This document shows, in pieces, positions 1 through 64,000 of a stretch of 64,000 nucleotides of DNA. Within the stretch, counting starts at the first letter, position 1. Every line of letters starts with the position of its first letter. The DNA lies in assembly GCA_027024155.1 (NCBI GenBank), contig JALVTE010000121.1, forward strand, positions 62,001-126,000, written 5' to 3'. The position numbers and the translations under genes are program-made. The notes under the pieces are model-generated. The model was given only the letters and a program-made list of their open reading frames with translations, was not told the origin of the DNA and ran no database searches. This DNA is from Campylobacteraceae bacterium. Its GTDB lineage: Bacteria; Campylobacterota; Campylobacteria; Campylobacterales; Sulfurovaceae.

Positions 1-2
1 TT

Positions 3-896
3 ACTACACTTGATAACATTTTCCAACAATATAAAGCTTTTAAAGCCACAGAGAGCAAAGATATTATAAAGACAGAACAAAAGTACAAAGCCAATGTTTA
101 TAAAGTATTTGGCGATATGGATATTAACGAAATAACCACCGATAAAATTGTAACCTTTAGAAAATCGCTTATAGATAAAGGGCGTGCAGGTAGTACGATA
201 AACTCACATATAAGCTTTATAGGTACACTCTTTAACTTTGCTATTGAAGAGGGCTTATATAGCAAAGCTAACCCTATTAAATCAAAGAAGCTAAAAGCTA
301 TTAAGATAGACAATGCAAGAGAGCGATACCTCAGCTTAAAAGAGATAAAAACACTATACAAAGCCATAGAGCAAGAGGAAACATTTACTAACGCTATAAA
401 AGAAGAGCTTACACTATTTGTAAAACTATCTCTTATTACTGGTGGACGACTCGAAACAATTTTAAATATTCAAAAAAAAGAGATAAAGCTCGAAGATGGC
501 ACAATAACACTTAAAGACTTTAAAACTAACAAAACCTATCAAGGCTTTTTATCTGATGAGCTTATAACCTATTTAAAAGGCTATTTAAAGGCATTAACTA
601 CAAACTCTTATGTGGTAGGTGGGCTAAACAAGAAAAAGCCAACAAGAACACTTGCAAGACACCTTAAAAAGATACTTGATAATAACTTCAATGTAGGCTT
701 AGATACCAAAGACACAAAAAACAGAGCCGTAATACACACCCTAAGACACACCTTTGCAAGCCACTTAGCAATTAATGGCGTACCAATATTCAATATTAAA
801 GAGCTAATGAACCATAGCGATATTAATATGACAATGAGATACGCAAAATTAGCCCCTGATAGTGGCAAAGATGTTATTAAAGGGTTGTATCAATGA
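3..896 (+). CDS. Tyrosine recombinase/phage-type integrase, N-terminus beyond window start
   Basis: C-terminal HTLRHTFASHLAINGVP...LMNHSDINMTMRYAKL is a tyrosine-recombinase catalytic motif; the frame stays open upstream of ATG 117 to the window edge (TLDNIFQQYKAFKATESKDI...). Confidence 0.93.
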   Translation, partial: TTLDNIFQQYKAFKATESKDIIKTEQKYKANVYKVFGDMDINEITTDKIVTFRKSLIDKGRAGSTINSHISFIGTLFNFAIEEGLYSKANPIKSKKLKAIKIDNARERYLSLKEIKTLYKAIEQEETFTNAIKEELTLFVKLSLITGGRLETILNIQKKEIKLEDGTITLKDFKTNKTYQGFLSDELITYLKGYLKALTTNSYVVGGLNKKKPTRTLARHLKKILDNNFNVGLDTKDTKNRAVIHTLRHTFASHLAINGVPIFNIKELMNHSDINMTMRYAKLAPDSGKDVIKGLYQ

Positions 897-1525
897 AATC
901 AGAAACAGATAAAATCTCAAATAACGAATTAATAGAAATCTTTAATCGTGTATTAGATAGCTGTCCTTGCATAATCGACCCATTCTCTTATAGGAGAACA
1001 GTTATTCAAAGAAGAAGAAATAGTAAACAACATAAAGACTATTTTTTAAAAAAACAATACGATATTGAATGTAAGCTTGAAGTATTTGAAAATATTCCAA
1101 AAAATAAAATTTATGTAGTTATTGAAGATTTTATAGAAATTCTTGAAAGTTACAATAGTTCAAAAATATTCAATCGAAGAGAAGCAAAAAAACTAAATTA
1201 TAATTCATACAAACTTATAAAAAAAGATATTAAAATTATTGAAGAATATCAAGAGATGATTTATCATTATAGTTCTGACTATGAATGGAATGATGATGAA
1301 GACTTTAGTATTTTAAATCCTGTGCTTGAAGAAATTTATCAGCAAAATAAATTACTTTTAAAAGAGTTAAAAACTAAAAAATTTAATATTTTAGACCCAT
1401 TTAGATATGGAGGGTCAAATTTATATGACTCTACAAAAAAACCAATAAAAAAATTCTTTAAAAAACTACAAATAGACTATAATCTTAAAAGTGTAAATAT
1501 TAAACAAATGATAGATATTTTATAA
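893..1525 (+). CDS. Hypothetical protein, overlaps integrase stop (ATGA)
   Basis: 210-aa ORF with 4-bp overlap with the integrase gene; no recognised family. Confidence 0.7.
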   Translation: MKSETDKISNNELIEIFNRVLDSCPCIIDPFSYRRTVIQRRRNSKQHKDYFLKKQYDIECKLEVFENIPKNKIYVVIEDFIEILESYNSSKIFNRREAKKLNYNSYKLIKKDIKIIEEYQEMIYHYSSDYEWNDDEDFSILNPVLEEIYQQNKLLLKELKTKKFNILDPFRYGGSNLYDSTKKPIKKFFKKLQIDYNLKSVNIKQMIDIL

Positions 1526-1872
1526 AATACCAAAATTTACTCTAAATAAAGAGTATTTTTTAGTTAGTCATATTTCTCATTTTTTCTTATAATTATGCTA
1601 ACTTGTTAATAATGGTATTAATAGAGTTAGGATTATACTAAAAAAGTATAATATGAAGTAAATCTAAATTGGTAAAATATAAGACATTTTTATATAACTG
1701 ATTTAAATAGAAATACTGTAAAAATACTTAATTATAGTATTTTTTACTATAATTAAATTCCTTATGTAGCAAAAAGTTACATAATATTAATATATTACAT
1801 ATTTTTTAGCTTAAAATAGATTTTACTTGATATAATTATCTTATACAATGAATAAAAAGGAGAAACTTTACA

Positions 1873-2112
1873 ATGACAAAGAAACAAGAATTAATACTCC
1901 AAGACCTAAAGACTCGCTACAAAAAATCAACATTATCAAAAAGAGAAATGGCTAATGAGTTAGGTATCTCTTATAGCACTATCGACGGCTATATTGCTAA
2001 AGGTTACGGCATACCAAATTATAAAAAGTTGGGCAAAGCCAAAAATGCAAAAGTTGTATTTAATATTTTAGATGTTGCAGAGTTTTTAACACAGACTATT
2101 AAAATAGCTTAA
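1873..2112 (+). CDS. Small helix-turn-helix DNA-binding protein (excisionase/AlpA-like)
   Basis: 79 aa, KREMANELGISYSTIDGYIAKGYGIPNYKKLGKAKNAKVVFNILDVAEFL; aaaaggag upstream of ATG. Confidence 0.65.
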   Translation: MTKKQELILQDLKTRYKKSTLSKREMANELGISYSTIDGYIAKGYGIPNYKKLGKAKNAKVVFNILDVAEFLTQTIKIA

Positions 2113-2342
2113 TAAATTTTATAAGGAGAGAATACAATATAAGGTTGGTAACCTCAACAAAAAGAGATATTAAGTTGAGGTAGTATTTATATAAATCAGC
2201 AAATTTATTTTACTATCTATTAGCTCAATATCTTCTTAAACGGCATTAAACAATTTAGTTTGTGAACTTTTTAATTAATCCCCAAGATGGGAGAATAAAG
2301 CTCACTCAAAAAAACAGCTAATTCAAGTGCAAAGGAAGCAAA

Positions 2343-2621
2343 ATGGCAAAAGATTTATTGAAACAATGGGTATTAAGAAAGATTTACGAAAATCCAAAAT
2401 TATATGGTGGTGATAATGGAAATCCTGCAATTATTAGAGAGTATTTAAGAGAGCTACACGGCAAGACTCCAGCTGAAGATTTAACCTTACCTGCAATTAG
2501 CCAAAGTGTTGCAGTAAGCAGAATGAGAAATAAAATACTCGAAAATCATCCAGAGTTTGATTTTAGAATTAAGCATAAGGCTAAAGTTAAAAATAGGTAC
2601 TTTACAGAGAGTTTACTATGA
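2343..2621 (+). CDS. Hypothetical protein of integrative element
   Basis: 92-aa ORF with upstream aaaggaag, overlaps next ORF by 4 bp. Confidence 0.6.
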   Translation: MAKDLLKQWVLRKIYENPKLYGGDNGNPAIIREYLRELHGKTPAEDLTLPAISQSVAVSRMRNKILENHPEFDFRIKHKAKVKNRYFTESLL

Positions 2622-3019
2622 GCAAATTAAGCGTAACTGTTAATGACGAAAAGATAAATTTAGATGAGTTTTTTAAATCGCTAATGTTTCAACGCATAAT
2701 GGACGGAGATTTTAACAGAGACGAGAGAGACCTAATGCTGGTTATCTTTAGAAAAACCATACACTTTGATAAGTGGTATGACCATTTAGGCATATACTGG
2801 TTATCTAAAGCGGTTGGCGTATGCCAATCGAAGTTAAGAGCTACTATTAAACAACTCCAAGCCAAAGGGCTTATAGATGTAAAACGCTCCAAAGGTGGGC
2901 GAATAGATAGCAATAAGAAATTTAGCCGTTTTTCACTATCTGAAGATTTTATCTTTTTAATTGTTGATAATTGGAGACAAGTAAAAGAAGAACAAGGCTT
3001 TTATATCGATACCGAATAA
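2618..3019 (+). CDS. Winged-helix phage/plasmid replication-like protein
   Basis: LMLVIFRKTIHFDKWYDHLGIYWLSKAVGVCQSKLRATIKQLQAKGLIDVKRSKGGR resembles the wHTH of phage replication O-like proteins; followed by direct repeats. Confidence 0.55.
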   Translation: MSKLSVTVNDEKINLDEFFKSLMFQRIMDGDFNRDERDLMLVIFRKTIHFDKWYDHLGIYWLSKAVGVCQSKLRATIKQLQAKGLIDVKRSKGGRIDSNKKFSRFSLSEDFIFLIVDNWRQVKEEQGFYIDTE

Positions 3020-3123
3020 CAAAGGGTACTAAATATGACACCCTTTTAAGGTTCATAGGGTGTTATTTTTGATGTGTCATATTTGAAGCGTATTATTTTT
3101 AACACTCTTATAATTGACACACA

Positions 3124-3311
3124 ACAAAGTTAAAACTACATACAAAGTAAAAACTAATCTACAAAGTAAAAAATATACATAGCTTCAATATAATTTTTTT
3201 TGAGGGTATATCAAGCTTAATGGCATATTAAAATATACAAGGTCATTACAAGGTACTCGAGAGTTAATATCTATAAACCAATATAAAAAATAGAGGAGGT
3301 AATTACAAGGT
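3124..3311. repeat. Iteron-like direct repeats ACAA(A/G)GT
   Basis: ACAAAGT at 3124, 3142 and 3161 (18-19 bp spacing) and ACAAGGT at 3237, 3248 and 3305. Confidence 0.5.
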
Positions 3312-3705
3312 AAAAGTTGTTGTTGAAACAGATTGTTACAGCTAAACCAAACAAAAAAGGCAAGGCTACGACGACCCCTACAAGGCATATATACGATAAC
3401 AGTACCTATTTATTATTGTTTAATGCGGTAACAGTTAAAAAAAGTTGTTGGAAATTCTGTTTAACTAAGGGTGTGCTGACCCTTACGCTTATAATATCTT
3501 TGTACAGTACCTATTGCAGAGCTTTTAATTATTGCTTTAAATGTATAAGTAAAATTATAGATAAATCATATGTTGATAATGTGATATTTAATATCTTTTT
3601 TTCATATGCGACGGACTAATCGAGGACTCAAGCAAAAATATTAAACCTTAAAGAGGCTTGAAAATCACTTTATATAGGGGTTTTGGTGGCTTTTATAAGT
3701 AAAAG

Positions 3706-3793
3706 TGGCAGAGAGGAAGGGATTCGAACCCTCGGTAGGTTGCCCTACACACGCGTTCCAGGCGTGCTCCTTAAACCACTCGGACACCTCTCT
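3706..3793 (-). tRNA. tRNA-Ser (anticodon GGA), CCA encoded
   Basis: Reverse complement AGAGAGGTGTCCGAGTGGTTTAAGGAGCACGCCTGGAACGCGTGTGTAGGGCAACCTACCGAGGGTTCGAATCCCTTCCTCTCTGCCA; 7-bp acceptor stem, long variable arm. Confidence 0.95.
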
Positions 3794-3904
3794 ATTTTGA
3801 ATAGAGTATTATACAGATAAAAGTATAAAATAAGATTTAGTCAATAATAAATTTTGCTTAAAGTTGGTCTATTTGTTGGCTTTATGAATAGTTGAAGTGA
3901 TAAA

Positions 3905-4012
3905 CCCCCTTCGGGGTACTATGGCACACAAGAGAGTGAGGTGGGCTGCTACGTTCCCGTCCTGACCCGGTTCCTCACAAACCTGTTGCATAGCTCCGAA
4001 GAGGGCGACTGC
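3905..4012 (-). ncRNA. ffs: Signal recognition particle RNA (4.5S, small bacterial type)
   Basis: Reverse complement contains GAGGAACCGGGTCAGGACGGGAACGTAGCAGCCCACCTC, the conserved SRP RNA apical domain; ends approximate. Confidence 0.9.
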
Positions 4013-4198
4013 AATTATAGCATAAAATACTAAATTTATTCTTTTTATTTATTAAGTTTGCTTATAAAATATAAAAATTTAATACTTGTTTACTATAAAA
4101 AATAATTATTTAAATATAAAATCGTTCAATATTACTGATAATAAGTATAAATTAAGGGGGGAAATATAATAATAGTATCAAAATTAGGAGATGATAAG

Positions 4199-5785
4199 AT
4201 GAAAAAAATTAATCTAATAGGTTTATCAGTAGCATCGGTAGCAATTTTAGCTGGATGTGGCGGTGGGGGCAATCCTCCTAGTGCTACAAATACAGGTACT
4301 GGCTACTATGTAGATTCTGCGGTAGAGGGTGTAAACTACACTTGTGGTTCACAAACAGGTGTAACAGATAAAGATGGAAAGTTTACTTTCGAAGAGGGAG
4401 CAGGTTGTAAATTTTCAATAGCTGGTATCACATTAAGAGAAGTTAGTAAAGACAAACTTGCAAATGGTAAAAAGGTTTTAGAAAACGATTTAGAGGTAGC
4501 ACAATTCTTGCAATCTATAGATAGCGATGGAGATGCAAGTAATGGTATTCAAATTACACCAAAAGTATTACATATACTTAACGAAGCTTTAAAAGGGGAA
4601 AAAGATGTTCCTAAAGGAGATGAGCTAGTAGGTGTTGTATCAGAAGTAGAGCAACAAGACCATAGCTTTAAAGGTAAAGTAAAAACTAAAGAAGAGGTTA
4701 TAGCACACTTAGAGAAGAGTTCAACTCAAATTACAAAAGAGCTTTTAGCTGGTAAGACTTTTTATGCTTATATAGAAGAGAGTGATCATACAGAACTAGT
4801 TAAATTGGTTATAAATAAAGATGCTACTTCATTTAGTGGAGAGGTACTTGCTGGAGATGAAAAGGGTAAAAAATTTAGTGAAAAAATTGAAATTAAAGGT
4901 ACACATTTAATACAGTACCATGATGATGGTGATATTGGTACTTTTATTGTAACTCAAAAAGCAAATTACATAGAGCTTAAAAAGACTGAACACAATAATA
5001 TATATAAATTTTTCAATACAGAAGCCGAAGCAAAAGCTGAACTAGAAAGTAAAGGTGGAGGAGAACAGGCTCCTGCTCCTAGTCTTGATAACCCATACTC
5101 TGCTGAGAATTTAAAGAAGTATTTTGCAGGTAAGACATTTTATTTTGTTCGTAAAAATGAATTAAGAAGTGTTACAGTTAGCAAAGATGGAAAAGTGTTA
5201 AACTTTAGTAGTGGAAAAACTTATCATGTAAACTATAAAGACCATAAGTTAGTAGATGAAGGTGGTGAGCATTTTGTAAATGAAATTACAGATAAATATG
5301 TAAAAGTTACTGGAGGAGAAGATAATGAAGAAATTACACTTTATCTTAATAAAGCTGATGCAGAAGCTGTATTAAAAGCAGGTGGTGGCGATGATAATAA
5401 TGGTAATCAATCAGCACTTAGCGAAATTTTTGTTGGTAAAGTATATTATATAGCTGACGATGATAGCTATACTGATGAAAATGGTACAGTAGTAAATAAT
5501 GCACATGTAGAAAAGTTAGATTTTAAGAGCGATGGACATACTGTTACAGATTCTTGGGATGAAAATGGAGAGATTAAAACTCGTACTTTTAACTACTCTG
5601 TAAATAAAGATACTTTAACAATTAGTGGCACGGGTGATAGTGGAAAGAAATTTACTCTTACTATTACAGATGTAGTAAGAAAAGATAAATATTTAGAGTT
5701 TACAAAATCACATAGTAGACCAGATACAAAAGGCAGCGGTAAATTTTATTATACTGAATCAGACGCAGAAGCTGCATTAAAGTAG
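4199..5785 (+). CDS. Secreted lipoprotein with three repeated domains
   Basis: Lipobox LAGCGGGG; three segments starting LAGKTFY / FAGKTFY / FVGKVYY and ending in AEAELE / AEAVLK / AEAALK. Confidence 0.85.
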   Translation: MKKINLIGLSVASVAILAGCGGGGNPPSATNTGTGYYVDSAVEGVNYTCGSQTGVTDKDGKFTFEEGAGCKFSIAGITLREVSKDKLANGKKVLENDLEVAQFLQSIDSDGDASNGIQITPKVLHILNEALKGEKDVPKGDELVGVVSEVEQQDHSFKGKVKTKEEVIAHLEKSSTQITKELLAGKTFYAYIEESDHTELVKLVINKDATSFSGEVLAGDEKGKKFSEKIEIKGTHLIQYHDDGDIGTFIVTQKANYIELKKTEHNNIYKFFNTEAEAKAELESKGGGEQAPAPSLDNPYSAENLKKYFAGKTFYFVRKNELRSVTVSKDGKVLNFSSGKTYHVNYKDHKLVDEGGEHFVNEITDKYVKVTGGEDNEEITLYLNKADAEAVLKAGGGDDNNGNQSALSEIFVGKVYYIADDDSYTDENGTVVNNAHVEKLDFKSDGHTVTDSWDENGEIKTRTFNYSVNKDTLTISGTGDSGKKFTLTITDVVRKDKYLEFTKSHSRPDTKGSGKFYYTESDAEAALK

Positions 5786-5812
5786 TTTATATATAAACTA
5801 AATACACTGCAA

Positions 5813-5841
5813 GAGACGACCTTTGTGTCGTCTCGTTGTTT
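5813..5841 (+). terminator. Hairpin terminator candidate
   Basis: GAGACGAC-CTTTGT-GTCGTCTC followed by GTTGTTT. Confidence 0.6.
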
Positions 5842-5868
5842 GGAATGGTTAGTCTTACTTATATATAT

Positions 5869-5936
5869 GGTCGGTAAACCGACCCTAGGGGTTTTAGAAT
5901 TTAGATAAATGTTTGTGTAGGGTCGGTTTACCGACC
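5869..5936. repeat. Inverted repeat pair GGTCGGTAAACCGACCCTA / TAGGGTCGGTTTACCGACC
   Basis: 19-bp exact inverted repeats (5869-5887, 5918-5936), each containing its own hairpin. Confidence 0.8.
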
Positions 5937-5964
5937 TAATTATTCTGGCTTTATTCCTAATACA

Positions 5965-6576
5965 CTAAGGCTTACGGGGTGCAAAACCTAACTCTCTTGC
6001 TATTGTGTAGGCAATTAAATCTCCTATTTTTTTGAGTCTTGGTTTTAGCCATTTGGTTTGTTTTTTGCAAGTTATTTCGCCTAACTCTAATACTAAGAAT
6101 TTATCGGCTCTAATGTAATAGTAGCCGTAGTAGTTTGCTAAATTTTTTGTAAAGTTATCTTGTTGCCAGCCAAAAGGGAAGTAGTTGCCATATATATTTC
6201 TCCAGCGTTTTGCAAACTCTTTTGAAGCTCTGTTTTTGTAGCCAATACTTGCTCCTGAACTGCACTTTTTACTTGAACCATCAAAGTGTATAGCAACTGC
6301 TATTTTTGCTTTTATTAATTTTGTATCTGCGGGAACTCTTTTTACATTGATATCCCACTTCTTTAACTGTTTAGCTACTTCATTAGCAACTATTATATTC
6401 CATTTTACCTCTTGTATATTTCCTGAAGTGGCACCTGTATTTCCACTATTTCTACCCTCGTGACCTGCTTGAATAACAACAGTTACGGGCGTTATAGATT
6501 GCCAATATATGGCAAATGATATACTAAAAATTATTAATAATGATATAATAATAGCAGCTAGATTTTTAATTTTCAT
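5965..6576 (-). CDS. N-acetylmuramoyl-L-alanine amidase-like (Amidase_3 type) exported protein
   Basis: Signal anchor; VVIQAGHEGRNSGNTGATSG...E...IAVAIHFDGS resembles Amidase_3 zinc ligands. Confidence 0.7.
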   Translation of the reverse strand: MKIKNLAAIIISLLIIFSISFAIYWQSITPVTVVIQAGHEGRNSGNTGATSGNIQEVKWNIIVANEVAKQLKKWDINVKRVPADTKLIKAKIAVAIHFDGSSKKCSSGASIGYKNRASKEFAKRWRNIYGNYFPFGWQQDNFTKNLANYYGYYYIRADKFLVLELGEITCKKQTKWLKPRLKKIGDLIAYTIARELGFAPRKP

Positions 6577-6594
6577 AAGAAACTTTATGAGTAA

Positions 6595-6795
6595 TTAAAA
6601 TAATAAATATACGCATTTTATCCATCTATAATATTTAAAAAATTTAGCAATCCTATTCCCTATAGCTACAACACCTATTATATACTCTTTGTCACCAAAA
6701 CTTGCCATTGGGTCGTTGGTTAAATGCTCACTGATTGTATCTATACCAAAATATATTAAGCCTGCTGATATTAAAAAAAGAAACAATCTACGCAT
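6595..6795 (-). CDS. Small hypothetical membrane protein
   Basis: 66-aa ORF with hydrophobic N-terminus, just upstream of the amidase-like gene on the same strand. Confidence 0.45.
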   Translation of the reverse strand: MRRLFLFLISAGLIYFGIDTISEHLTNDPMASFGDKEYIIGVVAIGNRIAKFFKYYRWIKCVYLLF

Positions 6796-6876
6796 ATTAT
6801 GCTCCTACTTTTTTGTAATTATATCTTTATTAAAGTTAATTGTATATAATATAAGTATACCCAATAAAGAGATATA

Positions 6877-7803
6877 ATGATAAATAAATTAAAAAATGAA
6901 ATCCATAAAGCTGTAATTGGTCACGAAGAGTTGATAAATGCGATGCTAATTGCTTTGTTTTGCGATGGACATATATTGGTAGAGGGTGTTCCTGGTGTGG
7001 CAAAAACTACAGCTGTAAATGCCCTTGCCAAGGCTATTGGTTTTGAGTTTAAGCGTGTACAGTTTACGCCAGATTTACTGCCAAGCGATATTATCGGTAA
7101 TGAGATATTGGATTTAAAAACAAATGAGTATAAAATAAAGCACGGTCCTATTTTTACCAATTTGCTACTTGCTGACGAAATTAACCGTAGCTCTCCAAAG
7201 GTGCAATCGGCCTTACTAGAGGCTATGGCAGAGGGGCAGGTAACTATTGGAGAGCAGAGCTTTAAACTGCAAGAGCCATTTATGGTGCTAGCAACTGCAA
7301 ATCCAATAGACCAAGAGGGAACATATGAGTTGCCAGAGGCATCTTTAGATAGATTTATGCTAAAGGCGATAGTTGGATATAATAGCTTTGATGAAGAGTT
7401 AGAGATTATGGAGCAAGCCTCTAATAAAAGCTTTGCAAAAATAGAGCAAGTGTTAGATAGTAAGCAGTTTTTAGAGCTTAAAGAAGCGATAGAGGCTGTG
7501 CATATAGAGCCAGCTTTAAAAGAGTATATGTTAAAGCTAATTTTTGAAACAAGAGAGCCTAGCGAAGAGTTGGCTAAATATATAGAGTTTGGTGTAAGCC
7601 CAAGGGGTTCGATTTCGTTATTTAAAGCCAGTCGTGCAACTGCTTATCTAAATGGGCGAGATTTTGTAACACCTGCTGATGTTGCTTCTTCAGCTTACTT
7701 GAGCTTAAGGCATAGAATAAAGCTAAATTACCAAGCAAGTATTGATACTATTACAAGCGATGAGATAATTGCTAAAATTATTGCTAAAGTGCCTGCACCG
7801 TAA
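6877..7803 (+). CDS. MoxR-family AAA+ ATPase
   Basis: Walker A GVPGVAKT; LLADEINRSSPKVQSALLEAMAEGQVTIG; ATANPIDQEGTYELPEASLDRF. Confidence 0.95.
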   Translation: MINKLKNEIHKAVIGHEELINAMLIALFCDGHILVEGVPGVAKTTAVNALAKAIGFEFKRVQFTPDLLPSDIIGNEILDLKTNEYKIKHGPIFTNLLLADEINRSSPKVQSALLEAMAEGQVTIGEQSFKLQEPFMVLATANPIDQEGTYELPEASLDRFMLKAIVGYNSFDEELEIMEQASNKSFAKIEQVLDSKQFLELKEAIEAVHIEPALKEYMLKLIFETREPSEELAKYIEFGVSPRGSISLFKASRATAYLNGRDFVTPADVASSAYLSLRHRIKLNYQASIDTITSDEIIAKIIAKVPAP

Positions 7804-8618
7804 TGAAAAAAAACCAAATAGTTATAGAGACAAAACGAAAGCTATTTGCAAATAGGGTTGGTAATCACTCTAGTATATTTGGTGGAAGTGGCATAGAGTT
7901 TAAAGATATACGAGCCTACACAACAAGCGATTCTGCTCGCCATATAAATTGGCGAAAAAGTACAAAAGATAGCGTAAAGGTAAACACTTTTAATGAAGAT
8001 AGAGAGTTAAATATTGCAACCGTTTTTTTAAATAGTGGCTCTTTGAATTTTGCTAATAAAAAAGCTAAAGCTATAGAGACTTTAACGGCTCTTAGTTTTG
8101 CTTCGGTTTACGCTAAAGAGTCTCTTAGTACTATCTTTTTTAATAACAAAGAGCAACTCTTTTTAAAGCCTACTAAAAAGGCGGAAGCTGTCGATATAAA
8201 TTATCAATTTGCAAATACTCTAAAGTGCCAAAGTTCTATAGATTACGAAGAGCTTACAAAGTATATTTTTCATCATATAAAAAGACGCTCTATTGTTTTT
8301 ATAATTGGCGACTTTTTAGACGAAGTAAATTTGCAAGAGATTTCTAAAATTCACGAAACTTACTGCTTAATTATAAGAGCAAAAGCCGAAGAGAATTTAG
8401 AGCTTTTAGGAGAGCTAAATATTAAAGATTTAAACTCTAACGAATTGACACAACTTAACATTGACAAGCGGAGTCAAAAAGTTTACAATAAACTCTTTAA
8501 AGAGCAAGATAGTAAGCTTTTAACACATTTACACAGTTGTCAGATAAAGTTTACAAAAATATATACAGATGACAATAGTGTAAATAAGATTAAAGAGGTT
8601 TTAGATGCCAAATATTAA
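7803..8618 (+). CDS. DUF58 domain protein
   Basis: GIEFKDIRAYTTSDSARHINWRKSTKDSVKVNTFNEDRELN typical of DUF58; coupled to moxR. Confidence 0.92.
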   Translation: MKKNQIVIETKRKLFANRVGNHSSIFGGSGIEFKDIRAYTTSDSARHINWRKSTKDSVKVNTFNEDRELNIATVFLNSGSLNFANKKAKAIETLTALSFASVYAKESLSTIFFNNKEQLFLKPTKKAEAVDINYQFANTLKCQSSIDYEELTKYIFHHIKRRSIVFIIGDFLDEVNLQEISKIHETYCLIIRAKAEENLELLGELNIKDLNSNELTQLNIDKRSQKVYNKLFKEQDSKLLTHLHSCQIKFTKIYTDDNSVNKIKEVLDAKY

Positions 8619-8958
8619 CGATATAGAACCAATTATTACTAATAATTTTAGTATCTATATCTATCTGTTTTTGAGCTTAGTTGTCGCTATTTTAGTAACT
8701 CTTTTGGTGCTATTTTTTCGTTACAGAAAAAGTAAAAAAGTAGCTTGTAAAAACCTTTATGAGAGTTTAGATTTCAGCAACCCTACAAAAGAGCTTCTGT
8801 ACCAATTTACAGTTATAGCAAAAGAGCAAAACAGTAGCCCTAAATTAGAAGCACTATTGCAAGAGTTAGAGCCGTATAAATATAGCCAAAATGCTAAAGT
8901 TATTGATGAAGAGATTGTGGATAAAATTAGAGAGTTTATTAAAGAGGATGAAGGGTGA
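8605..8958 (+). CDS. Hypothetical single-TM protein of Bat operon
   Basis: One TM segment plus soluble tail; position between DUF58 and VWA genes. Confidence 0.7.
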   Translation: MPNINDIEPIITNNFSIYIYLFLSLVVAILVTLLVLFFRYRKSKKVACKNLYESLDFSNPTKELLYQFTVIAKEQNSSPKLEALLQELEPYKYSQNAKVIDEEIVDKIREFIKEDEG

Positions 8959-9036
8959 AGGATGAAGGGTGAAGGTAGAAGGATGAAGGATGAAGGATGA
9001 AGGATGAAGGATGAAGGATGAAGGATGAAGGGCGAG
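8946..9036. repeat. Heptanucleotide tandem repeat (GGATGAA)n, about 13 units
   Basis: GGATGAA GGGTGAA GGATGAA GGGTGAA GGTAGAA followed by seven perfect GGATGAA units and GGGCGAG. Confidence 0.95.
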
Positions 9037-9046
9037 GGGTGCTTAG

Positions 9047-10693
9047 ATGACTTTTTTGCATCCATATTTTTTATTGCTGTTGCCACTCTATTTATTTATT
9101 GTTTGGCTCTTAAATCGGCACTTTAGAAGAGTTGAGTTTTCTAACTTAAAGCTTTTAAAAAAGGCTGTTAAGAGTAGTTTTGATTACTCGAAAGTTTTAA
9201 AGTTTTTAATAGCACTCTTTATGGTTTTGGCTTTGGCTACTCCTGTAAAGAAGCATATGCATCAAGCCAATAAAGTTAAAGGCTATGATATATCTATTCT
9301 TTTAGATGCAAGCGACTCTATGCAAGAAGATAACCGGTTTAATGTTGCAAAAGAGATAATTGCTAACTTTTTAAAGAAGAGAAAAAATGACAATATTGCA
9401 CTTAGCCTATTTGCAAATTACGCTTATGTAGCTTCACCACTAACTTACGATAAAAAAAGTATTGAGCAGATGTTAAAATTTATAAAATTAGGAGTTGCAG
9501 GCTCTAGGCAGACTGCACTTAACGAAGCTCTATTTTTAGGTGCAGATATATTTAAAAAGAGTGACTCTAAAAATCGAGTTATGATACTTTTAACTGATGG
9601 AATAAATACAGTAAAAAGTGTAAGTTTGCAGAGTGCTATAAGCAAAATTAAGAGCTTTAATATAAAAGTTTACACTATTGCACTTGGCAAAAAAGGAGAC
9701 TTTAACAAAGAGGTGCTAGAGAGCATCGCAAAACAGAGTGGTGGTAAGTTTTATCAAGCTCTAAAACCAGAAGAGTTAGAGTTAATCTATAACGAAATTA
9801 ATAAGTTAGAGAGTGGTAAAGTAGAGAGTAAAAGTTATGCGACTTATACACACTACTTTCAATATCCGCTAGCTGTGGCACTAATTTTGCTTATACTTTT
9901 TAGCATACTTTATAGAGAAAGTTACTCTAGGCCTTTGTTAATTGCCACTGCTGTTTTTATGGCAATAGCACTATATCGCCCGCAAAGCACTAAACAATTA
10001 CTTACAAGCCAAAACGACACAAGCTTTGCTGTGGCTGTAGATTTAAGCTATGCAATGGATGCTAAAGATATATACCCTAACCGCCTAAGCTTTGCTAAAA
10101 CAAAGATAGAGCGACTGTTAAAAGATTTAACAGGACAAAGTGTTGCTCTGTATGCTTATGCAAACAGTGGCTACTTAATATCACCAGTGACTAAAGATTA
10201 TAATAGGCTAAGTTACTTAGTAAAAAACTTAGAACCTATAGGCATAAAACGAGATAGAGCTGATATTTTAAAACTTTTAAAAGCTATTAATGCAAGTAAT
10301 AAAGAGCTTAAATCTGTAATTTTATTTAGCTCAACAAATAGCGATTATAAAGAGGCACTAACCTTTGCAAATAAACATAATATTAAGCTCTATATTTACG
10401 CCATTGCAACTGCCAAAGGCTCGATTGTAAAGGTTAATAATAGAGTGCTTAAAAACTCTTTTGGAGATATTGAGTTATTTGGACTAAAGAGTTTGAAAGC
10501 TCTAGCTAATGGAAGTGGTGGAGCTTATAAAACTTATAGTTTAAGTAATGATTTACAAGATTTTATCTCTGCAATAGATAGTAAAACAAGTACTCAAAAT
10601 CCACACAATCAAAAGAGTGAACTATTTTATATACCATTATTGATTGCATTTGTTTTATATATATTTACTCTTTTAAATAGGAGAAAAGTATGA
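9047..10693 (+). CDS. Double VWA-domain membrane protein (BatA/BatB-like fusion)
   Basis: VWA with DASDS MIDAS, TM segments, second VWA-like part (DLSYAMDAKDIYPNRLSFAKTKIERLL), C-terminal TM. Confidence 0.88.
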   Translation: MTFLHPYFLLLLPLYLFIVWLLNRHFRRVEFSNLKLLKKAVKSSFDYSKVLKFLIALFMVLALATPVKKHMHQANKVKGYDISILLDASDSMQEDNRFNVAKEIIANFLKKRKNDNIALSLFANYAYVASPLTYDKKSIEQMLKFIKLGVAGSRQTALNEALFLGADIFKKSDSKNRVMILLTDGINTVKSVSLQSAISKIKSFNIKVYTIALGKKGDFNKEVLESIAKQSGGKFYQALKPEELELIYNEINKLESGKVESKSYATYTHYFQYPLAVALILLILFSILYRESYSRPLLIATAVFMAIALYRPQSTKQLLTSQNDTSFAVAVDLSYAMDAKDIYPNRLSFAKTKIERLLKDLTGQSVALYAYANSGYLISPVTKDYNRLSYLVKNLEPIGIKRDRADILKLLKAINASNKELKSVILFSSTNSDYKEALTFANKHNIKLYIYAIATAKGSIVKVNNRVLKNSFGDIELFGLKSLKALANGSGGAYKTYSLSNDLQDFISAIDSKTSTQNPHNQKSELFYIPLLIAFVLYIFTLLNRRKV

Positions 10694-11394
10694 AGATATT
10701 AATCGGTTTGCTACTGCCAGTTTTGGCATTTAGTTCCATAAGTAACGACTATATAGAGTACAAAGCCCAAAATGCATACCAGAGTAGGGAGTATAAAAAA
10801 GCACTAAAACTCTATAGCCAAATAGAGCCTAAAAACGATGTAGTATATTATAATATAGCTAATACACTCTATAAGTTAAAAGATTATACAAAAGCAATAG
10901 AGTACTATAAATTGATAAAAGATAATAATTTAACTGCAAAAAAGCTTTACAATATAGGTAATGCATATTTAATGCAAAAAAATTACAAAAAGGCTGTAAT
11001 TTTTTACAAAGATGCTTTAAAATTTGATAATAATTCAAAGTTTAAAGAGAATTTGGATTATGCAATAAAAAATATGAAAGCCCTAGAAAATATAAAGTTA
11101 AATAGGCGTAAATCTTCGACTACTCAAGCTGAACTTGATAATTTTGATGATGAAAATGTATCTAAAAATATGCAAGAGGCTAAATATAAACCAGAGGATA
11201 AATTTAATGTATTAGATAAGTTAGATACAAAAATATCTGATTTAATCAGCAACGATACTAATAGAAATGATAGCAATATATCTAAAGCCTTAAAAATACA
11301 CCAAAAACTTATAGATAGAAGAGTTGAAAGCAGATTAAAAGAGCGAAATTCTAAAATTTTGTTAATACCAATAGATGTAAATAATACACAGTAA
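10690..11394 (+). CDS. TPR protein, BatC-like
   Basis: TPR motifs YYNIANTLYKLKDYTKAIEYYKL and LYNIGNAYLMQKNYKKAVIFYKDAL; overlaps VWA gene. Confidence 0.85.
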   Translation: MKILIGLLLPVLAFSSISNDYIEYKAQNAYQSREYKKALKLYSQIEPKNDVVYYNIANTLYKLKDYTKAIEYYKLIKDNNLTAKKLYNIGNAYLMQKNYKKAVIFYKDALKFDNNSKFKENLDYAIKNMKALENIKLNRRKSSTTQAELDNFDDENVSKNMQEAKYKPEDKFNVLDKLDTKISDLISNDTNRNDSNISKALKIHQKLIDRRVESRLKERNSKILLIPIDVNNTQ

Positions 11395-11493
11395 TGTAGA
11401 TAAAACTTTAAAATTATTAAATAGTATTTATAATTTTAATCTAGTGCATTAATTTATGTTATAATTTAACTAACCTCTAAATAAGGCAATAAT

Positions 11494-12882
11494 ATGGAGA
11501 AGTTAAAAAAGAGATTTTATAATTTTATATTTGGCACAGAAGAACCTCGTTTTAAAAAGTTTCTACAAAGAGTTTTAAAAGATGAGTTTCATATACATCC
11601 TATAAAAATAGACTCTGTATCTATAATATTTTTTATAGGTAGGTGGCTTCCTTTTGCCATTGCTATTGGGATTACTACGGGGGTTATTGCTTCTATTGTG
11701 GATTTACTTGTAGTAAGTATAAATGCAAAACTATCCGAAAATATTGTATATCTTTTTATATATCCACTCTTTGTTGCATTAATTACAGGATTTATTGTGA
11801 AGCAAGATAGAGAAGTAGCAGGTCCTGGTATTGGCTTTTCTATTTTGCATTTGAAATCTAAACACTATTTAAAAGTAAAGGCACTGCTCTTTAAGCTTTT
11901 TATCTCTATTTTAACACTATCTGGCGGATTCATAGCAGGTAGAGAGGGTCCATCTTTCTACTTGGGTGTTGGTATTGGCGAATGGGTTGGTAGAGCTTAT
12001 GGCTTTGGTAAACGCTTTAAAAATATGCTTGGCTTAATTGGTGCTGGAGCATTTACAGGTGCTTTACTAAAGGCACCATTGGGTAGTTCAATATTTGCTT
12101 TAGAGTTGGAGAATATGTACGATTTTAATTATCGCCCATTTATACCGATGATTGTTGCAGCTATTGTGAGTTATTTAACATTCTCATTTTTTAGAGGAAA
12201 TCATGCATTTATTTTGCTACATTCTAAAGCAGTTTGGGATTTAAAGAGTATACCATATATTATTGGCTTAGGTTTTTTAATCTCTATTACAATATATATT
12301 TATACTATTTTCTTTCACTTTTTAAGAAAAGCTGCATTTATATTTCGCCCCGAAAAAAGGGCATTTATAGGGACATTAATCTCTATTCCTGTTTTGGCTT
12401 TTTTGTATCTTTATACAAACAATCCAGATTTGTTAGCAGCTCCTGTTGATATGAAAATTTTATCGAATTTAGCACAAACGCAGTTTTCTGTCTCAGAGGA
12501 TTTTGTAATAATAGTTTGTACAATAATAATTACAAGCTTTACTCTAGGATTTGGAATTGTTGGTGGATTAATTTTGCCTGTATTAATTATTGGTGCAGCA
12601 CTTGGTAATATTTTTGGGCATGTATTTCCAAACGAACTTGTAATGTTTACATTAGCTGGTATGGGTGCAGCACTCGCAGCGGCAGCTAAAACCCCACTTG
12701 CTGCGATTGTTATGATTACCGAAATGAGCCACAACGATGTTGTAATTCCAATGACAGCAGCAGTAATTACAAGTTACTTAACAAGCTTTGGATATAGTCT
12801 ATATTTGGGGCAAGAGAATATATTTAAAGGGAGCCTAAAAGACTTTACTTCGCACAGTATTAAGTCTGACGAAGATAAATAG
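11494..12882 (+). CDS. ClC-family chloride channel/antiporter
   Basis: GGFIAGREGPSFYLGVGIGE; GALLKAPLGSSIFALE; multiple TM segments. Confidence 0.92.
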   Translation: MEKLKKRFYNFIFGTEEPRFKKFLQRVLKDEFHIHPIKIDSVSIIFFIGRWLPFAIAIGITTGVIASIVDLLVVSINAKLSENIVYLFIYPLFVALITGFIVKQDREVAGPGIGFSILHLKSKHYLKVKALLFKLFISILTLSGGFIAGREGPSFYLGVGIGEWVGRAYGFGKRFKNMLGLIGAGAFTGALLKAPLGSSIFALELENMYDFNYRPFIPMIVAAIVSYLTFSFFRGNHAFILLHSKAVWDLKSIPYIIGLGFLISITIYIYTIFFHFLRKAAFIFRPEKRAFIGTLISIPVLAFLYLYTNNPDLLAAPVDMKILSNLAQTQFSVSEDFVIIVCTIIITSFTLGFGIVGGLILPVLIIGAALGNIFGHVFPNELVMFTLAGMGAALAAAAKTPLAAIVMITEMSHNDVVIPMTAAVITSYLTSFGYSLYLGQENIFKGSLKDFTSHSIKSDEDK

Positions 12883-12884
12883 AT

Positions 12885-14546
12885 ATGAAACTAGAAGACA
12901 TAAGGCATTTCTTTTTAATACCTACATTAATTGGCTTAATAGGTGGGGCTTCGGCGTATTTATTTCGTTATGTTATTAGCCTTTTTGAAGCACTGTATAG
13001 ATTTTTTAATATTGATAGTTGGCAATATTTTCACATAATTACAATGCCATTAATATTTTTGGGCTCGCATTTAATAATTAAAAAATTTTTAAGAAACCGC
13101 TCGAATGTAACCATAGAAGAGGTGGCTAAAAAAATCTCTTTAATGACTGGAAAGTTTTCTATGTTAAAAGGCTTTTTGGTACTTTTACTTACCTCTATAA
13201 GTATTGGTTTTGGTGTACCGATTGGGCGAGAGGGTCCTATTGCAAAACTTGGTGGATTATTTAGTGAAGTTTTTATAAAACTTTTTAAAGTAGAAAATAT
13301 AAATGCTCCAATATATTTAAGTGCTGGAGTATCTGCTGCCTTAGCTGCTACTTTTAATGCTCCGATTGCCGGTATATTTTTTGGTATCGAAATTATAATT
13401 GGCAAGATAAATTCGTATATAGTTATACCTCTTATTATCGCATGTACCACAGCAACGCTATTTGCTCATAAGTTTATTGGCTACTATACTGCATTTTATG
13501 TACCACAATTAGAGTATAACGATGAGTTTTTTTGGTTCATACCACTTGGAGCACTTTTTTTTACATTGATTGCTGTAGTTTTAAAGTACTCATTTAACAA
13601 ATTAAAAATATTAAGAAGAAGATATCGAAGTAAATGGCACTATTTTGTAGTTGCTATGGGTGTTGCAGTTGGCTTAATAATAAGCTTTATGCCCGAAGTT
13701 AAAGGTGTTGGTTATACATATGTATCTAAACTCTTCGAAGATGTCTATGTATCGCACTACACTTTAGAAGTTTTTCTTGCAAAATTGGTGGCTGTAATTT
13801 TAAGTTTGGGTAGTGGTATGTTTGGTGGAATTATGTCACCATCTATCTTTTTAGGTGCATTTGGTGGGTATTGGTTTGGTAGCGAATTTGGAAGCTTTGG
13901 TTTCGACCCTAGAATATTTGCACTAATAGGCAGTGCTGCTGTGCTTGCTGGAACCTCTAAAGCACCCTTAAGAAGTGCAATTATTATTACCGAATTAACA
14001 CACTCTTATCAACTTTTGCTACCTATTTTACTCTCGTCTGCAATTTCTGTATATTTTCTCTCTAAAATGGAGCCTGGTTCATACTTTAAAAGAAGCTTGA
14101 TGCAAAGAGGAATAGATATAGACAATACTTCAATTATAAACTTTATAAAAAAATGTAACATAATGCAATTTGTAAAGAAGGTACAACCTATCAAAGAGAG
14201 TGATAGTTTAAGTGATGCAATTAGGAAGTTTAGAAGACAGAGATTGCACAATTTACCAGTTGTAGATGCTGATGGTGTATTAATCGGTACAATCGCATTA
14301 AAAAGTATACGAAGACCCTCTTTAATGATGCAAAGAGATAAAATTTTGGCTAAAGATATTATGAATGAGAGACCATTTTATATAGATAGTGATAATTTAG
14401 AAGAGGGGCTTTTTAAGGCATTTACGATTTTAAATACAACATATGTACCATATGTAGATAGTGATAAAAAGTATCGAGGTGTAATAAATTTAAATAGCTT
14501 ATTAAAAGAGTTATCTTTATGTAAAATAGATTATAAAATTCGCTAA
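12885..14546 (+). CDS. ClC-family chloride channel with C-terminal CBS domains
   Basis: GVPIGREGPIAKLGGL; FNAPIAGIFFGIE; C-terminal CBS pair (LSDAIRKFRRQRLHNLPVVDADGVLIGTI). Confidence 0.93.
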   Translation: MKLEDIRHFFLIPTLIGLIGGASAYLFRYVISLFEALYRFFNIDSWQYFHIITMPLIFLGSHLIIKKFLRNRSNVTIEEVAKKISLMTGKFSMLKGFLVLLLTSISIGFGVPIGREGPIAKLGGLFSEVFIKLFKVENINAPIYLSAGVSAALAATFNAPIAGIFFGIEIIIGKINSYIVIPLIIACTTATLFAHKFIGYYTAFYVPQLEYNDEFFWFIPLGALFFTLIAVVLKYSFNKLKILRRRYRSKWHYFVVAMGVAVGLIISFMPEVKGVGYTYVSKLFEDVYVSHYTLEVFLAKLVAVILSLGSGMFGGIMSPSIFLGAFGGYWFGSEFGSFGFDPRIFALIGSAAVLAGTSKAPLRSAIIITELTHSYQLLLPILLSSAISVYFLSKMEPGSYFKRSLMQRGIDIDNTSIINFIKKCNIMQFVKKVQPIKESDSLSDAIRKFRRQRLHNLPVVDADGVLIGTIALKSIRRPSLMMQRDKILAKDIMNERPFYIDSDNLEEGLFKAFTILNTTYVPYVDSDKKYRGVINLNSLLKELSLCKIDYKIR

Positions 14547-14604
14547 TAGTGTTTTGCGAGAGGTATAATAAAGCTAATAAAGCTCTAAATGGTATAATAA
14601 ATAT

Positions 14605-15618
14605 ATGAAAAAACTATTTATACTAATTACATTTATATCTATATTATTTGCTCAAGATAGAGTATTTTTAAAATTATCTAAAGATAAAGCTTTTTTAAAC
14701 GAACCAATAGTTGCAAAAGTTACTGTAGTTTATGCAAAAAAAGCTAAATATGTTACTCTAAAGGCTTTTAAAAATAGGGCACTCTATAGTAAGTTTATAA
14801 GCGAGAGTAATCAAACTTTGATAAATGGAAATTACCATAAAACTTTTAGCTTTATTATATTTCCACAAGCTACAGGAGTTGTAAATATAGCTCCAATAAT
14901 TGCAAATGTATCTACAATCGAGAATAAAACTGGCTTTAGAGTTACTGACAAATTAATGTCTAAACCAGTAAAGATAGAGGTTTACACTATTCCAAAAAAT
15001 TTAGTAATTAGTGGTAATTTAAATATGCGGTTACAGAGGCTAAATAAAGAGGCTAGAGTAAATACCCCCATTAGTTTTAAATTAAAGATTATAGGTAGTG
15101 GCAATTTAGATGATATAAAAAGCTTTACTCTAGCTCTAAAAAATGCAACATATTTTAGTGATAAACCAAAAAGAGAGTATAAAATTATAAAGGGTAAAGT
15201 TCAAGCTACTTTTGTGCAAAATTTTAGAGTTGTAAGTGATAGTAGTTATAAAATTCCTCCGTTAAAATTGAGATATTTTAATACAGAAACTCAATTAGAA
15301 GAGAGTCTACTTACAAAAGTACAGATGGTTAATATACCAAAGCCATTAGCAAGTAAACGAGAGTTGGCTTTTTTGTTAATTGGACTAATTTTAGGTATTA
15401 CTTTGTCTATTTTATGGATATTTAGAAAAAGAAGACGAAAGCTAAACAATTTGCAGCAAGCAATTAAAAAAGCAAAAAATGATAAAGAGTTATATGATAT
15501 TTTGCTTCCATATGCTCATCGGTCTGAATTAAAAGAGTTACTTCAACAATTAGAAGCAAATATTTATAGTAAAGCAAAGAATAAAATTAATAAAAAAGAT
15601 ATTTTAAAAATAGTATAA
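14605..15618 (+). CDS. BatD-like protein
   Basis: Signal peptide, VFLKLSKDKAFLNEPIVAKVTV pattern, C-terminal TM followed by basic region. Confidence 0.75.
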   Translation: MKKLFILITFISILFAQDRVFLKLSKDKAFLNEPIVAKVTVVYAKKAKYVTLKAFKNRALYSKFISESNQTLINGNYHKTFSFIIFPQATGVVNIAPIIANVSTIENKTGFRVTDKLMSKPVKIEVYTIPKNLVISGNLNMRLQRLNKEARVNTPISFKLKIIGSGNLDDIKSFTLALKNATYFSDKPKREYKIIKGKVQATFVQNFRVVSDSSYKIPPLKLRYFNTETQLEESLLTKVQMVNIPKPLASKRELAFLLIGLILGITLSILWIFRKRRRKLNNLQQAIKKAKNDKELYDILLPYAHRSELKELLQQLEANIYSKAKNKINKKDILKIV

Positions 15619-15625
15619 TAACTTT

Positions 15626-15931
15626 ATGAATAACTACCAATCACCTAAAAAACTTATACTCTTTTGGTTACTTATTGTCTCTATTATATTGGCTATTTGG
15701 CTTTTATGGTTAGGAGTCGATAGCTATTTACTAACTCGTGACCCATTATCGCATATAGAGAGTTCAAAAGCTATTGCAATGGCAATTGTTGCAGTTATTT
15801 TAGTCGTTTTATTGTTAGCAGGGCTTATTATATCTACAATGCTTAGCAACAAACGATACTCCCGCTATTTTGGTATAGCTATTGGTATTGCTTTTGCATC
15901 TTTATTGGCATTTCGCTCTATTGTCGGGTGA
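15626..15931 (+). CDS. Hypothetical membrane protein
   Basis: 101 aa with three hydrophobic segments, close behind batD-like gene. Confidence 0.65.
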   Translation: MNNYQSPKKLILFWLLIVSIILAIWLLWLGVDSYLLTRDPLSHIESSKAIAMAIVAVILVVLLLAGLIISTMLSNKRYSRYFGIAIGIAFASLLAFRSIVG

Positions 15932-15944
15932 ATTTTAAAGAGTA

Positions 15945-16844
15945 TCATCTATTGTTAGAGATTCTCCTAATACTTATTGGTTGTGGAAAATTTGGATTTT
16001 TTAAATATTTTAAAAGCATAGTTACCCCTTTTGGCTCATTTTTATTACCGTGAACTAAAATTATAGAGTCTTGTTTTATCTTTTCGCCTTTTGCAATCCA
16101 TGTGTTTGAGCCTATGGCTATTAATCCTAAATTAGAAACAGTATCCATAGATTTTTTATCCGAAACAAGCCCAGGAAACCTAAAAAAGACCGATGGTACT
16201 ACACCTTTTTTTAAAAGCTCTACCTCTAAGTTGAGTGTATCTTGTGCTAAATTTTCCTCAGGTGATAGTACAAAATTATGTCCTAACTTCGCTTTTGGAT
16301 GGTAGATATGCTTTGCTGTATGGTTACCCCAAGTAATATCTAATTTACCCTCTTTTTGCCAACTTCTAAGTTTATTAAATGCTTTTTTGTGTTTTAGAAT
16401 CCAGCGTTTTGTAATAAATAGAGTAACTGGTACAGGCTTTTTGAACCTTTTAATAAGGGCTAAATATAATCTATCTTCAAAACCTTTTTTGTGTGATGGA
16501 CAAAGGTCGGTAGTAATTACAACTCCGCCACCACTAGATACTATTCCATCATTTTGCAACTTATGTTTAGTCTCATATTTTGCGTGATTTAAAAGTTTAA
16601 AGTATCTGCTATGAAATATCTCTTTGGGACATTGCTCAAAAGTAGCACTACTTTTTAATATAACTCCAGTTTTAAGAGTATTAGCATCTACAATTAACAA
16701 AACCTTTTTTGAGTTTAAGTCAAAACTTCTAATAGCAATATATAGCTGTGAATTGTAATTGATACACTTATGTATAGGAGTATAGCCACTGATAGTGTTA
16801 GCAAATAGTATATCAATTAGAGCGATAAAAAATAATAGTTTCAT
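15945..16844 (-). CDS. Polysaccharide deacetylase-family protein
   Basis: VVITTDLCPS...GNHTAKHIYHPKA...FFRFPGL...ILVHGNKN match NodB-type motif spacing; signal peptide. Confidence 0.7.
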   Translation of the reverse strand: MKLLFFIALIDILFANTISGYTPIHKCINYNSQLYIAIRSFDLNSKKVLLIVDANTLKTGVILKSSATFEQCPKEIFHSRYFKLLNHAKYETKHKLQNDGIVSSGGGVVITTDLCPSHKKGFEDRLYLALIKRFKKPVPVTLFITKRWILKHKKAFNKLRSWQKEGKLDITWGNHTAKHIYHPKAKLGHNFVLSPEENLAQDTLNLEVELLKKGVVPSVFFRFPGLVSDKKSMDTVSNLGLIAIGSNTWIAKGEKIKQDSIILVHGNKNEPKGVTMLLKYLKNPNFPQPISIRRISNNR

Positions 16845-16906
16845 ACTATTCCTTAAAAATCATTTATATATTATACGCCCTATTAGCTTTATATATTCAA
16901 ATAATA

Positions 16907-17569
16907 TTAGTCTATAATTCTTAATCTATATGTAATATCTTGCTTAAATAAACCCTCTTCGCCACCAAAAGAAATAATATAATAACCTGTAGGTAAAGAG
17001 GTTAATGCAATCCAATAACCAGTAGATATAGCTCTAAAATCACTTTCTGGAATAATACTAAAACAAGTTTTGCTAGTAGATTTATATTTAGATAGCCCTT
17101 CTAGTGCAACCCCATTAATCTCTAAATAGATATTTTTTGCATTAAAACTACGATTAATATTTCCAATACCTTCACTACATGACATATGATCTGAAAGCTC
17201 ATAAATAGTATTAATTATAGGAAAAAATATAGCTTTCCCTTTTTTAATTGTTACTGAACGTGTGATAGGTTTTTTCTCAAATGAGCCACCTAAAAAATAT
17301 ATATCACCCATATCTCCTAAATATGCTAATCTACCTGTTTTATCAACTATAGGGTGCTTATCTTTATTAAATGAGTATACCCATTGCCACCAAATATCTG
17401 CCCACTCATCTAAATATTTACCTTTTAATTGATTATTGGGAGACAATAGTCCAAACTCTTTAAAATTAGAAGTTTTTTTGTTTCTTACATCTCTTTCTTC
17501 AGGTTTCATAAGATATTTAAGTGCATAATAGAGAGCAACACCAGAGAATAAAATAATTATAAAAAACAT
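16907..17569 (-). CDS. Hypothetical membrane-anchored protein
   Basis: N-terminal TM, 220-aa ORF. Confidence 0.65.
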   Translation of the reverse strand: MFFIIILFSGVALYYALKYLMKPEERDVRNKKTSNFKEFGLLSPNNQLKGKYLDEWADIWWQWVYSFNKDKHPIVDKTGRLAYLGDMGDIYFLGGSFEKKPITRSVTIKKGKAIFFPIINTIYELSDHMSCSEGIGNINRSFNAKNIYLEINGVALEGLSKYKSTSKTCFSIIPESDFRAISTGYWIALTSLPTGYYIISFGGEEGLFKQDITYRLRIID

Positions 17570-17913
17570 AAAAAACCTTGTTATATTTAAATTAAATCCA
17601 TTATATCAATGTATTTAACCATTATAGCACAATATTTCTTTTAAACTTTTTACACTATATCTTACTTTAGTTTAAGCAAATCTCTTATTATTCTATCTGA
17701 ATATCCGTAAACATTTAGTGTTCCTATAGTTTGTGTAATCTTCTTGAGGGCTTCTAAGTCTAGCTATTTTAACAACTTCAGTTAATAATAAATTTGGTTA
17801 CACTCTATAATGTATTCAAAAATGTGAGAAAAAGCTATAGAAATGGTAGGTTTCTGTAGAATAAAACATTCGTATTAGATAAAAATAGTTCAGTCAAGTA
17901 GTTTACAACTATA

Positions 17914-18030
17914 AAATGGTATATGTTTGGAGATAGTGACGAAAAAGATAGGGAGGTTTATAAATACTTAAAGGCTAAATAGCAAAATAGAGTAATTAGC
18001 TACAATATTAGAGAGGTAGAGTGGGTATAT
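17914..18030 (+). pseudogene. Remnant resembling DUF2183/APP1 phosphatidate phosphatase catalytic domain
   Basis: KWYMFGDSDEKDREVYKYLKAK*QNRVISYNIREVEW resembles the GDSGEKDPEIY...RV..IYIRDV motif with an in-frame stop. Confidence 0.5.
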
Positions 18031-18144
18031 TTTTCTTATGCTAAATATTTATATACTAGCAGTATAGCCTTTCTAAAGTATTTTTAATCTCATTTGATTA
18101 TACTTGCTATAATATTTTAGAATAGATTTACAAAAAGGTATAAA

Positions 18145-18987
18145 ATGAAAAAAACACTTACACTTTTAGCACTTAGTGCTACTTTAGCTTTAGCTAAAAC
18201 ATCTGTTACTGCAATGCCATATAGTGCTTATATTGATTATTCAGGTTCTACAAAAGATAAAGCATATGTTGTAGGTATGTATTCATCTTTTTATAACTTA
18301 TCTAATAAGTTAGAGTTAGGATTAGAGAATATAACTATTAATTATAATGATGGTTCTAAAGATTTAGATCAAGATGATTTTACTGCTGTTTACACAAGAT
18401 ATATAGCTAAAAATTACTATATTAAAGGTGGTTTTCACTATATAAGTAGTGATGATGCAGGCACAGATGAGGGTTTAATTGGTATTGTTGGTTTTAATTA
18501 CTATAAGTATTTAAAATATAATTTAGGTTTAGATTTATACTATAGCAAATATAAAAACTACTCTCCAAAAGAGTTAAAAGTGCTACAAGTAAAGCCATAT
18601 GTTGGTTATAATTTTGGTAAGTATAATAGTAAAATGGGTTCATTTTATTTAGAAGCTGAGTATAACTATATTAAGCCAAATGATGCTTCACTTTTTGGTT
18701 TAAAAAAGAGTTATAACTCTTTTGGTTTAAATTTAACAAATTATAACGGTAAATTTACAACATCTATTGGAGGATGGGCTGGTAAGAAAGTATTTGCAGT
18801 AGACAATGGTGGTTTTACCGTTTATAATTTAGGAGAAGTTTATAAAGCGGGAGCAAATGCTAGTGTTGATTATGCACTTAGACCAACTACGCATTTAAAG
18901 TTCAAATATAGTTATGCTAAATTCAAAGAGGGTAATAAAAATGCTCACTCAAATACAATAGCTACCTCTATATCTCATACTTGGTAA
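18145..18987 (+). CDS. Outer-membrane beta-barrel protein (paralog 1)
   Basis: Signal peptide, alternating aromatic strands, C-terminal THTW-like (SISHTW) end. Confidence 0.75.
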   Translation: MKKTLTLLALSATLALAKTSVTAMPYSAYIDYSGSTKDKAYVVGMYSSFYNLSNKLELGLENITINYNDGSKDLDQDDFTAVYTRYIAKNYYIKGGFHYISSDDAGTDEGLIGIVGFNYYKYLKYNLGLDLYYSKYKNYSPKELKVLQVKPYVGYNFGKYNSKMGSFYLEAEYNYIKPNDASLFGLKKSYNSFGLNLTNYNGKFTTSIGGWAGKKVFAVDNGGFTVYNLGEVYKAGANASVDYALRPTTHLKFKYSYAKFKEGNKNAHSNTIATSISHTW

Positions 18988-19101
18988 GTTTAAAGAACAA
19001 GGCTAAAATCTTGCTATAGCGTTATTTCTTTGAGAGGGGGGAATATACGGTTTAAATTGTCAAAAAAGTTAAATTGCAACTTATAGACAGTTAAAATTGT
19101 A

Positions 19102-19126
19102 GATTCCTGTTTTCACGGGAATGACG
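19102..19126. repeat. REP-like palindrome GATTCCTGTTTTCACGGGAATGAC
   Basis: ATTCC...GGAAT palindromic core matching the style of widespread bacterial REP elements. Confidence 0.4.
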
Positions 19127-19244
19127 GTGGTGGAAAATTATTAATTTTATTTAATAATCAATTCCATTATATAGGCATAGATTCCTTAACTTAATGGTAT
19201 TGGAGCTGCCCTTAAGATAGTAAAATTAAAACTAAAGATTTAAT

Positions 19245-20090
19245 ATGAAAAAAAGTGTTATCTTCTCTGTGATTCTCTTTAGTGTATCTATTGCACAGCC
19301 TATTTTTACAACTGTACCATACTACTCTTATACTAAATATAGCGACCAGTTTAAAGAAGATTCTAATGGTATGGGTATTTATGCTTCGTTATATAACTAT
19401 CCTCATCAGCTCGATTTTTCAGTTGATTATACAAATATTAATTTTAAAGCAAATGTTCCAAAATATGAGCAGACAGAGATGACTGGTGTTTATAGTTATT
19501 TCTTAAATGAAAATCTATTTTTAAAAGGTGGTTTGCATTTTGTTGCAAGTGATTATAGACCATCTAATGAGGGTTTAGCAACTATTATTAGTGGGGCTGA
19601 TTATAACTATAATAATTCAAATTATGGATTAGAATTTTTTTATAGTAATTATACAAAATATACTCCAAAATCTCTAAAAATAGCACAAGTTCATCCATAT
19701 TTTAAGTACCACTTTGAACCCAAAAATAATATTTTTGGAAATTTTGATTTGATGGTAGATTATAATTATATTAAACCTAGCAAAAGTTACCTATATCAAG
19801 ATGTAAAAGAGAGTTACGGCTCTACAGGATTAAAATTGACAAACAATAAAGGTAAATGGAGCACATCTATTGAAAAATGGATAGGAAAAAGAGCATTTGC
19901 ATTAGAAGATGGTGGCTTTACTTTATACAATTTAAGCCAAATATATACCGGTGGATATGGTGCAGGCATTAGTTATCATATAAAAGATAAAGCTACTATT
20001 TTATTAAAGTATAACCATAAAAGCTATATAGATTATAATAAGAAAGGTCATTCAGACGGTATTACTAGCTCTTTTTCTTATACTTGGTAG
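19245..20090 (+). CDS. Outer-membrane beta-barrel protein (paralog 2)
   Basis: Co-linear similarity to 18145..18987 (e.g. DYNYIKPS vs EYNYIKPN, ...FALEDGGFTLYNLSQIY vs FAVDNGGFTVYNLGEVY, ...SFSYTW vs SISHTW). Confidence 0.75.
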   Translation: MKKSVIFSVILFSVSIAQPIFTTVPYYSYTKYSDQFKEDSNGMGIYASLYNYPHQLDFSVDYTNINFKANVPKYEQTEMTGVYSYFLNENLFLKGGLHFVASDYRPSNEGLATIISGADYNYNNSNYGLEFFYSNYTKYTPKSLKIAQVHPYFKYHFEPKNNIFGNFDLMVDYNYIKPSKSYLYQDVKESYGSTGLKLTNNKGKWSTSIEKWIGKRAFALEDGGFTLYNLSQIYTGGYGAGISYHIKDKATILLKYNHKSYIDYNKKGHSDGITSSFSYTW

Positions 20091-20096
20091 GTATTA

Positions 20097-20693
20097 TTAT
20101 TTACCAAATAGATACTGCTTAGCAGTTACATTATTTGGGTCTAAAATTAAGATATATTGATAAACTTTTTTTGCCCCTTTTATATCTTTTTTGCTAAGTA
20201 AATTTGCTAATTGCTCTAAGTATATTGTGCTTGTAGGATATAGAGATAACATTTTTCTTGTTAATTTTAATGCTTGTTTATACTCCCCTTTCTCTTTTAA
20301 TGCAAGTATTAAATTATAATTGCCATAAAAATTATATAAATCAATTTTTAATATAACATTTCCTATTCGAATTGCACTATTTGCATCTCCTAGATTTAGA
20401 TAACTTTTTATTAAGCCTAAGTTAGCTTCTATAGAGTTTGGTTCTGCAATTAATGCCATTTTATAATGTTTAATTGCATTTTTGTATTTTTCATCAAGAA
20501 AAAATAGCCAAGCTAAACGCAAGTTTATAAAGTATTGGTTAGGGCTCTTTTTGTATAGTGGTATTAAAACTTTAATAGCATCGCTAAAATCAGACATCTT
20601 TTCATAATTGTATGATTTTAAGTATATATTTTTAATATTGAACCCATAAGTAAAGATTGCACTAAGACTAACGATTAAGACTATTTTCTTCAT
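20097..20693 (-). CDS. TPR-repeat exported protein
   Basis: Repeats ...AIKHYKMALIAEPNSIEANLGLIKSYLNLGDANSAIR...; overlaps upstream gene by 26 bp. Confidence 0.8.
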   Translation of the reverse strand: MKKIVLIVSLSAIFTYGFNIKNIYLKSYNYEKMSDFSDAIKVLIPLYKKSPNQYFINLRLAWLFFLDEKYKNAIKHYKMALIAEPNSIEANLGLIKSYLNLGDANSAIRIGNVILKIDLYNFYGNYNLILALKEKGEYKQALKLTRKMLSLYPTSTIYLEQLANLLSKKDIKGAKKVYQYILILDPNNVTAKQYLFGK

Positions 20694-22677
20694 TTATCCT
20701 CTTTAATGTAAAATTTTTACCCGATATAGAGTTGAATCCTTTTTCATAAAAGCAAAAAGACAATTCCCCATATTTTGATGTTATTTTTAATTTATCTTTT
20801 TTGTATATCTCTTTTTTGTTAAATAGTTTATAATTAAAAGATATAATAAACTCCATTAACGAACTCTTTATTTTATTATATCTTAAATCTATAGGAAGTG
20901 TATCTTCGTACTCTACTTCTTGTCCTGTGAGTGGGATTTTTGGAGCAATTTTAAATAACTCTTTTAAGTAACTCTCGCTACCTTGATACTCATAAAAATA
21001 GAATAGTTTATTATCTAAATAGAAAAATAGTTTATTTACGCCATCGCAAAAATAGAATTCGCCGATATCATTCATTTTTACTGTTAAAGTGTACTCTTTA
21101 TCTCTGTTATCTATAAATTTAAATTTATCATCTAGTATAAATGTTAAGTGTAGTTGTGTAGCTTTATCAACTGTAGTGGCTTTAATATCCTCTCCTGTTT
21201 TGGGTAATTTATAGTAGTTTAATCTATTATTATGTATATAATCTATAAATTTAAATGGTATAGTTTCGCTTCCTAAGACAGCGTATTTTTGTACCTGTAT
21301 ATGAATGTGAGGTTCTGGAGAGTAACCACTATTACCACATTTTGCAATTATTTGACCAACTTGTAGATAATCTCCAATATTTACTGTAACAGAGTTTTGC
21401 ATTAAGTGTGAAATTTCTACATAATAGCCATAGTTTGAGTATATTATAATATAATTACCCCAATTATTAACTCTATCTACATTTCCTATAAAGTTATCAG
21501 GTAAATCACTTCTTATATCTACAACATAACCATTTATTGGTGCAGTAATATCTTTTCCAAAAGCATAATAATCTTCTAAAAAGTGTCCCTCATCTTTATA
21601 TGTTTTACCATTTTTTCTAACAACAAAATCATAAGCATAACGCCATGGACCTTTATGTGTCCACTTATCATTAAAAGATTGATAGACACTCCACTCTCCA
21701 ATAAATGGTAAATTTATCTTTATATCATTACCACCAAATCTATAAATAGATGATAAAAAAGCATTAAGAGATTTCTCAGGTGTCTCTTTTGGATTATAAT
21801 TGTAATACTTATATCCAATAGCTACTGTTAGCATTAAAAAAAGAATTGTAATAATATTAAATGGCATTGTATAGACAGGCAGAGAGTAAGTATTTAAAAA
21901 TACTTCCATAGAATCAATTAGTACAGCAGACATAGCAACTGCTATCATAGCTATTAAATAGTTCCTTACATTAGCGATTAAAAAAATCCCACCAAGTGAC
22001 ATAGCAATTAAAATAAAATTAAAGTTATATGGTGAATTCACAGCGTCGCAAAATGGGACAAAAATAGTATGTACAGCTACACCCACACCAAAACCTAAAA
22101 TAGCCATTAAAAAGAGTATTCTTGAGTATAAAAGAAGAAGAAGAGTTATAACAAGCCCAGAAATCGTATATGGTAAGAAAAATATAGTCCCTATCGATTT
22201 AAAAAATGGCTCTAAAGGTAGAGAGATATCAAACAGTGGTTTGCGGTGTAATATATTACTTAAAAGGTTTGTGTATTTTAAACTTGCTAAGTAAAATATC
22301 ATAGCTACAAACGAGAAAGGTATTGATAAAATAGGAATAGAGTATTTTAAAAATATTCTATTTAGTGCAAATGTAAATAGAAATGTAAGCGAAGCTAATA
22401 TAGCTGTTAAAATAATTGTAGATAGTGTTATATCAAAATAGTAACCAACACCCATACCAACTAGCAAAGAGTTGTATAGATAGAATCCATGTTTTAAATA
22501 CTCATCTCTTACGCTTATAATTTCGGCAAAAATAATACTAGAGAATATTGCAACTAAACCTAAAGTTCCAACACTTGGCAGTAAAAAAGAGAGTGCAAGA
22601 AGCACAATACCTGCTTTACAATCACTTAAAAAAAGGATTGAAAAGTAGGCTTTTAATAAAAAGTTTAACTTCTGCAC
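20668..22677 (-). CDS. Urea transporter-like membrane domain fused to M23 (LytM) peptidase-like domain
   Basis: N-terminus resembles bacterial UT family (LFLSDCKAGIVLLALSFL...LYNSLLVGMGVGYYF); C-terminus HKGPWRYAYDFVV...YVEISHLMQNSVTVNIGDYLQVGQIIAKCGNSGYSPEPHIHIQVQ is M23-like. Confidence 0.8.
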   Translation of the reverse strand: MQKLNFLLKAYFSILFLSDCKAGIVLLALSFLLPSVGTLGLVAIFSSIIFAEIISVRDEYLKHGFYLYNSLLVGMGVGYYFDITLSTIILTAILASLTFLFTFALNRIFLKYSIPILSIPFSFVAMIFYLASLKYTNLLSNILHRKPLFDISLPLEPFFKSIGTIFFLPYTISGLVITLLLLLYSRILFLMAILGFGVGVAVHTIFVPFCDAVNSPYNFNFILIAMSLGGIFLIANVRNYLIAMIAVAMSAVLIDSMEVFLNTYSLPVYTMPFNIITILFLMLTVAIGYKYYNYNPKETPEKSLNAFLSSIYRFGGNDIKINLPFIGEWSVYQSFNDKWTHKGPWRYAYDFVVRKNGKTYKDEGHFLEDYYAFGKDITAPINGYVVDIRSDLPDNFIGNVDRVNNWGNYIIIYSNYGYYVEISHLMQNSVTVNIGDYLQVGQIIAKCGNSGYSPEPHIHIQVQKYAVLGSETIPFKFIDYIHNNRLNYYKLPKTGEDIKATTVDKATQLHLTFILDDKFKFIDNRDKEYTLTVKMNDIGEFYFCDGVNKLFFYLDNKLFYFYEYQGSESYLKELFKIAPKIPLTGQEVEYEDTLPIDLRYNKIKSSLMEFIISFNYKLFNKKEIYKKDKLKITSKYGELSFCFYEKGFNSISGKNFTLKRINEENSLNR

Positions 22678-22692
22678 TTATATCCCTTTATT

Positions 22693-24027
22693 TTACTTTA
22701 AAACTTCTGGCATATGCTCTTTTTCTACGATATACTCTAAATCGTCAGCATCTTTAATTAAGTGAACTTTAGACTCTTTATCAATCAGTACAATACTTGG
22801 CTTATATCTAATAAATTGCATCGCTTGTGTTACACTATATGCACCTGCTGGCCAAATTGTTAATACACTCTCTCTATCTAATGGTGGTAACATAATATTT
22901 TCTGCAATTATGTCGATATTCATACATAGTGGTCCATTAATTTGAGATGGCTCATTAATTCCTTCGTATCGTTTATCTAACATAATGTCAAAGTTGTACC
23001 AAAAGCTTGTATATAGCAAGTTTACACCCGCATCAATAATATAACTCTTCTTACCATCTGGCATTCTTTTAGATGCAAATACGCTACTTAGCAGGTATCC
23101 AGCTTCATCAATTAGTGCTCTTCCTGTCTCTAGGAATAGCTTAGGTAAATTGCCTTTATTGTGCTCAAAAATTGCATTTGTAATAGCCTCTGCATACTCA
23201 TCGGCACTTGGAACTATAACTTCTGGTGCTTGATAAACACCCTTTAATCTACTCTTACTAGCAAATCCACCACCTATATCGATATATTCGATATTGTAGC
23301 CAAACTCCTCTTCTACTCTATTTTTAAGCTCAATAAGCTTTTTAGTCTCTTGCCCATAAGCGTTTGCATTTAGCATAAATGTGCCAATATGAGAGTGCAA
23401 ACCTGTTAAGATAAGCTTTTTACCCTCGTAAATTCTCTTAATTGCTTCGTACGCTTCGCCATTATCTATGTTAAAGCCAAATCTGCTCCACTGAGGGTAA
23501 ATTCCTGTATCCATATTACATCTAATCGCAACTTTTATCTCTTGCCCAATCTCATCTGCAACATCTTCTAAGTCATTAATTTCATACAAATGGTCGATAT
23601 GAATTTTTGCACCCTCTAGTGCTGCTTGCTTTAAAAACTCTTTTTGCTTATATGGTCCGTTAAAGATAATATCTTTACCCTCAATCCCTAAGCGTCTAGC
23701 TTTTTGGTACTCGAATTCACTAACAACTTCTGCTTTAGAGCCCAAATTATGAAACACTTGGCAAATTGCATCTAAATAGTTGGTTTTATAACTCCACCAA
23801 AATTGAACATCTGGATAACGGCTACTAAATGCTTCGTGTAACTCATTATACTTCTCTTCAATCGCTCTTTGAGAAAATACAAAAAGTGGGCTACCATACT
23901 CTTTTGTAAGTTCGTTTACACTTACTCCATCGATACTGCTTTTAATCTTTTGGCTCTTTAGCGGGCTTCCGTATTTACTTGCAAGTGCAAAATCTACTCT
24001 ATTTATTGTTGGTTTTTGGTATTTCAT
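22693..24027 (-). CDS. PLP-dependent decarboxylase, diaminopimelate/ornithine decarboxylase fold-III type
   Basis: YGSPLFVFSQRAIEEKYNEL; FWWSYKTNYLDAICQVFHNLGSKAEVVSEFEY; GLHSHIGTF; YIDIGGGF; ETGRALIDEAGYLL. Confidence 0.88.
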   Translation of the reverse strand: MKYQKPTINRVDFALASKYGSPLKSQKIKSSIDGVSVNELTKEYGSPLFVFSQRAIEEKYNELHEAFSSRYPDVQFWWSYKTNYLDAICQVFHNLGSKAEVVSEFEYQKARRLGIEGKDIIFNGPYKQKEFLKQAALEGAKIHIDHLYEINDLEDVADEIGQEIKVAIRCNMDTGIYPQWSRFGFNIDNGEAYEAIKRIYEGKKLILTGLHSHIGTFMLNANAYGQETKKLIELKNRVEEEFGYNIEYIDIGGGFASKSRLKGVYQAPEVIVPSADEYAEAITNAIFEHNKGNLPKLFLETGRALIDEAGYLLSSVFASKRMPDGKKSYIIDAGVNLLYTSFWYNFDIMLDKRYEGINEPSQINGPLCMNIDIIAENIMLPPLDRESVLTIWPAGAYSVTQAMQFIRYKPSIVLIDKESKVHLIKDADDLEYIVEKEHMPEVLK

Positions 24028-24035
24028 AATTTCTC

Positions 24036-25046
24036 CTATTTCTCTTTTGTTGCTAACAGTTTTGTAAATTCAGTAAAATCGACCATTGTCTCATCTACAA
24101 ACCTCATATACATCTTCTCTTTTTCATAATTAAAGTTTGGCTCTACCTCTTTTCCAGATGCTAAATCTAACATCATTTGTGGTAAATTAACCCCAAGTTG
24201 TGTACTAAAATAGACCCAAGCAGGGAAACGAGGATTTATCTCGATTAAGTAAATCTCGCTACCATTTGCCATTGCTTCAAACTCAAAAGCTCCTCTCCAG
24301 CCAGTACTCTCTACAAATTTTTGAGAAAGTTCCAAAAGTTTTGGGTTATTAATACTAACCGCACTCCAAACTTTACCAAGCTCTGTAGTTGTAAGTTTTT
24401 TCGCACCAACACCGCCAACTAACTCTTTGCCATTTCCAATACCTACAAAGTTAATCTCTTCGCCACTTACAACTTGTTGAGCTAGTAGTGGAAAGCCCCA
24501 CTCGTTAGAAATTTTGTAGTAGTAATCAATCGCTTCATCTATACTATACGCTTTGTATGCTTTATAGTAATTCCCCTTTACCATAATCGGAAAGCCAAAC
24601 TCTCTAGTAGCTGCAATTAAATCATCAAGAGAGCTTACTTCCATAGTTTCTGGGTGTTTTACGCCAAGCTCTTTGCTAAGTTTTGGCAATTTACTCTTAT
24701 CACGCATTTCAAAACACTCTAAAGATGGCAAGTAGCTACCAATTCCCAATTCGCTAATCTCATCTTGGTACTTAATATAGAGTGGCAATTCAGCATCTAA
24801 GTTAGGAATAATAAAATCAATATCCGACTTCTCTTTAATTTGCACTACTCTATTTTTAAACTCTTCATACCCCAAAGATGGATACGGCATCAAGTAAACT
24901 TTTTCAAAAAAATCTTGATAGACCCCCGGCTCATTTGGGTCGTAACTTAAACCAATTAGAGTATGCTCATCTTTTAAACTCTTTGCAACTGGAATACCTG
25001 GACCTGGATTATCGGTATTGTTTAATCCACTAATTGCAACTCTCAT
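24036..25046 (-). CDS. ATP-grasp domain ligase
   Basis: FGFPIMVKGNYYKAYKAYSIDEA; GAFEFEAMANGSEIYLIEINPRFPAW. Confidence 0.88.
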   Translation of the reverse strand: MRVAISGLNNTDNPGPGIPVAKSLKDEHTLIGLSYDPNEPGVYQDFFEKVYLMPYPSLGYEEFKNRVVQIKEKSDIDFIIPNLDAELPLYIKYQDEISELGIGSYLPSLECFEMRDKSKLPKLSKELGVKHPETMEVSSLDDLIAATREFGFPIMVKGNYYKAYKAYSIDEAIDYYYKISNEWGFPLLAQQVVSGEEINFVGIGNGKELVGGVGAKKLTTTELGKVWSAVSINNPKLLELSQKFVESTGWRGAFEFEAMANGSEIYLIEINPRFPAWVYFSTQLGVNLPQMMLDLASGKEVEPNFNYEKEKMYMRFVDETMVDFTEFTKLLATKEK

Positions 25047-25279
25047 TACACAAGTCCGTAAATTTTAATTTTTTGAAAGAAATCCTCTACATCAATATGC
25101 ACTTCTCTCCAATCTACACCACTCTCTTTTGCAATAGTCTGCACAATTTCATCTTTGCTTTTACCCTCTTTGATTAAGTTTATAATCTCTTTAGCAGTCT
25201 CGTTTAACTGGTAAGATATACCTAAAGATGGAATAAATCCCATATTATTATCATCTATCACAATTTCATTTATTAACAT
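25046..25279 (-). CDS. PqqD-like small protein
   Basis: 77 aa, YQLNETAKEIINLIKEGKSKDEIVQTIAKESGVDWREVHIDVEDFFQKIKIYGLV matches PqqD-type pattern. Confidence 0.75.
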   Translation of the reverse strand: MLINEIVIDDNNMGFIPSLGISYQLNETAKEIINLIKEGKSKDEIVQTIAKESGVDWREVHIDVEDFFQKIKIYGLV

Positions 25280-25481
25280 TTAATGCTCCAATAAGTTTTA
25301 TTTATCAGAATAGTAGCAAAATAATATTAACTTAGTGTTAATATTAGGTGAAGTAATAGTGATTTATATACATTTAATGGTATTTAATAGCTTTTTTATA
25401 AGATTCTGCTACTTAGGTTGCAATAAAAGGATAAAAAAGTTATATAATATTATGTATAAAATACAATATAAAGGATAGTAA

Positions 25482-25892
25482 ATGGCAACATTAACAGATT
25501 TAGATAAAAATATAGTAGAGAGAATTGCAGAGCAAATTGCATTAAATAAAGAGAAAGCAGAATTAGCAAATGTTAATTTAGAAAAAGCAATAGAACTTGT
25601 TAAAGATGTAGGTGCAGTAGTTTTAGATGTTAGACCACCAGCAAAAGTAAATGGTGAAAATGCTGAAGAGGCAGATATTCCGAATGCGTTCTATACGCCA
25701 TATCCAGAGTTTACAAACTATATAGATATTTTACCAAACGATAGAACAACTCCAATAGTAACAGCTTGTCTTAAAGGTTGGTTTGCAAGTAGAGTAAAAG
25801 GATATTTAGAGGCACTTGGATACTCTAATGTATATGTATTTGGAGGAAACATCGAAGATTGGATTACAGCACACAAAGCACATACTAAATAA
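25482..25892 (+). CDS. Rhodanese-like domain protein
   Basis: VVLDVRPPAKV...PIVTACLKGWFASRVKGYLEALGYSNVYVFGGNIEDW. Confidence 0.88.
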   Translation: MATLTDLDKNIVERIAEQIALNKEKAELANVNLEKAIELVKDVGAVVLDVRPPAKVNGENAEEADIPNAFYTPYPEFTNYIDILPNDRTTPIVTACLKGWFASRVKGYLEALGYSNVYVFGGNIEDWITAHKAHTK

Positions 25893-25897
25893 AAATT

Positions 25898-25930
25898 ACT
25901 ACCACGCTAAATATATAGTGTGGTATTACT
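25898..25930 (+). terminator. Hairpin terminator candidate after rhodanese gene
   Basis: TACCACGCTA...TAGTGTGGTA stem (one GU) followed by TTACTTCT. Confidence 0.45.
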
Positions 25931-25948
25931 TCTCATCTTAAACAGCAG

Positions 25949-25986
25949 TTCTGATAATAGGTATGCTTAAACACCTATTATTAGAA
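25949..25986. promoter_or_regulatory. Strong hairpin upstream of oleate hydratase gene
   Basis: TTCTGATAATAGGT / ACCTATTATTAGAA, 13 of 14 positions complementary, 10-nt loop. Confidence 0.55.
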
Positions 25987-26035
25987 TTACTTTACAAACA
26001 TAGCTACGTACTCTGATTATACAAAGGAAAATAAG

Positions 26036-27640
26036 ATGAATCAAGAGAAAGTAAAAGTAACAGAAAATACAAAAGTTTATCTAATAGGTAGTGGTATCGC
26101 CTCTTTAGCTACTGCATTTTATTTAATAGAAGATGCAGACTTAAATCCAGAAAATATCACTATTTTAGAGCAACGAAATGTAAGTGGTGGTGCACTTGAT
26201 GGTTCGGGTAATCCAAACGATGGCTATCTTATTCGAGGCGGTCGTATGCATGAAAAAAATTATCGTTGCTATTGGGGGCTTCTTTCACATATTCCTTCGT
26301 ATGATAATCCAGAAATTAGTGTTACCGATGAGTCAATGGAGTTTAATGAACGCTTTGTTTCACATGCCCAGGCACGACTTATTAAAGATGGCAAAAAAGT
26401 CGATTTAAGCTCTTATGGTTTAAATGCCCGCGACCAATTTTTAATGAGCAAGCTTCTGTTTACACCAGAGAGCCAACTTGACGGTATGACAATAGAAGAG
26501 TGGTTTGATGGTGAATTTTTCCATACAAATTACTGGTACCTCTTTACAAGTATGTTTGCATTCCAAAAGTGGAGCTCTTTAATGGAGATGCGACGCTATA
26601 TGCTAAGATTTATGCATTTAATGCCAGGTATGAAACACTTAGAGGGAATTTTAAGAACCAAATACAACCAATACCATTCGGTAGTTTTACCGATGCAAAA
26701 TTACCTGCAAGATAGAGGTGTTCATTTTGAATTGAGTACTCAAGTTATAGATATAGACTTTGATATTCAAGGTAAAAATAAAAGAGCAACTGCGATACAT
26801 ATCCTAAAAAATTCTGAGACTAGCACAATAGAGTTAGGCAAAGAGGATTACTGCTTCTTGACCAACGGCTCAATAGTAGATGCTGCTGATGAAGGAGATT
26901 TAAATACTGCTCCTGTTTTAAAAAGTGTTGAGGAATCAGGAGCATGGTCTCTTTGGAAAAAAGTTGCATTAAATGATTCAAGTTTTGGTAATCCTTCTGT
27001 ATTTTGCGATAGTATAGATAAGCAAAAGTGGTACTCATTTACTGTAACAATGAGAGATAGCACTTTCTTGGATTATATGGAAGATTTTACCGGTAATGTA
27101 GATGGTACTGGAGGTTTAGTTACTTTAACAGATTCTAATTGGCTGATGTCGATTGTAATTGCAAGACAGCCTCACTTTCCAGACCAGCCTAAAGATGTTA
27201 AGGTATTTTGGGGCTATGGACTTTATCCTGATAGAATCGGTAATAAAGTAAAGAAAAAAATGAGTGAATGTAATGGAAAAGAGATTTTAGAAGAGCTATG
27301 GTATCATCTGAAAATAGAAGAGTTAATGGAGCCTATAATGCAAAGCGATAAATTCATTAATGCTATACCAGTTGCAATGCCATTTATAGATAGCCTATTT
27401 ATGCCACGCTCATATGGAGACAGACCAAAAGTTATTCCAGACGGAAGCCAAAACTTCGCCTTTTTAGGGCAGTTTACCGAAGTAAAAGATGATTGCGTCT
27501 TTACTGTTGAGTACTCTACACGAACAGCACAAGAGGCGGTTTATGGATTTTTCGATTGTGGTAAAAAGCCACTACCTGTTTATGTAGGAGCACATAATCC
27601 TGTAGCAGTTGCAAAAGCTTTTGCTGCTTTAATGGAGTAA
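26036..27640 (+). CDS. ohyA: Oleate hydratase (MCRA family)
   Basis: YLIGSGIASLATAFYLIEDA...NVSGGALDGSGNPNDGYLIRGGRMHEKNYRCYWGLLSHIPS; full-length 534 aa. Confidence 0.93.
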   Translation: MNQEKVKVTENTKVYLIGSGIASLATAFYLIEDADLNPENITILEQRNVSGGALDGSGNPNDGYLIRGGRMHEKNYRCYWGLLSHIPSYDNPEISVTDESMEFNERFVSHAQARLIKDGKKVDLSSYGLNARDQFLMSKLLFTPESQLDGMTIEEWFDGEFFHTNYWYLFTSMFAFQKWSSLMEMRRYMLRFMHLMPGMKHLEGILRTKYNQYHSVVLPMQNYLQDRGVHFELSTQVIDIDFDIQGKNKRATAIHILKNSETSTIELGKEDYCFLTNGSIVDAADEGDLNTAPVLKSVEESGAWSLWKKVALNDSSFGNPSVFCDSIDKQKWYSFTVTMRDSTFLDYMEDFTGNVDGTGGLVTLTDSNWLMSIVIARQPHFPDQPKDVKVFWGYGLYPDRIGNKVKKKMSECNGKEILEELWYHLKIEELMEPIMQSDKFINAIPVAMPFIDSLFMPRSYGDRPKVIPDGSQNFAFLGQFTEVKDDCVFTVEYSTRTAQEAVYGFFDCGKKPLPVYVGAHNPVAVAKAFAALME

Positions 27641-27647
27641 ACTTCGG

Positions 27648-28478
27648 ATGTATTACTTAAATATACTCTTTTTTATTGTTACAGTAGGGTTATTCTTTCT
27701 ACTCTACTGGGCAGTTAAGAGTTGGTTGAAAGCAAAAAAGTTAAAAGAGATACTCTCTCAACCATTTCCTAAAGAGTATGAGCAAATTCTAAATAAAATT
27801 CCTTATTATAAAAAACTTGATGCCAATAAGCAAGAGAAGATAAAAAAATCTATTCTTATTTTTATTGGTAGTAAAGAGTTTATAGGTGTTAAGATAGAGC
27901 TTACAGATGAAATAAAAGTAACAATAGCATTTTATGCTTGTTTTCTTCTGTTGAATATTACAAGTGACAACTGTTATGACAATCTATCGACAATAATTGT
28001 TTATCCTAGTCATGTTATTTATGATGTAGCAAGAGAGAATGGAGGAATAGTTTCAAAAGAGCCATTACTGTTAGAGGGACAATCAGCAAATGATACAGTT
28101 GTAATTAGTTGGAACGATGCAAAAAAAGAGGCATATCACATAGGAAAAGAGAATGTAATCCTCCATGAATTTGCACATGAAATTGATTTTTTAGATGGAG
28201 AAATCGACGGCATCCCACCACTAAGTGAATCTAAATATACAGAGTGGAGTGAAGTACTTTATCGAGACTATAATAAGTTAAAAGCAAAGGCAATAGCTAA
28301 CAGATATTGGGGTAAATACAAAATCTTAGGTGATTATGCTGCAACTAACGAAGCTGAATTTTTTGCAGTTGCTACAGAGCGATTTTTCGGCGTACCAAAA
28401 TCTTTAAAACATCATTTTCCTGAACTTTATAATGAGTTAAAAAATTTTTATAAGATAGATCCAGCAGAAGAGTTTTGA
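27648..28478 (+). CDS. mtfA: MtfA-like zinc-dependent peptidase
   Basis: N-terminal TM; VILHEFAHEIDFLDGEIDGIPPL...NEAEFFAVATERFFGVPKSLKHHFPELYNELKNFYKIDP. Confidence 0.88.
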   Translation: MYYLNILFFIVTVGLFFLLYWAVKSWLKAKKLKEILSQPFPKEYEQILNKIPYYKKLDANKQEKIKKSILIFIGSKEFIGVKIELTDEIKVTIAFYACFLLLNITSDNCYDNLSTIIVYPSHVIYDVARENGGIVSKEPLLLEGQSANDTVVISWNDAKKEAYHIGKENVILHEFAHEIDFLDGEIDGIPPLSESKYTEWSEVLYRDYNKLKAKAIANRYWGKYKILGDYAATNEAEFFAVATERFFGVPKSLKHHFPELYNELKNFYKIDPAEEF

Positions 28479-28484
28479 TTGAAC

Positions 28485-29396
28485 TTATAACGCAGCTAAT
28501 TTTTTCTTAAGGCTTCTTTTTATCATTTTTTTTAAGTTTCTTGGCTCTAGTATTTCTATTTTTGGTAGCCATTTAGTTATAATATCTTCTACCTCTCTAA
28601 AGTTTGTAACACGATAGCTAAGTTTTATGGAGCCATCTTCATACTCTTGCAAAATTCGCTGAGATGCTAAATATTTTTTGTGTTTAAAGTACCTTGCAAT
28701 CGATTTATCAGCCTTTAATATTACCTCTACCTCGTCGCCTTTAAAATTAGCCCAAGGGCTTTGTAGTTTGTCTATAAACTCTACAATAGATGCCTCTTTA
28801 TTAAAGCTTTTACCTGTGTAGCTAATATCTACAATCATAGATACTCTTCGGTACTCAAACCTAGATTTTGTAGCATACAGCCCAACAACATAGAAGTTTT
28901 CGTTTAGAAATATAATTCTGTATGGTTGTAGTTTTGCATAGAAGATTTTCTCTTGCGTTTTGTAGCCTATCTTTATCTCTTTTCTAAACTTTATAGCGTG
29001 TTCTAGTTTAGAGAGTATGTCAAAATTTGTCAATTTCTCAAAAGGGCGAGTTTTAAAGTCGTAAACCGTATCAGCCCGCTTAATTAGGGCTTTTGTGCTA
29101 TTACTAATTTGGCTAGATTTACGAGTAGTGTCAAATAGGTTTACAATATTTGCAAGCGTCATTAAATCGCTAGCATTAAGAACATTATCTAAAAGCACCC
29201 TCTTGTAAGCTTGGTAGCACTCTCCCTCTTTACTCATAAAATCACCAAAAATATCACGAATAACTTCAAAATCCCGCCTGATAGTACGCTTGCTTACCTC
29301 ATACTCCTGCGCAAGCCTACTAACACAAAGCTTCTTGCCTTCGTTTAAGAGTTTAAGCATCTCTATTGTTCGGTATAGACTACTTCTTTGGCTCAT
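28485..29396 (-). CDS. WYL-domain transcriptional regulator with HTH
   Basis: N-terminal HTH (SRLAQEYEVSKRTIRRDFEVIRD); C-terminal WYL-type domain (YAKLQPYRIIFLNENFYVVGLYATKSRFEYRRVSMI). Confidence 0.88.
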   Translation of the reverse strand: MSQRSSLYRTIEMLKLLNEGKKLCVSRLAQEYEVSKRTIRRDFEVIRDIFGDFMSKEGECYQAYKRVLLDNVLNASDLMTLANIVNLFDTTRKSSQISNSTKALIKRADTVYDFKTRPFEKLTNFDILSKLEHAIKFRKEIKIGYKTQEKIFYAKLQPYRIIFLNENFYVVGLYATKSRFEYRRVSMIVDISYTGKSFNKEASIVEFIDKLQSPWANFKGDEVEVILKADKSIARYFKHKKYLASQRILQEYEDGSIKLSYRVTNFREVEDIITKWLPKIEILEPRNLKKMIKRSLKKKLAAL

Positions 29397-29549
29397 CTTT
29401 TATCTTACCTTATTTTAGAAATTAGTTTATATTTTTTAATTGCTATTTTACATAACTGAAGTTACATAAAATAAATTTTATTATTTATCGGACAATATAT
29501 GTCATTAACATATTATACCATTTTCCAAACAAAACAAAAAGGAGTAAAA

Positions 29550-29666
29550 ATGAATAGTTTAACAAGCAAAAAAATAGACACAAAATATATAAACATAAAG
29601 GTAAAAAATGGACAATTTAAGAGTTTTTGCATCGAGCAAAAATTGGATAGATGTAAGAAGTGTTGA
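29550..29666 (+). CDS. Possible short leader ORF overlapping rtcB start
   Basis: ATG preceded by AAGGAG at ideal spacing; 38 codons (MNSLTSKKIDTKYINIKVKNGQFKSFCIEQKLDRCKKC) out of frame with rtcB. Confidence 0.35.
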   Translation: MNSLTSKKIDTKYINIKVKNGQFKSFCIEQKLDRCKKC

Positions 29667-30669
29667 GACACTAAAGAAGATTACGCACTTTAAAGGCGTA
29701 AAGAGCGTTGTAGGTTTGCCCGATTTAAGTGTTGGGCTTGTGCCTAATGGTATGGCGGTGCTTAGCGAAGATAGAGTTTATCCGCATCTAATTGGTGGAG
29801 ATATTGGGTGTGGGATGAGCCTGTTTGAAGTACCTATCAAGGCAAAAAAGATAAAGGTAGAGAGGTTTGCTAAGCATTTGGCTAAATTAGATAGTTTAGA
29901 TGATATAGAGCTAGATTTGCCAGAGCTTGGCTACAATTTGGGAACCATTGGCAAGGGGAATCATTTTGCAGAGTTGCATTTGGTTAATGAGGTGCAAGAT
30001 AAAAAGCTTTTTAAGCAGTTAGAGCTTGGCAAAGAGTCGCTATATACTTTAATTCATAGCGGTTCGAGAGCCTTTGGGCAGTTGATTTTTGATAGAGTAT
30101 CTGGCAAATATGAGCCATCGGTTGGCTTAAGTGAAAAAGAGGCAGAAGAGTATTTAAAAGAGTACGATAGAGCAATAGAGTATGCAAAGTTAAGCAGAGC
30201 CGAGATTGCTAAGCGACTTTTAAAGGCTATAAAACTAGAGCCAAATATTAAAGAGGTAAGCGATACAGCACACAACAGCATAACTAAAACCAAAGATGGC
30301 TGGCTACATAGAAAAGGTGCAACGCCAACTAATAGGGGTGCTGTAATAATTGCAGGCAGTCGTGGAAGTTTAAGCTACTTAGTAATGCCAACTAATAGTA
30401 CTAAAAAGTCTAACTACTCTTTAGCTCACGGAGCAGGTAGAAAGTGGGAGAGAAGCTCAGCCGAGGCAAAACTTCGCAACCACTACTCCAAAGCTGACCT
30501 TTGCAGAACAAATATAGGCTCTAGGGTAATTTGTAGCGATAGCAAACTACTTTACGAAGAGGCACCGCAAGCGTATAAAAATATCGATGTAGTTATAGAA
30601 GATTTAGTAGAGGCTGGTTTGGCTACTGTAGTGGCAACTTTTCGCCCAATACTAACCTATAAGGAGTAG
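29608..30669 (+). CDS. rtcB: RtcB-family RNA ligase (PrfH-associated)
   Basis: HLIGGDIGCGMSLFE; GKGNHFAELHLV; LIHSGSRAFGQ; SLAHGAGRKWERSSA; immediately followed by prfH. Confidence 0.93.
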   Translation: MDNLRVFASSKNWIDVRSVETLKKITHFKGVKSVVGLPDLSVGLVPNGMAVLSEDRVYPHLIGGDIGCGMSLFEVPIKAKKIKVERFAKHLAKLDSLDDIELDLPELGYNLGTIGKGNHFAELHLVNEVQDKKLFKQLELGKESLYTLIHSGSRAFGQLIFDRVSGKYEPSVGLSEKEAEEYLKEYDRAIEYAKLSRAEIAKRLLKAIKLEPNIKEVSDTAHNSITKTKDGWLHRKGATPTNRGAVIIAGSRGSLSYLVMPTNSTKKSNYSLAHGAGRKWERSSAEAKLRNHYSKADLCRTNIGSRVICSDSKLLYEEAPQAYKNIDVVIEDLVEAGLATVVATFRPILTYKE

Positions 30670-30672
30670 CCG

Positions 30673-31269
30673 ATGCTTATACAAATTAGTAGTGGAAATG
30701 GCGTAGATGAGGTGTGTAGAGCAATATATCACTTTTTAAATTGGTTAGAGAAGAGGTACAGTTTTGAAGTAGTTAAAATAGAGTATGCCAAATGTAAAGA
30801 TTGCTATAAATCGGTGCTTTTAAAAAGTAACGACAGTGCACTCTTAGAATTAGAGGGTACACATTTATGGCGGAGTCAGAGCCCCTTTAGGGCAAAACAT
30901 AAAAGAAAGAATTGGTACTTTTCGTTAAATATACTAAAAGAGCAAAATAGGATAAGTTTCGATGAAAGTAAGGTAGTTTACCAAACTATGAAAAGCCCTA
31001 AAAAGGGTGGACAGCATGTAAATACCACCTGCTCAGGTGTTAGAGCAGTTTATGAACCACTAAATATAGAAGCTGTTAGCTTTGATGAACGAAGTCAGCA
31101 TTTAAATAAGATAAGAGCTCTGGAGCGACTAATAAAAAGAGTTCAAGAACTTGAGCTTGCAAATGCATTTAAGCAAAAGAGTGAGCAGTGGCAAAGTGGA
31201 AAAGAGATAGAAAGAGGCAATAGTATCTTGGTTTTTGAAAAAGAGAGTTTTATTTTAACTCAAATTTAG
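30673..31269 (+). CDS. prfH: Peptide chain release factor H
   Basis: GGQ motif KKGGQHVNTTCSGVRAVY; HLWRSQSPFRAKHKRKNWYFSL; no stop-codon recognition domain. Confidence 0.93.
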   Translation: MLIQISSGNGVDEVCRAIYHFLNWLEKRYSFEVVKIEYAKCKDCYKSVLLKSNDSALLELEGTHLWRSQSPFRAKHKRKNWYFSLNILKEQNRISFDESKVVYQTMKSPKKGGQHVNTTCSGVRAVYEPLNIEAVSFDERSQHLNKIRALERLIKRVQELELANAFKQKSEQWQSGKEIERGNSILVFEKESFILTQI

Positions 31270-31281
31270 TATTAAAGATTA

Positions 31282-31314
31282 AGCCAAAATAGTAGAGTTT
31301 TACTATTTTAGGCT
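31282..31314. terminator. Bidirectional terminator between convergent prfH and permease genes
   Basis: AGCCAAAATAGTA...TACTATTTTAGGCT stem-loop with one bulge. Confidence 0.55.
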
Positions 31315-32267
31315 AAAATTGTATTAAATATAAATCCAATAGCCATAATACCTAATGCAACGGTGCTAAAGAATATTACTATTAGTTTGATAGATAATAT
31401 CTTTTTTAGTATCATTGCTTCTGGTAGGCTTAGGGCAGTTATTGCCATCATAAAGCTAAGAGCAGTTCCTAGTAGCATACCTTTATTGGTTAATACTTCG
31501 ATTAATGGCATTACACCAGCTGCATTTGAGTACATTGGTACACCTAAAATTGTAGCTAATGGCACTGCATACCAAGCATCTCCACCTGCGTATTTTACAA
31601 TAACTTCTGTAGGTACATAGCCGTGAATAAAGGCTCCAATTCCTACACCAATTAAAATATATGCCCACACTTTTTTAAGGATATCTGCTGTATAGTTCCA
31701 AGCCTCTATAGCTCTCTCTTTAAATGGTATTTTTATCTCTTCTATTGCAGCGGGCTTAACTTCTGGGGGCTTTATTAAGATTTCATCTTCTAAGTTCATT
31801 TTACCAATAACAATACCAGCTACTATCGCTACAAGTAGCCCAAAGCCAATATATAGGGCTGTAATTTTCCAACCAAATAGAGTAAATAGCATAGCTATTG
31901 CTATTTCGTTATTCATTGGTGCAGAGATTAGGTAGCTAAAGGTTACACCAAGTGGAATTCTAGCTTGTATAAATCCTAAAAAGAGTGGAATTGCAGAGCA
32001 TGAACAAAAAGGTGTAATTATTCCAAATAGAGCTGCCGCAATATGCCCAACGAGTGGATGTTTACCAGCTAAATAATCACGAACTTTTTCTGTAGGGAAA
32101 TAGCTTCTAATTAAAGTAACTATAAATATAATTACCGCCAAAAGTATAAAAATCTTTACTGTATCGAATAGAAAAAAATCTAATGCACCACCAAGTGCAC
32201 TTTTGCTATTTAACCCTAATTGGTTATAGACTAAATTATCAACTATCTTTTGCCACCAATCAAACAT
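31308..32267 (-). CDS. Permease (DUF318/ArsP-like)
   Basis: GIITPFCSCSAIPLFLGFIQARIPLGVTFSYLISAPMNNEIAIAML and VPLATILGVPMYSNAAGVMPLIEVL. Confidence 0.9.
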   Translation of the reverse strand: MFDWWQKIVDNLVYNQLGLNSKSALGGALDFFLFDTVKIFILLAVIIFIVTLIRSYFPTEKVRDYLAGKHPLVGHIAAALFGIITPFCSCSAIPLFLGFIQARIPLGVTFSYLISAPMNNEIAIAMLFTLFGWKITALYIGFGLLVAIVAGIVIGKMNLEDEILIKPPEVKPAAIEEIKIPFKERAIEAWNYTADILKKVWAYILIGVGIGAFIHGYVPTEVIVKYAGGDAWYAVPLATILGVPMYSNAAGVMPLIEVLTNKGMLLGTALSFMMAITALSLPEAMILKKILSIKLIVIFFSTVALGIMAIGFIFNTILA

Positions 32268-32408
32268 TTTGTTTTCCTTTTATTTTATAGGTATGAGCTA
32301 TATATTATTGTATTGTAAATTGTAATATCTGTAAACTATTAGCTTTAAGAATTGAATTAATGGGACAACACAAAGTTTATGCTATAAATTTAAAAGCAGA
32401 TTTTTGCC

Positions 32409-32636
32409 TTATAGTAAACTTACTATCTCATCTACAGTTAATAATTTACCTGTGCTTACAACTTTGCCATCAATTACTAAACCAGGTGTGCTCATTACTC
32501 CATATTCCATAATTTTGTTAATATCTTCTACCTTCTCAACTTGTGCAAATTTGCCACTTTTTGCTATAGCCTCTATTACATTTTTTTCTAAAGCTTTGCA
32601 TTTTGCACAGCCTGTTCCTAGAATTTCTATTTTCAT
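32409..32636 (-). CDS. Small thioredoxin-like redox-active disulfide protein
   Basis: MKIEILGTGCAKCKALEKNV...GVMSTPGLVIDGKVVSTGKL; start placed 13 codons inside the ORF track start. Confidence 0.88.
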   Translation of the reverse strand: MKIEILGTGCAKCKALEKNVIEAIAKSGKFAQVEKVEDINKIMEYGVMSTPGLVIDGKVVSTGKLLTVDEIVSLL

Positions 32637-32664
32637 TTTGTTTCCTTTGTAAGTTAAATTAGAA

Positions 32665-33012
32665 TTAAATTTCACAATCGCTAGAGATTTTTTTAAGTTC
32701 TGGTAAACTAATTGGTAGCGCTCTTATCTCTTCGATAGCTTGTAATCTAAATCTATCTAGCGGTGTGCGGATAGAGTAGTATGACCATCTGCCATCTTTT
32801 TTTATAGATAAAAAGCCACTATCTTTTAATATCTTTATATGTCTTGATAGCCTAGACTGTAACATATTAAAAGAGTTTTGCAAATCACAAATGCACATAG
32901 CTCCATGTTTGTCTATAAACTTTAACAGTTGTACTCTAGTTTCGTCATATAAAGCACCAGTAGTTTTTAAAAAGTCCTCTAAAGCTTCTTGTTCATTAAT
33001 AAATTTTTCCAT
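32665..33012 (-). CDS. ArsR-family transcriptional regulator
   Basis: MCICDLQNSFNMLQSRLSRHIKILKDSGFLSIKKDGRWSYYSI winged helix. Confidence 0.9.
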   Translation of the reverse strand: MEKFINEQEALEDFLKTTGALYDETRVQLLKFIDKHGAMCICDLQNSFNMLQSRLSRHIKILKDSGFLSIKKDGRWSYYSIRTPLDRFRLQAIEEIRALPISLPELKKISSDCEI

Positions 33013-33020
33013 ATTGACAT

Positions 33021-33042
33021 TATATCAAGATATCTTGATATA
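33021..33042. promoter_or_regulatory. Perfect 22-bp palindrome, probable ArsR operator
   Basis: TATATCAAGATATCTTGATATA immediately upstream of the ArsR start. Confidence 0.75.
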
Positions 33043-33155
33043 TAGATAAAATATCATATATATTTTGTAAAAAGGATATTAAAAGCTATATTTAATATAA
33101 TAGCACCATAAAATCACAAATTAACTTTTGCATAAGTTAAACAAAAGGATAAATT

Positions 33156-33551
33156 ATGAAGCATATAATTTTTAAAGATAAATACCCAGTATGGAGTATA
33201 GAGTTAAAAAAGAGTGAAGTTGAACAAGATAGTGTAGATGAAATAATAGAGTATTTTAAAACAAAAATAGAGAATCATCCTATAGGTACATTTATTGCTA
33301 TTTTTGACCACTATGCACATACAACTTCTATACCAGAGCATAAAGTTGCAGATGAGATAAAAGCTTTAAAAAATATTATCTTCTGTTTTGGAAAAGAGAT
33401 ACCAAAACCAATAGTGGGTGCAGTTCGTCCAAGAAGTATTAGTGTATGTGAATTAGAAGATACTTTCGAAATAAGTTCAATGGAAGCACCAAACGAAGTT
33501 ATGAACGAAGTTATGCAAAATTGGGCTATAGAGCTTAAAAAGAGTATATAG
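33156..33551 (+). CDS. Conserved-type hypothetical protein
   Basis: 131-aa ORF with upstream aaaagga. Confidence 0.7.
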   Translation: MKHIIFKDKYPVWSIELKKSEVEQDSVDEIIEYFKTKIENHPIGTFIAIFDHYAHTTSIPEHKVADEIKALKNIIFCFGKEIPKPIVGAVRPRSISVCELEDTFEISSMEAPNEVMNEVMQNWAIELKKSI

Positions 33552-33668
33552 CTTATTTTTAATTTTGAACGTTTGTTAAATATCTAAGTAGAATTATTGC
33601 TTAGGTATTTATAGTGAAGTGTCATCTTTTGAGATATAAGCCAATGGAATGAATAATTTATATACAAT

Positions 33669-34139
33669 TTAGTTTAATTGTAGTTTATATTTTTTTCTTC
33701 TTAAAATTTTTTTAGAATTTTTTATTTCACAATCGTAAAGAGTAATATAGTTATCTTTATAAATAGCTTTTTTAGCAACTATTTTACTATTATCAAATTT
33801 ACCATTTACACTATACATATTGACTTTTCCACTAAACTTATAGGCTTTTTTAAATTCTAAGAAGAGTTTACCTTTGCTAAAGTTTCCATCTTCATAGTAA
33901 CTATTTGCAAGAAAATACTTTTCTTTAAAAAGTAATATTTTTATAGTATCTTTAGCATTTATTTTATTAATATACTTTTGTGCAGTTATTGTATACTCTT
34001 TTTTAGATGAGTATATAAAAGTTGTTTGGGGATTTGTTATCTCTATCTCTACACCGTATAAGTGTAGAGTAGATATAGCAATTAATAGAGTTTTAATTGC
34101 CAAAATTAAATTGTCCACCTCTATGATCTTCGTGTCCAT
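33669..34139 (-). CDS. Hypothetical protein (start uncertain, likely downstream of ORF-track start)
   Basis: ORF overlaps the preceding lipoprotein gene; internal hydrophobic stretch may be a signal peptide. Confidence 0.5.
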   Translation of the reverse strand: MDTKIIEVDNLILAIKTLLIAISTLHLYGVEIEITNPQTTFIYSSKKEYTITAQKYINKINAKDTIKILLFKEKYFLANSYYEDGNFSKGKLFLEFKKAYKFSGKVNMYSVNGKFDNSKIVAKKAIYKDNYITLYDCEIKNSKKILRRKKYKLQLN

Positions 34140-36963
34140 AGTTATCTTTAATAACTATTTCATAGAAGACTTTTCCTGAAGTTGTATTTGAGAAGTCAGG
34201 ATTAAAGGTTAATTTACAAGTATTCCCACCAACTATAGAAGTAGTTACAAAACCATTATCAACAGGTTGATTGTTCCAATTACTATCCCAAAATTCAATA
34301 TTTTCTACTTTACAACTATATGGACCAGTATCTCCTGTTGCTCCAGCTTTTATTGTATAAGTTATATTAACATCACTAAGAGAGTTGTAATTATAGTTAT
34401 AGTTATTTTCTATAATTTTAGGTTCACCAAATGCTTTCTTTACAATTTTACTACCTGTATAACTATTTTTGCCATCTACTATTTTTGTAACTATTTTAGG
34501 TAAACGGTTGTTATCTCCTTGAGGGATTGCGATTGGTTCAAGATCTAAATGTGTAATGAAAGTACTATTATGATCTTTCACTATTCCCATAGGCTCATTG
34601 TACTCTATAGATAAATTTAAATCATAACTTGCATTGTGGTCTTCTGCACTATATTTCCATGTATTACCTAAAATTGTACTAAGAGTAGGTGCTGTAGATT
34701 CATTAAATAGTGCTGAAATATTTACATAAGTTTGATTATCATTATGTTTACTAATAAAGTTACTACCACCATTTAGGCTTACATTTATATCTGCTAATTT
34801 ACTTTGTAAATCGCTTAAGTTTCTTCTATATTTCTCTTTAACATTGCTTGTTTTTACTGAAGCTAATTTATTTATAGCTCTTTGTAATTCACTCTTAGAA
34901 TTATTAAAGTGTGTTTGTGCATTACCATTTAAAGTTAGTGTTTGAGAATCATTTAATACTTTTATTGGGTCCGCTTTTACAATTCTGTACTCTACAGAAG
35001 TTCCATTAATTTGAGCAGTTTTCAGTTCTATATACTCTTTTTTAATTGGATTATATGCTGCACCATACTCTAGCAATGCTGCTTTTAAGTCTAATGCTCC
35101 ACTTAGTGCTTTTAAATCATCTTTATTTAGAGTAAAGTTTTTATATTTAAATTCATAGTTAGGGTTAGATGCAAGAAGTTCATCTATATTATCTGCAATA
35201 TTTTTTAAATTAGTAGCTAATTTACTTAGTGAATCTTCTGTTTGTTCACTGAAATTATCTATTGCAGCAAGTGTTATTTTTACTCCATCTTTTTTATGAA
35301 GTATTGCATCTATTGAGGCAGTTGAACCATCTATTTCTATAAGGTTAGCTACTTCATCATTAAGTGTTTGTGCTAAGTTTATAATTGATAGACCAACTTT
35401 TGCATCAGTTTGGTTTTCATCAGCACCTTTTTGTAATGTAGTCTTTAAATTACTTAAAAGTGTATTAAAGTTACCATTATCTTTGTCAAATGTCTGTATT
35501 TGCTCTATAGCTTCATTTATTTTTGTTGTTGAAACTATTATTTTAACTGTAGCATTAGATTCAGCTCCATATGGGTCTTTTAGGTTATAGGTTAAACTAT
35601 CAATACCACTGAAATCTGCATTTGGTGTATAAACAATTTTATCATTTGTCAGAGTTGCTTTACCATTTTTTGGATTAGCTACAATAGTTACATTTAATTC
35701 GCTTTTCTTATCATCTATATCATTAGCTAATATATCTATAGTTACTTTTCCACCTACTTGAACAGTTGCCATATCTGGTTTTGCTATTGGTCTTTGACCT
35801 TTTGCCAATACTGTGAAGTAGATAGGTTTAATTTGGCTCATATTACCTTCTGTAACATTTGCTTCTATGAATGATAACTTATTCTCATAATTTGCTCTAG
35901 TTACTGCTCCAGTATTTAAATCTATATTTTTACTAGAATTAACCCAATTAATTGTTAAGTTAGCAGTTTCACAACTATTTTTTGCTGATAAGTTTAAATT
36001 GCCTGTTACACTATTCGCATTGCTATTATGAGCTTTTATTTTGTTAAAAGTTAAGCAACTTGCTGCTTTTATTATATCTTTAAAACTAGCATTCTTAATA
36101 TTATCTTTTGCTCCTTTTAAAACTTCTGTTACATTTTCGCCATGTTTTACAGCTTCTTTAGCTTTATTAACAATATGTTCTTGAACAGTTTGTTCAATAG
36201 CTCCATTACTACTTGCATCTTTATGTAGATTATCTATTGCATCTTCAACTGTTTTTGCAGTTTCTATTGCAGCTTTGCTTAAGTTGGCATCATCTGTTGT
36301 CTTTTCAACAGCTTGTGTTAAGTTATTGTCACTATTTAAATGGGTCGCAATATTCTCAATAATATTGCTTACACTTGTATTGCTATCTGCCTGAAGAACT
36401 TTAGCAATAGCTACAACTTTTTGAACACCTTTAAGTGCATCTATATCAGTTACTGGATCTGCATCTACTTTATTTGTTGGAATATTAAGAGCAGTTGCAA
36501 CTTTCTCTTTTGCTTGTTTTGGTGTGTTCCCATTAGCTACTAGAGTAGCAACCATTGTTGTAATAGGAGAAAGTACGATTGAGTTTTTTTCTCCATCAAA
36601 AACACCTTTTAGTGTTCCGTTAAAATCTTGACCAGTAGAGACAATTTTACCACCTGTTGCATAAACAATAGTTCCTTTTGGTACAGATAAAGTTGATGAA
36701 ATATTGAAATCTCCGCTAGCATTAGTTGTTGTATTGAAATCTCCACTATCGTATGCACCTTTAGTAGTTACATTAATATCAACTAATACATTAGCTCCAG
36801 CTATATAACCATCTGAAACTTTTCCACTTGTTAGTTTTTTATTTTGTGCAGGTGGTGTATTTGTATTTGAATTATTATTCGTTGAGGCGCTATTGCCACC
36901 GCCTCCACAGCCTATTAGTATAAATGTCGCTACACTAGTAGTAATTACTCTTTTTAGTGTCAT
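34093..36963 (-). CDS. Large lipoprotein with cadherin/Ig-like (tandem-95-type) domain
   Basis: Lipobox LIGCGGGG; RPIAKPDMATVQVGGKVTIDILANDIDDKKSELNVTIVANPKNGKATLTNDKIVYTPNADFSGIDSLTYNLKD. Confidence 0.85.
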   Translation of the reverse strand: MTLKRVITTSVATFILIGCGGGGNSASTNNNSNTNTPPAQNKKLTSGKVSDGYIAGANVLVDINVTTKGAYDSGDFNTTTNASGDFNISSTLSVPKGTIVYATGGKIVSTGQDFNGTLKGVFDGEKNSIVLSPITTMVATLVANGNTPKQAKEKVATALNIPTNKVDADPVTDIDALKGVQKVVAIAKVLQADSNTSVSNIIENIATHLNSDNNLTQAVEKTTDDANLSKAAIETAKTVEDAIDNLHKDASSNGAIEQTVQEHIVNKAKEAVKHGENVTEVLKGAKDNIKNASFKDIIKAASCLTFNKIKAHNSNANSVTGNLNLSAKNSCETANLTINWVNSSKNIDLNTGAVTRANYENKLSFIEANVTEGNMSQIKPIYFTVLAKGQRPIAKPDMATVQVGGKVTIDILANDIDDKKSELNVTIVANPKNGKATLTNDKIVYTPNADFSGIDSLTYNLKDPYGAESNATVKIIVSTTKINEAIEQIQTFDKDNGNFNTLLSNLKTTLQKGADENQTDAKVGLSIINLAQTLNDEVANLIEIDGSTASIDAILHKKDGVKITLAAIDNFSEQTEDSLSKLATNLKNIADNIDELLASNPNYEFKYKNFTLNKDDLKALSGALDLKAALLEYGAAYNPIKKEYIELKTAQINGTSVEYRIVKADPIKVLNDSQTLTLNGNAQTHFNNSKSELQRAINKLASVKTSNVKEKYRRNLSDLQSKLADINVSLNGGSNFISKHNDNQTYVNISALFNESTAPTLSTILGNTWKYSAEDHNASYDLNLSIEYNEPMGIVKDHNSTFITHLDLEPIAIPQGDNNRLPKIVTKIVDGKNSYTGSKIVKKAFGEPKIIENNYNYNYNSLSDVNITYTIKAGATGDTGPYSCKVENIEFWDSNWNNQPVDNGFVTTSIVGGNTCKLTFNPDFSNTTSGKVFYEIVIKDNYGHEDHRGGQFNFGN

Positions 36964-37079
36964 TCTTTCTCCTTATATTAGATATGTTAATTATATTTAA
37001 TATCAGCTTAATTTATTATAATATTTAATTAGTTTAGTTATGTTTTATGAATTTTAATTTTAAAGCTTGCTTTTTATTT

Positions 37080-37460
37080 TTATGGTTCAAATCGGTAGTA
37101 TCTGGTAGAGAATTTGCTTTTTAGCATTATGGCATTTAATTTTACTGGGACTACCATTTTTTGTGTTGGGATATCTTCTTGAATGTATATTTTTCTTTTT
37201 AATTTTTTTAAGTAAGCTCTTGTTTTAGAGTTCTTTATACCCATTTTTGACAAGAGGGTATAGGCATCTTTTTCACTTTTATTATACTTTGTTGCTTCTG
37301 TTGACAAGAAGAGTGTATTGCTTAATTCGTTTTTATTTCTTAAGTTTATATAGTTTACCATTTTTTCATTTTGTTTATTGATTTTTGCTAGTGTTAGCGT
37401 AACAATGGCGATAATTATTACAGATACTATTATCTCTATTAAGGTAAACCCTTTTTTCAT
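37080..37460 (-). CDS. Type II secretion pseudopilin (minor, GspI-like)
   Basis: Prepilin motif KKGFTLIEIIVSVIIIAIV. Confidence 0.78.
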   Translation of the reverse strand: MKKGFTLIEIIVSVIIIAIVTLTLAKINKQNEKMVNYINLRNKNELSNTLFLSTEATKYNKSEKDAYTLLSKMGIKNSKTRAYLKKLKRKIYIQEDIPTQKMVVPVKLNAIMLKSKFSTRYYRFEP

Positions 37461-37512
37461 TTTTTTCCTTTAATTTTCAACCATAAACTATTAACCATCA
37501 ACTACCCAATAA

Positions 37513-38085
37513 TCAATACCATTCTCCACGGCTTCTTAAGCTATTTTGGCTATCTTTGCTCCACCAATCTGCTGCATCATTTAGTGAGTTAAATAGTTTA
37601 CCATCTCCAAAATATGATGGTAAAAATAGGAATTTATCTCCTAAATCTAATATAACTTGTGAAATTGAGCCATTTTGATAGTGTCTAAAACGAAGGCATA
37701 CTTTTTTATCTTTATATCTGCCTAACTCTATCTTTTGTGGATTACCATTTTTATCTAATATGTATTCGGCTTTTACATTTAGCATTAGTGGCATTGGGGC
37801 ATTTTGAGCTTTAGCAGAGTTTGTTATATAGTAGCAATCTTTGCACTTATTTGTACAGACCACCTCTCCATTTCCATTAAGATTTTTTTGTAAATAATTT
37901 GGCAAAGTTGTAGCATTTACTTCGACTTTTGCTTTAGTTTCAATTCTTGGTTTAGAGAAAACGAAATAAGTTAATAGAGTCATTAAAAAAATAGTAACTA
38001 AGAGCTCTATTAGCGTAAATGCCGCTCTTTTAGATTTAGGTGATGAGAATAAACTTTTAAGTTTAGAGTAGCTCATTTCTATCAC
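37513..38085 (-). CDS. Type II secretion pseudopilin (minor, GspH-like)
   Basis: Prepilin motif KRAAFTLIELLVTIFLMTLLTYFVF. Confidence 0.78.
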   Translation of the reverse strand: MIEMSYSKLKSLFSSPKSKRAAFTLIELLVTIFLMTLLTYFVFSKPRIETKAKVEVNATTLPNYLQKNLNGNGEVVCTNKCKDCYYITNSAKAQNAPMPLMLNVKAEYILDKNGNPQKIELGRYKDKKVCLRFRHYQNGSISQVILDLGDKFLFLPSYFGDGKLFNSLNDAADWWSKDSQNSLRSRGEWY

Positions 38086-38096
38086 CTAAGGCACTT

Positions 38097-38543
38097 TTAT
38101 TTATCACAGTTTGAGTATTTAATATCTGCGTTATCTCCAGTTCCACCCTCTTTTCTGTCTGGTCCAAAGCTAATTAAATCAAAGCCATTATCTGTTTTGA
38201 TATATTGGAATGGTTGTTTCCAAGAATCTTTTGGTACCTTTTTTATATATCCACCATTTGCATAAGCTGGATATTTATCGCTATCTGGATTTGAAACTAA
38301 AGCTTTTAATCCCTCTTCGGTTTCTGGATACATTCCATTATCCATTTTAAACATATCTAAAGTGTGTGCTATAGATCCCATTTGGTTGCACACCATATCT
38401 CTTTCTGCTTTTACTTTAGTGTTCATTACTTTAGGTACAACAAAAAACATCAATAAACTTAAAATCATAATAACTACAAGTAATTCTAGTAGCGTAAATG
38501 CCCCTCTAAGTTTTTTTCGACTATTTTTGATACTATTTTTCAT
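38097..38543 (-). CDS. gspG: Major pseudopilin GspG
   Basis: GAFTLLELLVVIMILSLLMFFVVPKVM...MDNGMYPETEEGLKALVSNP...GGYIKKVPKDSWKQPFQY. Confidence 0.92.
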   Translation of the reverse strand: MKNSIKNSRKKLRGAFTLLELLVVIMILSLLMFFVVPKVMNTKVKAERDMVCNQMGSIAHTLDMFKMDNGMYPETEEGLKALVSNPDSDKYPAYANGGYIKKVPKDSWKQPFQYIKTDNGFDLISFGPDRKEGGTGDNADIKYSNCDK

Positions 38544-38671
38544 AATCTTTATCCTTTTTAAAGTTTTACTGTTATAATATTAGTTCATATGAACTATGAT
38601 TTTACCACCATTGTTTAGTGTACATCTAAACTATGTAGTAAAGTTATCGGATTATTTTACTTGAAAAGAGC

Positions 38672-39568
38672 TTGAAAATGGTTAAAAAGCGTCCTGCAAT
38701 TACACTATTTATTACTTTAGCTGTTATTGTTGCCCTGATAGCTCTTATCGGAATAGTATTTGGATATTTGAATGAAGCAAGAGCTAAAGCTCAAGATAAA
38801 TCGGCTCTTATTGAGGCTAATTTAATTTATGCAGATGTCTCAAATGCTGTAAGTAGGTATGTAGGAAAAAGTCCAAGTATTGGGACTTTGAAAAATATTT
38901 ACAATATACCTATTACGATAAAAGAGAGCAAAGGTCCTTTTAGCCTTTTGGCTGCTTGTACTGCTTCGAGAGCTGCTGTGCCAATAACTTGGCTTAAAAG
39001 CAATGGCGGAGCTTCTATGCAGAGTCGATACAATATTGCTTCGGCAATTATAGAAGATATAGGTGTACAGAGTAGGTTAAAAGATACCGAGAGATTAAAA
39101 TCTATGATTTCAGAAGCTCTTGATAGTAAATATTCTTATAATTTTGGTAAAGAGGCTAGATTAAAAAGACGCAAAGATTATCTATCTTGGGTAGAGTTTA
39201 AAAAAATCTTAGACGACTACTACTTAAAAGAGGGTGATGAAAATGTTTATAAAGTTCCTTGGAAGAGTTATTATAGCTTTGGCGAAGGGTATAAAGAGAT
39301 AGATGGTAACTTTTTAAGTGCTAAACTTGTATCTATTATTTTTGGAATAGATGAACAAATTGTAGAAGAGAACTTTAAAAGTGGGCACTTAAAGAAGTTT
39401 TTATATGATAATGGAGCAGATATGGAACTTTACAACTCAGATATATTTGCAAAAAAAGCTGTTGTAGCTATGGAATGTAGTGCAAGCTATACATTTGGAA
39501 AGGGTAGTTACTCTTTAAAGTTTAGATATATTAATGGAAAGGTAGAAGGGTTTGAGTTTAATCAATAG
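38672..39568 (+). CDS. Type II secretion GspK-like minor pseudopilin
   Basis: RPAITLFITLAVIVALIALIGIVFGYLNEAR; position at head of gsp operon. Confidence 0.6.
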   Translation: MKMVKKRPAITLFITLAVIVALIALIGIVFGYLNEARAKAQDKSALIEANLIYADVSNAVSRYVGKSPSIGTLKNIYNIPITIKESKGPFSLLAACTASRAAVPITWLKSNGGASMQSRYNIASAIIEDIGVQSRLKDTERLKSMISEALDSKYSYNFGKEARLKRRKDYLSWVEFKKILDDYYLKEGDENVYKVPWKSYYSFGEGYKEIDGNFLSAKLVSIIFGIDEQIVEENFKSGHLKKFLYDNGADMELYNSDIFAKKAVVAMECSASYTFGKGSYSLKFRYINGKVEGFEFNQ

Positions 39569-40496
39569 TAACGGTCAGTTAATACTTTTACACAATAATC
39601 TTAAAGAGGTTAAAAAAGCCAATAGATATGATTTGCTTCTTTCTCCTCAATTTTATATTGTAAAAAGAGAGCAGTTGCCTGTAAAGTATGCATTTCAAGC
39701 TAAGAAATTAGCACCTTCTATTTTAGAAGATTTATTGCCTAGTGAATATGGATATGAATATGTAGTCCAAAAAGATGCAGATGCATGGCTCTTTTTTGCA
39801 TATAGACCAAAAGAGATAGAGAGTTTTTTGAATGGTTGTTGTCGTATAAGTGCTAATAAAATAGGAAATATATACTTTGCAGACCAGCTAAAACCTGTGT
39901 TGGAGAAACTACCTATCGGTATTGATGAGTATTATGCTCTTACTTTAATAGATGGTTTTGCTACTATTGTTCCTAGAAAAATGTTAAGTAGTGAAAAATA
40001 TGCTAAATTTACCAATAAACTCAGACCTAAAAAAGCAGTTAAATTTAAACCCTCTTCTAAGGTGGGGAGTAGTGGTAGTGGTGAGTTAAGTAAGAGTGCT
40101 ATTGTAGCTTCGGTCCTATTAGCGCTTTTGGGCGTTGCATTTATAGTTGAAGGGTTTGGATATAGCAAAGCTATTAAACAAAACGACGCTAAAATAGAGG
40201 AACTATTTACTAAATATCCACAACTACAAAGTAAAATAACTCGTGATAGCATAAAGGGAAAATATAGTAAAATAGAGAAAAAGCAGAGAGCAATAAGAGA
40301 AAAAATTGATCTTTTTAGCCAATTAAGTAGTAAAAAAACACTTTTAAACTCACTGGAGTTAAAAGATAACACGATATCTGCTAACTATAGTGTAGATAGT
40401 AAAGAGTTAAAAAGATTTAAATCTATTGCTTCTTCGGCTAAGTTAAAGATTAAGCAGAGTGGTAATAGCATAACAGTAGAGGGGGCAATTAAATGA
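39552..40496 (+). CDS. Type II secretion GspL-like protein
   Basis: Cytoplasmic domain, single TM, periplasmic tail; position. Confidence 0.55.
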   Translation: MSLINSNGQLILLHNNLKEVKKANRYDLLLSPQFYIVKREQLPVKYAFQAKKLAPSILEDLLPSEYGYEYVVQKDADAWLFFAYRPKEIESFLNGCCRISANKIGNIYFADQLKPVLEKLPIGIDEYYALTLIDGFATIVPRKMLSSEKYAKFTNKLRPKKAVKFKPSSKVGSSGSGELSKSAIVASVLLALLGVAFIVEGFGYSKAIKQNDAKIEELFTKYPQLQSKITRDSIKGKYSKIEKKQRAIREKIDLFSQLSSKKTLLNSLELKDNTISANYSVDSKELKRFKSIASSAKLKIKQSGNSITVEGAIK

Positions 40497-40891
40497 ATGT
40501 AAGCAAAAATATAATTGCTCTAGCTATTGGATTGCTACTTTTAATAGGTTCTATATTTTATAGTGTTACAATGAAGAGAAGTTATGAAAAGAGTCTACAA
40601 GAGGCTAAAACTGAAGTAAAAGAGATAACAACTGTAGCATCTTTACAGAGACTATGGAAGGCTAAGGGCGAGATTAAGAAGATTAATACTATTTTACAAA
40701 CTGTGCCAAGTAGCAAGAAAGCAGGAATTTCTGTTAAACGCTCTAAAGCTACATTAAGCTTTAAAAATTTAACAGACAAAGAGTTAAATAAAATTTTAAC
40801 AAAATTGGCGATGCAACCTATACAGTTTAAGAGTTTAAAAATCTTAAGAAGTGGAGAAAACTATTCTATGGAGTGCCTATGCGTGTGGTAA
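40493..40891 (+). CDS. Type II secretion GspM-like small membrane protein
   Basis: N-terminal TM, coiled segment; translationally coupled. Confidence 0.5.
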   Translation: MNVSKNIIALAIGLLLLIGSIFYSVTMKRSYEKSLQEAKTEVKEITTVASLQRLWKAKGEIKKINTILQTVPSSKKAGISVKRSKATLSFKNLTDKELNKILTKLAMQPIQFKSLKILRSGENYSMECLCVW

Positions 40892-41394
40892 AAAATATAA
40901 TACTATTTACTGTTGCACTCTTAATTGGTGTTGTTTTGTTTATGCCAAAAAGTCAGCTATATTATTATGGAGAGAAACAGTTAAAGCAGTATGGTATTGT
41001 AATTGGTAATGAGAAATTAGATGATAAATTGTTATCTTTAAATATTTTGCATCCTGTTGTATATTTACAAGGATTAGGAGTAGTAAGAGCTTCTAAAGTA
41101 GAGATAATGCCACTACTGTTTATTAATAAAATAGATGCAGATGGGGTTGAACTTATTAATGAAGCAAAGAAGTTTTTGAATATAAATATAACAAAACTTA
41201 AACTTAATCAATCTATTTTACAACCATACAGAGTAAAAATAGATGCGCAAGGAAGCTTTGGAATTGCTAATGGATATGCAAATTTAAAGAGTAGAGTAGT
41301 GCATATAGATATTATTAAGTCAAAAGATATAAACTCTATTAAGAGATATTTAAAGAAAGGTGATAAAGGGTGGTATTATGAGTCAAAATTCTAA
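40873..41394 (+). CDS. Type II secretion GspN-like protein
   Basis: Single N-terminal TM, position in coupled gsp operon. Confidence 0.4.
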   Translation: MPMRVVKNIILFTVALLIGVVLFMPKSQLYYYGEKQLKQYGIVIGNEKLDDKLLSLNILHPVVYLQGLGVVRASKVEIMPLLFINKIDADGVELINEAKKFLNINITKLKLNQSILQPYRVKIDAQGSFGIANGYANLKSRVVHIDIIKSKDINSIKRYLKKGDKGWYYESKF

Positions 41395-42241
41395 AAAAAG
41401 TACTTACACTCTTTTAGCTTCTATAGTAGCTGGCTTATTAATTGCTAAAGCTTCGTGGGTTGCTTTGGAGTTTACTAAACTACCTAAAAAAGGCGAAGAT
41501 ATAGAGAGTAGCAATGGCTTAAAACCTCTATATTACCACTACTCTTTAGCATCTAAAAAAGATTTACCAAAAGTTATAAAAACTAAAACTAAAACAGTAA
41601 AGAGAAATGTTGTAAAAAAGCCAAAACCAGAAAAGTTTAATAAATTTATATTGACAGGTATATATGATGGAGTTGATAAAAAGATAGTTGCATTAGAGTA
41701 TTTAGGCAAAAATTATGTACTAACAGTAGGAGAGGGCGTAGAGGGGTATATAGTTACTAAAGTATATCCAACTTATGCTATATTTACGAAGAATAAAAAA
41801 GAGTACAAATTAGATTTATATAAAGAAGGTACAAAAAGTTCTAATACGCGAGTAAATAGTGTAGCTAGTATTAGTAGTCAAGTTAAACCTGCTATTAAAA
41901 ATAATAAGATAGAGAAAGAGGGTGATACAACATATATCCCTAAAAATTTATTTAATAAATATAAAACAAATATAAATGCCATTCGACAAAATATAGGTGT
42001 TGTTCCCTATATGGATAATGGAAAATTAAATGGTTTTAAAATTAGATATGTAAAAAAAGGTAGCGATTTTGATAAATTAGGAGTTAAAAGAGGTGATATT
42101 ATTACAGCAATTAATGGAGAACCACTAGATAACTTTAGGGTACCATTAGAGTTTTTTAATAATTTAGATTCAATTACAGCAGCAACATTAACAGTTAAAC
42201 GCGGAAACGAAATTAAGGAGTTAGAGTATGAAGTTCGTTAA
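41360..42241 (+). CDS. Type II secretion GspC-like protein with C-terminal PDZ
   Basis: FKIRYVKKGSDFDKLGVKRGDIITAINGEPLD PDZ-type; precedes gspD. Confidence 0.75.
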   Translation: MIKGGIMSQNSKKSTYTLLASIVAGLLIAKASWVALEFTKLPKKGEDIESSNGLKPLYYHYSLASKKDLPKVIKTKTKTVKRNVVKKPKPEKFNKFILTGIYDGVDKKIVALEYLGKNYVLTVGEGVEGYIVTKVYPTYAIFTKNKKEYKLDLYKEGTKSSNTRVNSVASISSQVKPAIKNNKIEKEGDTTYIPKNLFNKYKTNINAIRQNIGVVPYMDNGKLNGFKIRYVKKGSDFDKLGVKRGDIITAINGEPLDNFRVPLEFFNNLDSITAATLTVKRGNEIKELEYEVR

Positions 42242-44234
42242 GATTATAATAAAAACATTAGCAGTAGCATTAGTTTTATCATCAACAGCAGTGGCAAAGG
42301 ATGATATGATAAATGTTAATTTTAAAAATATGCCACTTAAACAATTTGTACAATTAATTGGTAAATATACAGGTAAAAATGTTCTTATCGATGGTCAATT
42401 AAATGGAAAAGTTGATTTCGTAACTAATAATAATAAAATTAAGAGAAGTTCTCTTTTCTCTCTAGCTAACTCTATTTTAGGTAGTAAGGGGTATGCTCTT
42501 GTTGATCATGGTGATTTTTTAGAAGTTGTTAAAGCTTCTGATGCTGCTGGCTCTGGATTAGATGTAAGTAAAAATGTATCTGGTAATACAATGAAGACAG
42601 TTTTGTTTCCTTTGAAGTACTCTAATGCTGCTGTAATTCGTGCAAAAATAAGACCTCTTCTTCATAGAAATGCAAAGGTTATTTCGTTTAGGGCTAATAA
42701 TATGTTAGCAGTAACTGCTTATCCTAGAACTTTAAAGGCAGTAAAGAAGTTGATAGAAGATATAGAAGCAAGTGGGCGTCGTGGTACAACTATAATTAAA
42801 CTTAAAAATGCTGCTGTAAAAGATGTTTATCAAAATGTTTTGAATATGTCTAAATTACTTTTTCCTCAAACTATTCAGAGTGAAAAGGTTGGTGTACTTA
42901 AAGATGATGCAGCAAATACAATTATTTTAGTAGGTAAAAAGACAAATGTAGATAAATTGCTTAAATATGTTGAAAATTTAGATGTAAAGGGTGAATCTAT
43001 TGAGCAAAAGATGTATGTAATTCCACTGAAAAACTCTAATGTTGAAGATATGGAAAAGATTATGTCTAAACTTGTTGCACAAATGAATAATATGCCTACA
43101 TCTCCTTTAAAAAAAGCTGCTGCTAAAAAATCTAAAGCTACAAAGGCAATGGTTGTAGCGGATAAAGAGAGAAATGCTCTTATTGTACTAGCAACTCCAG
43201 ACCAAATTAAAAATATTCGTGCAGTAATTAAAAAAATAGATGTTGCTAAACCTCAAGTGTATGTAAAAGCAAGAATAGTAGAGATAAATGTTGCAAAAGC
43301 TAGAAATGTTGGGCTTAAATATGGCTTTGAAGGTGGTAAAATAACGACTAGAGGACTCTTTAGTTTGGCTGGTAATATGGGGGCACCTACTCTTATGGTT
43401 AGTAGAAATTTATTAGGTTTTTTAAGTACTCAAACGACAGACAGTAACGGTAATACCATTACAAATAATCCATTTAGTTTTGGAAATAGCATTAAAGAGT
43501 TGTTTGCAATAGGAATTAAGATGGATTTACTGCAACAAAATGGTGCAGCACATACACTAAGTGAACCATCAGTTCTTTGCTCGAATAATCAAGATGCAGA
43601 GATTTATGTGGGTGAGACTCGCTCTATATTGGTTAGTTCATCTGTGGGTGATACTAAAGATGCAGTTGTAAGAAACAAGTATAGCCGTGAAGATATTGGT
43701 ATCTCTTTGAAGGTTAAACCAAGATTATCTAGTAACTCTAAAGTAGCCCTTCAGGTAGAAGCAACTATAGAAGATGTTGTTCCAGGTTCGGGAAGTGCAG
43801 CCGATAGACCAACAACTACAAAGAGAAAAGTTACAACAAGTGCCATTGTGAATAATGCACAAACTATTATTTTAGGTGGATTGATGAAGAGTAGTGGTGG
43901 TAAAAGCGTGAGTAAAATACCAATTTTAGGAGATATCCCTATTATTGGTTCACTATTTACCTCTACAAGTTATAGTGAAAGTAAGATTAATGTTGTTATC
44001 TATTTAACTCCATATATTGTTAGAAAAAGTAGCGACTTAACAAAACTTAGAGAGTTTTTGGGTGAGCTAGATAGTATAGGTGCTAAATATAGTAAATATA
44101 TACGACAAAAGTTAGCAGAAAGGGCCGGAATAGTAGAAGATACACCACCAAGCAGTAAATATACTGTTCCTGTTCAAACACGAGCAAAGAGTACACATAG
44201 AGACCCACTTGATGTTTTAAGAACTCGACCATAA
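42228..44234 (+). CDS. gspD: Type II secretion secretin GspD
   Basis: N-domains NFKNMPLKQFVQLIGKYTGKNVLID; secretin core GGLMKSSGGKSVSKIPILGDIPIIGSLFTS. Confidence 0.95.
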   Translation: MKFVKIIIKTLAVALVLSSTAVAKDDMINVNFKNMPLKQFVQLIGKYTGKNVLIDGQLNGKVDFVTNNNKIKRSSLFSLANSILGSKGYALVDHGDFLEVVKASDAAGSGLDVSKNVSGNTMKTVLFPLKYSNAAVIRAKIRPLLHRNAKVISFRANNMLAVTAYPRTLKAVKKLIEDIEASGRRGTTIIKLKNAAVKDVYQNVLNMSKLLFPQTIQSEKVGVLKDDAANTIILVGKKTNVDKLLKYVENLDVKGESIEQKMYVIPLKNSNVEDMEKIMSKLVAQMNNMPTSPLKKAAAKKSKATKAMVVADKERNALIVLATPDQIKNIRAVIKKIDVAKPQVYVKARIVEINVAKARNVGLKYGFEGGKITTRGLFSLAGNMGAPTLMVSRNLLGFLSTQTTDSNGNTITNNPFSFGNSIKELFAIGIKMDLLQQNGAAHTLSEPSVLCSNNQDAEIYVGETRSILVSSSVGDTKDAVVRNKYSREDIGISLKVKPRLSSNSKVALQVEATIEDVVPGSGSAADRPTTTKRKVTTSAIVNNAQTIILGGLMKSSGGKSVSKIPILGDIPIIGSLFTSTSYSESKINVVIYLTPYIVRKSSDLTKLREFLGELDSIGAKYSKYIRQKLAERAGIVEDTPPSSKYTVPVQTRAKSTHRDPLDVLRTRP

Positions 44235-44237
44235 GGA

Positions 44238-45758
44238 GTGCAGATGCAGTTACCTATATTAGAGCATGTAAACTTAGAGCCATTAATCGAAGATGGTATA
44301 GATTATCGCCAAGCCTTAAAACATGGATTACTCTTTGCAACAGTAGGCAAAGAGAAAGTTGCTATTTTATCTAAAGATAATTTAGCAGGGGCTATGAACC
44401 ATAAGGCAAGAATTGGTAATGATTACAAAATGTATATGCTCGATGACGAAAGTTACGAGAGACTGCATAATAAATTTTTAGAGATTCAAACAAGTAGTGA
44501 ATTTGAAAAGATGCAAAGTAGTGCATCAGACGAGCTTATAGAGGCAGAGAGTGAACTATTAGAGTTTATTCAAAATTCTCAAAACTTACTTAGTAGCGAA
44601 GAGTCTGCTCCTATTATTAAACTTGTAAACTCTCTATTTTTCCAAGCGATTAAGAAGGGTGCGAGTGATATTCATATAGAAATTCACGAAAGAAGGGGCG
44701 AAGTTCGCCTGAGAGTGGATGGCGCACTTAAAAAGCATTTAGATTTAGAAAAGAGTGTTGCAAATTTGGTTATTAACCGTATTAAAGTTATCTCTAATTT
44801 GGATATTTCGGAAAAGAGAATACCGCAAGATGGCAGAACTCAAGTTTCGATATCTGGCAAAACATTAGATGTTAGGGTTTCGGTACTTCCTACCTATTAT
44901 GGCGAGCGTGTTGTTATGCGTATTTTGATGCAGAGCGAGAGTATTCCTACACTTGAAGAGTTAGGTTTTGCAGAAGAGACAACAAAAGCATTTTATAAAT
45001 TATTAAATCACTCTCATGGTATGATTTTGGTAACTGGACCAACAGGTTCTGGTAAATCTACCACATTGCATTCATTTTTACAGTATATTGCTTCGCCAGA
45101 TAAGAATATTATTACTGTAGAAGACCCAGTAGAGTACAATGCTGACCATGTAAATCAGATTCAAGTAAACGATAAAGTAGGGCTTACATTTGCTGCGGGG
45201 CTTCGCTCTATTTTAAGACAAGACCCAGATGTTGTAATGGTTGGAGAGATTCGAGATAGTGAAACAGCAGAAATTGCTATGCAAGCAGCATTAACAGGGC
45301 ACTTACTGCTCTCTACTTTGCACACAAACGATGCTACATCTTCACTTACTCGTTTAATGGATATGGGAATAGAAGATTATCTATTAAGCTCTACACTAAT
45401 TGGGGTACTTGCACAAAGACTTGTTCGAAAACTTTGTGACCACTGTAAAGTGCCAACTCTTTTACCAGAAAATGTATTAAAAGATTTAGAGTTAGACGAA
45501 AGAAGTATATACTATCAAGCAGTTGGGTGTAGACAGTGCGATTTTACTGGTTATAATGGAAGACAAGCAGTAGGCGAACTATTTATTATGAATGATGATG
45601 TAAAAGAGTATATGAAAAAGGGTTTAAACGACCATGAGATTAGAGAAATACTTAAAAAACAGGGTATGAAGACAATAGCCGATAAGTTAAAAGATATGAT
45701 GAAAAGTGGCTTAACAAGTTACGAAGAGGCTTTAAGAGTCGGTATTATGGATGGCTAA
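44238..45758 (+). CDS. gspE: Type II secretion ATPase GspE
   Basis: Walker A VTGPTGSGKSTTLH; LRQDPDVVMVGEIRDSETAEIAMQAALTGHL; zinc motif CDHC...CRQCDFTGY. Confidence 0.95.
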   Translation: MQMQLPILEHVNLEPLIEDGIDYRQALKHGLLFATVGKEKVAILSKDNLAGAMNHKARIGNDYKMYMLDDESYERLHNKFLEIQTSSEFEKMQSSASDELIEAESELLEFIQNSQNLLSSEESAPIIKLVNSLFFQAIKKGASDIHIEIHERRGEVRLRVDGALKKHLDLEKSVANLVINRIKVISNLDISEKRIPQDGRTQVSISGKTLDVRVSVLPTYYGERVVMRILMQSESIPTLEELGFAEETTKAFYKLLNHSHGMILVTGPTGSGKSTTLHSFLQYIASPDKNIITVEDPVEYNADHVNQIQVNDKVGLTFAAGLRSILRQDPDVVMVGEIRDSETAEIAMQAALTGHLLLSTLHTNDATSSLTRLMDMGIEDYLLSSTLIGVLAQRLVRKLCDHCKVPTLLPENVLKDLELDERSIYYQAVGCRQCDFTGYNGRQAVGELFIMNDDVKEYMKKGLNDHEIREILKKQGMKTIADKLKDMMKSGLTSYEEALRVGIMDG

Positions 45759-46354
45759 TGTTTAAAAAGAATAGACCAGCCTTTACTCTAATAGAAATTT
45801 TAATAGCTATAACACTGCTATCTATTGTATTGATAGGACTTTATGGAGTGCTAGATACTCAAAGACGCTCTGTAGATATTATAAAAAAGAATTTAGATAA
45901 AAGCATAGATAATGACCGCGTTATTATGGTTTTGTATAATGATATTTTAAGTAGTGATGGCAATATTACTTTAAAAAAAGGCGAGAGAGATACTCTATGT
46001 ATTGAATCTACTAGAAATTCTCTGTATGAGTTAGGCGTTGCTAAAGTTTGTTGGCTTGTTCTTAAAGAGGATGATACTTTGGTTAGAATCGAGGGTAATG
46101 GCTATAGACTGCCATTAGGCTTAGAAGATAATGTAGAGATAGATAGAGTCTTAAAAGGCGTTAGAGTATTTGATATCACAAGAAGTAAAAGTAATATTTT
46201 AGCAGTGATACAAGAGGCTAATAAAGAGCCTTATAGTTTTTTATTGCAAGGTATAAAAGCACCTCCAAAGCCTAAGCCAAAAAAGAAGAAAATAAAAAAG
46301 AGAGAAGATAATAGAAGCAAAATACCTGTAAAAAATACAGGAGGAATGTTTTAA
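45758..46354 (+). CDS. GspJ-like pseudopilin
   Basis: RPAFTLIEILIAITLLSIVLIGLYGVLD; basic C-terminal tail. Confidence 0.75.
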   Translation: MFKKNRPAFTLIEILIAITLLSIVLIGLYGVLDTQRRSVDIIKKNLDKSIDNDRVIMVLYNDILSSDGNITLKKGERDTLCIESTRNSLYELGVAKVCWLVLKEDDTLVRIEGNGYRLPLGLEDNVEIDRVLKGVRVFDITRSKSNILAVIQEANKEPYSFLLQGIKAPPKPKPKKKKIKKREDNRSKIPVKNTGGMF

Positions 46355-46371
46355 ATTAAAAGGGTTTAATT

Positions 46372-46761
46372 ATGAAAGATAATATAGGTGAAAAATTTCA
46401 AAAAGATATAGAAAATTTAACAGATTTTGAGCAAGCAGTAATAGTAAATAAAGCCACCGAAGCTCCATTTAGCTCGCCTCTTTTAGAAGAAAAAAGAGAT
46501 GGAGTATTTATCTGTAAACTATGCAAAAGCCCACTGTTTAAAAGTAGCGCAAAGTTTAATTCAGGAACTGGCTGGCCAAGTTTTGATGAAGAGATAGAGG
46601 GTGCAGTAAAAAGAGTCCCTGATGCAGACGGCAGACGAGTAGAGATAGTATGCGCAACTTGTGGTGCCCACTTAGGACATGTTTTCGAAGGCGAAGGCTT
46701 TACCCCTAAAATGACCCGCCACTGCGTAAATGGTATCTCTTTAGAGTTTAAAGAATTTTAG
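46372..46761 (+). CDS. msrB: Peptide-methionine (R)-S-oxide reductase
   Basis: CKLCKSPLFKSSAKFNSGTGWPSFDEEI...CATCGAHLGHVFEGEGFTPKMTRHCVNGISLEF. Confidence 0.95.
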   Translation: MKDNIGEKFQKDIENLTDFEQAVIVNKATEAPFSSPLLEEKRDGVFICKLCKSPLFKSSAKFNSGTGWPSFDEEIEGAVKRVPDADGRRVEIVCATCGAHLGHVFEGEGFTPKMTRHCVNGISLEFKEF

Positions 46762-46792
46762 TATTAGTAACTTCGGTTATTAATTTTTATTT

Positions 46793-48076
46793 CTAATAAG
46801 CTCTATTCCTACTACGATTTCTAGGTTTTTGTACTCTATTAGAGTTGCCATCTCTCTTTTTACTAGCAGATTTTTTAGGCTGATTTCGGTTGCCTCTGCC
46901 ACCCATATTTATAGGTTCGGCTTTAATACTTGGGTCTACTTCGAAGCCTTCGATTACTACTTTTTTAATCTTTTGTGAAGTTAGGCGTTCTATATTTCTT
47001 AAGAAATCTTTTTCATCCACACAAACTAGAGATACAGCTTCGCCAGCTCTACCAGCTCTTCCTGTTCTTCCAATTCTGTGTACATAATCTTCGGGTACAT
47101 TTGGTAGCTCGAAATTTACAACATGCGGTAGCATATCTATATCGAGTCCTCTAGCTGCAATATCTGTTGCAACAAGTACTTGCACTTGTTTCGCTTTAAA
47201 GTTTGCCAACGCCTTGCTTCTTGCACTTTGGCTCTTATTTCCATGAATTGTAGCCGAAGATATACCTTGTTCAGCTAAGTATTGGCTAAGTTTGTTTGCT
47301 CCATGTTTTGTGCGAGTAAATACTAATACTTGTTGCCATGAACCATCTTTAATTAGCTTGCAAAGTAGAGCTCTTTTTTTAACTTTATCTACGGGGTGAA
47401 CAATTTGTTTAACTCGTTCAGATGTGCTGTTTTGTGCTGCTACCTCTACCAAGCTTGGGTCTACTTGAAAACCCGATGCTAATGCTTTTATCTCTTTAGA
47501 AAATGTTGCTGAAAAAAGTAGAGTTTGTCTGTTTTTTGGAACAATTTTAATAATTTTTTTAATATCATTAATAAACCCCATATCTAACATTCTATCGGCT
47601 TCGTCTAGTACTAAAATTTCGACTTTTGTTAAATCTACAACTTTTTGCGAAATTAAATCTAGCAATCTACCAGGAGTTGCAATTAGAATATCGACACCTC
47701 TTCTAATAGTTCCAATTTGTCGGTTTATGCTAACACCACCAAAAACAATAGCCGATTTGTATGGTAAAAATTCAGAATATGTAGCTACATTTTCTCCAAC
47801 TTGTGCTGCAAGTTCCCTTGTTGGCGTTAAGATAAGTGCACGAATATGTGGCTTTTTTTGCTTACTGTTTGTAGGCTTGCTCATCTCTAAATTCTCTAAC
47901 ATAGGCAGAGTAAACCCAGCCGTCTTTCCTGTACCTGTTTGAGCTGCTGCTAAAACATCTTTTCTCTGTAAAATCAGTGGAATAGCTCTCTCTTGAATAG
48001 GAGTTGGCTTTGTATAACCAGTTTTAGCGATAGCTTTTAAAATGGGTTCGCTAAGCCCCAATGTAGTAAATGACAT
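46793..48076 (-). CDS. DEAD-box RNA helicase (RhlE-like)
   Basis: [45 protein letters not shown]; basic tail. Confidence 0.95.
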
Positions 48077-48235
48077 ATATAACCTAATATTTAATTTGAA
48101 TGCAAGTATAGCAGATATTTATATTTTGCAGGCTGTTTTTAGTCTATATATCAACTATTGATATATATATGCGGTTGGTAAATAATATGTGATATTATTA
48201 GAGATGCCCTATAAAAAACCAAAAGGTAATAAAAA

Positions 48236-48988
48236 ATGAAACAAATTACTCTAAGAGTACTGTTTATTGGCATCTGTGTATTAGGATTTGTTGCATGTAA
48301 TATTGTAAATAGTTCAAGCTTAGATAGTTCAGAAGAGAATCATTTGATTGCAAACATACCTGAGGCTTCGGGAATTTCATACTGCAATAATACAGATACT
48401 CTAATTGTTGTTAGCGATGAGGGCTCATTTTATGAAATCAATTCCAAAGGTAAAATTTTAGATACTCATGAGCTTGGAGATTACGACTTTGAGGGTGTAG
48501 TGTGTGAAGACAATAAATTAATGCTTGCTGTAGAGGGTGAAGGCTTATTGCAAGTAGATAGAGATACTTTAGATACAAAATTTTTCGAGTTAAAAGGTGA
48601 TGGTTACAAAATAACTAATAAACATGGCATAGAAGGGCTTACAAAAATCAAAAAGCGATACTATCTCTCTATTCAGGCAAAAAATGAGGAGGATTCAAAA
48701 CTATTAGTTGTTAAGCTTGATGGAGACTGTGCAGAGGTTAAGAGGGTAATAGACCATGGCATTATAGACTCTTCGGGGCTTACATATGAAAATAAAAAGC
48801 TCTATATTGTTTCAGATACAAACGATGCCCTATATATTTACAATATAAAGACAAAGGAGATAGAGCAAGAGATAGAACTCCCAGAATTCGCCCAAGAGGG
48901 CGTGGCATTTGATAAAGATAATAATATCTTCTTTGCAGATGATAATGGAGCTGTATTGAGATATAAAATAAAAGATTTAGATATTTAA
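48236..48988 (+). CDS. SdiA-regulated-like beta-propeller lipoprotein
   Basis: Signal with VACN lipobox-like; IPEASGISYCNNTDTLIVVSDEGSFYEIN...DFEGVVCEDNKLML...LPEFAQEGVAFDKDNNIFFADD. Confidence 0.78.
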   Translation: MKQITLRVLFIGICVLGFVACNIVNSSSLDSSEENHLIANIPEASGISYCNNTDTLIVVSDEGSFYEINSKGKILDTHELGDYDFEGVVCEDNKLMLAVEGEGLLQVDRDTLDTKFFELKGDGYKITNKHGIEGLTKIKKRYYLSIQAKNEEDSKLLVVKLDGDCAEVKRVIDHGIIDSSGLTYENKKLYIVSDTNDALYIYNIKTKEIEQEIELPEFAQEGVAFDKDNNIFFADDNGAVLRYKIKDLDI

Positions 48989-49039
48989 AGTCTATTTATT
49001 ATAGGGAGCAAGTAATTTTAGCTCCATATTTTATACAGA

Positions 49040-50740
49040 TTAATCATCATCTCTATTGAACCATTTATGGAATCTTCTGAATCTTTTTCTAAATATTTTT
49101 TTGTAAATTGTACCAGTTGCAAACATATCTTTGCTTACATCATTTAAATTAGGTGTATCTTCAAATAGTTCGCCAAAGCCGTCATCAGTGTCTGGTGTTG
49201 GGATATCGCAAGTTGTATTAACCTCTTTATAAAAGTTACCTTGAATTGGAACACCGCCTGTATAAATACTTCCATCTAACTCTAATGTATCTAAGTTAAT
49301 TCTAAAAAATCTACCACCATCAGTCCAGAAATTATAATAGTATTCTCCATCTTCGCTAACATGTTGCATATGTGATTGAGTTAAGTTAAAAATGCCTTCT
49401 CTTTCAAAATCTAAAGGAATATTTTTAACAAATTTTTTATGTTTTGTATCTATGATAGTTACAAAATTATCTAAGTGGTTAGTTACAATAGCTAAATGTT
49501 TCTGTTTAGAAAACGCTACGTGCCCAGCCCCATAGCCAGCTTGAATAACTTTTTTAACTTTCATATTTTTCGTTCTAATTACGAATACTTCGCCTTGCTT
49601 TTTAAACTCTTTAAATATATTTTGATAATAAGAGATACCTTTCCATTCTACAAATAATTTAAATGCTCTGCTATAGTGTCTTCTGTGTTTAATTTTATTA
49701 AAGAATTTTAAAATTCTTTTTCTGTCGCTATAGTTTGCTATATTTTTTCCTAAAATATAGTGTGCTGCTACAGGAGCATATAGATATTTTTTATTTGGTG
49801 AAATATATAAATTATGACCAAACATTCCCTCTATTTTCCCTTTGTCAAACTCTGCAATTCCTACAATTTTTAATAGTCCATGCTTTAATTTAAATTTATA
49901 TACACGAGGTGCTATATTTAAATCTTTATTCCCCTCTGTCATACCAAAGAAAATTTTATTATGTGGATTGTTTTTATCTCTTGGTATCATTTGATGCATA
50001 GAAGAGTTTGTTCTTATTGTTTGTAGCAATTTTGTACTGTATAAATCATCTTCTTTTTCGATTTTGTACACATGTATTGCTCTATTTGCTCTATCTATAA
50101 TTATAAATTCATTACTACTTAGCCATAATGGATGTCCAGATATTTGGTCTCCTCCATAATCTGGTGCATAGCACTTAAAGTTAGGGTCAAAATTTTCTTT
50201 ATCTGAATATAATAGTACATTAGATTCTATTGGGTCAGCTTCGTAGTGATTACATCTAATATTAAAGCCTGCTCTACCTACCATTTTTAATTTTTGTGCA
50301 TCTATTAATACTGCAGCTGGTCTATCTCTTGAATTTAATAAAATTAAATTATGCTTTTTATTGTAAGCATCTGATGAACGGGGTCTAAAAGGTAAATTAA
50401 TCTTTTTAATAAAGGTATCGCTCTTAATATCCCAAACCGTTGTAAAGTAAGAGCCCTTTGCAACAAGCATCATATAGTTGGCACCACTTAAAGTTCCCAT
50501 TGGGTCTGCGTGGTGATTTGTAGAGCCTTCAACAGGCTCTAAATTTAGTAACTGCATAGTGTCATAATTGATAGTTATTATATGATTCTCAGGATTATGT
50601 TCGTCAGCATACTGAACAATATGTTCTTTGTATGGTGCATAGCAATCATTTGCATCATCTCCAGCAATAGCAGATGTAAATGTTAAAGATAGTATCGAAA
50701 TAATCGATAATCCTATATTTTTATAATTTAATTTTTTCAT
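49040..50740 (-). CDS. Exported YVTN-type beta-propeller protein
   Basis: Signal peptide; propeller-like repeats (TVWDIKSDTFIKKINLPFRPRSSDAYNKKHNLILLNSRD..., LAIVTNHLDNFVTIIDTKHKKFVKNIPL). Confidence 0.65.
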   Translation of the reverse strand: MKKLNYKNIGLSIISILSLTFTSAIAGDDANDCYAPYKEHIVQYADEHNPENHIITINYDTMQLLNLEPVEGSTNHHADPMGTLSGANYMMLVAKGSYFTTVWDIKSDTFIKKINLPFRPRSSDAYNKKHNLILLNSRDRPAAVLIDAQKLKMVGRAGFNIRCNHYEADPIESNVLLYSDKENFDPNFKCYAPDYGGDQISGHPLWLSSNEFIIIDRANRAIHVYKIEKEDDLYSTKLLQTIRTNSSMHQMIPRDKNNPHNKIFFGMTEGNKDLNIAPRVYKFKLKHGLLKIVGIAEFDKGKIEGMFGHNLYISPNKKYLYAPVAAHYILGKNIANYSDRKRILKFFNKIKHRRHYSRAFKLFVEWKGISYYQNIFKEFKKQGEVFVIRTKNMKVKKVIQAGYGAGHVAFSKQKHLAIVTNHLDNFVTIIDTKHKKFVKNIPLDFEREGIFNLTQSHMQHVSEDGEYYYNFWTDGGRFFRINLDTLELDGSIYTGGVPIQGNFYKEVNTTCDIPTPDTDDGFGELFEDTPNLNDVSKDMFATGTIYKKIFRKRFRRFHKWFNRDDD

Positions 50741-51120
50741 ATCTTCTCCTAAATAAAATAATTAAAAGTTTACAGTTAAGATGTGGCATAAAATGAGTAA
50801 TCTTTCAATATGTTATAAATTTTATTTTCAAAAGATAGATATATCGAGATAATGGAATATTTTTTATTGATAACTGATATAAAAGTTTATTAAATAGAAC
50901 ATAAAAGTGATAACAAACAGTTTTTGTGTATGATTTGACATAAAATAGTGAGTTGTTTTTTAGGATATTTTTAGAACTTTACTTTCTTAATGCTAACTGT
51001 AGTTATTAAGAATTTATTTCCATAGTTTTCTAAGTTTTTTCATAGTTTTTACTTTTATAAGAATGATGGTAAAAGCATATTAATTTTTTAACCCAAAAAT
51101 TGTTAATCTAAAATAGACAA

Positions 51121-51573
51121 TTATATAAGTAATTTTAAACAGCACTGTTTATACTTTTTACCACTACCACAAATACATTTACTATTTCTAGCTATATTAG
51201 CTTTGCTATTATAGTGTTTACCACTTTTGTAAAGCCAGCTATCGTATTGTTTTACAAATGTAGACAACTCGTGAATTAACTCTTGTCTACCTTCATAAAT
51301 ATAGTAAGCCTTAAACTCTACTTCTGTTTCACTGTAATTTATAATCTCTAAATGTTGCCAAAAACTATTTTTAGCCCAATGTTCTACCTCTTCTAACTGG
51401 GCTTTACTCCAGTTGTCAATCTGTGTCTTTTGAATATACTCTAAGTTTACAGTTTTGTATGCGTAGTATCTGCTTTGCATAAGCTCTAGTGCACTTTTTG
51501 CTTTAGTTTTACCATTTACGATATTGCGACAATAGCTATTGTCAAGTTTGTCATTTTTTATACAATTACTCAT
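51121..51573 (-). CDS. YchJ/UPF0225-like SEC-C motif protein
   Basis: ALELMQSRYYAYKTVNLEYIQKTQ; C-terminal CICGSGKKYKQCC. Confidence 0.88.
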   Translation of the reverse strand: MSNCIKNDKLDNSYCRNIVNGKTKAKSALELMQSRYYAYKTVNLEYIQKTQIDNWSKAQLEEVEHWAKNSFWQHLEIINYSETEVEFKAYYIYEGRQELIHELSTFVKQYDSWLYKSGKHYNSKANIARNSKCICGSGKKYKQCCLKLLI

Positions 51574-52007
51574 ATCAATTTTACCCCAAGTCGTTTTGCT
51601 CCGTGTGCTCCAATAACTAAGCTCTGCTCTATATCTGCTGTTTTGGATGGTCCACTCATAAAGATTGCAAAGTCGTCAATTTCTACCAACCCCATAGCCT
51701 CTTTCATTGTCGCTACTATTTTTGTTTTGTCAAGTAGTATAACAATGCTTTCATAGTAACTATAAACTTTTCTGTCAATCTCATTGTTAAGAAAACAGGC
51801 TCCATTTTGAGCTACTGCAAATTTTGCATTAAGCACTATTTCAAAGCCATCTATAGTATCTACTATCTCTCCTCCAGCTCTTTTTAAAGAGTCAATAAAT
51901 CTATCAACTAAGTTGTCAATACTCTCTATATTATAAGTAGTAAACTCTCTATCAACTCTACTGTTAATATTTTGTTTTATACTTTTTAAAATTTTAGAGC
52001 GACTCAT
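51570..52007 (-). CDS. lutC: LUD-domain protein LutC
   Basis: FAIFMSGPSKTADIEQSLVIGAHGAKRLGVKLI; downstream of lutB. Confidence 0.88.
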   Translation of the reverse strand: MSRSKILKSIKQNINSRVDREFTTYNIESIDNLVDRFIDSLKRAGGEIVDTIDGFEIVLNAKFAVAQNGACFLNNEIDRKVYSYYESIVILLDKTKIVATMKEAMGLVEIDDFAIFMSGPSKTADIEQSLVIGAHGAKRLGVKLI

Positions 52008-53274
52008 AATAATCCTTAAAACTTTTTTTGGCTAATTTTGGTGCTACTCTACCTTTACCCCAAACCCCTCTGTATAGCCAGTGTGGCATATATTTAGCAA
52101 GCTTAATTAAGCTTCTATAAACTCTTGGCTTTGTTAATATTTTAGCTGTCAATTTATAGTATCTATCTTTACTCTCTTTTACTTGAGATTTGTAAACCCC
52201 TCTGTATGCTACAAGTTGTTCGTGTAAATTAATCTTTACAGGGCATACAGCTGTGCAACTTCCACAAAGTGTAGAGGCAAAGGCTAACTTACCATACTCT
52301 TTTATATCTCTGCTAGAGCCAAGGTTGCTACCTATTGGTCCTGGAATTACATAGTTATACTCATGCCCACCAACGCGTCTAAATACGGGGCAAGTGTTCA
52401 TACAGGCTCCACAGCGAATGCACTTTAGAGCACCTTCAAACTTTTCGTCTCCTAACATTTGGCTTCGTCCATTATCTACAATTATTAAATGTATCTCTTT
52501 ACCTCTGCTTGGCTTTTTAAATATAGAGCTATAGGTTGTAATATCTTGCCCCGTAGCACTGCGAGCAAGGAGTGTTAAAAAAACTCCTAAATCCTGCATA
52601 TTTGGTATAATTTTTTCAATACCCATAACAGCAATATGCACATTTGCCAAGCTAGTACCCAAATCGGCATTACCTTCGTTTGTGCAAACTACAAAAGCCC
52701 CTTCGCTAGCAACTGCAAAGTTTACACCTGTAATTGCGGCATCACAACTTTCAAAATGCTCTCTAAGTCGTACTCTTGCTATATTGGTTAGGTAAGTGGG
52801 GTCGCTGTTTTGTTCATTAAATATAGTGGCTACTTGCTCTTTTTTAAGATGAATTGCAGGCAGTACAATATGAGATGGTCTCTGCTTAGCAAGCTGAACT
52901 ATACGCTCACCCAAATCGGTATCGATAACTTCGTAACCACGATTTTCTAAGTATGGGTTTAGCTCGCACTCCTCTGTTAGCATAGACTTACTCTTTACTA
53001 TCTTTTTAGCATTATGCTTTTTTAAGATAGATTCTACAATTTTGTTATGCTCTTTTGCATCTACAGCCCAGTGAACTTTTATACCATTTGCTAGGGCTTT
53101 AGCTTCAAACTCCTCTAAATAACTATCTAGGTGGGTAATTGTATGAGCTTTAATATTGGATGCCACTTCTCTTAAATACTCCCAATTATCAAGTTTTTTA
53201 GAAGCTAAATCTCTCTTGTGGCGTACAAAGTTAAGAGACTCATTAAGCCATTTATCATCATTAAAAACTCTCAT
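51994..53274 (-). CDS. lutB: Iron-sulfur lactate utilisation protein LutB
   Basis: CIRCGACMNTCPVFRRVGGHEYNYVIPGPIGS; STLCGSCTAVCPVKINLHEQL. Confidence 0.93.
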   Translation of the reverse strand: MRVFNDDKWLNESLNFVRHKRDLASKKLDNWEYLREVASNIKAHTITHLDSYLEEFEAKALANGIKVHWAVDAKEHNKIVESILKKHNAKKIVKSKSMLTEECELNPYLENRGYEVIDTDLGERIVQLAKQRPSHIVLPAIHLKKEQVATIFNEQNSDPTYLTNIARVRLREHFESCDAAITGVNFAVASEGAFVVCTNEGNADLGTSLANVHIAVMGIEKIIPNMQDLGVFLTLLARSATGQDITTYSSIFKKPSRGKEIHLIIVDNGRSQMLGDEKFEGALKCIRCGACMNTCPVFRRVGGHEYNYVIPGPIGSNLGSSRDIKEYGKLAFASTLCGSCTAVCPVKINLHEQLVAYRGVYKSQVKESKDRYYKLTAKILTKPRVYRSLIKLAKYMPHWLYRGVWGKGRVAPKLAKKSFKDYYESL

Positions 53275-54001
53275 CAGCGACTCCGGCTAATATTTCGATT
53301 ACATGTAGAGTTTTAAGCTCTGGCTCTAGTGATGCTAAATGCATTAAACAAGAGTTATCATAACCAACTAAATACTCAGCCCCACTAGCTTTAAAGTTTG
53401 CTAACTTATCCTGCCCCATCTTTTTAGATACTTCGCTTTCGTTTATACTAAATGTACCGCCAAAACCACAGCACTCTTGAGCGTTAGCTAGTGGTAGAAT
53501 CTCTAACCCATCTACAAGATTTAATAAATTTTCTATCTTATTTTGGTATGGCAAATTAAGTTCGCTAGGGGTTGCAAGTTCCAACTCTCTAAGCCCGTGG
53601 CAACTTTGATGAAGGGCAATAGTGTGATTAAACGAGACATTTAAACTCTTTATTTTTACAATATCGTGTAAAAATTCGCAAATCTCAAAACTTTTCTTGT
53701 TTATTTCTCTAAATTTATCAGCATCTAATAAATCCTTGTAGTGGTGTTTTACCATTGAGATACAGCTAGCACTTGGGGCTACAATATAGTCGTAATCTTT
53801 AAAGTCATTATAAAATTTCTCAGCTAACTCTTTTGCCTCTTTTACAAAGCCAGAGTTAAAAAATGGTTGCCCACAGCAGGTTTGATTTTTAGGATATATT
53901 ACTTCAAAACCTTCCTTTTGTAAAATTCTTAAAGTGGCAACTCCAACACGCGGATAAACAGTGTCTACAAAACACGGAATAAAAAGTGCAACTCTTTTCA
54001 T
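53261..54001 (-). CDS. lutA: Lactate utilisation protein LutA (two CCG domains)
   Basis: CFVDTVYPRVGVATLRIL...QTCCGQPFFNSG...ECCGFGGTFSI. Confidence 0.93.
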   Translation of the reverse strand: MKRVALFIPCFVDTVYPRVGVATLRILQKEGFEVIYPKNQTCCGQPFFNSGFVKEAKELAEKFYNDFKDYDYIVAPSASCISMVKHHYKDLLDADKFREINKKSFEICEFLHDIVKIKSLNVSFNHTIALHQSCHGLRELELATPSELNLPYQNKIENLLNLVDGLEILPLANAQECCGFGGTFSINESEVSKKMGQDKLANFKASGAEYLVGYDNSCLMHLASLEPELKTLHVIEILAGVADESF

Positions 54002-54102
54002 AAATTTCTCTTTTTTTGTAAAATTATAACAGAAAATTAAAAAGTAGTCTATTTATGAAATAAGATGGATTAATTTTGCTATACTTAAAAGAGGTTAATG
54101 AG

Positions 54103-55320
54103 ATGAGACTTATATTTATAATACTTATTGTTATATCTTTTTTATATTCAGCAAGTAATAAAAAAGCGAGTATACACAATATTTCAAAACAAGATATAAC
54201 TTGGTTTTTACAACAACACAAAGATTTAAAAAATAACTATTTTATAAATAATTTTGGAGTAGATAATCATCCTAGTGGCTGGGATAGAGGTGCGTATTTA
54301 AGGGCATATATAGATATGTATGAAGCTACTCATAATATTAAGATTTTAAGAAATTTAAATGAGTTACTTAAAATAGTAGCAGATGGTAATGATATCTTAA
54401 CAAATCGAAAAGATGATAGAGTAAATAGTGTTTTATCTGGTTGGGGAACAAGAGAGTATCGATATGGTTTGAATAAAAAAGAGCGATATTCCGATATGCT
54501 TACAAATGCATTATATGCTTATCCTCTTGCTGCATTTGCTAGAATAGTAAAAGAGAATAAATATCTTAATAAAGAATTTGGAGTAGATGCTAATAGATAT
54601 TATAAAATGGTAGCAAAGCTCTATGCAATGCAAAAACCTTTTAAAAAAATTATACGCTATAAAGATGCTACTTTTGGTACTTGCTACTCTTATCCAAATA
54701 ATTATTATGAAGATGGCGATAAACTATCTAAAATTGAAGCACCAATTAATTGGACTGTAATTATTGCAGAGCCTCTTATTGAGTTATATAGAGCGAGTCG
54801 TGCTGATGGAAAAAGTACTCAAGAGTATAAAAATACTATTTTAAAAGTTAGTAATTATATTTGGAAAAATATGCATTTAAAAACGAAATCTAGTAGAGAT
54901 AAATATTTAGTTTGGTACTATTGGCATACAGATATTAATCCTGAAACATCAGATAGAATAGAAGATTTAACACATGGGGCACGCTTGGCGGAGTTTGTTG
55001 TCTCTTTGTACGATGCAAAAATAGAGCGAAACAGTCAGAAAAGATGGACTAAAAAGAGATTAACTTACCTTGCTAATACTTTTACTGTTGGAGCTCTCAT
55101 AAAAGATACAACTTTTGCTAACTATATTAATGGAACAGGCGGAGTATATCAAGATGCCCCAGCCACACTATATGAGTGGTTAGAGTTACAGAAATTTTCT
55201 CACCAATCAACGCATAAAAGTATAGTTTACTACATTACAAAAGCTATGAGAAAGAGCCACGAAGGCAAAAAGTATAATTTAGCAGTTTTCGCTAAATTTA
55301 TTAGATTTGCTAATGATTAG
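54103..55320 (+). CDS. Exported protein, possibly alpha/alpha-barrel
   Basis: Signal peptide MRLIFIILIVISFLYS; long ORF with W/Y-rich helical pattern. Confidence 0.7.
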   Translation: MRLIFIILIVISFLYSASNKKASIHNISKQDITWFLQQHKDLKNNYFINNFGVDNHPSGWDRGAYLRAYIDMYEATHNIKILRNLNELLKIVADGNDILTNRKDDRVNSVLSGWGTREYRYGLNKKERYSDMLTNALYAYPLAAFARIVKENKYLNKEFGVDANRYYKMVAKLYAMQKPFKKIIRYKDATFGTCYSYPNNYYEDGDKLSKIEAPINWTVIIAEPLIELYRASRADGKSTQEYKNTILKVSNYIWKNMHLKTKSSRDKYLVWYYWHTDINPETSDRIEDLTHGARLAEFVVSLYDAKIERNSQKRWTKKRLTYLANTFTVGALIKDTTFANYINGTGGVYQDAPATLYEWLELQKFSHQSTHKSIVYYITKAMRKSHEGKKYNLAVFAKFIRFAND

Positions 55321-55442
55321 ATTTCTTAATTAACTTCAGTTATTTAAATAGAGCATTAATATAAAATATTGTCATATAATAGATAAATTATATTTCAATA
55401 TGATATATTTACAACTGAACTTATAGGGGAAAGGGTTGGCAA

Positions 55443-56345
55443 ATGAAATTTTTCTTAAAAATTATAGTAATACTCTTACTATCTACGGCAATAGCATCAT
55501 CAAAAGGTATAGAAAAAAAGATAGTTGTAAATTTAGCAAAACAAGAAGCTTATGCATATGAAAATAATAAATTAGTATTAAAAGGGTGGATATCTTCGGG
55601 AAGAGAAGAGTTTAAAACTCCACAAGGAAGATATAGAGTATTAGCAAAAGAGAAGTTTCATATCTCTAATGAGTGGCCAAAGCCAACTGGTGGGGCAGAA
55701 ATGCCTTATATGCTTAGATTAACATGGAGTGGTATAGCTTTACATTTAGGGTATGTTCCAAATCGTCCAGCATCTCACGGTTGTGTTAGGCTAAAAAATG
55801 GATTTGCTCAAGAGTTATTTAAGTGGGCAGATATAGGTACAAGAGTAATTATTAAAGGTAAACAGACAAAGCATGTATCAAGAAAGCACCGCTCACCATT
55901 TTATATGACAAAATATTTTTATAAAAAATATAATACTTCATATAAGAAAGAGCATAAATATTTAGCTAAATTAAGTAAAGAATTACAGAGATTATCTAAA
56001 GCACACCATATGGCAATGGCAAAAGAGAAGAATAAGCTCAAAAGAGATTTGGCATTGAAAAAGAGAATTAAAAAACATTTAGTAAAGAGAAGAAAAAAAG
56101 CTAGATATAATCGCCATATAGTATCTAATAAAATGAAATTAATAAGATATTACTCTAAATTTTCGTATAGAAAATTAAATAGAATATTAAGAGAGAACTA
56201 TATTAAAAAAAGAAAAATTTTAGCATCTAAAATAAATAAAAGAGATAAACTAAAAAGGCTTAAAAAGATAACTAGGGTATTAAAAATTATAAAAGAGGCA
56301 AAATATACTAAAAGACATAGAAAGTATAAAAAAAGCTTTGTATAG
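55443..56345 (+). CDS. L,D-transpeptidase (YkuD) with long basic C-terminal extension
   Basis: KIVVNLAKQEAYAYENNKLVLKGWISSGREEFKTPQGRYRV...LHLGYVPNRPASHGCVRLKNGFAQELFKW. Confidence 0.93.
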   Translation: MKFFLKIIVILLLSTAIASSKGIEKKIVVNLAKQEAYAYENNKLVLKGWISSGREEFKTPQGRYRVLAKEKFHISNEWPKPTGGAEMPYMLRLTWSGIALHLGYVPNRPASHGCVRLKNGFAQELFKWADIGTRVIIKGKQTKHVSRKHRSPFYMTKYFYKKYNTSYKKEHKYLAKLSKELQRLSKAHHMAMAKEKNKLKRDLALKKRIKKHLVKRRKKARYNRHIVSNKMKLIRYYSKFSYRKLNRILRENYIKKRKILASKINKRDKLKRLKKITRVLKIIKEAKYTKRHRKYKKSFV

Positions 56346-56350
56346 AAAAT

Positions 56351-56384
56351 ATATTAACACAACTTGTAATAGTTGTGTTAATAT
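56351..56384. terminator. Perfect 14-bp stem hairpin between convergent genes
   Basis: ATATTAACACAACT-TGTAAT-AGTTGTGTTAATAT. Confidence 0.65.
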
Positions 56385-56397
56385 TTCTATTGATATC

Positions 56398-56778
56398 TTA
56401 GCTAATTCCTAAATTTATCATAAAATTTCTGCCAATCATTTGGCTTCTCTCTTTAAAAAATGCTCCGGCGTTTGGTTCGTAAACTTTATCTATCGCTATT
56501 TCGAATAGTTCTAACCATCTATCAAAAGCCTTTTTATCTAAACCCTCTAATCCAAAGTGTGGTGCTAGGGGTGAACCACTGTAGCTTAAATCACCTAACG
56601 CTTGCATTGCCCAGAAATTGCTTAATAGCTCTAAGTGTGCTTGCCACTCTGGACTGTTTATATCAGCTCCTATTTTTGCAACAAAAAATGGTGCTGTTAT
56701 TTCGTCGGCTAGTATTGTTGGATAGAATGTTTCAACCAATTTGTCTATACTCTCTTTTGTTATTGTATTTGCTTTCAT
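56398..56778 (-). CDS. Truncated hemoglobin (group III-like)
   Basis: LVETFYPTILADEITAPFF...WQAHLELLSNFWAMQALGD...YSGSPLAPHFGLEGLDKKAFDRWLELFEIAID; start at internal MKANTITKES. Confidence 0.85.
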   Translation of the reverse strand: MKANTITKESIDKLVETFYPTILADEITAPFFVAKIGADINSPEWQAHLELLSNFWAMQALGDLSYSGSPLAPHFGLEGLDKKAFDRWLELFEIAIDKVYEPNAGAFFKERSQMIGRNFMINLGIS

Positions 56779-57176
56779 ACTTTCTCCTTTTTCTTGGAGT
56801 ATATAGATTTTTCTTAAGATTTGTCTTAAACCCAAATATTAACCTGAGTTCGACGGAGTTTCCTATCTTCAAAAGCCTAAAAATAGCTAAGGTTTTTTGT
56901 TTATACAGCATTCCATCAAATTCAGCTTACTAAAGCTTTTTTTCTTTTGTATCAAAGAAATACTCTTATAGCAATTAATCTCTAAAGAATAATTGATGTA
57001 GATCAATTAATAAAACTGATAATCATATTAAATAATTTATATTAATAATAGAGTATAATGTGTAGCTAATAGTAACATATAAAAAAAATTAATGCACTTG
57101 TGTATAGTTTAAAGTTATATTTACTCTCTTGCTGATATTATTGTAATACAAATCTTTATTTCGGAGGTTACACGAT

Positions 57177-58517
57177 TTGAAACAAAATACAAATAATACA
57201 ACTGCAGATAGAAGAGGCTTTTTGAAAAATGTAGCCGCTTCTGTTGTTGCGGCGGGCGCTTTGGTTCCGGTTGGATTAAGTGCCAAGGATGACCCAGCAC
57301 TTATGAAAGAACCAGAGTGGGGTAAGAAACTTGGTAGACCTGTAGATGCTGATCCATATGGAATGCCATCTCCTTACGAACATAATGTGGAGAGAAGAGT
57401 ACACGAATTATTATCTTCAGGAGATATGTATGCTTCTGTTGCTATGTGTCCAATTCAGGATCTAGATGGAATAATTACACCAAATGGACTATTTTTTAGT
57501 AGATGTCATGGTGGTGTTGCAATTATTGATCCTAATGAGTATAGACTTATTATTCATGGCTTAGTAGAGAAACCATTAGTGCTAACACTAGAACAGTTAA
57601 AAAGATACCCTAGTGAGTCAAGAATTCACTTTATTGAGTGTCCTGCAAACGGTTCTACTGAATGGAGAGCACCACAATTTGATACACTTCAATTTATGAA
57701 GGGTATGATGTCTCAAGCTGAGTGGACAGGTGTTAAACTTTCTACTCTACTTAAAGATGTAGGTGTTAAGCCAAATGCAAAATGGGTTTTAGCTGAGGGA
57801 AGTGATGATTCTCATATGGGTAGAACTATTCCAATCGAAAAGATTATGGATGATGCAATGGTAGTATGGGCTCAAAATGGTGAGGCTTTAAGACCAGAGC
57901 AGGGTTATCCAGTAAGATTACTTGTTCCAGGTTGGGAAGGTAACTTAAATGTTAAATGGCTTAAGCGTCTTAAATTTGGCGATAAACCATGGCATGCAAA
58001 AGAGGAGACTTCTAAGTATACAATGCTAACTCCTACAGGTAAAGCAGTACAATTCTTCTGGCCAATGGAAGTAAACTCTGTAATTACTAGCCCATGTCCA
58101 GATAAGCCTTGGACAGACCTTAAGAAGGGTGATATTGTAGAGATACAAGGTTTAGCTTGGTCTGGTGAAGGTACTATTAAAGGTGTAGATATTAGCTTTG
58201 ATGGCGGTAAGAATTGGGTAGAGGCTAACTTAAAAGGTTTAGTTCTTCCAAAAGCTTGGACTAGATTTAGTTATATCTATAAGTGGGATGGAAAGCCTAT
58301 AGTATTAAGCTCAAGAGCTTATGACGATGCAGGATTTGTTCAGCCTACAATTACACAAGAGGTAAGTAAAATGGGAGTAGAGGGTATCTACCACAGAAAT
58401 GCTATCGTATCTTGGGAAGTTAAAGCAAATGGTGAAGTACATAATGTACAAGTTCGTGATTACGAAAAAGAGAAAAAAGCTATAGAAAAAATGCAAAAGG
58501 GGGCAAAAAATGCTTAA
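57177..58517 (+). CDS. soxC: SoxC sulfur dehydrogenase molybdopterin subunit (TTG start)
   Basis: Tat motif RRGFLKN; FIECPANGSTEWRAPQ...GMMSQAEWTGVKLSTLLKDVG; followed by soxD. Confidence 0.95.
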   Translation: MKQNTNNTTADRRGFLKNVAASVVAAGALVPVGLSAKDDPALMKEPEWGKKLGRPVDADPYGMPSPYEHNVERRVHELLSSGDMYASVAMCPIQDLDGIITPNGLFFSRCHGGVAIIDPNEYRLIIHGLVEKPLVLTLEQLKRYPSESRIHFIECPANGSTEWRAPQFDTLQFMKGMMSQAEWTGVKLSTLLKDVGVKPNAKWVLAEGSDDSHMGRTIPIEKIMDDAMVVWAQNGEALRPEQGYPVRLLVPGWEGNLNVKWLKRLKFGDKPWHAKEETSKYTMLTPTGKAVQFFWPMEVNSVITSPCPDKPWTDLKKGDIVEIQGLAWSGEGTIKGVDISFDGGKNWVEANLKGLVLPKAWTRFSYIYKWDGKPIVLSSRAYDDAGFVQPTITQEVSKMGVEGIYHRNAIVSWEVKANGEVHNVQVRDYEKEKKAIEKMQKGAKNA

Positions 58518-59631
58518 ATTAAATAAAAAGATTTCTGTATTTGCCGCTATTGCAATATCTTTTTCTGTATCTGCTGTTGCGGGTGAAAAAGATGTAAAAG
58601 TTAAAGCTCCAAAAGTAAGAGCTATAGACGCTGCTACTGAATACAAAGTAGAAAAAGGTGTATATGCTGGTGTATATAAAGTAAATGAGCAGACATCAAA
58701 AATTAAAAAATTTGGTTATGGTAAAAAAGCTACACCAGATGAAATTAAATTTAATAATATTGATGTAAGATATGATTGGAAAGGTTTACCAGAGGGTAAA
58801 GGTACAGTTGCAGAGGGTGAAGAGTTATATAGCAAAAACTGTATTATGTGTCACGGTGACTTTGGTGCAGGTGGAAAAGGTTATCCTGTTTTAGCAGGTG
58901 GACAAGGGTCACTTAAAAACCAATTAATCAACCCAGAAAATGGAGATGAGCCACCAGTAAAAACTATTGGTAGTTACTGGCCATATGCATCTACACTATT
59001 TTGGTATGTAAAGACTGGTATGCCATTCCCTCATCCTATGAGTTTAACTAATGACCAAACTTATGCAATCGTTGCATATCTTTTATCGCTTAATGATATT
59101 CAAGTAGGTGGTGAAGATTTAGATGACGATACTGTACTTGATAAGAAGAAGTTAATGACAGTAGTTATGCCAAATGTAAATGGTTTCTACCCAGATGTTA
59201 ATGCTAAAAATGGTGCAGATAATATGAAAAAGTACCTAAGTAAAGCTAGTAACTATGGTACTCAAACAGTTAGATGTATGAAAAATTGTAAACCTGGTAA
59301 GGTTATTAGAATTAAACATACACTAGATGAGGGTATCAAGCCTCCATTATCTGAAAAGAGAGATTTACCAAAAGTTAAAGCAGGTGGAGCAGCTGATAAC
59401 AAATATGCAAAAATGTTTGAAACAAACTGTAAGGCATGCCATGGTAATAAAGCTATTGCACCAGTACCAGGGGATAAAGAGGCATGGGCAGCTAGAATCA
59501 AGCAAGGTAAAGATACACTTTACAAACACGCTTTAAAAGGTTTCCAAGGTATGCCTCCTAAAGGTGGTACAAACTTGCCAGATGCTGATATAAAAGGTAT
59601 CGTAGATTATATGGTGAGTAAATCTAAATAA
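58510..59631 (+). CDS. soxD: SoxD c-type cytochrome (two heme sites)
   Basis: CIMCHGDFGAGGKGYPVLAGGQGSLKNQL; CKACHGNKAIAPVPGDKEAW. Confidence 0.94.
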   Translation: MLKLNKKISVFAAIAISFSVSAVAGEKDVKVKAPKVRAIDAATEYKVEKGVYAGVYKVNEQTSKIKKFGYGKKATPDEIKFNNIDVRYDWKGLPEGKGTVAEGEELYSKNCIMCHGDFGAGGKGYPVLAGGQGSLKNQLINPENGDEPPVKTIGSYWPYASTLFWYVKTGMPFPHPMSLTNDQTYAIVAYLLSLNDIQVGGEDLDDDTVLDKKKLMTVVMPNVNGFYPDVNAKNGADNMKKYLSKASNYGTQTVRCMKNCKPGKVIRIKHTLDEGIKPPLSEKRDLPKVKAGGAADNKYAKMFETNCKACHGNKAIAPVPGDKEAWAARIKQGKDTLYKHALKGFQGMPPKGGTNLPDADIKGIVDYMVSKSK

Positions 59632-59690
59632 AGTAAAGTTTATTTAAAAAGACTTTACTATAATATAAGTTCCATATTAAGGAATAATAT

Positions 59691-59774
59691 AGCGACAAGT
59701 CGCATGAGTTTATCGACGAGAAGGACTCAGCGTCAGCTAAGCTTAGGGCTTTGCCCAAATAGCGTCCTATCAAA
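59691..59774. repeat. Structured intergenic repeat, copy 1
   Basis: AGCGACAAGTCGCATGAG...GGACTCAGCGTCAGC...TAGGGCTTTGCCCAAATAGCGTCCTATCAAA. Confidence 0.9.
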
Positions 59775-59796
59775 GAGTTTCTTACAAAAGAAACTC
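59775..59796. promoter_or_regulatory. Perfect 9-bp stem hairpin between repeat copies
   Basis: GAGTTTCTT-ACAA-AAGAAACTC. Confidence 0.7.
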
Positions 59797-59800
59797 AAAA

Positions 59801-59886
59801 AGCGACAAGTTGCGTGGGCTCACCGCCGAGGTGGACTCAGCGTCAGCGTAGCTATTAGGGCTTTGCCCAAATAGCGTCCTATCAAA
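59801..59886. repeat. Structured intergenic repeat, copy 2
   Basis: AGCGACAAGTTGCGTGGG...GGACTCAGCGTCAGC...TAGGGCTTTGCCCAAATAGCGTCCTATCAAA; final 31 nt identical to copy 1. Confidence 0.9.
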
Positions 59887-59903
59887 ACGAAAGGGGATGG
59901 ATA

Positions 59904-60245
59904 ATGAAAAAGATATTCAAAATCGCAGCATTAGCTGTTATGGCTAGTGGTATTGTATATGCAGGTAGCGATTTAGTTAAAGAGGGTGAAAAAATCTTCA
60001 AAACTAAAAAAATCGGTAACTGTTTAGCTTGCCATGCAGCAAATGGTGTAAAATTAGATGGACCAGGAAGTCTTGGACCAAAATTGCAAGGTTTATCTGC
60101 TTGGCCAGAGAAAGCGTTGTATGATAAAGTATATGACCCATATACAACAAATCCAATTTCTGCAATGCCAGCATTTGGAAAAAATGGTGTGTTAGATGAT
60201 CATCAGATTAAAGCAGTAGTTGCTTTTTTAAAAACAATTAAATAA
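59904..60245 (+). CDS. soxX: SoxX cytochrome c
   Basis: Signal peptide, CLACHAANGVKLDGPGSLGPKLQGL; MPAFGKNGVL. Confidence 0.92.
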   Translation: MKKIFKIAALAVMASGIVYAGSDLVKEGEKIFKTKKIGNCLACHAANGVKLDGPGSLGPKLQGLSAWPEKALYDKVYDPYTTNPISAMPAFGKNGVLDDHQIKAVVAFLKTIK

Positions 60246-60263
60246 AAACAGAAAGGAAACAAA

Positions 60264-60737
60264 ATGGAAAGAAGAAAATTTTTAGGTTTAGGTTTAGGAG
60301 CGGCAGCTATTTCTCTAGCACCGGTTTCAGCAATGGCTAAGAACTATAGAAAAGAGTTACCAAAAGTATGGACTATTAAGAACAAAGATAAAGCAGATGA
60401 TTTATCAGGAGTAAATGAGGCAATTAAAGCTGTATTTGGAAGTGATAAAACAGAAGATGGAAAAATTAAGTTAAAAGCTCCAGATATTGCAGAAAACGGT
60501 GCAGTTGTGCCTGTAAGCTTTTCTTTAGAAAAAGCTACTAGAGTTGCTCTTTTCCAAAGTGCTGACCCTGAAGCATTAGTTGCTATTTGGGATATTCCAG
60601 AAGTTGGTATACCTAACTATTCTGTAAGAATTAAACTTAAAAAGACTGGTACAGTAGTTGTTGTTGCTGAAGTTGATGGAAAGTTATATAAAGCTCAAAA
60701 AACAGTTAAAGTAACAGCTGGTGGATGTGGTGGTTGA
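60264..60737 (+). CDS. soxY: SoxY sulfur carrier protein
   Basis: Tat motif ERRKFLGLG and C-terminal GGCGG carrier motif. Confidence 0.95.
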   Translation: MERRKFLGLGLGAAAISLAPVSAMAKNYRKELPKVWTIKNKDKADDLSGVNEAIKAVFGSDKTEDGKIKLKAPDIAENGAVVPVSFSLEKATRVALFQSADPEALVAIWDIPEVGIPNYSVRIKLKKTGTVVVVAEVDGKLYKAQKTVKVTAGGCGG

Positions 60738-60839
60738 TTCTATCCACCAAGGATTAGAGTTTACGCATAGAAGTTAAAAAGAGTTGCTCATAAGAGTTGA
60801 TAAAAATAGTTTAAAAGTTATAAGAAGAAAGGTAAAAAA

Positions 60840-61130
60840 ATGAGAATTAAAGCAAAAGCAAAAGATGGTGTAGTAACTGTAAAAGCAATGATGAAGCATC
60901 CAATGTTAAGTTATGATGTAGCTAAGAAAAAAGGTAAAGAGGCAAACTTTATCGTTTATATTAATGGTAAAGTTGATGGTAAAGATGTATATGAGGCTTC
61001 AACTAGCCAATTCTTATCAAAAAATCCATATATTAAATTCCAATTCAAAGGCGAAGCTGGTAAAGAGCTTGAGCTTAGTTGGGTAGATTTAAAAGGTAAT
61101 ACAAAGAGCAAAAAAGCAAAAATTAAGTAA
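60840..61130 (+). CDS. soxZ: SoxZ
   Basis: MRIKAKAKDGVVTVKAMMKHPMLSYD...NPYIKFQFKGEAGKELELSWVDLKGNT. Confidence 0.94.
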   Translation: MRIKAKAKDGVVTVKAMMKHPMLSYDVAKKKGKEANFIVYINGKVDGKDVYEASTSQFLSKNPYIKFQFKGEAGKELELSWVDLKGNTKSKKAKIK

Positions 61131-61173
61131 TTTCTTTTTGTATATATGCCGTAACAGGTAGAAAGGATTAAAA

Positions 61174-62064
61174 ATGAAAAAAAAGATAATAGCTTCTTTA
61201 CTACTTGGTTCATTTGCACTTTTAAGTGCAAATAGCTTTAGTACACAAGCTGATAAAGATAGAAAAGCACTACAAGCATATTTCGAAAAGAAATTTGCAG
61301 ATAGAAAAAATGCTTCTACATATTTTCCTTACTCAACAAAAGATGAGTTAGATAACAATTTCAAATGGGGCATTAAAGGTGATGAATTTAGATTAGGTTC
61401 ATATGCTTTTGATAAAGGTGGAAGAGCTCAACATGATGAAATGATGGATATGCCACCATTTGAAGATAATATAGATAACGGTAAAGAACTTTACGAAAAA
61501 ACTCCTGGAATGAAAAAGTGTTTTCCTAATCCGGCAATAGCTGGTGATTATCCAAAGTTTGTAAAGGGTAAAGGTGTTGTTACTATTAGTGATGCTATTG
61601 TCTCTTGTGCAAAAGATAATAAGCAAAAAGGGTGGAAACTCACAAAAGGTAAAACAGCAGATTTAGAGGCTTATTTTGCAAATGCTTCTAAAGAGAAAGG
61701 TAAAAAAATCAATGTTGTTATTAACTCTAAAGAGGCAGCAGCAGCATATGAGAGAGGTAAAAAAGAGTATTATACTCAAAGAGGTTATTTAGAACTTTCA
61801 TGTGCAACTTGCCATGTTCAGGGTGCTGGACAGAGAGTTAGAAATGACATACTCTCTCCTTTATTTGGTCATACAACTCATTTCCCTGTATATAGACTTA
61901 AGTGGCAAGGTTTAGGTACACTAGAGCGTCGTATCAAGGGTTGTAATAAAAACCAGGGTGAAACACCACATAAGCCAGGTAGTACTTGGACTAAAGAGTT
62001 GATCTACTTTATGGGTTATATGTCAAATGGACTACCAGTTGATGGTCCAGATATCAGAAAGTAA
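61174..62064 (+). CDS. soxA: SoxA cytochrome c
   Basis: YTQRGYLELSCATCHVQGAGQRVRNDILSPLFGHTTHFPVYRLKWQ. Confidence 0.94.
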   Translation: MKKKIIASLLLGSFALLSANSFSTQADKDRKALQAYFEKKFADRKNASTYFPYSTKDELDNNFKWGIKGDEFRLGSYAFDKGGRAQHDEMMDMPPFEDNIDNGKELYEKTPGMKKCFPNPAIAGDYPKFVKGKGVVTISDAIVSCAKDNKQKGWKLTKGKTADLEAYFANASKEKGKKINVVINSKEAAAAYERGKKEYYTQRGYLELSCATCHVQGAGQRVRNDILSPLFGHTTHFPVYRLKWQGLGTLERRIKGCNKNQGETPHKPGSTWTKELIYFMGYMSNGLPVDGPDIRK

Positions 62065-62075
62065 AGGGGCTGAAT

Positions 62076-62492
62076 ATGAAAAAGATATTATTAGCATCAG
62101 TTTTGGGTCTTTCAATAGCCTCTGCTGGTTTAGTTGAAGATGCAGCAAAGTTAGATGTAAAAAAAGTTTGTGATGTAAAAGCAAATGGTGCTGCTAAAGT
62201 TTTAGCAGTTGCTAAAAAGTTTAACCCAGAAGCAATAAAGTTAGGTGTTGAGTTTAAAAGACTTGGCATTAGAAACAAACTTTATGTAAAAGCTGTAGAA
62301 GAGGCTATCAAAGCTAAAAAGAAAGAAGTTGTAATCAAATATACTGTGAAAAAGAAGGATAAAGTTAAAAAATTTCCTTTAGATTATGCAGCTTGGAGAA
62401 CTTGTACTTTTGCAGTTAGAGCACTACAGTTACATAAAGAAGCGGATAAGACATGGCGTTTAGCTGTGCCAGGCGATGGTTATAAATTTTAA
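62076..62492 (+). CDS. Exported small protein of sox cluster (SoxXA-associated candidate)
   Basis: Signal peptide, lies between soxA and soxB with short gaps; ends RLAVPGDGYKF. Confidence 0.7.
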   Translation: MKKILLASVLGLSIASAGLVEDAAKLDVKKVCDVKANGAAKVLAVAKKFNPEAIKLGVEFKRLGIRNKLYVKAVEEAIKAKKKEVVIKYTVKKKDKVKKFPLDYAAWRTCTFAVRALQLHKEADKTWRLAVPGDGYKF

Positions 62493-62501
62493 AGGAAAAA
62501 A

Positions 62502-64000
62502 ATGAGTGGATTAGGTAGAAGAGAATTTATGTATATGATGGCTGCTTTAGGTAGTACGCCTATTTTCGCTAATTCTCACATGAGATTATCTCCAGAAGGC
62601 GGTATAAAAGATTATTATAAACTTAAGCCATTTGGAAATGCAAGAATTTTACATATGACAGATAGTCATGCACAGTTAATGCCAGTTTACTTTAGAGAAC
62701 CAAGTGTAAATATTGGTCTATTTGGTAATAAAAATGTACCACCACATGTTGTTGGTAAATATTTTTTAGACTATTTCCATATTAAAAATAATGATAGATT
62801 AACTTATGCATTTACATGTGTAGATTTTGAAAAACATGCTAAAGCAATAGGTAGAGTAGGTGGTTTTGCACACTTAAAAACTATTGTTGATCATTTACGA
62901 GGAGAGTTTGGTAAAGATAAGACTCTATTCTTAGATGGTGGAGATACATGGCAAGGTAGCTGGACTGCTTTACAAACTCGTGGTAAAGATATGGTAGGTG
63001 CAATGAACCTTTTAGGTGTAGATGTGTGTACCGGACACTGGGAGTTTACATATACAGAAAAAGAGATTCTGGATAATATTAAGCATTTAAATGCAGACTT
63101 TATTGCACAAAATGTTTTTGTAAAAGAAGATGCACTAATGGATGGCTCTCCAGCATATGATGAAGATAGTGGAAGACTATTTAAGCCATATGTTATGAAA
63201 AAACTAGGCAAAGCAAATGTTGCTGTAATTGGACAAGCATTCCCATATACAACTATTGCAAACCCTAAGAGATTTATTCCAGATTGGACATTTGGTATTA
63301 AAGCTGATGATATGCAAACTCTTGTTGATCAAATCAAGAAAAAAGAGAAGCCAGATGCAATTATTGTTATCTCTCATAACGGTTATGATGTTGATAAGAA
63401 GATGGCACAAGTTGTTAGTGGTATCGACTTTATCATGGGAGGACACACTCACGATGGCGTTCCAGAAGCAGTACCTGTTAAAAACAAAGGTGGGGTAACT
63501 CACGTATGTAACGCAGGTAGTAATGGTAAGTTTTTAAATGTACTAGACTTAGATATTAAAGATGGTAAAATTGCTGACTTTAAATTTACGCTACTTCCAA
63601 TTTTTCCAGATGTAGTGCCAGAAGATAAAGAGATGAAAGCATACATCGAGAAGGTAAGAGCTCCGTACAAAAAAGATTTAGAAAGAGTAATTGCTACAAC
63701 TGATGTAACACTATTTAGAAGAGGTAACTTTAACGGAAGTTTTGACCAAATTATTTGTGATGCACTTCGCCATGTTAAAGGTGCTGATGTTTCTCTATCT
63801 CCAGGATTTAGATGGGGTACAACCGTAATGGCTGGTGATAAGATTACATTTGATGATTTAGCAACACAAACTGCTATGACTTACCCAGAGACTTATGTAA
63901 AAGAGATTAAAGGTAAGAATATCAAAGATATCTTAGAAGATGTTGCAGATAACCTATTTAACCCAGACCCATTCTATCAGCAGGGTGGAGATATGGTTAG
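62502..64000 (+). CDS. soxB: SoxB thiosulfohydrolase, C-terminus beyond window (not in ORF track)
   Basis: MSGLGRREFMYMMAALG...ILHMTDSHAQLMPVYFREPSVNIG...LFLDGGDTWQGSW...VCTGHWEFTY...GGHTHDGVPEA. Confidence 0.95.
   Translation, partial: MSGLGRREFMYMMAALGSTPIFANSHMRLSPEGGIKDYYKLKPFGNARILHMTDSHAQLMPVYFREPSVNIGLFGNKNVPPHVVGKYFLDYFHIKNNDRLTYAFTCVDFEKHAKAIGRVGGFAHLKTIVDHLRGEFGKDKTLFLDGGDTWQGSWTALQTRGKDMVGAMNLLGVDVCTGHWEFTYTEKEILDNIKHLNADFIAQNVFVKEDALMDGSPAYDEDSGRLFKPYVMKKLGKANVAVIGQAFPYTTIANPKRFIPDWTFGIKADDMQTLVDQIKKKEKPDAIIVISHNGYDVDKKMAQVVSGIDFIMGGHTHDGVPEAVPVKNKGGVTHVCNAGSNGKFLNVLDLDIKDGKIADFKFTLLPIFPDVVPEDKEMKAYIEKVRAPYKKDLERVIATTDVTLFRRGNFNGSFDQIICDALRHVKGADVSLSPGFRWGTTVMAGDKITFDDLATQTAMTYPETYVKEIKGKNIKDILEDVADNLFNPDPFYQQGGDMV

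Follow-up and report, generated by a model that had tools for sequence, protein, structure and literature searches.

A co-inherited six-gene locus of Campylobacterota whose decarboxylase carries a candidate recognition motif for a PqqD-like protein

Background

In the butirosin pathway, the ATP-grasp enzyme BtrJ loads BtrI with glutamate. BtrK decarboxylates the glutamate carried on BtrI, and belongs with FigC, SbnH, AcsE and MccE to a clade of decarboxylases that act on conjugated (citryl-), peptide- or carrier-bound amino acids and are unrelated to polyamine synthesis (PMC7857480). A second group of systems relies on RiPP recognition elements (RREs). The recognition sequence of the FusE, McjB, PqqD and StsC RREs is W/Y/LxxP/L/I (PMC12710340), the sequence YxxPxL occurs in lasso leaders (PMC6856326), and one discrete lasso RRE has an affinity of about 5 nM for its leader (PMC5067487). 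Here we describe a locus that resembles both groups in part. Its combination of genes was not found in the open-access literature, where a broader search returned only unrelated papers, and the six-gene set matches no described system among those compared here. An earlier reading, made from the sequence alone, had named it the best candidate of the stretch for an undescribed system.

Composition of the operon

The window, the whole 64,000-nucleotide stretch of DNA that was analysed, contains five ORFs on the minus strand whose junctions, in order from the PqqD gene to the TPR gene, are a 1-base overlap, an 8-base gap, a 15-base gap and a 26-base overlap. The sequence-only reading had reported five same-strand ORFs with small gaps or overlaps and had named them PqqD, ATP-grasp, PLP decarboxylase, urea-transporter/M23 and TPR; the layout is confirmed and Pfam matches agree with the names. 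It overlooked a sixth component, a predicted outer-membrane barrel, which is present here in two copies convergent to the operon. We refer to the decarboxylase as DEC and to the fusion protein as UT-M23.

25046..25279, minus strand: PqqD-like peptide-binding protein (RRE fold), 77 aa; PF05402, 1e-10
24036..25046, minus strand: ATP-grasp ligase, 336 aa, carbamoyl-phosphate-synthase-like; PF15632, 3e-8
22693..24027, minus strand: DEC, alanine-racemase-fold PLP decarboxylase, 444 aa; Orn/DAP/Arg decarboxylase PF02784, 4e-33
23950..24027, minus strand: DEC residues 1-26, conserved tail, predicted to be disordered
24004-24021, minus strand: DEC residues 3-8, YQKPTI, RRE-type motif by sequence
23974-23976, minus strand: Lys18 of the DEC tail
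20668..22677, minus strand: UT-M23 fusion, 669 aa, GTG start; PF03253, 5e-58, and PF01551, 5e-11
about 21826-22662, minus strand: urea-transporter channel domain of UT-M23
about 21238-21726, minus strand: M23 metallopeptidase domain of UT-M23
20097..20693, minus strand: TPR protein, 198 aa, apparent signal peptide; TPR match, partner kept across loci
19245..20090, plus strand: predicted outer-membrane beta-barrel, copy 1, 281 aa, convergent to the operon
18145..18987, plus strand: predicted outer-membrane beta-barrel, copy 2, 280 aa, 38% identical to copy 1

The PF05402 match above cut-off in the operon is the sole PqqD of the genome, and the best NCBIfam match of this protein is the lasso-peptide PqqD chaperone model (3.9e-9, under the cut-off). 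The EINPRF metal-binding motif of the ATP-grasp protein is invariant in 15 orthologues. The C-terminal domain that follows M23 in UT-M23 has an unknown fold. For none of the five operon proteins did an NCBIfam equivalog reach its cut-off. The PADLOC defence families gave no match except a marginal one (0.009) for PqqD, and an anti-phage defence system was rejected on this result.

We favour, with a probability of about 0.5, the reading that the locus is a small-molecule biosynthesis-and-transport system in which PqqD would be bound to the decarboxylase tail, a ligase and a decarboxylase would make the product, and a channel and a barrel would move it.

Comparison with described systems

Like the RRE-guided RiPP and lasso systems, in which a B1 protein is paired with a YxxPxL leader, the locus combines a PqqD-like RRE with an identically spaced Y/W-xx-P-x-I/L sequence, which another protein of the operon carries at its N-terminus. 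It differs in that the motif lies on an enzyme, and in that no separate precursor was found; nor was a lasso cyclase (asparagine-synthetase-like) or a B2 protease present among the conserved operon genes or the scanned window neighbours. The siderophore citryl-amino-acid decarboxylases (FigC/FslC, SbnH and AcsE) include the nearest solved relative of DEC by both sequence and fold, the N-citrylornithine decarboxylase FigC (7kh2). DEC shares with them the methionine of the Cys-Met loop (FigC Met355), which by alignment replaces the acidic residue that contacts the free side-chain amine. However, FigC His357, Arg387 and Asn389 correspond to DEC Ile371, Gln401 and Met403, and the operon has no NIS synthetase, unlike the siderophore pathways.

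The butirosin genes offer a parallel in the pairing of an ATP-grasp enzyme with an alanine-racemase-fold decarboxylase that acts on a protein-bound amino acid. The present locus has PqqD and a tail where butirosin has an acyl-carrier protein, and by fold BtrK is less close to DEC than FigC is. The urea-transporter domain (PF03253, 197 bits, above cut-off, residues 6-284) aligns over its full length with solved urea transporters, about 300 residues in the case of dvUT (3k3f), but here it is fused to M23 and a further C-terminal domain. A TPR protein beside a 14-strand barrel recalls Slam, the surface lipoprotein assembly modifier, and a TPR-barrel protein near the variant locus L105 has a weak SlipAM match; in the present operon, however, TPR protein and barrel are separate proteins, and the best fold match of the barrel is OmpG (TM-score about 0.69).

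Conservation and co-inheritance

Profile searches placed DEC and UT-M23 in an identical set of 19 of the 397 Campylobacterota genomes sampled, spanning 10 of 68 genera, a distribution that is patchy but linked. In a second phylum, that of the L039 genome and probably Pseudomonadota, each of the two proteins occurs in 37 of 349 genomes, 31 of them in common, and the operon is present in about 9% of the 349; the majority of fetched loci there have the same operon. A scan of genome contigs with the ATP-grasp protein yielded 39 loci, from Campylobacterota groups and one genome deposited as Mariprofundaceae, and in these the gene order PqqD, ATP-grasp, DEC, UT-M23, TPR held wherever the contig was long enough. 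Order and strand are maintained across dozens of loci, an arrangement far beyond chance, and all six gene families, the barrel included, are present in nearly every complete locus. A search of plasmids with the fusion, the decarboxylase and the ATP-grasp protein found only distant single-domain relatives. In two Campylobacterota genomes the operon is frameshifted or decayed (G053:C1, about 849000-856000; G224:C1, about 201000-207000).

The operon is thus a co-inherited unit; a lack of co-occurrence in other genomes had been named beforehand as a result that would refute the sequence-only reading, and the outcome was the opposite. Nor are its enzymes housekeeping ones, the other outcome that would have counted against that reading: LysA is encoded elsewhere in this genome and scores 538 bits against the LysA model TIGR01048, compared with 220 bits for DEC (cut-off 297.9). 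Diaminopimelate decarboxylase was rejected as the function of DEC on this sub-cut-off score and on alignment with 1twi, in which DEC has CMN where LysA has CES, with its DAP-binding acidic residue after the catalytic cysteine, and in which the specificity-helix arginine of LysA (MMRPAMY stretch) is replaced. N-citrylornithine decarboxylase (FslC/FigC) was rejected on score (215 bits against NF041039, cut-off 500) and on the replacement of the citrate-contacting His357 and Arg387 by Ile and Gln. Given its nearness to FigC, the retained Met355 and the substrates of the clade, we infer from alignment that DEC acts on a conjugated amino acid.

The N-terminal tail of the decarboxylase

The N-terminus of DEC reads MKYQKPTINRVDFALASKYGSP and follows the pattern [YW]xxPx[IL]...(N/S)KFG. 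All but one of 47 aligned DEC orthologues, the most distant at 36-45% identity, have the motif as [YW]xxPx[ILF] (46/47), although the loci are not phylogenetically independent, and (N/S/Q)(K/T)xG follows it in nearly all of them. The tail is conserved from Campylobacterota into the second phylum; within Campylobacterota its conservation equals that of the folded core (0.87 vs 0.82), and residues 1-20 are predicted to be disordered (mean pLDDT 38-54, monomer model). It agrees with the W/YxxP sequence that PqqD-type RREs recognise, a likeness of sequence only, which makes it a plausible target for PqqD. The likely PqqD target would then be a tag on the decarboxylase itself.

The association of the tail motif with PqqD is nearly complete. 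The sole orthologue without the motif (L129) comes from a genome without a PF05402 match, and is limited as a control because it is also the most divergent. A counter-example is found on a viral contig, where a weak PqqD and an ATP-grasp protein accompany a DEC without the [YW]xxP tail. That contig (IMGVR_UViG_3300047160_011268 of IMG/VR, 65.7 kb) carries the triad at L146:3444-5922 beside a phage DNA polymerase and an exonuclease. The tail-less DEC relative at L129:7128-13689 is clustered with WD40, AAA/MoxR-like and TIR proteins.

The usual partner of a PqqD-type protein is a precursor peptide, which might be encoded elsewhere, and PqqD could therefore serve a distant or unrecognised precursor in a RiPP pathway, the likeness of the DEC tail being incidental. 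We regard this as quite improbable. The motif is kept in the DEC tail and is missing where PqqD is missing, and a search in and around 47 Campylobacterota loci found no conserved short same-strand precursor ORF; just two short ORFs there bear the motif, and both are beginnings of DEC truncated at the end of a contig. The sequence-only reading had likewise noted neither an evident precursor nor a radical SAM enzyme, and no radical SAM enzyme was found.

Alternatively, the tail could belong to the structure of the DEC dimer or form an active-site lid, and PqqD could act elsewhere, for example as a regulator. The DEC model is of a monomer only, and in many second-phylum loci PqqD is fused to a TetR-like protein as its C-terminal domain (e.g. 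L099:3652-4458), both of which leave room for such a role. We nonetheless consider it rather unlikely: solved related decarboxylases align to DEC only past the tail, the W/Y-xx-P-x-I/L spacing is kept, the tail is predicted to be disordered, and it is missing in the PqqD-less orthologue.

Membrane components

The putative metal and catalytic residues of the M23 domain (H341, D350, H424, H457 and H459) are invariant in 14 sequences. The loops of UT-M23, with transmembrane boundaries drawn by eye from hydropathy and urea-transporter homology, are more positive on the side of the N- and C-termini in 52 of 52 sequences (mean positive charge 10.8 and 13.5, vs 2.6 and 2.1, at equal loop length). This bias puts both termini of the channel domain inside, and the M23 domain is therefore probably cytosolic. 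A periplasmic M23 was rejected on the same charge bias, as judged from boundaries drawn by eye. The earlier proposal of a biosynthetic pathway with a membrane or periplasmic step is accordingly retained in part: the unit is co-inherited and probably biosynthetic, while a periplasmic peptidase step is not supported.

AlphaFold2 predicts barrel copy 1 as a 14-strand barrel (mean pLDDT 88), and copy 2 has the same context in L002. In Sulfurimonas and Sulfurovum a barrel homologue lies between the UT-M23 and TPR genes; elsewhere it adjoins the operon. At 16907-17569 the window also encodes a membrane-anchored protein of 220 aa that matches no Pfam family.

Proposed function

In the favoured biosynthesis-and-transport reading, PqqD would hold the [YW]xxPx[IL] tail of DEC in the cytosol, as PqqD-like RREs hold leader peptides, and this binding would assemble a ligase-decarboxylase complex. 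The ATP-grasp enzyme would link an amino acid, or else a carrier, through an amide-type bond. DEC would then take the alpha-carboxylate off the amino acid so conjugated, which would leave an amine or amide as product. The product would cross the inner membrane through the urea-transporter channel, at whose mouth the cytosolic M23-type hydrolase may trim or release it; the TPR protein and the 14-strand barrel would have periplasmic and outer-membrane roles. The operon probably makes and moves a small amine compound. If this is true, an RRE-leader pair organises an enzyme complex with no precursor peptide involved, and RRE genome mining that searches for precursors would misinterpret loci of this kind. 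For the fusions of urea transporter and M23, which occur here in both phyla, the reading would suggest what function to seek, and it points to a widespread amine-type metabolite of vent and sediment bacteria. No result favoured acid resistance, by a decarboxylase with an exporter, over this reading.

Against the favoured reading, a charged amine fits the channel poorly because urea-transporter channels pass urea-like neutral solutes, and a passive channel with an OmpG-like barrel could serve uptake equally well. The barrel and the channel, both of a passive-pore type, might instead import a urea-like solute for metabolism by the cytosolic M23, ATP-grasp and DEC proteins. An OmpR-type regulator gene next to the operon in 21 of 50 Campylobacterota loci is in keeping with nutrient uptake, but a catabolic operon would not usually contain a ligase that consumes ATP or an RRE-type scaffold, and we hold this explanation, too, to be rather doubtful.

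A variant that puts all the cytosolic parts to use would have the ATP-grasp enzyme charge Lys18 of the DEC tail with an amino acid, PqqD presenting or holding the tail as it would a RiPP leader. DEC would decarboxylate the tethered amino acid, and the channel-tethered cytosolic M23 would free the product into the urea-transporter channel. The glutamate that BtrK decarboxylates on BtrI is a precedent for a carrier-bound substrate (PMC7857480). A lysine occupies the tail position in every inspected UT-M23 locus, and a threonine takes its place in L130, L131 and L132, all without UT-M23; this association, however, amounts to three related loci and one tail-less locus. Variants with a fold-I decarboxylase also have UT-M23 without PqqD. 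To our knowledge, M23 enzymes are without precedent for the release of such conjugates. We rate charging of the tail as rather unlikely.

Reduced and variant loci

Three genomes (G458, G522 and G562) have only PqqD, the ATP-grasp protein and DEC, with threonine in place of the tail lysine, which indicates that some carriers can do without the membrane parts. In two variants (loci L105 and L112; genomes G442 and G470), UT-M23 and the TPR protein accompany an unrelated fold-I Orn/Lys/Arg decarboxylase and a divergent, weakly recognised ATP-grasp-like protein, and there is no PqqD. The recurrence of UT-M23 with an unrelated decarboxylase and an ATP-grasp-like protein suggests that ligation plus decarboxylation is the chemistry that is kept. 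Elsewhere in the window, at 26036-28478, an oleate hydratase gene adjoins an MtfA-like gene in this Campylobacterota genome.
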